Below the pieces are notes generated by a model. It was not told the DNA's origin, searched no databases, and saw only the letters and a program-made list of their open reading frames with translations. From positions 1 to 36,076 of the IMG/VR virus record IMGVR_UViG_3300032236_001771: a stretch of DNA of 36,076 bases; one strand, given 5' to 3'. The position numbers and the translations under genes are program-made. Origin of the DNA: a virus. Shown here piece by piece: positions 1-36,076 of the stretch (within the stretch, counting starts at the first letter, position 1; each line of letters begins with the position of its first letter).

Positions 1-33
1 AGTGCTTCCGATAGTGTTAGCGAAGGTCTCTAA
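1..33 (+). CDS. possible C-terminal tail of an upstream gene (partial)
   Basis: Reading from base 1, frame 1 stays open for ten codons (SASDSVSEGL) and stops at TAA 31-33. The first ~70 bases are clearly GC-richer than the AT-rich repeats that follow, which would fit the end of a gene entering from the left. Frame 2 is also open, to about base 112, so the choice of frame is weak. No family can be recognised from so few residues. Confidence 0.2.
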   Translation, partial: SASDSVSEGL

Positions 34-110
34 AGGTACGGATATTTGTGGGTCTTGGCCCGAAACAATTCGTAACATCAGAATACTTTATACAATAATT
101 TTTGATAATA

Positions 111-248
111 CGATATAGATTTTGTTTTAATTTCCGATATAATTTAGGACTGAGATTACGATATAATTTACGACTGAAAAATTGATATAATTTCTGACAT
201 AATTTTAATAACACTCAAATATACTCAGACTGAAAAATTGATTAAATT
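111..248. repeat. AT-rich direct repeats with 24-base period (set 1)
   Basis: Copies of CGATATAATTTA or close variants start at 111, 135, 159 and 183, exactly 24 bases apart, with a further variant (TGACATAATTTT) at 195. Between them lies an alternating half-unit (GGACTGAGATTA, CGACTGAAAAAT). A displaced copy of the composite unit, AGACTGAAAAATTGATTAAA, starts at 227. On the minus strand the repeat reads as degenerate eight-residue units (KLYRNLSP, KLYRKLKQ), but several stops in that frame (274-272, 271-269, 244-242, 217-215) argue against an intact gene. Together with bases 34-110 and 249-311 this accounts for the gene-free left end. An iteron or origin-like role is possible but unsupported. 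Confidence 0.7.
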
Positions 249-311
249 AATGTATTTTTATTTGATATTTACTAGGAAATAGAATAGGATTTAGATTTCG
301 CCTGAGATTTT

Positions 312-408
312 GATAGAAATAATGTAGCACTGATTAATAGTTTATACTTTGATAGATTTTGATAAGAATAATGTAGCACTGATTGATAAGAATAATGTAG
401 CACTGTTT
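312..408. repeat. 24-base direct repeats (set 2)
   Basis: Three copies of a 24-base unit beginning GATAAGAATAATGTAGCACT lie at 312-335 (one or two substitutions), 361-384 and 385-408; the last two are directly adjacent. TAGTTTATA also occurs twice, at 338-346 and 411-419. The unit differs in sequence from set 1 but has the same length. On the minus strand it reads VLHYSYQS/VLHYSYQN, again eight-residue units, without a convincing gene around it. Confidence 0.75.
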
Positions 409-446
409 TATAGTTTATAGTTAATCCAGCAAGATATCCAGAGACT

Positions 447-519
447 AACCGACCCAAACGATCCCCCATAGGTTCGGTTTTCCTACCCTCTGGTGTTCGG
501 TTAACCGTACTCTGGTGTG
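447..519. promoter_or_regulatory. operator-like cluster of TCGGTT/AACCGA motifs
   Basis: AACCGA lies at 447-452, GTTCGGTT at 472-479 and again at 495-502, and the second copy runs into a perfect ten-base palindrome CGGTTAACCG (498-507). That palindrome is flanked by two direct copies of CTCTGGTGT (488-496 and 510-518), 22 bases apart, about two helical turns. The cluster sits just upstream of the gene starting at 540. This looks like a protein-binding site, but no consensus promoter is visible beside it. Confidence 0.3.
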
Positions 520-539
520 GTTGGCAGGGCCTATGGGTC

Positions 540-893
540 GTGGTATTGTTTCAGGGTCAACCACAGACACCTAAGCCAATGCGAAAAATTGAGTCCGCCA
601 TGATTGCCGCCATCAAGGCCGGCAAAGACTGGCGCCATGCTAACACAGCCACAGAAAAGGCAGGCGATGCCGTGATTGTTCGCTTGCATGGCAACAAAAT
701 AGCAGAAATTGGTGACAACTTTGTTCGGCTCTTTGATGGTGGCTGGCGATCGGTCACCACAAAATCTAGACTAAATGCCATTTTGGCCAAGTTTGGTCTG
801 CCAGGGGAAGGAGTTTATCAGAAGGCTGGCGTTTGGTATGTTAACCAAGCTGGCGGCCCTATTCCCTTTTTCTCGGGGATGTGTCTCAACTGA
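540..893 (+). CDS. conserved phage protein of unknown function, 117 aa
   Basis: The protein carries a central block, VIVRLHGNKIAEIGDNF followed by VRLFDGGW and TTKSRLNAIL, ending in YQKAGVWYVN. I recognise this as a small phage family ('RLHGN.IA...FDGGW...TKSRLNA') found in cyanophages and other aquatic phages; its function is unknown to me. There is no membrane segment or signal peptide. The frame opens with GTG at 540. ATG at 579 (MRKIESAM) is an equally plausible start, because family members usually begin close to this helix, and neither start has a Shine-Dalgarno. Base composition is about half G+C with many C/G-ending codons, quite unlike the AT-rich structural genes, which suggests a separate origin. 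It is followed by another GC-rich gene on the same strand. Confidence 0.7.
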   Translation: MVLFQGQPQTPKPMRKIESAMIAAIKAGKDWRHANTATEKAGDAVIVRLHGNKIAEIGDNFVRLFDGGWRSVTTKSRLNAILAKFGLPGEGVYQKAGVWYVNQAGGPIPFFSGMCLN

Positions 894-944
894 TCAACAC
901 CAAACTCTGGCCCCCTTTCTTCTCACTTTATCCCATCTTCTCCA

Positions 945-1199
945 ATGATCTACAAAGCCCCCCTATTGTCTGCCGATGGCGGTATTGATTCTGAAATATT
1001 CAGACTGCTAACCGATGCCCAAGTGGCCAGGCTTGCCACTTGGAGTATCACAGAAGCCAAACCAGTCTTAGAGCTTTTACAGTCTGCCCGATTCATGGCT
1101 GAACAGGTGGGCGATAGCCACATGCTCAACCTATTAGGGACCCTTCCCCATTGTGGTCTATATGGTTGCCTAGACCCATACGGCCACTGTCATACCTGA
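945..1199 (+). CDS. hypothetical protein, 84 aa
   Basis: I do not recognise this protein. It reads as one soluble alpha-helical domain (residues ~15-65, with LLTDAQVARLATWSITEAK and VLELLQSARFMAEQV) and then a Cys/His/Gly-rich tail: PHCGLYGCLDPYGHCHT has three Cys and two His in 17 residues, which could bind a metal. Composition is GC-rich like its upstream neighbour, which ends 51 bases earlier. The gap before the ATG is pyrimidine-rich (CTTCTCACTTTATCCCATCTT) with no Shine-Dalgarno, so initiation there is unusual or the start lies elsewhere. Two perfect hairpins begin 12 bases after the stop. Coding status rests on the open frame, codon use and the tidy downstream structure. Confidence 0.55.
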   Translation: MIYKAPLLSADGGIDSEIFRLLTDAQVARLATWSITEAKPVLELLQSARFMAEQVGDSHMLNLLGTLPHCGLYGCLDPYGHCHT

Positions 1200-1211
1200 G
1201 CCCCTTTGTCA

Positions 1212-1248
1212 ATCCCTGACTGATAGAGAATGCTGATCAGTCAGGGAT
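1212..1248. other. perfect inverted repeat, 13-bp stem
   Basis: ATCCCTGACTGAT (1212-1224) is perfectly complementary to ATCAGTCAGGGAT (1236-1248), with an 11-base loop. It begins 12 bases after the stop of the 945-1199 gene. There is no T-run on either side, so it is not a canonical intrinsic terminator, although a terminator-like or mRNA-stabilising role fits its place. Confidence 0.75.
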
Positions 1249-1252
1249 CCCT

Positions 1253-1288
1253 CCCATCAGCACTGCTGATATTAGCAGTGCTGATGGG
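1253..1288. other. perfect inverted repeat, 15-bp stem
   Basis: CCCATCAGCACTGCT (1253-1267) is perfectly complementary to AGCAGTGCTGATGGG (1274-1288) with a six-base loop GATATT. It follows the preceding hairpin after four bases. The 3' arm runs into a G-rich tract rather than a T-tract, so it is not a standard rho-independent terminator. Confidence 0.8.
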
Positions 1289-1309
1289 TTCAGGGGGGGT
1301 GGTTTTGGG
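1286..1309 (+). other. G-quadruplex motif
   Basis: The stretch contains G3, then TTCA, then G7 (1293-1299), then TGGTTTT, then G3 (1307-1309). Using single G as one loop inside the G7 run, it meets the G3+N1-7 pattern with loops of 4, 1 and 7. Its first G-run is the end of the 15-bp hairpin, so hairpin and quadruplex would compete. The rest of 1200-1396 holds no gene that I can support. Confidence 0.5.
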
Positions 1310-1400
1310 TCCCATTAGGCTACAAAAGTATGCGGTATCGCCAGTATTTGATTCCTTCAAATAAAAAAAAATTTCCGTCAAAAAATTTCGGCCCAACCCC

Positions 1401-1429
1401 TTGACAGATCAAAGGGGATGCTATATACT
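1401..1429 (+). promoter_or_regulatory. sigma70-type promoter P1 with overlapping dyad
   Basis: TTGACA at 1401-1406 and TATACT at 1424-1429 are separated by exactly 17 bases, near-perfect sigma70 consensus. A-rich tracts at ~1361-1386 resemble an UP element. A dyad CCCCTT-N9-AAGGGG (1397-1417) overlaps the -35 box and could be an operator. The transcript would start near 1436, just before the small gene at 1443. Such host-type promoters are used for early genes in T4-like phages. Confidence 0.8.
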
Positions 1430-1442
1430 GAGAGAGTACTTC

Positions 1443-1586
1443 ATGAATACCCAAATTATGGCAAAGAGAGTATCTGGTGGATCCCATTCTGGTAAAACTA
1501 AAAAGAATGGTGGTATGGATATGAGGTATGCTAAAGGTACTGCGCGTACTTTCAAACAACAATCTGGTGCTAAGAAAAAGAAATGA
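1443..1586 (+). CDS. small basic protein, 47 aa
   Basis: The predicted protein is short and very basic: a Gly/Ser/Lys-rich middle (SGGSHSGKTKKNGG) and a C-terminus ending in AKKKK. It has hardly any acidic residues and no predicted membrane segment. Such composition fits a nucleic-acid-binding or host-takeover peptide, but that is inference. ATG 1443 follows a GAGAGAG stretch; an in-frame ATG at 1458 (MAKRVSGG) would give 42 residues starting with the same M-x-K-R-x-S pattern as the small basic protein at 1823. The predicted start of the P1 transcript (~1436) leaves a very short leader. Its last codons overlap the next gene by four bases (ATGA), so the two are probably translationally coupled. 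Confidence 0.65.
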   Translation: MNTQIMAKRVSGGSHSGKTKKNGGMDMRYAKGTARTFKQQSGAKKKK

Positions 1587-1777
1587 TTGAATCAATTGAG
1601 GAGAGAGTATCTAAGTTGGAGTTTAAGTTAAAGCATATGCAATTGATGTATAAAAGACCTGGGGATGAAGTTCATGAGAATATTACAAAAGTATTGGATG
1701 ATATATTCAATAAGTTAAAGTATATTGAGAGGAGATTATTAAGTTTAGAAAATACTAATTTTAGTGTTGACAAATGA
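1583..1777 (+). CDS. small coiled-coil protein, 64 aa
   Basis: Nearly the whole protein looks helical with heptad-like spacing of hydrophobic residues: IEERVSKLEFKLKHMQLM near the N-terminus and ITKVLDDIFNKLKYIERRLL in the second half, separated by a short YKRPGDEVHEN linker. It is rich in Lys, Glu and Leu and carries no Cys. An antiparallel or dimeric coiled coil is the simplest reading. Its ATG overlaps the stop of the preceding gene (ATGA) and it has no Shine-Dalgarno of its own, so it depends on coupled translation from the P1 transcript. The -35 box of promoter P2 lies inside its last codons. I do not know its function. Confidence 0.65.
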   Translation: MIESIEERVSKLEFKLKHMQLMYKRPGDEVHENITKVLDDIFNKLKYIERRLLSLENTNFSVDK

Positions 1778-1795
1778 TTTAAAATATTGTATAAT
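1767..1795 (+). promoter_or_regulatory. fully consensus sigma70 promoter P2
   Basis: TTGACA at 1767-1772 and TATAAT at 1790-1795 are separated by exactly 17 bases, the textbook optimum. The -35 box and part of the spacer lie in the 3' end of the 64-aa gene. Transcription should begin near 1802, just before the GGAG (1810-1813) that serves the gene at 1823. Confidence 0.88.
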
Positions 1796-1822
1796 AGTAA
1801 AATGTAATTGGAGATTAATTAA

Positions 1823-1963
1823 ATGTCAAAGAGACCTTCATTAAGTGGTGGGAAGACAATTGAATCAAAGCCTAAAATAACTCGTCAAGGGAGATCTAAT
1901 AATACTAAGATAAGTGCTAGTAGTAGAAATGGTAAGAGAAAAAAATATAGAGGACAAGGTTAA
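1823..1963 (+). CDS. small basic phage protein ending in YRGQG, 46 aa
   Basis: The sequence begins MSKRPSLSGGKTIESKPK, has an Arg/Lys/Ser/Asn-rich middle (ASSRNGKRKK) and ends in KYRGQG. I believe related 40-50 aa proteins with an 'M(S/P)KRPS.SG...IE.KPK' start and a 'YRGQG' end occur in T4-like cyanophages, always without a known function; this is recollection, not a search. The charge suggests RNA or DNA binding. GGAG at 1810-1813 sits nine bases before the ATG, a good Shine-Dalgarno. Its own consensus promoter P2 lies immediately upstream and an intrinsic terminator starts six bases after the stop, so it can form a compact one-gene unit and should be strongly expressed early. Confidence 0.75.
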   Translation: MSKRPSLSGGKTIESKPKITRQGRSNNTKISASSRNGKRKKYRGQG

Positions 1964-1968
1964 TGTAT

Positions 1969-1993
1969 AAGGAGGTTAATAGCCTCCTTTTTT
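1969..1993 (+). terminator. intrinsic terminator
   Basis: AAGGAGG (1969-1975) pairs with CCTCCTT (1983-1989) around a seven-base loop that can also close by a T-G wobble; a run of T reaches 1993. It closes the P1/P2 small-gene unit before the late structural genes. Its GGAGG and CCTCC segments can also pair with similar segments further downstream. Confidence 0.85.
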
Positions 1994-2010
1994 AGTAATA
2001 AATAATTTAT

Positions 2011-2064
2011 GGAGATAGAAACCTCCTCTATAAAAGTTCTAATTTTATAGAGTTTTTTAGGAGG
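2011..2064 (+). promoter_or_regulatory. structured leader with sequesterable Shine-Dalgarno
   Basis: This leader precedes the 50-aa gene. It contains GGAG (2011-2014), CCTCC (2022-2026) and AGGAGG (2059-2064); the last is a full-strength Shine-Dalgarno five bases before ATG 2070. CCTCCT at 2022-2027 is complementary to that AGGAGG, so a long stem enclosing the 2026-2052 hairpin would hide the ribosome site. With GGAGG/CCTCC of the upstream terminator (1971-1987) there are five alternating segments able to form mutually exclusive pairs. A regulatory role is inference. Confidence 0.4.
2026..2058 (+). terminator. intrinsic terminator or attenuator
   Basis: CTCTATAAAA (2026-2035) is perfectly complementary to TTTTATAGAG (2043-2052) across a seven-base loop, followed directly by six T (2053-2058). 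It lies just upstream of the Shine-Dalgarno of the 50-aa gene, so transcription arriving from the left would end here, or be attenuated, before that gene. The stem is AT-rich and may be leaky. Confidence 0.6.
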
Positions 2065-2069
2065 AATTT

Positions 2070-2222
2070 ATGAGTCCCGATAGAAATATTGAGATGATGA
2101 AGAAAGATTTTGGTACGGTATGTTTAATTACTGATTACAAATCAATAGAAATGATTAGATTGAAGGAAAGAAAAGAGAGAAATAAAGAAAGAATGGAAGC
2201 AGGTGATGCTTGGACGATATAA
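2070..2222 (+). CDS. small charged helical protein, 50 aa
   Basis: This is a short frame with a perfect Shine-Dalgarno: AGGAGG at 2059-2064, five bases before the ATG. The protein has an N-terminal part (RNIEMMKKDFGTVCLITDY), then a strongly charged helix (MIRLKERKERNKERMEAG) and ends in DAWTI. I do not recognise it. The excellent ribosome site and AT-rich codon use like that of the structural genes support it as real. Its stop codon lies inside the late promoter TATAAATA that serves gp25, so it ends exactly where the late baseplate operon begins. It may be translated only when the hairpins in its leader allow. Confidence 0.7.
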   Translation: MSPDRNIEMMKKDFGTVCLITDYKSIEMIRLKERKERNKERMEAGDAWTI

Positions 2223-2225
2223 ATA
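2218..2225 (+). promoter_or_regulatory. T4-type late promoter upstream of gp25
   Basis: TATAAATA matches exactly the -10 consensus of T4 late promoters, which are read by host RNA polymerase with the phage late sigma factor gp55, the co-activator gp33 and the sliding clamp. It starts 29 bases before the gp25 ATG, almost the same distance as the copy before gp8. No -35 box is needed at such promoters. Confidence 0.75.
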
Positions 2226-2246
2226 ATGAAAAAAGTGTTAGGATAG

Positions 2247-2642
2247 ATGGCAATTGTATCAAAAACTTTTATAGATTTTGGATTGTCATTACAGAGAAAT
2301 CCATTTTCAAATGATTTACAAATAATAAAAAATGAAGTTGCAATTAAACAGTCTTTATTTACATTAATTAAGACAAGTATCTATGAAAGACCTTTTAATC
2401 CATTAATTGGTTCAAGATTGCATAAGTTATTATTTGAAAATTTTGATAGCGGAATTGGTTCTGATATTGAAGATGAGATAAAAATATTAGTATCAAATTA
2501 TGAACCAAGAGTTATAATTAATTCAATTGATAGTTCTGATGATAGTGATAATAATGCATTAAATATTACGATTAATTACAGTATTATTGGGCAACCATTA
2601 AACCCACAATCATTAAATGTACTTTTAGAAAGAAGCTTCTGA
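2247..2642 (+). CDS. 25: baseplate wedge subunit gp25
   Basis: At 131 residues this matches the length of T4 gp25 (132). It shows the gp25/GpW-like core: 'ERPFNPLIGSRLHKLLFEN' parallels T4 'SRPFDPEFGCDLSDQLFEN', and NYEPRV carries the conserved EPR motif of the sheath-nucleating core bundle. gp25 sits in the baseplate wedge between the central hub and the sheath, bundled with gp6, and provides the first strand to which the tail sheath attaches. The start is ATG 2247, preceded by TTAGGATAG; a short spacing makes the ribosome site modest. The late promoter TATAAATA lies 22 bases upstream. The stop TGA overlaps the ATG of gp6 by one base, so the two wedge proteins should be made in a coupled way. 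Confidence 0.95.
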   Translation: MAIVSKTFIDFGLSLQRNPFSNDLQIIKNEVAIKQSLFTLIKTSIYERPFNPLIGSRLHKLLFENFDSGIGSDIEDEIKILVSNYEPRVIINSIDSSDDSDNNALNITINYSIIGQPLNPQSLNVLLERSF

Positions 2643-4525
2643 TGGCCTTCAATCAATTAACCGCTTTAGATTTCAATGATATTAAGGCTTCTATTAGAGA
2701 TTATTTAAAATCTTCTGATATTTTCACGGATTATAATTTTGAAGGTTCTGCTTTATCAAATTTAGTTGATATTTTAGCTTATAATACTTATTATACTGCA
2801 TTTAATAGTAATTTAATTGTCAATGAAGCATATCTTGACAGTGCAATTTTGCGAGAAAACGTTGTAAGATTAGCAAAATTATTAAATTATACACCAAAAT
2901 CAGCTACAGCATCGCAAGCAATTGTTAATATTAGTGTACAATTACCAATAAGTAATAATTATCCTGATACTTTAACATTAAAAGCTGGAATTGTATTTAA
3001 TTCTTATAATGAAAATGGAAATTTTAATTTTTCAATTCCAAATGATGTTGTAGTTTCTGTAAATAAATCTACAGGAAGTGCTGTATTTTCAAATTTAGTA
3101 ATTTATGAAGGAAATTTAGTATCAACAAGATATACTGTAGATACAAGTTCGTTACAAAAGTATATTATTCCAAATTCAAATGTAGATACTAACACATTAT
3201 TTGTTAAAATATTTCCAAATCCCCAATCAAATACAGCAGATTTGTATTTAAAAGTTGATAATTTTTTAAATTTGACTAAAGATAGCAAAGTATATTTTTT
3301 ACAAGAAATAGAAGATCAAAAATACGAATTAATTTTTGGGGATAATGTATTTGGAAAACAATTAACAAACAATAATGTTATTCAAATGCAATTTATTGTA
3401 TGTAATGGAGCACTTGGAAATAATTGTAGTAATTTTAGTGGGAGTTTTATTGGAAAAATTGTTGATAATTTAAATAATAATATTATAAGTGGTATTAGTA
3501 TTACAAATATTCAACCATCTTTAGGCGGTGGAGATATTGAAAGTATAGATTCTATTAAATTTTATGCTCCAAGATATTTTCAAGCTCAAAGTAGGGCAGT
3601 AACTACAAAAGATTATGAAGCATTAATACCTTTAATTTATGCAAATGTAGATTCTGTTGCAATTTATGGTGGAGAAGATGATTTACCGCCACAATTTGGG
3701 GTAGTTAATTTAGTAATTAAACCAAAAGTTGGATTAAAATTATCAGATGCTGAAAAATTAAAATTAAAAAAGATTTTATCGGATTATTCTGTAGGTTCTA
3801 TTGTTCCACAAATAAAAGATCCATCTATTATTTACATTGGTGTTGATAGCACTGTTTATTATAATGGATTATTAACAACAAAAACACCAGATCAATTAAA
3901 AAATGATGTAATTTCTACAATTGTAAATTTAAATACAAGTAAAGATTTTAATAAATTTGGTGGCAAATTTAAATATAGTAAATTATTATCATTAATTGAT
4001 AATACAAATAATTCTATAACATCAAATATTACAAAAATAAAATTAAAAAAACTATTATTAGTTAATCCTAATATAACAACATCATATAGAACTTGTTTTT
4101 CAAATGCAATTGCAAATTTTACAGGAGCAAATTCTATATCAAGTAGTGGATTTAAATTATTAAATCAAGATCAAACAAAAATATTTTATTTTGAAGATGA
4201 TACTAAAGGAAAAATAAAAATATTTTGGTATGATCAACAAAATGTTAAAAATTATCTTCCAAATAATAATGTAAAAGGAAATTATGGATCAGTTAATTAT
4301 AGTACTGGTGAAGTCATTATAGATCCTATTGTTATCACTTCTGTTATAAATACCAACAGCACAGTTAGTTTATATGTAATACCTGATTCCAATGATGTTG
4401 TTTCTTTGAGAGATACATATTTAACTATTGATACTGACGGATTAAATATTTCTATTATAGAAGATTTAATTTCTGAAGGAAGAACATCCTCCGGTATAAG
4501 TGTAATTCCAGCTTCCAACTATTAA
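2642..4525 (+). CDS. 6: baseplate wedge subunit gp6
   Basis: The protein has 627 residues against 660 in T4. The N-terminus (LDFNDIKASIRDYLKSSDIF, then NLVDILAYNTYYTAFNSN, residues ~9-59) is the typical cyanophage gp6 opening. The block 'VTTKDYEALIPLIYANVDSV' followed by AIYGGEDDLPPQFG (residues ~320-355) is the baseplate-J-like signature. gp6 dimers, together with gp25 and gp7, form the continuous inner ring of the baseplate that opens on infection and triggers sheath contraction. The C-terminal ~150 residues are more divergent and beta-rich. Its start overlaps the gp25 stop by one base, and the next gene begins ten bases after its stop without a Shine-Dalgarno. No frameshift or truncation is visible. 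Confidence 0.95.
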   Translation: MAFNQLTALDFNDIKASIRDYLKSSDIFTDYNFEGSALSNLVDILAYNTYYTAFNSNLIVNEAYLDSAILRENVVRLAKLLNYTPKSATASQAIVNISVQLPISNNYPDTLTLKAGIVFNSYNENGNFNFSIPNDVVVSVNKSTGSAVFSNLVIYEGNLVSTRYTVDTSSLQKYIIPNSNVDTNTLFVKIFPNPQSNTADLYLKVDNFLNLTKDSKVYFLQEIEDQKYELIFGDNVFGKQLTNNNVIQMQFIVCNGALGNNCSNFSGSFIGKIVDNLNNNIISGISITNIQPSLGGGDIESIDSIKFYAPRYFQAQSRAVTTKDYEALIPLIYANVDSVAIYGGEDDLPPQFGVVNLVIKPKVGLKLSDAEKLKLKKILSDYSVGSIVPQIKDPSIIYIGVDSTVYYNGLLTTKTPDQLKNDVISTIVNLNTSKDFNKFGGKFKYSKLLSLIDNTNNSITSNITKIKLKKLLLVNPNITTSYRTCFSNAIANFTGANSISSSGFKLLNQDQTKIFYFEDDTKGKIKIFWYDQQNVKNYLPNNNVKGNYGSVNYSTGEVIIDPIVITSVINTNSTVSLYVIPDSNDVVSLRDTYLTIDTDGLNISIIEDLISEGRTSSGISVIPASNY

Positions 4526-4535
4526 TTACTAAAAA

Positions 4536-7500
4536 ATGTCAGATATCAACAGAATTCCATTAATTTTTGATAGTAACGCAAATATAATTGAAGAAATTCC
4601 TTTAGGGGATACTATTAAAAGTGATGTTATTCCTCAAGGAATTCCTTTAGATGGAAGTGTAAGTACAAGTAAAATTGCCAATGGAGTTAGTATTACCTTT
4701 GGTAATGGTACATCTGCTGTTCCATCTATTAGAATTGGTAGTGGAAATAGTATTGTTGGTGTATATAGTCCTGCTCCTGGAAATTTTGCTATTTCTACTG
4801 CTGGATATGAAAGATTTAGAATTGATGAAAACGGAAATATTACAGTAACAAATGGTGGGGCTTTACCCATCATGAATCCAGATTACAATAATAGTAAAGT
4901 TAATACATTATATGTTAATCAGGCAGATCAAAATGCAACAGATGATCCTACAAATGATGGTGGAAGATTAAATAAACCATTTAAAACTATTGAAAGAGCT
5001 TTACTTGAAGCTGCAAAAAGAAGTTATAAATCTGATGTAACTGCAGCCAGATTTGAAGCTTTTACAATTATGGTATTCCCTGGTGAATATGTTATTGACA
5101 ATAGGCCTGGTTTAGTAAGTTTAGATGGAATTGAAACTCAAAATACTTGGAATACTGAAGCATTAATTGAACAAAATATTTACAAATTTAATCCTCCAAC
5201 TGGTGGAGTTATTGTACCTAGAGGAACTTCAATTGTTGGTTATGATTTAAGAAAAACAGTTATTAGACCAAAATTTGTCCCTAATCCACAATATCCTTTT
5301 GGTGATAGTGCTTATGTTGAACCGTATGTTGTTAATGTTGCTGATTATTTAGAAACACAGCGAACAACTTTTCAAACCAGTGCTTATAACTATATTAAAA
5401 ATTTATATCCATCTATTACAAATATTAGTGATATTTGCAAAAGAGACATTGGATATATTGTTGATGCTATTGTTTCTGATTTAAGACAAGGTGGAAATAT
5501 TAATTCATATTCTGCTGGAGAAAGTTATATTTTTAATAGCGGGCTTAGATTTATTACCGGTCCAGATGAAAATACTGCTACTTTAGCTGCATTCAACAAA
5601 GTAAGAGATTTAATGTTGACGGCTATTGATGCTTGGAATAATATTAATAATATTAACATTACTCTTATTAATAATTTAAAGTCTAGAGTAAGTAATGAAT
5701 TATTTGCAGTATTAACAGGAATTATTAGTAATCCAAGTACTTATACTTCATTATATACTAAAATATTTGAAACTGGTAATCAAACTTCTATCTTTAAAGT
5801 TACTGGTGGATGTTATTTTTGGCAGATGACATTTAAAGATGCATTAATGTATAATAATGCTCCTGTCAATACTACTCCAGTATACAATTTTAGTTCTGGA
5901 GTATTTACTACAGATTCAAATGGAAATACTGTTTCTGCTGCAGATCAAGCGGCTTTTTCCCATCATAAAGTAGTATGTTTTTCATATGCTAATCAAACCA
6001 CAGGAACTGGTGGAGAACTTCAAACATATTATTCAAAAATTGATACTTTTGATACAACTATTGATGGTGGAGGATATAGAGAACCAAGACTTGAAGAATA
6101 TCAAATTGTTGGACCAGGAACATCTAGAACTACAATTGATACAGTAAATTCCGCATCTCCGTACATATTTAATAGTTCTTTAAGATCTATTTTTGGTCTT
6201 TGCGGAATGAATGCGGATGGTAATAAAGTTGATCCAACCAGTTTCAAATCAATGGTTGTTGCACAATTTACTGGCATTTCTTTGCAAAGAGATCCAAATG
6301 CATTTTGGCAACCAGCAACTGTAGATGGTGTTCCAACTAATACAACAAATCCAAGTAATTATCCAATTTATGCAGATCCAAATGCAGAATACAAAGTAAA
6401 ATATCGTCATTTCCATATTAAAGCGCAAAATGCAGCATATATTCAGGTTGTATCTGTATTTGCTGTAGGATACGCAGATCAATTTATTACAATTAATGGT
6501 GGTGATATGTCCATCACCAACTCTAACTCAAACTTTGGACAAATTGCATTAAGAGCTGCAGGTAATAGAGTTTCTGCATTTGATACATCAACGTATGGAA
6601 AAATAACGGCGCTAATTCCACCCAAAGGGATTTCTAATGTACCTACTTACACAGAATTTTATAGTATTGACGCTCCAACAACTTGGGCTAATAATAATCA
6701 AACTGGTAGTACTGGAAATCAATTTAGTCAAAATAATTTAAATAATTTTTTAAACGGAATTACAACATTTAAAATTTATCTTGATATTCCTAATATTAAT
6801 ACTTATAATGATATTCCAGAATTAATTGTAGAATCAACAGATTATTATACTGGAGTTATATCAAGAAAAAGATATTTAACCTATGGTGCTAATAATAATT
6901 TAAATCTTTTTAGAGATTACTATGGATTTACTGGAACTTATGATAAAAGCATTGCTATTGTTAATGCTAGTATAGAATCAACCGATGGGGGAACAAATAT
7001 ATATTCAACTCATATTAAATTAATTCCCGAAACTACCGAAGAACAAACAACAGTAAATTATAATTCTGAACGTCAAGGTTATTTTTGGGATGAAAAAAAT
7101 AAAAAAGTTTATATTAAAGTAAATGCAAGTTATTCTGATAGTCAATCATTTTTGAATAATTATATATTTAAAAATACTATATCATCAATATTTACTACTA
7201 CTCAAGTCACAAATCCAGATGGTTCTATTTCAATTGTAAGTGGTGCACAAAATGTTCAACTTCTTGATAATTTTACTGGGTTTCCAAGTAGTTTAACTGT
7301 TGGTTTAATTGTTGATAATAGATCTTCTTCTCCAAATGATTTATTATGGAGAGTTGAGTATAGAATACCTAAAGATAATTTAAAGGATTCAAATGGTAAT
7401 GATGTATTAGCTGTAAAGCCTCCAGAGAAAAGATTTATTATTAAAGGTACTGTTCCTGGATATACTAATAGATTATTTGAAATTTATGATGTACAAGAAG

Positions 7501-10500
7501 TAACTGCATGGCAAAAAGGTGTACGTGATGGTATCTACTATTTAACTATTATTCGTGCAGATATTGATAATTTTATTGATGGCAATGCTGGAAGTTATTT
7601 TAATAATCAATTACAAATAACTAGAGGGGGAGCTGGTACTGGTGAAACTTATAATAGCTTAAGTTCATTATATGGAAGTTCAACTTATGGATATGGTGTT
7701 AATGCTGGTTTAAATTATAGGGTAACTTCTAACATAAATTACTTATATCCTTCCGTAATAGAAGATGTTACTACAGGTTTTGCACCTCTTGTGTGGAATC
7801 CTCCAATTACAGATTCTCGTGCTTTAGTTGAACCTGTTATTGGAACAGGAACTTCTGGATATAGAGTAAAAGATTTATCAGTGCCAAACAAAAGATATTA
7901 TAAATCGGTTGATAAAGTTATTAAAAATATTGTTTATAGAAATCCAGAAAATAAAGCAATTCCTATTACACAAATTTATTATGATAATACATCTGGATTA
8001 TTACGAGTTACTACAGGAGCTACAACAAATTTCCAAGCTGGAGATTATATTAATATATTTGGGACAACATCTGGAACAGTAGGCACCGCTAGAGTTGAGG
8101 GAGCAAGTTATATTAATTCTATTGGTTCTGGTACTACTTTTTATACTAATCCACAAGGAGGTATTGTTGGAACTGGAATTACAGTAAATGTTGGTTTAGG
8201 TAATACTGGATATGTTTATAATTATGCTGCAGATGTTTACGTAGATTCAGTAAATGGATTGTATGAAAGTGGATTTGTATTAATATCTAATAATTTTAAT
8301 ACAAATATTAACGGTACATATAGGAATTATAACATAAGCACCGGAACTACTTCATTTAGAATTGTTGCTCCATATGGTTCTGGAGTATCTGTTGCGCCAG
8401 CAAATCCTAATTATGGAGTAGTTTCTAGAACACCTTTTGCAGATATTCCATCTTTATATTCAATAACTGCAGAATCAGTTCAAAATTTGGCAGTAGCATT
8501 AAATCTTAAAAATGTGTATCAAGGTTATGATCCTAATTTAGGTTCATATAGTCAAAATTATTTACAAGTAAATGCCGATACTATAGATGTTGCTCCCCGT
8601 GTTTTTTGGGATGCAAGAAATAGTTATAATTCTATTGCATATCCATTTAATTATTATGGTAGAGTAAGATATGGTGATGGTAATGCTTTTAGTACTAATT
8701 CTGATAATACTTATGGTTTAAATTTAGCTGAAGCTGATAGAAAAATTTTATGTGTAAGTTCTGGTAGCACTTTTAATTTAAATGCAACAGCATCTGATTT
8801 AATTAATTATGCTCCTACAGTTCCATTGTATAGACCTTCTATTATTAGAGCATCTTCTCATACTTGGGAATATGTTGGTTTAGGTGCTGGTAATTATTCA
8901 ACGGGATTCCCTGTTGTACAAACTAGAGTATTAAAAGCATACGAACAATATATTGCTCAAGGATATGAAAACTCTGGAGGATTTATTGCTTCTTCGGGTA
9001 CAAATTCTTCTGGTGATTTTTATATTGGAAATCAAATTATTCAAGCTGGCGGACAATCAACAGTAACTCTTAATGTTCCAAAAATAAGAAAATCGTCTGA
9101 ATCAAATTATCTTGATGTTTCAAATATTGAAAATAGAATTTCCAACTCAGTACTTAATATAACATCATTTAATTTAAAAAATTCTTCCGCACAATCAACA
9201 TTAAAAGGATTATCCAATTTCTTTAATACTGCAAAATTAAGTGTATCTGATAAAGCAAATATCCAATCATTAACTGTTGCGGGAAATTTCACAATTTCCA
9301 ATAATGCAATTAGTAATGGTATTAATTTCCCGCAAGGTGATGTGTATGGGTATGGATTTGCAAAAGCAGCTAAACCAGAAAAAACTGGATATTTATCAAC
9401 AGATACTAATGATAAATTATATGTTTCTCCAAAATTTTTAGATGCTTGGAGAGTAAAACGACAACTTGTTTCTACATCAAATATACAATTAGATAACAAC
9501 AGAATTTATGTTCAATCACTTTCTAGCACTGTCCTTGATGGTTCTAATATTGATGGTACTTCAACAACATCAGCAATTGCAATTAGTACAGGTTCTTCTT
9601 ATATTAGGGTAAAAGAAAGCAATGGATTACCTTCTTATGGTTCTATTGATGTTGAAATGAATTTATATAATGTAGAATTTTATGATAAAGATTTAGCTGG
9701 ATATAAATTTAATCCAAAAATTTATATTACTTTACAATATGATTCAATAGATTATAGTAATAATACTTTACATTTAAGTCCATATCAAAACAAATACCCA
9801 TTAGCAACATATTTAACTGATATTATTGGTACTGGAAATACTTATTCAACTATTATTAAAGATGTTCCATCACCATTGGCAAATATCAATAATATGAGTG
9901 AAATTGATCCAAAGTATATTTATAGTAAATTAACACAAAATTTTGTTGCTCAAAATATATCTACTGGATCTACTTCAATTTATATTCCTACTAATGACTA
10001 TACAAAATTTCCAGACAGAGGAACTGTAATTTTACGTGAAGTTAATGGTACAATTACAAATCCATCATTAAAATATAGTACTTATGTTTATTATAAAGGA
10101 ACAAATTTAAATGAATTAAAACTTATTAGAAGATTGCCATCTTCAAGTAGTAATGATATCAATAGTATTTCAAATGTGGGAGCTACATTTAGTACTGGAT
10201 ATACTAATGCCACTGGTACTGGAACATCTAATAATGTATTTTTTGGTGGATGTACTACTAGTGTTTATGTGTCTGATAGATGGGCATATGAATCTCCATT
10301 TTTACCTTATGCTGAAAATGTTTCAGAAGATGTTGATTTAGAAAGTGCCACTTTATATAAATTACCTCAAAAAACAATTCCTTATACTGGATCAATAGAT
10401 TCTAATTATACAAATAATAAAGTACCAAACCCATATAATTCAAAAGCATTAGGAGTTAATTTACAAAATAGAAATGCAGTAAAAACATTCCAACCTTTAT

Positions 10501-13500
10501 CAAATTTAGAACAAGCTGCAAGTTGGGCAAATCAAAATTTTGGAGCCACTGATAGTATTGAATTATTAATTAAACCTGGATATTATAGAATTAATGGAGC
10601 AAACTTTGTACCTTCTGTTAAAATTAATGGTAGTGGCGTAAGTAGAACTGGTGGATATTCTGGAAAAGAAATTACATCTGTAAGTGCAGGAAATATTGGT
10701 GGATATTTAAATACTGATGTTAATAGACGAGATAGTGTTTATTTCTTTAGATCTCCAGTAATTGGAACTAATTATGGTTGGAGAAGTAATAATTTCTATT
10801 TGTATAGTGGTTCTTCATATACTTTTAAAAATGGATTTGATTTAAATAATATTCATTTTCTTGGTTTAAGTGAAGCCATATTAGAAAATGAAATTTTAGA
10901 TTCATCTTATTCTGATGATACTACTATAAATGCTGCAAGAAAATTAGTTAGAAGAGCTTATGGTGTTAAAAAAGCAACAAATTATCCAGTAATAGATACT
11001 GGTGTTTTTGGAGGATTAAGTTTTAATATTCAAACTGGAATTTCAATTGGTACTGGAACTACTTCCATTGGTAAAATGGAATATTATGTTAATGATTCAA
11101 CTGTTATTGATAATAGTGGAGCAGTAGTTTCTGCAGGAAATACCACATGTAGATATGTTAAATTTACATTACATTCCAGAGATTTTAATAATATTAGTGG
11201 ATCTCCAACACCAAAACAAAAATATATTTGGGCTAAAAATTATATTATTCCAGGAACAACTTTATATTTTTCTTCTGGAAATAGTGCTGTAACTGGAACT
11301 ACACCAAAAACAAAAATATTAGATGTTAATATTAAAAATCCAGACGTTACTGCTCCATCATTAACATCAAATGAAAGTATTGAGTTTTATTGTGCAGTAT
11401 ATAATAGCACAAATACAAAATCCAATAATATTGAAGATTTAGTTATTTCAGATTATATTGATGGAACAACTGCTACAATTGTTATTTTAAATGCAAATAA
11501 TGATGAGTTTAATTCTTTAGTTTATAATTACCTATCTCTTTATAGAAAAGGATATTTGGCTAAAGGTTTTGCTACTTCTGGAGGATTTAATGTTGCAAGT
11601 AAATTAGATAATTTTGGGAATACAATAACTCAATATGATACACCAAGAATTGTTGGAGTTATACCTGGATATTATGCAGGTACTATTCAATTAGTAATTG
11701 ATTCAAATCCAACTTCAGACAATATAGATCCGACTACGATATTGACTGCTTTTGCTCCAGATTATTGGAGTCATCAATCCATATTATTACCATATACATC
11801 TGATGCAACTGAAGATTTTTCAGTCAATTTAAATTATTTTCCAAATGGTCCTCTAAGTTATAATGTTTATTATGATCCAAGATATTACATTTTACAAATA
11901 ACACCATCTTATACAACTACAGGTGTTGAAAATGATGGAATTTCTTCTACAATATTAAATAAATTTGTAAATTTCACATCAACATCATTAGTTGATAATG
12001 GTGCTAATATTAAATCTAAAAATGATTATGTTGTTGCAGCTAAATCTAATTTAAATGCAGCAAATTGCCCATATAAACTTCCAGCATCATATAAAACATT
12101 AACCGGAACTATCACATACAATGCATCAACTCGTGTTGTAACTGGTACTGGAACTTCATTTATAACAGAAATTCAAATTGGTGACGCAATTTATTCTGGA
12201 GCAACTGGAAGTGGAGGATTAATTGGTATTGTATCATCAATTAATGCTGGTACAGGACTTAGCGTTGCTAATAATAGTTTAGCATATGGAACAAATCTTT
12301 CATCCACTGCTTTTAGTAAAGATATAAACAATACAGGAAAACCGGTATTTATAAATTATCCATATAATTATAGAAGATTACTTAAGAGATTTTCTGCGGT
12401 AACAGATCAAGCATTAGGTCTTATGGGAACTACTATGATTAATGCTCCTGGAGTAACAGGATCTAAAATTACAACTAATTTATCTAATGTAACATTAGGA
12501 GCACAATCTCCTAGTTCTTCTCTGTATTCATATTTTGGAGGAGGTTATGGTGGAGCTTTAATTAATCTTAGTGGATCTAATTTGACTTTAAATGGATTAA
12601 GAATAAGAGGAAATAATTATATAAATTATAATTCTTTATTTGCATTAGGAAATACAACTAGAGCAAAAAATAATTATCATTATGGAAATAATCCAGACTT
12701 GTTTCAATTTGAACAAACCAATACTATTGCAAGTATCGGACAATTTGGATCTGCTTCTATTTTACCATTAAGTAAATCTGATGAACAATATAAGTATTTA
12801 AGCGAATATCGTTCAAATTATTTAAATTATTTAGAACCAAAATATAATTTAAACAGTAATCCTGTTGATTATGATCAAAGAGTATTTCCCGTTTCTTGTT
12901 ATGCTTCAGTTAAAAGATTTGCTACTAATGGAAGTTTAAATACAAATCTTTCTATTACAGAAAAATATATTACCCCAAATACTATAACTGCTGCTAGTAG
13001 TACAAATGCAACAAATTCAGGTTGGGATTTAAAAATCAGTACTGGATCTAGCATAATTAATGGAGATGCTGATGGAAATTTGCTTCCACAGTATTCATTA
13101 TCTTTCCACTATACCGATTCAAGTATACTTGAAAATGTATTTACTGGTCAATATGCAACTAAAATTGTTAATCCAAATAATTTTAGTACTACTTATGCAA
13201 TTGTAACTGGAGTTATTCAAAATACAAATCCAATTGGCAGTGGAGTTACAAATACTGCTAGAATAACATATTCTGGTTCTATTCCAAATAATACTGATAT
13301 TAAATTTTTAACAACATATATTTCTTCTGAAAAATATAATTATGTTACTACAACAACTTCAAGATATCAAAAAAATGTTTTTAATGGTCAATCGCATTTA
13401 TATTTAAATACTGGATATGCTTTATCTGCTGATATAGTAATTAGTGGAACTGGAACCACATCATTTGCAAGACAATTGGTTGTATTTAATAATGCAACAA

Positions 13501-16475
13501 ATCCTTCTGCTCCACAATTTAAAGCTTATGTTGAAACAGATGCATTTGGTCAAATTACATCATTAGATCCAACAGATTTTGGAACAGGAACATTAAGTTC
13601 TGTTTTTGGTGATATTTTAGTTCCATCTATTGGAACTGGATTATCTGGATTTACTTTTACCGTCCAAAGAAATTTAAATGAAGACATAACAGTTTTCAAT
13701 CCTGGCGAATATATTGCTGCACCACCAGCAAATTGTTTTATACTTAACAACATTCCATCATTATCTCCTTTAGATATTAAACTTTCTTTACAACAAGTTA
13801 AAGAAATTATTAAACCGTATAATTATATTAATTATAATGGAATAAACTATAAAATTGCAAAAAATAGCACAAATAAATCTTATATTGGTGTTTATAAATA
13901 TGCAAATCCGAATAATTTAAATGACATTAGAGTTGCTATAGTAGTTAGATTAGATGATCCAATTCAAACTCCAACATATGGAGCAAATACTAGATTTGAT
14001 ATATTTAATGTGGATAATATTTTTGATTATTGGCCAAAATCAGGTAAGTTATTAATTTCAAATAATGAATTATGTGATTTCACTATAACTGGAAACAACT
14101 ATGATCAAAATGGATATTCTTTAAACTTGACTAGAAGTATGACAAAATACTTCCCTTCTTATATTAGAGATTGGCAAGGATTAGATCCAAGTTCTAATGT
14201 CATTACTACAAATCTTCTTACTAGCACTTCTTTTAAAATTACTCCACAAACAACTACAGAAAACTTTACTGCTTTAACATTTACGTTAAGCGATCCAATT
14301 GATGTTAGTTGTATGGGATTAAGAAGAGTATATGGTTCGCCTACTTCTACTGGCTTAGGAACAACTTCTTTAGGTACAGGAATTACTTGTTTAACTCCAA
14401 CTGGCAGATATACTAATACATTAAGAACTATTTCTATACCATCTTCTAATTTAACTGAAGATTTTGAAAAATATTCAACCGGCAACATAATCACTTTACC
14501 TTATAGAGACATTAGTGTTAATAATTGGAATTCCGCAGTATTTACTGTTGATTCTGGTTCAGGAACAGCAGGAACTCCATATTCTTCAAATAAAGCTGGA
14601 GATTTATTAATTACTGGTTCTATTACTACATCAACACCTCTTTCTTGGTCAGATCCAAATCAAAAATTCCATGTTGTTCCATCTAGTGCAACTAATTACG
14701 ATATTTACAATAATGTAAATGCAATTTCTCTTGTTGGATTTTCTAACTTTAGAACTTCAATTTCTGGTACTACATCAGCTCAATTAACTTTAACAAACGC
14801 ATTATTATCAACAATTTCTTCTGGAACTACTTTTATGTTAGTTCCCCAATTTAAAACTATTGAAGGAACAAATCCAGTAAAATTATTTAAATCTAGAATT
14901 ATTGATAGAATTAAAGATGTAACAAATAATGTAATTACTTTGATATTATCAGATCCTGCTCCAGATACATTTGTTGGCAATGAATCTAATGTAAGACATT
15001 ATGGATTTATTACTTTAAATGAAGCAAGTTGGACATATCCAAAAGTTGGTGGAAGTGCATTAAGACCAAATAATGCAAATCCAGGAACTACAGCAACAAA
15101 TATATATTTGCCAAATAATAGTGGTAATATAAAAGTAGGAGATCATATTACATATACTTATGATGGAGGATCTTGTTCTGCATATATTACTTCTATTGGA
15201 ACGCTTACAAATAATTATTGTTTATGTGAATTAAATGTAGTTAGTGGAACTCATATAATTTACAATGGTTATTCAACTATAAGTCTTTGGTCTTCTTTGT
15301 CGGATATAACTATCAAACATGTATCAAATGGATTTGTGAAAGATGGTCCAGCTTTTAATAAGATATTTACATCAACCACTGGATTTAATTTATCTTTTAA
15401 TTCTTATTCCGTTTGGTATGAGGCATATAGTAATTACATTTCTGCATATAACGGAATTACTGCAAGACAAGGATTTGTTGGTAATTTTGCAGTTAATCAA
15501 AATGACTCTAAAGCTTTGGGTCTTGATGTACAAAGTTTTAGTGGTGTAACATGGGGGGCTCAATACAATACTGGAATATGGACTGTTGCTACTCCATTTC
15601 TTCCATCTTGGGCATCAACTGCTTTATCTGTAAATACGATTGAACTTGATCAAAGAACAAATTATGATAACAATTTTATTGATAGTTATAACAAAAATCC
15701 AGCTTATACTTCTAGTGATCTTTCTGGAGGATATGCACCACTTAATCCATTAGTGCATACTGGATTAACAACAACAAATTTATATGCGTCATTAAATACT
15801 AGTAATGCTGATGCTGGTGGTATTGGTGCATACGATACTGTAAATTATAAATTCTACAGTTCACCTACTTTATCATTTGGTGTGTATGGAACTTCTTTAA
15901 CTGAAATAATGTCAACCAATAGTTATTCTAACTATAAACCAACATTAGATTTTAATTCTAATGCTAATAGTACATCAAAATCTATAACTCTTGGAGATAC
16001 TACTGTTACTGGATTCTATGCTGGTGATGTACTATATTCTTCATCTAAATCTTATATTGGTACAGTTGGAAGTGACGGAACAACTTTTGTAATTCCTGCT
16101 CAAGCTTCTTCTGGTGGAACTGTTTTATCAATTTCACCAAGATATGTTAAAGCAATAACTATTAATAGTTCTGTTGCTTCTGGTTCTGTTGGTCCAAATG
16201 TAATGGGAAATGCAAATCCAAATTATGATAATTATAATTTAAGTTTTAATTTAAATTCAAGAACTTATAATAGTTCTATCATGCTAAATACTACTGGACA
16301 ATTGGCTGCTACTACAACTACAGATAATGGATATCAATCAGTAAGCATTTTTTCTGGTGATTTAATGCAATATACTTCATCAATTTTAAATGTAGTAGCA
16401 TCTAAAATTAATCCAAAAGTTCATACATCAAAAACATTTACAGTTTCCACACCAGGATATTCTATTAACATATAA
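4536..16475 (+). CDS. giant beta-helix virion structural protein, 3979 aa
   Basis: This is an uninterrupted frame of 3979 codons between gp6 and the 108-aa protein. Residues ~62-103 carry a tail-fibre motif (VGVYSPAPGNFAISTAGYER, then FRIDENGNI). NKPFKTIERALLEAAKRS (~146-163) and MVFPGEYVI open a right-handed beta-helix of the pectate-lyase type. Residues ~301-320 hold the cyanophage block CKRDIGYIVDAIVSDLR. Further blocks typical of cyanophage structural proteins are FKSMVVAQFTGISLQRDPN and QVVSVFAVGYADQFITINGG with MSITNSNSNFG (~570-670). A second helix-like opening, SIELLIKPGYYRING, lies near 2010-2025. The protein is rich in Asn, Ser, Thr, Tyr and Gly, with many GTGTS-type links, and has no membrane segment or visible catalytic site. 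It most likely forms the outer baseplate or a fibre contacting the cell surface. Counterparts in cyanophages are sometimes called VrlC-like; I cannot confirm that here. Confidence 0.85.
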   Translation: MSDINRIPLIFDSNANIIEEIPLGDTIKSDVIPQGIPLDGSVSTSKIANGVSITFGNGTSAVPSIRIGSGNSIVGVYSPAPGNFAISTAGYERFRIDENGNITVTNGGALPIMNPDYNNSKVNTLYVNQADQNATDDPTNDGGRLNKPFKTIERALLEAAKRSYKSDVTAARFEAFTIMVFPGEYVIDNRPGLVSLDGIETQNTWNTEALIEQNIYKFNPPTGGVIVPRGTSIVGYDLRKTVIRPKFVPNPQYPFGDSAYVEPYVVNVADYLETQRTTFQTSAYNYIKNLYPSITNISDICKRDIGYIVDAIVSDLRQGGNINSYSAGESYIFNSGLRFITGPDENTATLAAFNKVRDLMLTAIDAWNNINNINITLINNLKSRVSNELFAVLTGIISNPSTYTSLYTKIFETGNQTSIFKVTGGCYFWQMTFKDALMYNNAPVNTTPVYNFSSGVFTTDSNGNTVSAADQAAFSHHKVVCFSYANQTTGTGGELQTYYSKIDTFDTTIDGGGYREPRLEEYQIVGPGTSRTTIDTVNSASPYIFNSSLRSIFGLCGMNADGNKVDPTSFKSMVVAQFTGISLQRDPNAFWQPATVDGVPTNTTNPSNYPIYADPNAEYKVKYRHFHIKAQNAAYIQVVSVFAVGYADQFITINGGDMSITNSNSNFGQIALRAAGNRVSAFDTSTYGKITALIPPKGISNVPTYTEFYSIDAPTTWANNNQTGSTGNQFSQNNLNNFLNGITTFKIYLDIPNINTYNDIPELIVESTDYYTGVISRKRYLTYGANNNLNLFRDYYGFTGTYDKSIAIVNASIESTDGGTNIYSTHIKLIPETTEEQTTVNYNSERQGYFWDEKNKKVYIKVNASYSDSQSFLNNYIFKNTISSIFTTTQVTNPDGSISIVSGAQNVQLLDNFTGFPSSLTVGLIVDNRSSSPNDLLWRVEYRIPKDNLKDSNGNDVLAVKPPEKRFIIKGTVPGYTNRLFEIYDVQEVTAWQKGVRDGIYYLTIIRADIDNFIDGNAGSYFNNQLQITRGGAGTGETYNSLSSLYGSSTYGYGVNAGLNYRVTSNINYLYPSVIEDVTTGFAPLVWNPPITDSRALVEPVIGTGTSGYRVKDLSVPNKRYYKSVDKVIKNIVYRNPENKAIPITQIYYDNTSGLLRVTTGATTNFQAGDYINIFGTTSGTVGTARVEGASYINSIGSGTTFYTNPQGGIVGTGITVNVGLGNTGYVYNYAADVYVDSVNGLYESGFVLISNNFNTNINGTYRNYNISTGTTSFRIVAPYGSGVSVAPANPNYGVVSRTPFADIPSLYSITAESVQNLAVALNLKNVYQGYDPNLGSYSQNYLQVNADTIDVAPRVFWDARNSYNSIAYPFNYYGRVRYGDGNAFSTNSDNTYGLNLAEADRKILCVSSGSTFNLNATASDLINYAPTVPLYRPSIIRASSHTWEYVGLGAGNYSTGFPVVQTRVLKAYEQYIAQGYENSGGFIASSGTNSSGDFYIGNQIIQAGGQSTVTLNVPKIRKSSESNYLDVSNIENRISNSVLNITSFNLKNSSAQSTLKGLSNFFNTAKLSVSDKANIQSLTVAGNFTISNNAISNGINFPQGDVYGYGFAKAAKPEKTGYLSTDTNDKLYVSPKFLDAWRVKRQLVSTSNIQLDNNRIYVQSLSSTVLDGSNIDGTSTTSAIAISTGSSYIRVKESNGLPSYGSIDVEMNLYNVEFYDKDLAGYKFNPKIYITLQYDSIDYSNNTLHLSPYQNKYPLATYLTDIIGTGNTYSTIIKDVPSPLANINNMSEIDPKYIYSKLTQNFVAQNISTGSTSIYIPTNDYTKFPDRGTVILREVNGTITNPSLKYSTYVYYKGTNLNELKLIRRLPSSSSNDINSISNVGATFSTGYTNATGTGTSNNVFFGGCTTSVYVSDRWAYESPFLPYAENVSEDVDLESATLYKLPQKTIPYTGSIDSNYTNNKVPNPYNSKALGVNLQNRNAVKTFQPLSNLEQAASWANQNFGATDSIELLIKPGYYRINGANFVPSVKINGSGVSRTGGYSGKEITSVSAGNIGGYLNTDVNRRDSVYFFRSPVIGTNYGWRSNNFYLYSGSSYTFKNGFDLNNIHFLGLSEAILENEILDSSYSDDTTINAARKLVRRAYGVKKATNYPVIDTGVFGGLSFNIQTGISIGTGTTSIGKMEYYVNDSTVIDNSGAVVSAGNTTCRYVKFTLHSRDFNNISGSPTPKQKYIWAKNYIIPGTTLYFSSGNSAVTGTTPKTKILDVNIKNPDVTAPSLTSNESIEFYCAVYNSTNTKSNNIEDLVISDYIDGTTATIVILNANNDEFNSLVYNYLSLYRKGYLAKGFATSGGFNVASKLDNFGNTITQYDTPRIVGVIPGYYAGTIQLVIDSNPTSDNIDPTTILTAFAPDYWSHQSILLPYTSDATEDFSVNLNYFPNGPLSYNVYYDPRYYILQITPSYTTTGVENDGISSTILNKFVNFTSTSLVDNGANIKSKNDYVVAAKSNLNAANCPYKLPASYKTLTGTITYNASTRVVTGTGTSFITEIQIGDAIYSGATGSGGLIGIVSSINAGTGLSVANNSLAYGTNLSSTAFSKDINNTGKPVFINYPYNYRRLLKRFSAVTDQALGLMGTTMINAPGVTGSKITTNLSNVTLGAQSPSSSLYSYFGGGYGGALINLSGSNLTLNGLRIRGNNYINYNSLFALGNTTRAKNNYHYGNNPDLFQFEQTNTIASIGQFGSASILPLSKSDEQYKYLSEYRSNYLNYLEPKYNLNSNPVDYDQRVFPVSCYASVKRFATNGSLNTNLSITEKYITPNTITAASSTNATNSGWDLKISTGSSIINGDADGNLLPQYSLSFHYTDSSILENVFTGQYATKIVNPNNFSTTYAIVTGVIQNTNPIGSGVTNTARITYSGSIPNNTDIKFLTTYISSEKYNYVTTTTSRYQKNVFNGQSHLYLNTGYALSADIVISGTGTTSFARQLVVFNNATNPSAPQFKAYVETDAFGQITSLDPTDFGTGTLSSVFGDILVPSIGTGLSGFTFTVQRNLNEDITVFNPGEYIAAPPANCFILNNIPSLSPLDIKLSLQQVKEIIKPYNYINYNGINYKIAKNSTNKSYIGVYKYANPNNLNDIRVAIVVRLDDPIQTPTYGANTRFDIFNVDNIFDYWPKSGKLLISNNELCDFTITGNNYDQNGYSLNLTRSMTKYFPSYIRDWQGLDPSSNVITTNLLTSTSFKITPQTTTENFTALTFTLSDPIDVSCMGLRRVYGSPTSTGLGTTSLGTGITCLTPTGRYTNTLRTISIPSSNLTEDFEKYSTGNIITLPYRDISVNNWNSAVFTVDSGSGTAGTPYSSNKAGDLLITGSITTSTPLSWSDPNQKFHVVPSSATNYDIYNNVNAISLVGFSNFRTSISGTTSAQLTLTNALLSTISSGTTFMLVPQFKTIEGTNPVKLFKSRIIDRIKDVTNNVITLILSDPAPDTFVGNESNVRHYGFITLNEASWTYPKVGGSALRPNNANPGTTATNIYLPNNSGNIKVGDHITYTYDGGSCSAYITSIGTLTNNYCLCELNVVSGTHIIYNGYSTISLWSSLSDITIKHVSNGFVKDGPAFNKIFTSTTGFNLSFNSYSVWYEAYSNYISAYNGITARQGFVGNFAVNQNDSKALGLDVQSFSGVTWGAQYNTGIWTVATPFLPSWASTALSVNTIELDQRTNYDNNFIDSYNKNPAYTSSDLSGGYAPLNPLVHTGLTTTNLYASLNTSNADAGGIGAYDTVNYKFYSSPTLSFGVYGTSLTEIMSTNSYSNYKPTLDFNSNANSTSKSITLGDTTVTGFYAGDVLYSSSKSYIGTVGSDGTTFVIPAQASSGGTVLSISPRYVKAITINSSVASGSVGPNVMGNANPNYDNYNLSFNLNSRTYNSSIMLNTTGQLAATTTTDNGYQSVSIFSGDLMQYTSSILNVVASKINPKVHTSKTFTVSTPGYSINI

Positions 16476-16487
16476 TTTGGAGTTTTT

Positions 16488-16814
16488 ATGACGTATTTTT
16501 TAACGGATGAACAAGAAAAAGTTCTTGATATTTTTTTAAATGAACAAAATAGAGAAGTATGTGAAAAACAATTAAGTACTCTTGATTTGCCTGATAATAT
16601 TAAAGAAATAATGGAAAAATCATTAACTACTAATTGTCCATTACCTTTTTATGATACAAAATACGGATTTTATAGTGTTTCATTTACTCCATGTGATTAT
16701 GGAGTAAGAATTTATGCTCATCATCATATTACAGATGTTTCTAAAAAAATTTATGATCCATCTTTAGATGATCAAAAAAATACAGAAATTACTTTAAATA
16801 TTGAGAATAAATAA
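16488..16814 (+). CDS. hypothetical protein between the giant genes, 108 aa
   Basis: I do not recognise a named family. The N-terminal half is helical (LTDEQEKVLDIFLNEQNREV and NIKEIMEKSL). The second half, TKYGFYSVSFTPCDYGVRIY followed by AHHHITDVSKKIYDP, looks like a small beta-hairpin domain with a His triplet, and the tail is acidic (DDQKNTEITLNIENK). There are three Cys residues. It has a clear Shine-Dalgarno, TTGGAG at 16477-16482, better than that of its giant neighbours. Its place between two very large baseplate proteins would suit an assembly chaperone or a small wedge component, but this is inference from position only. An AATAAATA late-promoter variant lies in its last codons. Confidence 0.8.
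   Translation: MTYFLTDEQEKVLDIFLNEQNREVCEKQLSTLDLPDNIKEIMEKSLTTNCPLPFYDTKYGFYSVSFTPCDYGVRIYAHHHITDVSKKIYDPSLDDQKNTEITLNIENK
16806..16813 (+). promoter_or_regulatory. possible late promoter variant (AATAAATA)
   Basis: AATAAATA differs from the exact TATAAATA late box only at the first base and starts 33 bases before the ATG of the 2696-aa protein, similar to the spacing at gp25, gp8 and gp13. From memory, cyanophage late promoters have been described as NATAAATA. In so AT-rich a genome a chance match is possible. Confidence 0.4.
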
Positions 16815-16838
16815 TATAAAAATGAAAATTAAAGTTGA

Positions 16839-19800
16839 ATGGTTAATACTAAGAATTTAATTTCAACTAATGTAGGAAGTCAAATCCCAAGTTTTATTGT
16901 GGATGAATATCCGCTGTTTGTGGATTTTATTCAAACATATTATCAAGGATTAGAAACTTTAGGACAACCATTAGACTTAGTTAATAATTTTTTAAATTAT
17001 ATAGATGTTGATAATTTAGAAACAGAAATAAAAACATCTTGTATTTTAAAAGCAGATTTGGATGAAGTATCTACTACTATTTTTGTTGATGATACTAATG
17101 GATTTCCAAATACTGATGGATTATTACAAATTGATAGTGAAATTATTTTATATAAATCTAAAACTTCAAATTCTTTTTTAAAATGTAAAAGAGGAGTTTC
17201 TGGAGTAACAAATATTCAAAATGAATTTCAATATTCATATAGTAGTAGCAATTCTCATAATTCCAATTCACAAGTAATAAATTTAAGTTACTTATTTTTA
17301 TTATATCTATCATCAAAAATACAATCAGAATATTTACCATATTTTACACAATCTTTTGCTGAAGGGTTAAATTTATCAACATTTATAAAAAACATAAAAC
17401 AATTTTATAATTATAAAGGAACTACTAAATCTTTTGATTTTGTAATTAGATCCCTTTTTAATGTAAAAAATGAGACAATTTATCCCAGAGATAGATTATT
17501 TAAATCTTCAGATTCTATTTTTTATTCTCCTTTGTTAATCAGATGCTTTCCTATATCTGGAGATATAAATGAATTAGTTGGGCAACAATTATATCAAAGT
17601 AAAATAAATTTAGATCCTGCTAATCCAGGAACATTTGAATTAATTTCTTATGCAGTTACTTCAGTAAAAAAAACTTTTACATCTGATCAAGAAATTTATG
17701 AACTTTATGTTGATAAAACAAATTCCCCAATAAATTTAATTATTCCACCAAAAACAAAATTAATTTCTCCTTTAAATATAAATGATACAATAATTACTGT
17801 AGATTCAACAATTGGATTTCCAGAAACTAATGGTTATTTAAAAATTAATAATGAATATATCTATTATAAAGAAAAAACATTAAATCAATTTTTAGGTTGC
17901 ACTAGAGGTTATTATAATACTACACAATATTCATATGCAGTAAGTACTGAAGTATTAACTACATTTTTATTATATGGTAATTCTAATTTAAATTCAAACA
18001 ATAAAATTTATATTAATGTATTAGGAGTAGTATCATCTCTTAATATTGCAGATTATGGATTAAATTATAATATTGGAGATAACATAGAAGTATCTGATTT
18101 AGGATTAAATTCTGATAGTATTAATGTAAATTCTTGGATTTTTAATGCCCCAAGGATTATTGATGCAACTAATGTAAATAATGGTTCAATTTATACTATA
18201 ACCACAAATTATCCACATTATCTTAATGTTGGTGATAATATTTTAGTATATCCAACAAATTCAACAATACCTGTAAGTGCAACAGTATTATCAAAACTTA
18301 ATAATGTTCAAATTACAACTACACAAATACCAACAAATATTTCAAAAATTCAAATAAATTATAAATTTGCATTAGACTCTTTAAATCCTACAGATGTAAT
18401 CAATGTATATTCAAACGAAAATTCCATTTATGTTGCATCTTCAGGAATTCCATCACATCAAATTGGTACTGGATTTACTATTGGAAATCAACGACATTTA
18501 AAAAAAATACCAAAACAAGTATTAACTTCTACAGAAAATTTATCTATTGGTACAAAAGATATTGGAATATTTGTAAATGGAGTTACTGCACAATCATTTA
18601 TAAGCAATCAAAATCTTTATTATGGTGAATTGAAAAAAATTCAAGTTATTAATCAAGGTAAAGATTATGGTGTTGGTGTTAGTGGCGGTCCAATAATTCA
18701 AATTACTCCGACAACAATAAATGGAATTAGTACTGGAATAACTACAACTGCTTCTTCTTTAGTTAATGGTAGAGTTGTTGCAGCACACGTTATTAATGGA
18801 GGAACTGGATATACTCATTCATCTGTAGCTCAAATTGTAGGGAGCAATGGTGATGGAGCTAGTATTGATTTAGTAATAAAAAATGGAGTAATAACTGAAG
18901 CAGTAGTTATTAATCCTGGATCTGGATATAATTTTTTACCTACCGTTAATATTACAGGTTCAACTGGAACTGGAGCAAGTATTAAATTAGATGTATCAGG
19001 TCCAATTACTGAAGTATTTAACATTAATGATGGATTGATTTATGATTTATCAATTGGATTGAGAAATAATCCAAATTTTAATTTAATTGTTGGTAGAGAT
19101 AAGGTAGAAATTTATACACAAACATATTCAGATTTTATTAATGTTAATTATGATGAAGTTTTAAATAGTAGATATCTTAATATTTTTACACGAGGAACTG
19201 GAGCTACTAATTACCCAAAAGAATATTTAATTTCTACAGGTACAACTAATATTTATTCAGATCTTCCTGTCATTTCTACATTTAGTGGTAGTGGAGCAAT
19301 TGCATATCCAATAATTGATAATGGGCAAATAGTAAATGTTGTTGTTGGTGATTATGGATACGGTTATACTTGTACTCCAAAAGTTATTATTAATGATTCT
19401 ACTGGTAATGGTGCCGGGGCAGAAATAACTGCTAATGTTGTTGATCAAAAAATAGTTTCATATACAGTATTACAAAAAGGAGCAGGATATAGCAAAGAAA
19501 ATACATCAATTAGTGTAGTATCTTCTGGAGAAAATGCAGAATTTATTCCTATAATTAAAAATTGGAATAAAGATTCAGTAAATTTAAATAAATCCAATTT
19601 AGATAGTTCAAATGGTTATATTTTTAATTCTGAAAATATACGTTATGGAAAAAAATATAGTTATTTTGGATCTCCTAAAAGATTAAGATATCAATTATCA
19701 GATAACATTAATATAGATTTAACAGAAAAAACTATTGGTATATCTCATTCAAAAATTATTGGATGGGCATATGATGGAAATCCAATTTATGGTCCTTATG

Positions 19801-22800
19801 GATTTGCTAACACAAATGGAACCGGTTCTATTGTTAGAATGACAAGCAAGTATACATTAAATTCAAATAGAACAAATGGACCAAATATTAACGATTATCC
19901 TTTAGGTAGTTTTATTGAAGATTATACTGCAAATAATACGCAAGCATCTTTAGATGAACATAATGGAAGATTTTGTGTTACACCAGAATTTCCAAATGGT
20001 ACTTATGCTTATTTTACAACAATAAATTCTGATGGTAATTTAGCATTTCCATATATTACAGGTAAAACATATTATTCAATTCCAGAAAAATATAATTTTG
20101 AAATTTCTAATCAAAGTAATTTACCTGAAAATGTTGTAAGATACACATTGCCTTATAAAAATATTGGATATGATTATTTTCCATCTATATTAAATAAACC
20201 AACAATTACAGTAAAAGATATTGAATATAATTCTACATCATCTATTACTGGAACAAAAATATTATATGGTGGTAATAATTATTCTGTTGGTGATAAATTA
20301 ATTTTTAATAGTAATGATACTGAAGGATATGGAGTATCTGGTATAGTTTCATCAGTTGGGGCTGGAGGCAGTATAACTGATATTACAATTTTAACAAGTG
20401 GATCTTTTTATACAGAACTTCCATCAATAACAGTGTCATCAGTTTCTGGACAAGATGCTGATATTGTATCAACGTCAAATGTTATAGGAAAAGCAAAAAC
20501 AATAGAAATATCAGATATTGGATATGGTTTACCGGTTGATTATACTTTAAAACCAAATTTAATTTTTCCAACAGTATTAGAATTAAAAAAAACATACTCA
20601 ATTTATAATTTTATTGTAACAAATCCAGGAAAAGATTATCTTTATTCTCCTACTGTATTATTAACTGGTGGTGATGGTATAGGTGCTACAGCAGAAGCAG
20701 AAACAAATAATGGATTAATTACAAAATTAAATGTAATTAATCCCGGATATGGATATTCTTATCCACCTACAGTAAACATTGGAAAATCATATCCATGTAA
20801 TGTAAATACTTTTACATCTGCATTAGAATTTAATTTTGATGTAACTAATATATTTTCTACTGGGGATGTTATAACTTTTTATGGTACGACTTTATTTAAA
20901 ATTAATGGGTCATTAACTCCAATAAATTCAAATACAAATTTTTATGTAATAGTTTTACCAGATAATCCATATATTTTGAAAGTTGCTACAAGTTTAGTTG
21001 AGGCAAATTCTAATCAATTTTTAACTTTTGATACTTCTGGTTCAAATATTAAAATTATTTCTTATAAAAATTTAGCAACAGCAAAAGCTGTTTTAAAAAT
21101 TAATGATTTTTATAATGGAGAAAAAATAATTCAAACTGACGGAATTTCAATTACTGCTAGTGCAACGGTTTTAAAACTTAATGGTTGGAAAAAAAATCAA
21201 AAAATATTAAAAGTACAAAATGTAATTGGATATTTTAATAAAACAAACCCAATTGAAGGATTATTGTCTAAATCTAAAATGTATGTAGACAATGTATATT
21301 ATGGGTTTGGTGACTTACAAGTTTCTTCTTTTGGACAAAATGTGGGGCAATTTTTAAATGATACTGGAACTTTAAGTAATGCATCTCAAGTTACTATTGA
21401 TAGTAACTATTATCAAAATTATTCTTATGTTTTAAAAAATTCTATAGATTATAAAAAATGGATATCTCCATTAAAATCAATAACACATCCATCTGGATTT
21501 GGAGTATTTGGAGAAAAAACAATTTATAATAGTATTTCTACTGGATTAAGTGTTATATCAAATGTAAAAATAGGATTGACACACAATATTTACAATAAAT
21601 TAAATTTAAATGAATATAAAAATTATGCGATTTGTGATCCAGACTATAACACCAATATTGTCAATATACTTAATAGAAAATTAATATCTTATGAAAAAAT
21701 TAAAACATCTTTAGTTCAAAGATTTGATAATATTGGAAATGGAACAACATCTTATGTTGGTTCTGGATTTACTTATTCAATTCCAAATCAATATGTGTCT
21801 ATTGTACAAAAAGATGACATTGATGTTTACGTTAATAATACATTAACTTCTCCATCTACTTGGAGTGTTGTTTATAACACTAATGGTGCAGGAACAACAA
21901 TAATATCAGCAAATGTAGTTTTTAAATCTGTATCATATAATTCAAATAATATAATAAATCTTGTATTTAAGGGACTTAAATTTGACGGAAACACTACATT
22001 ATTTGATTTGTCAATTAGTAATAATTATTCATTACCAAATTTTATTGATTCTCAAGCAGCTTTTTATGTAAATGGGGTTCTTCAAAATACAACAACATAT
22101 AGTTTAAATGGTGTTGGGTCACAAATTTCTGTAGTATTTAATGGATCTAATTTATTTTTTGATGATAATGAAATTAGAATTTTTACTTTACCTACTGTTG
22201 GAATTGGGCAATCTGTTTTTACTGGAACTGGAGCAAGTATTTATTCTGTAGGAAATCAAATTTCAAATTTAACATCTATGGTTATGATAGATGGAGTTCC
22301 TCAAAATATTAATTCTTATTCAATTTCTTCAAATAACATAACATTTACAGAAAATGTATCAAACAATTCACAAATTTATGTAAGAGATTTTACTAATAAT
22401 TTATCATTTAAACAACAAATAGTAACAGTATCTTCTGGACAAACTTTTTCAACTTCATCACAAATTCAAAATAAAGAAAAATGTTTGGTATTTATTGATG
22501 GTATCATAATTAATCCTAATAATTACACAGTAGCTACAAATTCTATAATTTTTTCAAATAATGTTGATTCTGGAAGTAATATTAACATATATGATTTTTC
22601 ATCAACATCAAATATAAATTATGAAAGATTTATTTCAAATGATATTTTAAATAGCATTAATATTAAAAACGGCATACATACGCTTTCTACAAATAATGGA
22701 ATAAAAACATATTATTTGAATAATATAACTGGATATCCAAATGAAAATTATATTATTATTTTAAATGATGTATTGCAAATTCCAGGTTATTTTTTTGCAT

Positions 22801-24929
22801 ATAATATAACGTCAAATATTAATAGACAATTATTATTTACAGAACCTCCAAAACCAAGATCTACTTTTATAGGATTTTTATATAACCGAACAAATCCATA
22901 TAATAATGCAATATTAAATGATTTTTCAAAATCTTATTTACAATATTCCAATTATACTGGAAATGACGTTGTAATTAATGACATTATACAAGAAGAAAGT
23001 ACTGGTTTAATTTCTACAGTAAAAGGATTTAATAAATCAACAAATACAATAGTTTTTTCAAATATTGGAATTGGAAATACTTTTGGTGTTGGAACTACTT
23101 TAGTTGGAGGATTAGGAACAGCAACTACAACACCAATTTATACAACAATTATTGGCTCTGGAATTACTGTTGGAAGTTTAACAGTTTCTGTTGGATCTAC
23201 AGCAAATTTTTTACGTAATGATTATGCTATTATTAACAATAGTGAAGTTGTAAAAATTAATAATATTTCTAACAATTCTTTTGGAATTATTAGAGGAAGA
23301 TTAAATACAACTGCAAAATTTTATCCAATAAATTCTATTATTTCTAAAATAATTCCTTGTAAATTTACTACAACTAATGTTTATACTGGATTTAATGGTA
23401 ATAAATTAAATTACTCTATGTCTACGGGAGCATCTACTTTAGATTACACAAATCAAGATAAGTATGCTTTAAATTATGGTGCAGGAATTACACAATTTTC
23501 TTTACCATCAAGTCAAATTGATATTTATGGTAAAGATGAACAACAAAGTTTATTATCAATAATTGATGGAGTTGTTCAACTCTGTCAATCTGGATCTGGT
23601 TCAAGTGCATTTTCTGGATCATTTTATTTAAATAATAATAATTTTATTTTTAATGACTCATTAGATGCTCCTGTAGATAATTCTACTTTTTATGCAAGAT
23701 ATTTTGGTAAATTAAGAAGATTAAAAGATATAAGTTATTTGTTTAATGGCAATAAATATTCTTTTCAAATGAATATTGGCACTAATAATGAAAATATTCC
23801 ATATTCTTTAGAATCACCAAATGGAAATCCATCAAATAATTTATTAATTTTTATTGATGGTATATTACAAGAACCTAATAAATCTTTTCAAATAATTGGT
23901 AGTTCTATTAATTTTAGTAGTGCCCCACAACCAAATTCTAAATTTGTTGGTTATGTTTATATTGGTTCTAATTCAGATGTTGAGTCTGTTAATATAACAA
24001 ATGATATAGAAAACAATGATACTATAGTAATTGATGATGAAATTAATTCAAGAAATATTATTGCAATAAATTCATCATCTTCTTTAGCTACAAATTCTTA
24101 TACTAGTGATATTAAAGGAATAGGTGCAGTAGCAACACCATTAATAACTAATGGAAAAATAACAAGCATTATTATAAATTCTGGTGGAATTGGATATGAT
24201 AAACCACCTTTAATTTGGATTTCTGGTTCTATTGGATATGGAGCGCAAGCTTATGCAAAAATCAATAATGGTTCTGTAACGGAAATAATTGTTACTAATC
24301 AAGGAATTAATTATGATCAAAATTATCCTCCGTTAATAATATTTGGAAAAAATTTATCTTTATCAAAAATTGAAAAAAATAGAAATCAATATTCAGTTGA
24401 TTTTAAAAATAATATTAAAACAAATTCATCAATATCTTCAAATACAACTAGTATACCATTATCAAACATTAATAATTTACCTTCTTCAGGAACTGCTTTA
24501 CTTGTTGATTCTTCTAGAGATTATCCAGTAATAGAAAAAATTAGTTATGGGTCATTAAATTATTCAAATAATTCTTTAACTAGTTGTGTTAGAAATTTAA
24601 ATATAAATTTTAATAAAATTTTCTTAACTACTCCAATATCTTTATCTTTACCAATATCTATTGGAAGTGTATTTAAACCTGGAGATGTTATATCTTTAGG
24701 CACTGGTTCTTCAACAAAATCTGCAACAATTATTTCTATTGGTTCAGGTATGTCTGTACAATATGGTACAGGAAGTTCTTTATTGTTTGTAAATAATTTT
24801 ACAACTAATACATTTTCATATGGAGATGTAATACAAGATAATAATGGAAATAGTTATAGAATTATAAATCCTAATTTTATTGATACGTATTATACATATT
24901 CATCCAATATTGATGTAATCGTTTTTTAA
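16839..24929 (+). CDS. giant gp7-like baseplate wedge protein with YHYH domain, 2696 aa
   Basis: The first ~255 residues resemble the C-terminal module of T4 gp7, the baseplate wedge initiator. PLFVDFIQTYYQGL matches its FEAFCEAYIQYLSDG helix, FYNYKGTTKSFDFVIRSLFN (~189-208) matches FYSTKGIEASYKFLFKVLYN, and LVGQQLYQ (~246) matches LVGQTIYT. The position between gp6 and gp8 is that of gene 7. The remainder has no T4 counterpart: two 'FP.T.G.L.I..E...YK' modules (~80-355), many 'V.NPG.GY..PTV.I.G..G.GA' repeats (~640-900, 1140-1320, 2430-2500), a YHYH-type domain (GWAYDGNPIYGPYG at ~975; DEHNGRFCVTPEFPNGTYAY at ~1039) and six 'IDGVLQ'-type repeats (~1740-2370). It probably anchors in the wedge by its N-terminus and displays a long beta-rich arm. 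The start codon has no strong Shine-Dalgarno. Confidence 0.85.
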   Translation: MVNTKNLISTNVGSQIPSFIVDEYPLFVDFIQTYYQGLETLGQPLDLVNNFLNYIDVDNLETEIKTSCILKADLDEVSTTIFVDDTNGFPNTDGLLQIDSEIILYKSKTSNSFLKCKRGVSGVTNIQNEFQYSYSSSNSHNSNSQVINLSYLFLLYLSSKIQSEYLPYFTQSFAEGLNLSTFIKNIKQFYNYKGTTKSFDFVIRSLFNVKNETIYPRDRLFKSSDSIFYSPLLIRCFPISGDINELVGQQLYQSKINLDPANPGTFELISYAVTSVKKTFTSDQEIYELYVDKTNSPINLIIPPKTKLISPLNINDTIITVDSTIGFPETNGYLKINNEYIYYKEKTLNQFLGCTRGYYNTTQYSYAVSTEVLTTFLLYGNSNLNSNNKIYINVLGVVSSLNIADYGLNYNIGDNIEVSDLGLNSDSINVNSWIFNAPRIIDATNVNNGSIYTITTNYPHYLNVGDNILVYPTNSTIPVSATVLSKLNNVQITTTQIPTNISKIQINYKFALDSLNPTDVINVYSNENSIYVASSGIPSHQIGTGFTIGNQRHLKKIPKQVLTSTENLSIGTKDIGIFVNGVTAQSFISNQNLYYGELKKIQVINQGKDYGVGVSGGPIIQITPTTINGISTGITTTASSLVNGRVVAAHVINGGTGYTHSSVAQIVGSNGDGASIDLVIKNGVITEAVVINPGSGYNFLPTVNITGSTGTGASIKLDVSGPITEVFNINDGLIYDLSIGLRNNPNFNLIVGRDKVEIYTQTYSDFINVNYDEVLNSRYLNIFTRGTGATNYPKEYLISTGTTNIYSDLPVISTFSGSGAIAYPIIDNGQIVNVVVGDYGYGYTCTPKVIINDSTGNGAGAEITANVVDQKIVSYTVLQKGAGYSKENTSISVVSSGENAEFIPIIKNWNKDSVNLNKSNLDSSNGYIFNSENIRYGKKYSYFGSPKRLRYQLSDNINIDLTEKTIGISHSKIIGWAYDGNPIYGPYGFANTNGTGSIVRMTSKYTLNSNRTNGPNINDYPLGSFIEDYTANNTQASLDEHNGRFCVTPEFPNGTYAYFTTINSDGNLAFPYITGKTYYSIPEKYNFEISNQSNLPENVVRYTLPYKNIGYDYFPSILNKPTITVKDIEYNSTSSITGTKILYGGNNYSVGDKLIFNSNDTEGYGVSGIVSSVGAGGSITDITILTSGSFYTELPSITVSSVSGQDADIVSTSNVIGKAKTIEISDIGYGLPVDYTLKPNLIFPTVLELKKTYSIYNFIVTNPGKDYLYSPTVLLTGGDGIGATAEAETNNGLITKLNVINPGYGYSYPPTVNIGKSYPCNVNTFTSALEFNFDVTNIFSTGDVITFYGTTLFKINGSLTPINSNTNFYVIVLPDNPYILKVATSLVEANSNQFLTFDTSGSNIKIISYKNLATAKAVLKINDFYNGEKIIQTDGISITASATVLKLNGWKKNQKILKVQNVIGYFNKTNPIEGLLSKSKMYVDNVYYGFGDLQVSSFGQNVGQFLNDTGTLSNASQVTIDSNYYQNYSYVLKNSIDYKKWISPLKSITHPSGFGVFGEKTIYNSISTGLSVISNVKIGLTHNIYNKLNLNEYKNYAICDPDYNTNIVNILNRKLISYEKIKTSLVQRFDNIGNGTTSYVGSGFTYSIPNQYVSIVQKDDIDVYVNNTLTSPSTWSVVYNTNGAGTTIISANVVFKSVSYNSNNIINLVFKGLKFDGNTTLFDLSISNNYSLPNFIDSQAAFYVNGVLQNTTTYSLNGVGSQISVVFNGSNLFFDDNEIRIFTLPTVGIGQSVFTGTGASIYSVGNQISNLTSMVMIDGVPQNINSYSISSNNITFTENVSNNSQIYVRDFTNNLSFKQQIVTVSSGQTFSTSSQIQNKEKCLVFIDGIIINPNNYTVATNSIIFSNNVDSGSNINIYDFSSTSNINYERFISNDILNSINIKNGIHTLSTNNGIKTYYLNNITGYPNENYIIILNDVLQIPGYFFAYNITSNINRQLLFTEPPKPRSTFIGFLYNRTNPYNNAILNDFSKSYLQYSNYTGNDVVINDIIQEESTGLISTVKGFNKSTNTIVFSNIGIGNTFGVGTTLVGGLGTATTTPIYTTIIGSGITVGSLTVSVGSTANFLRNDYAIINNSEVVKINNISNNSFGIIRGRLNTTAKFYPINSIISKIIPCKFTTTNVYTGFNGNKLNYSMSTGASTLDYTNQDKYALNYGAGITQFSLPSSQIDIYGKDEQQSLLSIIDGVVQLCQSGSGSSAFSGSFYLNNNNFIFNDSLDAPVDNSTFYARYFGKLRRLKDISYLFNGNKYSFQMNIGTNNENIPYSLESPNGNPSNNLLIFIDGILQEPNKSFQIIGSSINFSSAPQPNSKFVGYVYIGSNSDVESVNITNDIENNDTIVIDDEINSRNIIAINSSSSLATNSYTSDIKGIGAVATPLITNGKITSIIINSGGIGYDKPPLIWISGSIGYGAQAYAKINNGSVTEIIVTNQGINYDQNYPPLIIFGKNLSLSKIEKNRNQYSVDFKNNIKTNSSISSNTTSIPLSNINNLPSSGTALLVDSSRDYPVIEKISYGSLNYSNNSLTSCVRNLNINFNKIFLTTPISLSLPISIGSVFKPGDVISLGTGSSTKSATIISIGSGMSVQYGTGSSLLFVNNFTTNTFSYGDVIQDNNGNSYRIINPNFIDTYYTYSSNIDVIVF

Positions 24930-24935
24930 ATACCA

Positions 24936-24943
24936 TATAAATA
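24936..24943 (+). promoter_or_regulatory. T4-type late promoter upstream of gp8
   Basis: Exact TATAAATA, 30 bases from its first base to the gp8 ATG and starting seven bases after the previous stop, in the only substantial non-coding gap (36 bases) in this part of the cluster. Matching position and spacing at gp25 support function. Confidence 0.75.
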
Positions 24944-24965
24944 GGATAGAAATAAAAAATAAAAA

Positions 24966-26411
24966 ATGTCTGCTATTTTAACTGATCAATTTAGGTTGTT
25001 AAATTTACAAAATTTTATTAATAATATTTCTGCAAATAATTTTTATTTGTTTGTTAGTAGAAATATTCCATGGGATAATGAAAATATTCCCCCATCACCA
25101 ATTGATAATTATCAATACTATAATGATATTTACAGTAATATTATAGCTTTAAAAAAATTAACTTCTGCTGATTTTTCTCCAGTTATTAAAAGAGTTAATT
25201 GGACTTCTGGAACTGTTTATAGTATGTATCGTCCAAATTATACTACTGGTAATACAGAATATATTAATCAATCAAATACAAATTATAGATATCCACCAAC
25301 ATTAACTAGTGATGGATATTCCGATCTATTTTATGGATCAAATTTTTATGTAATGAATGAATTTTATCAAGTTTATAAATGTTTATATAATGGACAATCT
25401 CCAGATAATCCTAGTGGAGTTGCATCAATAGTAGAACCAACTGGAAATAGCACAACATCAATAAAAACTAGTGACGGATATATTTGGAAATATCTTTATA
25501 CTATTCCAACTTCATATATTTTAAAATTTTTAAACGACTATTATATGCCTGTTCCATATCCAGGTACAGGATTTCCTCAAGAAACAGCAGTTACATCAAA
25601 TGCTATTCCTGGAGCAATAGAATCAGTAGTAGTTAAAAATAAAGGACAAAATTATAATAATATATCAAAATTAGTTCAAGTTGATGGAGATTGGAATTCT
25701 AATTCTGGAACTAATGCTTCAGTAACAATTACGACTTCTGGAGGACAAATTTCTTCTGCTATTGTATCTGGAAAAGGTAGTAAATATACTTTTGGTAGTA
25801 TAACTTTACCAATAGAATTTGGTACTGGAACTAGTGGTTCTTTGGAAGTAATAATTTCTCCTAAAAATGGGCATGGTTATAATTCTTTTGAAGAATTAGG
25901 TGCTTATAAATTGATGATTAATTCTCAAATTTCATATAATCAAGATACACAATTTCCAATAGATTGTTCATATAGACAAATTGGATTATTAACAAATCCT
26001 TATAATTATGGAAGCACTACAATTTCAACTGGAAATTCTTTAGTTGGAACTAGTTCAATGACTTTTAGTTCTACAAATAATATAAATTTTGTATCCGGCG
26101 AAAATATAATACAAACTGTTGGATCGGGAACTACTGCATATGGTACAGTAGTTTCTTGGAATGGACAAACACAAGTATTAAAATACTATCAAGATAGATT
26201 TAATAATAGTTCAAGTTCCAATTTAATTTTATTTTCTGGGACAAATTCTGTTTTTGGTATTACTTCTGGTGCCATTGGCAATAGTCCCAATAATTATACT
26301 AATTCATCTATTGATAAAAATAGTGGCAAAATTCTTTTTATATCTAATGAGGAAGCCACTTATCGTTCTCCCAATCAAACAGAAAATATCAAACTAGTTA
26401 TAGAATTTTAA
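24966..26411 (+). CDS. 8: baseplate wedge subunit gp8 (enlarged)
   Basis: Several blocks align by eye with T4 gp8: NFYLFVSRNIPWDNENIPPS with its 'IFITFGRSEPWSSNEN', DGYIWKYLYTIP (residues 170-181) with 'DGYVWEYLFEIP', YRQIGLLTNPY (336-346) with 'FRQISIITNP', and the last 29 residues (SGKILFISNEEA ... NIKLVIEF) with its C-terminus. In T4 a gp8 dimer bridges the wedge periphery and binds gp7, gp6 and gp10. This protein has 481 residues against 334. The extra length is two beta-rich insertions, roughly 213-310 (VVVKNKGQNYNN, ITTSGGQISSAIVSGKG) and 350-445 (VSGENIIQTVGSGTTAYGTV), resembling modules in the neighbouring giant proteins. A late promoter lies just upstream; no close Shine-Dalgarno is visible. 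Confidence 0.93.
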   Translation: MSAILTDQFRLLNLQNFINNISANNFYLFVSRNIPWDNENIPPSPIDNYQYYNDIYSNIIALKKLTSADFSPVIKRVNWTSGTVYSMYRPNYTTGNTEYINQSNTNYRYPPTLTSDGYSDLFYGSNFYVMNEFYQVYKCLYNGQSPDNPSGVASIVEPTGNSTTSIKTSDGYIWKYLYTIPTSYILKFLNDYYMPVPYPGTGFPQETAVTSNAIPGAIESVVVKNKGQNYNNISKLVQVDGDWNSNSGTNASVTITTSGGQISSAIVSGKGSKYTFGSITLPIEFGTGTSGSLEVIISPKNGHGYNSFEELGAYKLMINSQISYNQDTQFPIDCSYRQIGLLTNPYNYGSTTISTGNSLVGTSSMTFSSTNNINFVSGENIIQTVGSGTTAYGTVVSWNGQTQVLKYYQDRFNNSSSSNLILFSGTNSVFGITSGAIGNSPNNYTNSSIDKNSGKILFISNEEATYRSPNQTENIKLVIEF

Positions 26412-26414
26412 CCC

Positions 26415-29400
26415 ATGCAAAACACCAATCTGAACACCAATCCATATTATGATGATTTTGATGTAAATAAAAATTTTTATAGAGTACTGTTTAGACCTGG
26501 ATATCCAGTACAGACTAGAGAATTGACTACATTACAGTCAATTCTTCAGAATCAAGTTGAAAATTTTGGAAGTAGCATTTATAAAGATGGTGCTATGATT
26601 ATTCCTGGTCAGATTGGATATGATTTAAATTATCATTCTATACAAATTAATCCATCTTTTAATGGAATTTCTGTAGAAAGATATAGAACTTCTTTAATTG
26701 GATTGACTATAACGGGAACTACTTCAAATGTTAGTGCTACAATTGTTGATACTTTATCTGCAATTGACCCAATTAATACTAGTGGAAATATTGTTTTATA
26801 TGTAAAATATACTAGTTCCAGTACCAATGATAACTCTTCTTCATATTTTGTTGATGGTGAAAATTTAATTGCAAATTCTCCTATTACTATTGGCACTACA
26901 GTAATTCCCATTACTTCGGCTTTTGCTTCAACAATAAGTTCAAATTCAACTGCAATTGGTTCTGCTGCTTATATTAATAATGGTGTTTATTATATCAGAG
27001 GATTTTTTATTAATGTTCAATCTCAAACTATAATATTAGATCCATTTGGAATAACACCATCATATAGAATTGGTCTTCAAGTACAAGAAAATATTGTTAC
27101 TCCAGAAGAAGATTCATCACTTTATGATAATTCTATTGGAACTTCTAATTATACTGCTCCAGGAGCACACAGGTTACAAATTAAAACAATATTAACAAAA
27201 AAACCAATTGATACTTTGGATACGTCCAATTTTATTGAATTGTTAAGACTACAATCAGGATATATACAATATTTTGTTAATAGAACTGCTTATTCTGAAT
27301 TAGAAAAAGAAATAGCAAGAAGAACATATGAAACTAATGGAGACTATGTTGTAGAACCATTTAAAGTCTCTCTTAGAGAAAGTTTAAATAATGGTATTAA
27401 TAATGGTGTTTATGGAGCAGGAATTTCTACTCAAGATGGTAATGTACCTTTAGAATCAAAATTAGCAGTTCAAGTATCACCAGGAACTGCATTTGTTCGT
27501 GGATATGAAATTCAAACTATTGGAACAAAATTTATAGATGCAGATAAACCAAGAAATTATACTACATTAATAAATCAAACGGCAACAAATACATTTGGAA
27601 ATTATATAGAAGTTGCATTGAATGATTTAGTCGGGTTATTTGATTTAACTACAAATGTAACTGAAATAAAATTTTACGATCAATATACAACAAGTAGACT
27701 TTCTGCACCAGGACCAACAATTGGTAGTGGTAGATTAGTAAATATTGAAAAATCTTTGTCAAATTTACCAGAAAATGGTATTGTATATAAATTATATTTA
27801 ATTGATATACAATTAAATACCGGAAAATTAATATCTGATATTAAATCATTAAGTTATTTAACATCATATGATGATGAAGATTCATATGCAAATTTAAATA
27901 TTTTAAATGATAGAATTAAACTTTCAGGCAATATAACGTATCCAGTTATAGTAAGTGGATCTACAGGAATTTTAACAGGAGTTCTTAGTAATTTTCAAAA
28001 TGAACTAAGAATTAATGATATTATTTTTGCACCTAGTTCTATTGATGGAAGTTTACAAAAATTTCAAATTCAAAATATAAACAACAATAATTCAGTATTA
28101 GTTAAAAATATTAGTGCTACAGATTCAATTGCTGGTTCATATGTTACTGAAGTAGCAAGATTAAGGATTGAAGAATCAGTTAATAATAAATTGATTACGG
28201 TTCTTTCAAAAAGTTATGCAAAATCTTTAACTGTTAATACTCTTCCAGTTAGATCACAGCAAAAAAATCTTCCGATTGTATCATATGGAAGTGGTTCTTC
28301 GGTAACTATATCTGCTCCTTCTGGATTTACTTTTACTAATATAAATGATATTATTGGATTTGATTCAAATCACACTCCAATTGCAATATTAGGTAGTTCT
28401 TTATATAATAATAACACAACATTGACTTTAAATTTATCTAATAATAATAGTGGTACTGCAGATGTTGCTTATAATTTGTATAAAACTTCTCCAGTAAGAA
28501 AAGAAAAAACACCAAATATTATGAAAATTTTGATGGTGGATAAAACAATTGGAACTGGCAATACTACAAATGGATTAACACAAAGTACTTCATTTATAGG
28601 AACTAGAGTTGAAGATTCTATAATATCTTTAGGAATTCCAGATGTTTATAAAATTCATTGTGTATTAGAATCCAATAATGGAAATGCACCAATAATTCCA
28701 AATTTTATCTATACTGTTGGCGCAGGAGTAACAAATAATTATATTATTGGAGAAACAATTACCGGTACATCAAGTAATGCTGTTGCTAAAGTAGTAAGTA
28801 TTGAAAAACAAAATAATACAAGTATTTTATATTTTGTTTATGTATCAACGAGTACTTTTACAAATAATGAAACAATAATTGGATATACTAGCAATATAAG
28901 CTCAACTATAAATGGTTTAAATAATGGAAGTTCTAATATAACTTCTAGATATACTTTAAATGATGGGCAAACAGATCAATTATATACATTTTCAACTATA
29001 ACAAGAGATTTATCAACTCCTGCACCAACTCACAAAATTTTTGTAATATTTGATTATTTTGAACATGGTATAACTGGTGATTTTTATAGCGTAAATTCTT
29101 ATTCAGGAATTGATTATAAAGATATTCCTTCATATAAAGGGATGTCTTTATCTAATGTAATTGATTACAGATATTCAGTAAATAAAACAGTTTTTGGTGT
29201 TGGTTCATATACAATACCATTTGTAAATAATAGTACCCAATCAGACGTTTTAAGTTTTAGTGCAAGATCTTCTGCCGGATTTAATACATTTAATATATTA
29301 AAAAGTGGTTATGATTGTATTTTTAATATTGATTATTATCTTGGAAGAATTGATAAATTAACTTTAACTTCAGCTGGAAATTTTGTATTAATTAAAGGAG

Positions 29401-32400
29401 ATGCTTCTGAAAATCCTCAATCTCCAAATAATATAAATGATGGAATGCAAATTGTTGATATAACGTATCCTCCATATGTTTTAAATACTTCTCAAATTAA
29501 AATTAAAACTTATGATAATAAGCGATATACAATGAAAGATATTGCTTCTTTAGAATCTCGTTTAAAAAATGTAGAATATTATACACAATTAAATCTATTA
29601 GAATTAGACACCAGTTCTTTTTCAGTAACAGATGCTAATGGCCTTCAAAGATTTAAAAATGGATTTTTAGTTGATAATTTTACTGATTTTTCAAAATCAG
29701 ATACTACAAATATTGATTTTGAATGTGCAATAGATTCGGTTTCTGGTTCATTAAGACCTTCTCATTATACTACCAATGTTCCACTTTCATATAATTTTAA
29801 TACATCAACAAATGTAACAAAATCTGGAAATATTATAACTTTACCATATACTTCTATTGTTTCAATTCAACAACCAGTAGCATCAAGAGTAGAGAATGTA
29901 AATCCTTTTAATGTTGTTTCGTGGGTAGGAAATCTTAATTTAACTCCATCAAGTGATGATTGGGTAGATACAACAAGATTGAATGATGCTATTACTAGTG
30001 TAGAAGGAGACTATGCTAATACAGCAAGATTAATGAATGCTGATCAAAATGGATATGCTCCAACAGAATGGGGTGCTTGGCAAACAACATGGACTGGAAC
30101 TCCAATTACAACAAATCAAGGACAATTTAGAAGTACTACATCTGGTTTAGCTAATATTGTAGATCCAAATAATCGTTGGTTAGGACCTATTGGACATGTT
30201 GAATATCTATATCAAAGAGAAACAACATCAACATCATCATCTCAAAGTAGAAATGGAATAAGAAATAGAATTGTTCCTAGAACTGATACTGTTAATCTTG
30301 GTGATAGAACTATAAGTAATTCTTTTGAAACTTTTATCAGATCTAGAAATATATCTTTTTCAGCTAAAAGATTAAAACCAAAAACTAAATTTTATGTATT
30401 TTTTGATGGAACAAATGTTACTTCATATGTGACTCCAAAATTAGTTGAAATTGTAATGCAATCTGGAACTTTTCAAATTGGTGAAACTGTAGTTGGTACA
30501 ACCAGTGGGGCTCATTTAAAAATTGTTGCACCAAATGACAAATATGCAACTAATCCATATAGTCCAACAGATAGTATTTTACCAACAACATATAGTCAAA
30601 ATAGCACAGTACTAAATCACGATATTGATGTATTATCTTCAACAATATCTCCAAATTATTTTGGTAGTTTAATTTCTGGAGAAACTATAGTAGGACAAAC
30701 AAGCCAAGCTGTTGCTACAACTTCTACAACTATTAAATTAGTTACTGATAATACAGGAATTTTGTATGGCAGTTTATTTATTCCAAATCCAAACGATAAA
30801 ACAAATCCAAGATTTAATACTGGGCAAAGAAGTTTTAAATTAACTACAAGCGATACAAATTCAACTTTACAAGGTAGTGTTGATAGTTCTTCAGAAACAA
30901 ATTATACTGCAAGTGGAACTTTACAAACAATTCAAGGAAATGTATTATCAATTAGAAATTCAAATATTGTAACAGATACTGTAAATGATACTCGTACCGT
31001 GATATCAACACAAAATAATGTTAGACAACTTGGATGGTATGATCCATTAGCAGAATCATTTTTAGTTACTAGTAGTGGTGGTGAATTTTTAACCGGAGTT
31101 GATTTATTTTTCCAATCTAAAGATGATTCAAATATTCCAATTAGTGTTCAATTAAGAACAATGCAAAATGGATATCCAACTAAAGAAATATTGCCTTTTA
31201 GTGATGTAACAGTAAATAGTACTGATGTAATGATATCTGAAGATTCTAGTGTTGCAACTAGATTTAATTTTCCATCTCCAGTATTTGTTAAAGAAAATCA
31301 AGAATATGCTTTAGTTGTATTATCTGATTCAAACAAATATAATATTTGGATTTCTAGAATGGGTGATAATGATATACAAAATGGAACCTCTATTTCTAAT
31401 CAACCATATACTGGCGTTTTATTTAAATCACAAAATGCGTCTACATGGACAGCAGATCAATACGAAGATATTAAATTTACTTTATATAGAGCTAATTTTA
31501 CTTCATTATCTGGAAATTTAATTTTAAACAATGGTAATGAAAATAATTTATTAACTTTGAAAAATAATCCTTTAAGTTTTACACAAGGATCTAGTGTTGT
31601 GACAGTTTATCATTCAAATCATGGTATGCATAGTAATGGTATTGATAATGTAAGTATTTCTAATATAACATCACAAATACCATCAACATATCTAACAAAT
31701 GCATTAAATTCTAACGGAAGTATAAGTAGTATTACTGTTGTTGATGCATCACAATTTCCAATTACAATTGGAGGAAATCCAATTAGTTCATCAAATCCTG
31801 GATATTTAAAAATTGATAATGAAATATTATCATATACAGCAATTTCTGGAAATATTATAACAATTCAAGCAAGAGCTGTTTCTGGTAGTATTCAAACTGC
31901 CCATAGTGCTAATGCAATTGTAAATTGTTATAGTTTGTATGGAATTCCTTTAACAGTAATTAATACACAAAATATAATTTACAATCCAACTTTAGATACA
32001 TATGAAATACATTTATCAGTAGCAGCAGAAGCAACTTCTACAGGTGGAGGAAATGCCGGTAAGGCATCACAAAATGTTAGATATGATTTAATTACACCAC
32101 AAATCCAAGTTATAACTAACGAAAACACCAAAATTATAACCGGACTTAATGGAACCAGTGGAAAGTCTATTGATGGTACAGAAACTTCATTTGTAATAGA
32201 TTCAAGTAGTATACCAATTACATTGAATGATGTTAATTATTTAAGTGCACCAAAAATAATAGCATCAAAAGTTAATGAGACTAGTATTTTAAATGGAAAT
32301 AAATCTCTTACATTGTCATTAAATATTTCTACTGAATCTAATAATCTTTCTCCGGTTATTGATTTGGATAGAGCTAGTGTTATAACAACAACTAATAGAA

Positions 32401-32804
32401 TTAGGGGAATAAATTCAACAATTTCAGCAACAAGTTTAAATTCTTTGGGTGACATAAGTAAAGCAATTTATATAACAAAAGCAGTAACATTAAATACAAA
32501 TGCAAGTTCATTGAAAGTTATGTTTTCTGCTTGGAGACCAACAAATTCAATTATTGACGTGTATTATAAAATAATACCATCAAATAATCAACAACCATTA
32601 GATTCATTTGGATATATACAATTTTCAACTGATATTTCTAATGCGTCAATTCCTCAAGCAACAGATGCAGAAATTTATAAAGATTATGAATTTAATGCAA
32701 ATAATTTAAATTTTGGTTCATTTGCAATTAAAATTGTAATGAGAAGTCAAAGTCAAGTAATGGTTCCAATAATTAAAGATTTTAGAGTAATGGCATTAAG
32801 TTAA
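26415..32804 (+). CDS. giant DUF4815-type virion structural protein, 2129 aa
   Basis: The N-terminus (PYYDDFDVNKNFYRVLF, then RPGYPVQTRELTTLQSILQN, residues ~10-48) is the hallmark of the DUF4815 family of cyanophage structural proteins. The same family pattern continues with DIASLESRLKNVEYYTQL (~1042-1060), ENVNPFNVVSWVG (~1160-1172) and WGAWQTTWTG (~1219). A further typical block, GWYDPLAESFLVTSSGGEFL (~1540-1560) to SDSNKYNIWISRMG (~1637-1650), precedes beta modules near the C-terminus, including 'GYLKIDNEILSYT' (~1796). It occupies the slot that T4 fills with gp9-gp12 and wac, so it likely builds the outer baseplate and fibre attachment; this is inference from synteny. It has no membrane segments. 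It starts three bases after the gp8 stop with no Shine-Dalgarno and its stop overlaps the next ATG by one base. Confidence 0.88.
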   Translation: MQNTNLNTNPYYDDFDVNKNFYRVLFRPGYPVQTRELTTLQSILQNQVENFGSSIYKDGAMIIPGQIGYDLNYHSIQINPSFNGISVERYRTSLIGLTITGTTSNVSATIVDTLSAIDPINTSGNIVLYVKYTSSSTNDNSSSYFVDGENLIANSPITIGTTVIPITSAFASTISSNSTAIGSAAYINNGVYYIRGFFINVQSQTIILDPFGITPSYRIGLQVQENIVTPEEDSSLYDNSIGTSNYTAPGAHRLQIKTILTKKPIDTLDTSNFIELLRLQSGYIQYFVNRTAYSELEKEIARRTYETNGDYVVEPFKVSLRESLNNGINNGVYGAGISTQDGNVPLESKLAVQVSPGTAFVRGYEIQTIGTKFIDADKPRNYTTLINQTATNTFGNYIEVALNDLVGLFDLTTNVTEIKFYDQYTTSRLSAPGPTIGSGRLVNIEKSLSNLPENGIVYKLYLIDIQLNTGKLISDIKSLSYLTSYDDEDSYANLNILNDRIKLSGNITYPVIVSGSTGILTGVLSNFQNELRINDIIFAPSSIDGSLQKFQIQNINNNNSVLVKNISATDSIAGSYVTEVARLRIEESVNNKLITVLSKSYAKSLTVNTLPVRSQQKNLPIVSYGSGSSVTISAPSGFTFTNINDIIGFDSNHTPIAILGSSLYNNNTTLTLNLSNNNSGTADVAYNLYKTSPVRKEKTPNIMKILMVDKTIGTGNTTNGLTQSTSFIGTRVEDSIISLGIPDVYKIHCVLESNNGNAPIIPNFIYTVGAGVTNNYIIGETITGTSSNAVAKVVSIEKQNNTSILYFVYVSTSTFTNNETIIGYTSNISSTINGLNNGSSNITSRYTLNDGQTDQLYTFSTITRDLSTPAPTHKIFVIFDYFEHGITGDFYSVNSYSGIDYKDIPSYKGMSLSNVIDYRYSVNKTVFGVGSYTIPFVNNSTQSDVLSFSARSSAGFNTFNILKSGYDCIFNIDYYLGRIDKLTLTSAGNFVLIKGDASENPQSPNNINDGMQIVDITYPPYVLNTSQIKIKTYDNKRYTMKDIASLESRLKNVEYYTQLNLLELDTSSFSVTDANGLQRFKNGFLVDNFTDFSKSDTTNIDFECAIDSVSGSLRPSHYTTNVPLSYNFNTSTNVTKSGNIITLPYTSIVSIQQPVASRVENVNPFNVVSWVGNLNLTPSSDDWVDTTRLNDAITSVEGDYANTARLMNADQNGYAPTEWGAWQTTWTGTPITTNQGQFRSTTSGLANIVDPNNRWLGPIGHVEYLYQRETTSTSSSQSRNGIRNRIVPRTDTVNLGDRTISNSFETFIRSRNISFSAKRLKPKTKFYVFFDGTNVTSYVTPKLVEIVMQSGTFQIGETVVGTTSGAHLKIVAPNDKYATNPYSPTDSILPTTYSQNSTVLNHDIDVLSSTISPNYFGSLISGETIVGQTSQAVATTSTTIKLVTDNTGILYGSLFIPNPNDKTNPRFNTGQRSFKLTTSDTNSTLQGSVDSSSETNYTASGTLQTIQGNVLSIRNSNIVTDTVNDTRTVISTQNNVRQLGWYDPLAESFLVTSSGGEFLTGVDLFFQSKDDSNIPISVQLRTMQNGYPTKEILPFSDVTVNSTDVMISEDSSVATRFNFPSPVFVKENQEYALVVLSDSNKYNIWISRMGDNDIQNGTSISNQPYTGVLFKSQNASTWTADQYEDIKFTLYRANFTSLSGNLILNNGNENNLLTLKNNPLSFTQGSSVVTVYHSNHGMHSNGIDNVSISNITSQIPSTYLTNALNSNGSISSITVVDASQFPITIGGNPISSSNPGYLKIDNEILSYTAISGNIITIQARAVSGSIQTAHSANAIVNCYSLYGIPLTVINTQNIIYNPTLDTYEIHLSVAAEATSTGGGNAGKASQNVRYDLITPQIQVITNENTKIITGLNGTSGKSIDGTETSFVIDSSSIPITLNDVNYLSAPKIIASKVNETSILNGNKSLTLSLNISTESNNLSPVIDLDRASVITTTNRIRGINSTISATSLNSLGDISKAIYITKAVTLNTNASSLKVMFSAWRPTNSIIDVYYKIIPSNNQQPLDSFGYIQFSTDISNASIPQATDAEIYKDYEFNANNLNFGSFAIKIVMRSQSQVMVPIIKDFRVMALS

Positions 32805-33031
32805 TGAAAAATATTCCAGTTGAAGGTAATTCAAATTTAGAAAGAGATTATTTTAGTGGTGCTATTGTAAATAAAAATATAAATGAATATGAAAAATTTA
32901 TTGAGGCAAAAAAACTAAGAGATATTAAAGAAGTAAAATTAGATACAGCATTAAATGAAGTTTCTATGCTAAAATTAGAAATGCAAGAAATAAAATCATT
33001 ATTACTTTCTATAATTAATAAAAATGGATAA
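32804..33031 (+). CDS. small cyanophage protein, NLxRDYxSGAIVN type, 75 aa
   Basis: The N-terminal part (VEGNSNLERDYFSGAIVNKN, then INEYEKFIEAKK) matches a small protein that I remember as common in T4-like cyanophages near gene 13, with a pattern like 'VEG..NL.RD..SGAI.N.....Y..YI'. The C-terminal half is a leucine-rich helix (ALNEVSMLKLEMQEIKSLLL) that could form a coiled coil. Its function is unknown; the conserved place before the neck genes suggests a structural or assembly role. The ATG overlaps the stop of the giant upstream gene by one base (TAATG), and its own stop overlaps the following gene by eight bases, so it is translated as part of a coupled run. Confidence 0.8.
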   Translation: MKNIPVEGNSNLERDYFSGAIVNKNINEYEKFIEAKKLRDIKEVKLDTALNEVSMLKLEMQEIKSLLLSIINKNG

Positions 33032-33209
33032 TTCCTATAATATTAGTGATTTTTCACTACAAAAACAATTTGAATTCCATAAATTAATAAAATTAATTGA
33101 TGGATTAAATTATAAAGAATCTCAAGAAATGGCAAAAAAATTTTTATTTTTGTACATGGCAACTCAAACTGCAATTACTAATTTATCAATTAATATACCA
33201 GAAATGTAA
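33024..33209 (+). CDS. small helical protein with NblA-like features, 61 aa
   Basis: The protein is two predicted helices: FSLQKQFEFHKLIKLIDGL, a short turn (NYKES), then QEMAKKFLFLYMATQTAITN. The DFSL..QF opening, the ~60-residue length and the helix-turn-helix layout recall NblA, the small adaptor that directs phycobilisomes to Clp proteolysis and that some cyanophages carry. The alignment to NblA of Synechococcus is ungapped after the QF pair but of low identity, and the Leu/Lys pair near the NblA C-terminus implicated in phycobilisome binding is not obvious here. The alternative is an unrelated two-helix cyanophage protein. It overlaps the previous gene by eight bases and precedes the hairpin and late promoter of gp13. 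Confidence 0.7.
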   Translation: MDNSYNISDFSLQKQFEFHKLIKLIDGLNYKESQEMAKKFLFLYMATQTAITNLSINIPEM

Positions 33210-33216
33210 TAAATAT

Positions 33217-33224
33217 TATAAATA
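33217..33224 (+). promoter_or_regulatory. T4-type late promoter upstream of gp13
   Basis: Exact TATAAATA starting 37 bases before the gp13 ATG, in the 44-base gap after the 61-aa gene. It partly overlaps the left arm of the hairpin at 33221, so only transcripts coming from upstream would contain the whole stem. Confidence 0.75.
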
Positions 33225-33247
33225 CTTTTAGAAATAAGAGTATTTTT
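33221..33247 (+). terminator. terminator-like hairpin overlapping the gp13 promoter
   Basis: AATACTTTTA (33221-33230) pairs with TAAGAGTATT (33235-33244), with one T-G wobble, around a GAAA loop of the GNRA type. A run of five T (33243-33247) overlaps the end of the stem. It would end or weaken read-through from the baseplate genes, while the overlapping late promoter restarts transcription for the neck genes. Confidence 0.55.
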
Positions 33248-33253
33248 GTTTAT

Positions 33254-34540
33254 ATGGCTAAGCCAAATAGCAGAGATGAATTAAAAGAATATTGTCTGCG
33301 TCAATTAGGCAAACCAGTTCTTGAAATTAACGTAGATGATGATCAAATTTCTGATCGCATTGACGAAGGACTTCAATACTTTCAAGAAAGACATTATGAT
33401 GGTGTCATTAGGATGTATTTAAAATATCAATTTACTGATCAAGATATTGCTCGTTTTAAATCTTCTAATAGAAAAATTACTGATGTTGATGGACAAATAA
33501 TAACTGTCAGTGGAACTCCATCAAATCTTACTATTGGAAGAGAAGTATTTGTTAATAATCAATTTGAACCTAAAGGTATTCTTGAATATTGGAATCCCAA
33601 TACAAATCAAATGGGGATATTGTTGAAAGAAAGGTCAAATAAATTTACCACATCTGATATTGTTTTGGATGATGTCAGTAATTTAACTATAACTAGTGTT
33701 TTAGATAAAACTCAATTACAAACATTAGTATTAAATCCAATTCCAGTATCAGCGCAAGCTCTCACTAATGCACAAATAAAAACGGTCAGTGGTAGTGGAG
33801 CATCAGGAATTCTTAGTGGAAATGTTTTAAATACGGGTTTAGTATATTTTACTGTATCTACAACTAATATTAATCTTCAACTTGATAATCAATACATACC
33901 ATTTAAAGTTGGTGATACAGTTTCTATTGCAGGTTTAGCTGGAACTTATACTGTTACTTCTACACAACAAACTTTACCACAGTTATCAGAAGCTCTCAAT
34001 TATATTGAAATTCCAGATTGGATTATTGGTATTAATAAAATTCATGATTTTCTTGATAAATCTTCAATGAATATTTTTGATATTAGATATCAATTTAGAT
34101 TAAATGATTTGTATGATTTTTCTTCTGCTGAACTTCTTTACTATGAAAGTGTCAAAACAAGATTAGAATTTTTATATTTTATTCTTGAAGGAGCTAAAAT
34201 GATAAGATTTAATAGAAGATTGGGTAGACTTTATCTTGATTTAGATTTTGCATCAGACATTCAACCAGGAAATTTTGTAATCCTTGATTGTTATCGTCTT
34301 TTGGATCCTTCAGATTCACCAAGAGTGTGGAATGATTTCTTTTTAAAACGATATGTAACCGCTTTAATTAAAAAACAATGGGGACAAAATTTAATTAAGT
34401 ATGAAGGAGTTCAACTCCCTGGTGGATTAACTTTAAATGGTAGACAATTATATCAAGATGCTACTACAGAATTAAAAGATCTTGAATCTAGTATGGATAA
34501 TTATCAATATTCAGAACCTCCAATGGATATGATCGGATAA
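33254..34540 (+). CDS. 13: neck protein gp13 (enlarged)
   Basis: The N-terminus (MAKPNSRDELKEYCLRQLGK, then VLEINVDDDQISDRIDEGLQ and YFQERHYDG) is the characteristic cyanophage gp13 opening. The C-terminal half (DWIIGINKIHDF, FDIRYQFRLNDLYDF, LDLDFASDIQPGNFVILDCY, ATTELKDLESSM) continues the family pattern. gp13 with gp14 forms the neck that seals the filled head and accepts the tail. At 428 residues it is longer than T4 gp13 (309). The extra ~150 residues, roughly 78-240, are a beta-rich insertion (ITDVDGQIITVSGTPSNL, KTVSGSGASGILSGNV, FKVGDTVSIAGLAGTYTV) between the two conserved parts. It has a late promoter upstream and gp14 begins one base after its stop. Confidence 0.93.
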   Translation: MAKPNSRDELKEYCLRQLGKPVLEINVDDDQISDRIDEGLQYFQERHYDGVIRMYLKYQFTDQDIARFKSSNRKITDVDGQIITVSGTPSNLTIGREVFVNNQFEPKGILEYWNPNTNQMGILLKERSNKFTTSDIVLDDVSNLTITSVLDKTQLQTLVLNPIPVSAQALTNAQIKTVSGSGASGILSGNVLNTGLVYFTVSTTNINLQLDNQYIPFKVGDTVSIAGLAGTYTVTSTQQTLPQLSEALNYIEIPDWIIGINKIHDFLDKSSMNIFDIRYQFRLNDLYDFSSAELLYYESVKTRLEFLYFILEGAKMIRFNRRLGRLYLDLDFASDIQPGNFVILDCYRLLDPSDSPRVWNDFFLKRYVTALIKKQWGQNLIKYEGVQLPGGLTLNGRQLYQDATTELKDLESSMDNYQYSEPPMDMIG

Positions 34541-34541
34541 T

Positions 34542-35438
34542 ATGAAAAACCCATATTTTTCAATTGGAACGAGAAATGAGCAATTGCTCTTTCAAAATTT
34601 AGTAGACGAACAAATTAAAGTATATGGTATTGATATATATTATCTTCCTAGAAAATATATTAACATTGATACTGTATTTAAAGATGTAATTGATTCTAAA
34701 TTTAATGATGCATATATTATTGAAGCGTATGTTAATACATTTACGGGATTTCAAGGACAAGGTGATTTTATGAGTAAGTTTGGCTTAAAACAAGCTGATG
34801 AATTAACTTTAACTATTTCTAGACAAAGATTTGAAGATTTTTTAAGTGTATTTCTTTCTGCAGATCCTCAAGTTATTCTTCCAACAAGACCAGAAGAAGG
34901 AGATTTAATTTATTTTCCATTAAGTAAAAACTTTTTTGAAATTAAATTTGTAGAACATGAAGATCCTTTTTATCAAATAGGTAAAAATTATAGTTATAAA
35001 CTTCAATGTGAATTATATGAATATGAAAATGAAGTTATTGATACTGGTGTTAAGGAAATTGATCAATCAGTGGTAGATCAAGGATATGAAATTAAATATA
35101 CAATGGGAACAGGAACTAGTAATTATATTTTTGGAGAAAATATTGTTGGAATTGGAACAACATATGGTGTTGGTGTTACTTCTGGTGTAGTTATGAAATG
35201 GGATGCACCATCTAAAGTTCTTTCTATATCTCATATAAGTGGTAATTTTAAAGTTGGACAAATTCTTGTTGGTCAAACGTCAGGAACTGGAAGAAGCATA
35301 ATTTCATTTGATAGTTTATCTTCTACTGGAGGAGTTCTTGGAGATAATAGGGCAATTGAAAATGCTGCAGATTCTGTTTTAGATTTTAGTGAAACAAATC
35401 CATTTGGAGAATATGGTGATATTGGAGGTTCATTCTAA
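34542..35438 (+). CDS. 14: neck protein gp14
   Basis: The block IYYLPRKYINIDTVFKDV followed by FNDAYIIEAYVNTFTGFQGQ and FGLKQADELTLTISRQRF (residues ~28-108) is typical of gp14, as is the C-terminal FSETNPFGEYGDIGG. gp14 joins gp13 in the neck and is needed for head-tail attachment. The length is 298 residues against 256 in T4. The difference is a beta insertion at about 185-262 with a 'G..I.VG.TSG.GRSII' motif also seen in the DUF4815 protein. It starts one base after the gp13 stop and its TAA overlaps the gp15 ATG by one base, so gene 13, 14 and 15 form one coupled operon. Confidence 0.93.
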   Translation: MKNPYFSIGTRNEQLLFQNLVDEQIKVYGIDIYYLPRKYINIDTVFKDVIDSKFNDAYIIEAYVNTFTGFQGQGDFMSKFGLKQADELTLTISRQRFEDFLSVFLSADPQVILPTRPEEGDLIYFPLSKNFFEIKFVEHEDPFYQIGKNYSYKLQCELYEYENEVIDTGVKEIDQSVVDQGYEIKYTMGTGTSNYIFGENIVGIGTTYGVGVTSGVVMKWDAPSKVLSISHISGNFKVGQILVGQTSGTGRSIISFDSLSSTGGVLGDNRAIENAADSVLDFSETNPFGEYGDIGGSF

Positions 35439-36076
35439 TGTTAGGAACTTATACTTACAATGAAATATTTAAAAAAACTGTAGTTGGATTTGGTACTCTT
35501 TTTAATAACATTGAATTACATAAAAAAGATGCTGATGGTAATGTAGTTTCTATTATAAAAGTACCTTTTTCATATTCAGGAAAACAAAAATTTCTTGCTA
35601 GATTACAACAAAATCCAGAATTAAATAAAAAATTTGAAATTGGTGTGCCTAGAATGGCATTTGAATTGACTGGAATTAGTTATGATCCATCAAGAAAAGC
35701 AAGCCCAATTCAACTTTATAAAAAGTCAACTCCAGGCTCTCAATCAATTAAATCTCAATATCTTCCAGTACCGTATAATTTAAATTTTGAACTTTATATT
35801 TTTGGAAAAATTAATGACGATGTTCTTCAAACTATAGAACAGATTTTACCATATTTTCAACCATCTTTTAATATAACTATTGATGTTATACCAGAAATGG
35901 ATGAAAAAAAAGATGTTCCTATTATATTAAATAGTATTAGTATTGAAGATGATTATGAAGGATCATTTGAAACTAGACGTGCTTTAATATATACTTTACA
36001 ATTTACAGCTAAAACATACGTTTACGGTCCAGTTAATCCCGATAATGGGACTATTATTAAAAAGATTGAAGTTGAT
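35438..36076 (+). CDS. 15: tail completion and sheath stabiliser protein gp15 (partial)
   Basis: The 213 residues present open with MLGTYTYNEIFKKTVVGFGT, LFNNIELHKKD, matching T4 gp15 'MFGYFYNSSFRRYATLMGDL'. QYLPVPYNLNFELYIF and DDVLQTIEQILPYFQPSFNI correspond closely to T4 'QYNPSPIKMIYELSIF' and 'DDMFQIVEQILPYFQPHFNT'. gp15 forms the hexameric ring that caps the tail tube and sheath and connects the tail to the neck. The gene begins by a one-base TAATG overlap with gp14 and leaves the window at the right edge without a stop. T4 gp15 has 272 residues, so perhaps 50-60 residues are missing. Confidence 0.95.
   Translation, partial: MLGTYTYNEIFKKTVVGFGTLFNNIELHKKDADGNVVSIIKVPFSYSGKQKFLARLQQNPELNKKFEIGVPRMAFELTGISYDPSRKASPIQLYKKSTPGSQSIKSQYLPVPYNLNFELYIFGKINDDVLQTIEQILPYFQPSFNITIDVIPEMDEKKDVPIILNSISIEDDYEGSFETRRALIYTLQFTAKTYVYGPVNPDNGTIIKKIEVD

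Follow-up and report, generated by a model that had tools for sequence, protein, structure and literature searches.

The DNA just upstream of a 50-aa gene in this virus raises the question of whether five complementary segments, alternating between GGAGG and CCTCC, act together as one RNA switch, as an earlier note on the sequence had proposed. We addressed this question in a window of 36,076 nt (28% GC), which is part of a 135,187-base virus record and in which the baseplate genes gp25 and gp6, identified with PHROGs models, are of the T4-type cyanophage kind. All features given below lie on the + strand. The segments are found exactly where they had been reported, namely GGAGG at 1971–1975, CCTCC at 1983–1987, GGAG at 2011–2014, CCTCC at 2022–2026 and AGGAGG at 2059–2064, with the ATG at 2070. 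On its + strand, the window holds this ordered chain once (1971–2064); the chain was not found on the opposite strand of the window, and appeared in none of 300 first-order Markov simulations of a 28% GC window. The five segments exist and would hardly arise by chance, but they are divided between two different things.

Upstream of the chain lies a 46-aa gene belonging to PHROG 516, whose function is unassigned (1823–1963; E = 6.6e-20), preceded by a match to the sigma-70-type promoter TTGACA-17-TATAAT at 1767–1795 (12 of 12 positions, a consensus match only). The 50-aa gene under the proposed control belongs to the PHROG 1414 family (2070–2222; E = 2.1e-10) and is followed by genes for a gp25-like baseplate wedge protein (2247–2642; phrog_261, E = 1.3e-44) and a gp6-like baseplate wedge protein (2642–4525; phrog_219, E = 3.2e-186). 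We also observed that a single 3979-aa open frame occupies 4536–16475 after gp6, where related cyanophages have a gp7-type baseplate gene, and that a stretch which by eye seems GC-richer (430–1320, with reading frames at 540–893 and 945–1199) adjoins AT-rich repeats at about 60–420; this stretch is possibly acquired DNA or an assembly junction.

Segments 1 and 2 fall within a GC-rich hairpin followed by a T run at 1969–1995, a predicted intrinsic terminator. The fold of 1965–1996 had an energy of −11.3 kcal/mol (z = −3.24), which 1 of 200 shuffled sequences equaled, and from the sequence we take the two segments to be the ordinary terminator of the upstream PHROG 516 gene. The earlier note had treated this pairing as a terminator within the switch; the terminator stands, whereas its membership of the switch does not, because a late-promoter match, AATAAATA at 1997–2004, separates segments 1 and 2 from the rest. 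The motif NATAAATA is a late promoter described for cyanophages in PMC2984593. At 1997–2004 it lies shortly upstream of the predicted start, as in T4-type late promoters. That start, if T4 spacing applies as we presume, falls at about 2010–2011, where segment 3 begins. Within the window, ATAAATA occurs on the + strand at 1998, 2219, 16807, 24937, 33209 and 33218, each time 20–70 nt upstream of a gene start, while two more + strand matches are intragenic. Counting both strands, the late motif is rarer in the window than expected (17 occurrences vs. a chance mean of 52.4), so the argument drawn from it is one of placement, not of number.

One of these matches, TATAAATA at 2218–2225, stands directly in front of gp25. 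Since gp25 has a late-promoter match of its own, read-through into the late operon need not cross the leader, and the suggestion that the segments control such read-through is not supported. The same match bears on the possibility of a transcriptional attenuator, in which either the terminator at 1969–1995 or an alternative AU-rich hairpin at 2026–2058 would be switched to govern entry into the late operon. Both T-tailed hairpins do exist in the window phage, and the second is present as had been described, with arms CTCTATAAAA (2026–2035) and TTTTATAGAG (2043–2052) followed by T6 (2053–2058). However, this second hairpin was not seen in the relatives' leaders inspected, and a late promoter is predicted between the first terminator and the leader, which together with the separate promoter of gp25 makes an attenuator very improbable in our judgment.

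In contrast to segments 1 and 2, segments 3–5 lie in what sequence comparison indicates to be a conserved leader element of a late mRNA (2011–2069). Over about 27–34 nt, the element comprises, in order, a stem (P1), the loop AUAG(N)AAC, the returning P1 strand, a linker and AAAAGUUCU; this conserved core (AUAG(N)AAC ... AAAAGUUCU), along with the likely pseudoknot that it forms, had been overlooked in the earlier note. To gather relatives independently of the motif, we used gp25, gp6 and the 50-aa protein as queries and collected loci with similar proteins. Of 188 loci fetched, gp25 was located in 187, of which 11 were dropped with too short an upstream sequence, leaving 176 usable. The strict motif, ATAG(N)AACC-n-AAAAGTTCT, was present in 150 of these 176. 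The other 26 consisted of five with a GUUUCU variant, one with an N in the motif, two that were cut short and 18 without the element, including those of P-HM2 and S-SSM7. Two of these 18 (L282 and L298) have a PHROG 1414-like reading frame although the element is absent, and we conclude from this and from its absence in 18 of 176 loci that the element is dispensable.

A motif scan of IMG/VR returned at least 120 stretches, and gp25 lay downstream in 127 of 138 motif matches, among the matches listed. A covariance model found a single strong copy in each of 11 records out of 13, P-HM2 and S-SSM7 having no copy, and likewise in 23 of 39 IMG/VR records, 16 of which had been picked for lacking the motif. 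In the window's own record, the model found no second copy, the next best match being at chance level, and the weak matches (16–20 bits) that appeared as second copies in the same genomes looked like chance upon inspection. Published isolates carrying the element are Syn9, S-P4, S-CAM9, ACG-2014a and S-SRM01. It seems to be an undescribed RNA control element of T4-like cyanobacterial viruses, kept across hundreds of sequences.

We then considered which gene the element accompanies. Among 303 places with at least 900 nt downstream, a PHROG 1414-type gene follows the element in 301 and gp25 in 299; these places, like the 319 matches behind them, include repeats owing to contigs that were retrieved twice. 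Where gp25 is missing, in four places (L051, L381, L382 and L384), the small PHROG 1414-type gene is still present, matching PHROG 1414 in L382 with E = 2e-15, and the element therefore travels with the small gene. As a separate observation, in these four places the element and the PHROG 1414 gene precede a PhoH-like gene in place of gp25, a gene that was checked against Pfam in L382.

P1 is a 4-bp stem closing the loop AUAG(N)AAC. In the window, its 5′ strand is GGAG of segment 3 (2011–2014), loop 1 is AU (2015–2016) and its 3′ strand is CUCC from segment 4 (2023–2026). Among 132 distinct leaders taken without any filter for the stem, pairs 2, 3 and 4 were intact in all 132; pair 3 was GC in 80, AU in 49, CG in two and UA in one, with none broken, and pair 1 took five pairing types and was broken in one leader. 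In 71 distinct cores, 98.4% of P1 cells were paired vs. 88.9% in shuffles, and the covariation score was 0.266 vs. 0.067 in shuffles, with 0 of 500 shuffles as high in either case; sliding the structure along the cores lowered the paired share to 28–61%. The number of P1 pair types in these cores was not above that of shuffles (365/500), and pairs changed on both sides were only slightly above (5/500). A FastTree phylogeny of gp25 with 244 rows implies a minimum of 27 changes at pair 3. Three or more P1 pairs had been required of both the 71 cores and the rows of this tree, but not of the 132 leaders. Judged by these compensatory changes, P1 is a real stem. Such changes in homologues were the outcome on which the earlier note had staked its reading, and in P1 they are there.

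The second helix, P2, would join the loop to the end of the element. Once N is bulged out, GUUCU is the complement of the loop sequence AG(N)AAC, in which N may be C, A, G, U or absent; in the window, the putative strands are AG(A)AAC (2017–2022, with 2019 bulged) and GUUCU (2036–2040), separated from P1 by a linker that ends in AAAA (loop 3, 2027–2035). Pairing of these strands as an H-type pseudoknot is likely from the sequences, with weaker support than for P1. P2 is nearly invariant, and its covariation consequently rests on one length change in few lineages; in addition, for most of the element set the search pattern itself demanded GUUCU. The length change was seen in five anchored loci of the B23 group, in which the partner is GUUUCU and N is A. 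Scanning for AGAAAC with GUUUCU yielded 23 stretches, 19 of them with gp25 and a PHROG 1414-type gene, and with two loop types. The counter-scan for GUUUCU with N other than A yielded four stretches, three with G (two being identical leaders), which can wobble-pair with the extra U, and one with C, which cannot. A purine at N, able to pair with the extra U, accompanied GUUUCU in 12 of 13 distinct elements vs. 54 of 222 with GUUCU, counts that ignore descent. The two scans were asymmetric, as the AGAAAC/GUUUCU scan took any loop 1 and the counter-scan took AU only; restricted to elements in which loop 1 is AU, the figures were 4 of 5 vs. 53 of 189 (Fisher p = 0.027, likewise ignoring descent).

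Conservation at the level of DNA or of an encoded peptide was considered and rejected: following open frames 60 nt upstream in promoter-less leaders, we found that the element is readable in differing frames (RDSNPVKSS vs. GIATP*). Because the frames differ among leaders and the stem covaries, conservation at the RNA level is the better reading. A host origin was likewise rejected. A genome scan returned 11 matches, of which five were near gp25, one was short with a stem (L318) and five were stemless and chance-like, and no cellular copy was seen among these 11 with that pattern. Several cyanophage-like contigs (L314, L316–L319 and L322) sit inside bacterial or archaeal MAGs, such as those of Lokiarchaeota, Woesearchaeota and Chlamydiae, and are likely binning errors.

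We next turned to folds that would compete with the pseudoknot for the ribosome site. In the window, the Shine-Dalgarno sequence AGGAGG is segment 5 (2059–2064). Duplex prediction and folding of 2022–2066 pair an anti-Shine-Dalgarno strand at 2024–2029 with 2060–2065, and duplex prediction pairs AAAAGUUCU at 2032–2040 with 2049–2057. The fold of 2022–2066 had an energy of −13.9 kcal/mol (z = −2.74; 2 of 200 shuffles as good). Longer stretches were less exceptional (z = −1.50 for 2009–2075, −2.23 for 1965–2080 and −0.77 for 1990–2100), and energy by itself therefore makes a weak case, the strong evidence being that of comparison.

The leader set for this comparison left out 11 of 280 motif matches, which had fewer than three P1 pairs, and one leader that lacked a start codon. 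A perfect stem of at least 5 bp across the GUUCU end was present in 181 of 202 leaders vs. 7.0% of shuffled leaders, and in 85 of 90 leaders from anchored loci. In 146 of the 181, the outer strand of this junction stem contains the Shine-Dalgarno sequence AGGA. Its second inner pair, across 172 distinct leaders, was AT in 92, TA in 76, GT in two and CG in two. A different masking arrangement, a strong duplex (at most −9.5 kcal/mol) between the 3′ half of the element and the region upstream of the start codon, was predicted in 15 of 202 leaders; the window's own duplex reached −13.3 kcal/mol, and the clearest was that of S-CAM9, at −20.8 kcal/mol. A swap test over all 202 leaders was negative, in that a leader's own pairing was better than swapped pairings in only 69, and we therefore treat this second type as a minority feature, the window included. 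Pseudoknot and masking stem are mutually exclusive by virtue of their common bases, and both types of masking fold would exclude the predicted pseudoknot. In keeping with the earlier note, pairings 3–4 and 4–5 cannot coexist: the former is P1, with its compensatory changes, and the latter, which is the masking fold predicted for the window, has a counterpart in a minority of relatives. Regarded as a pair of exclusive folds, the system shows compensatory changes in P1 and in the masking stem, and limited support for P2.

Taken together, comparison of the sequences establishes that the element exists, is conserved, occurs singly per genome and is linked to one gene family, and it establishes both P1 and the downstream stem. 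We infer from these the pseudoknot P2, the assignment of ON and OFF states, and some factor that chooses between the folds. According to the model that we propose, 2011–2069 would be the leader of a late mRNA for the PHROG 1414 gene, in which the loop may pair with the downstream GUUCU over the A-rich linker to give a compact H-type pseudoknot in which P2 stacks coaxially on P1. This pseudoknot's strands would be reused in a second, incompatible fold: in most relatives, UUCU and the bases that follow may fold back into a hairpin ending in the Shine-Dalgarno AGGA, while in a minority, including the window phage, the P1 3′ strand and AAAAGUUCU may pair with the ribosome-site region. With the pseudoknot formed, the ribosome site would be free (ON), and with the hairpin formed, it would be masked (OFF); the choice might be made by a phage or host protein, by a metabolite, or by when, in the course of transcription, the RNA folds. 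The best reading is a translational switch acting on the small PHROG 1414 gene, one that we consider reasonably probable, since P1 has compensatory changes and a counterpart of the 4–5 pairing recurs in a minority of relatives. Of the two kinds of control named in the earlier note, the translational one is supported; the relatives give no support for a transcriptional attenuator.

We modeled the effect of the two states on the ribosome site using an energy model without pseudoknots. Of the 202 leaders, 13 without a recognizable Shine-Dalgarno sequence were dropped; in the remaining 189, the ribosome site was unpaired with a mean probability of 0.27 when free and 0.75 under a pseudoknot-compatible constraint, with an increase in 172; part of this rise follows from the constraint itself, which rules out the OFF partners. 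The window itself behaved in the opposite way, its ribosome site going from 0.47 unpaired when free to 0.19 when constrained, and thus not being exposed in the model. Without P2, the ON state lay a median of 6.2 kcal/mol above the best fold, a cost that would have to be met by P2, by a bound factor or by co-transcriptional folding.

The position of late promoters relative to P1 bears on two further explanations. A match to (H)TAAATA ends 3–8 nt upstream of P1 in 100 of 203 leaders, with a peak spacing of 6–7 nt, and the remaining 103 have no late-promoter match within 14 nt of P1 and would be reached by read-through. HTAAATA was found within 45 nt upstream of the loop in 71 of 132 leaders vs. 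86 of 2640 random windows. In PMC3014915, T4 genes e, soc, 49 and I-TevI are described as having their Shine-Dalgarno sequence in a hairpin near late promoters. A plain masking hairpin of the gene e or soc type, with the site hidden on a long early read-through RNA and free on a late RNA that starts inside the structure, would draw on this precedent and on the 103 leaders open to read-through. Like the element, these T4 hairpins hide the Shine-Dalgarno sequence; unlike it, they have no conserved pseudoknot core, and the invariant core of the element would be left unexplained. Moreover, the late start of T4 gene e removes the 5′ strand of the hairpin, whereas in element leaders the start predicted from the promoter match coincides with P1 or slightly precedes it and thus lies ahead of the OFF stem's 5′ strand; late transcripts would accordingly keep the masking hairpin. 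We consider this explanation improbable. Slightly more doubtful still is a role in 5′-end protection, in which a pseudoknot at the start of the late mRNA would shield it from pyrophosphohydrolase and 5′-dependent nucleases; the promoter spacing in the 100 leaders places the predicted start on P1 as this would require, but the other 103 lack such a promoter, and protection has no need for a competing stem.

The single copy per genome and the tie to one gene family are also what one would expect of a protein operator, with the pseudoknot as the site at which a phage or host protein represses or activates PHROG 1414 translation, as gp32 does on its own T4 mRNA, and with the hairpins only tuning basal initiation. 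The precedent is the T4 gene 32 leader, where a pseudoknot is thought to control translation, and for which no competing Shine-Dalgarno stem is described in the available sections of PMC3014915. Like the pseudoknot predicted for the element, it is of the H type and stands in an mRNA leader of a T4-type phage, but that of gene 32 serves a different gene and has a greater distance to its start codon (67 nt in T4); the gene next to the element is of the PHROG 1414 type, not gene 32, in the 301 of 303 places noted above. Against an operator, the PHROG 1414 protein has no known RNA-binding domain, its C end is acidic-rich by eye and its structure model is of low confidence; a binding site alone would also leave the near-universal junction stem unexplained. 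We regard a protein operator as possible, albeit unlikely.

To place the translational switch among known RNAs, we searched Rfam. The window had no match at gathering thresholds, the short stretches tried around the element matched no riboswitch at E values up to 10, and no known riboswitch class of Rfam 15 matched at its curated cut-off. By sequence comparison, the nearest known RNA appears to be GP20-b (RF03003), a candidate cis-regulatory RNA, which is not the same family. GP20-b sits before gp20. Its 3′ half, GGuGAagGCaACCaCCUAAAAAAG, resembles the element in having a 4-bp stem, an 8-nt loop ending in AAC and an A-rich tail. The GP20-b model aligned to the L010 element with 20.5 bits (E = 0.0054 in a 51-nt search), the best score obtained and below the curated cut-off of 36.2 bits, and with 14.7 bits over the full model. 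No record exceeded the cut-off (0 of 13 and 0 of 39); sub-cut-off matches occurred in 3 of 52 records (1 of 13 and 2 of 39), all overlapping the element, and at 13–15 bits the model also matched HTVC008M at a place with no such element (15 bits) and control genomes. GP20-b has an upstream hairpin; this 5′ hairpin aligned weakly, with a large insertion, and half of the element leaders have a promoter there instead. The two RNAs differ in the end of the tail, which is GCgUA in GP20-b and GUUCU in the element. Three matches from a pattern scan for true GP20-b members were all judged to be chance. As modeled, the element is also like preQ1-I riboswitches, which are small H-type pseudoknots with an A-rich third loop and competing ribosome-site or terminator folds, although loop length and conserved bases differ. 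More speculatively, the element could be a new class of ligand-responsive riboswitch in lytic cyanophages, timing the translation of one late gene, with a minimal pseudoknot core partly common to GP20-b and both belonging to a superfamily of pseudoknot switches in phages that respond to some signal from the infected photosynthetic cell; this we think rather unlikely, a shade more so than a protein operator. In the literature on cyanophage riboswitches, pseudoknots, late promoters and leaders that is accessible without subscription, the element was not described.

The PHROG 1414 protein returned no known function or RNA-binding domain from PHROGs models and further searches, and its predicted structure had a pTM of 0.29. 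We observed that the N end of these proteins (PVDR..YM..MWGT..LITDY) is common to them and that the C end comes in at least two interchangeable forms, DDYDDWEYGTEP and RPCGG.GFDDYVERWHE. Few viruses on Earth are as abundant as cyanophages, and RNA control in them is described as little known (PMC9964418). The element is found in most sampled loci and in published isolates, with no Rfam family above threshold. A second cyanophage RNA element, unrelated to the known one and containing its own competing fold, could be tested with phage-host pairs kept in the laboratory, and it would offer a first handle on the widespread PHROG 1414 gene.
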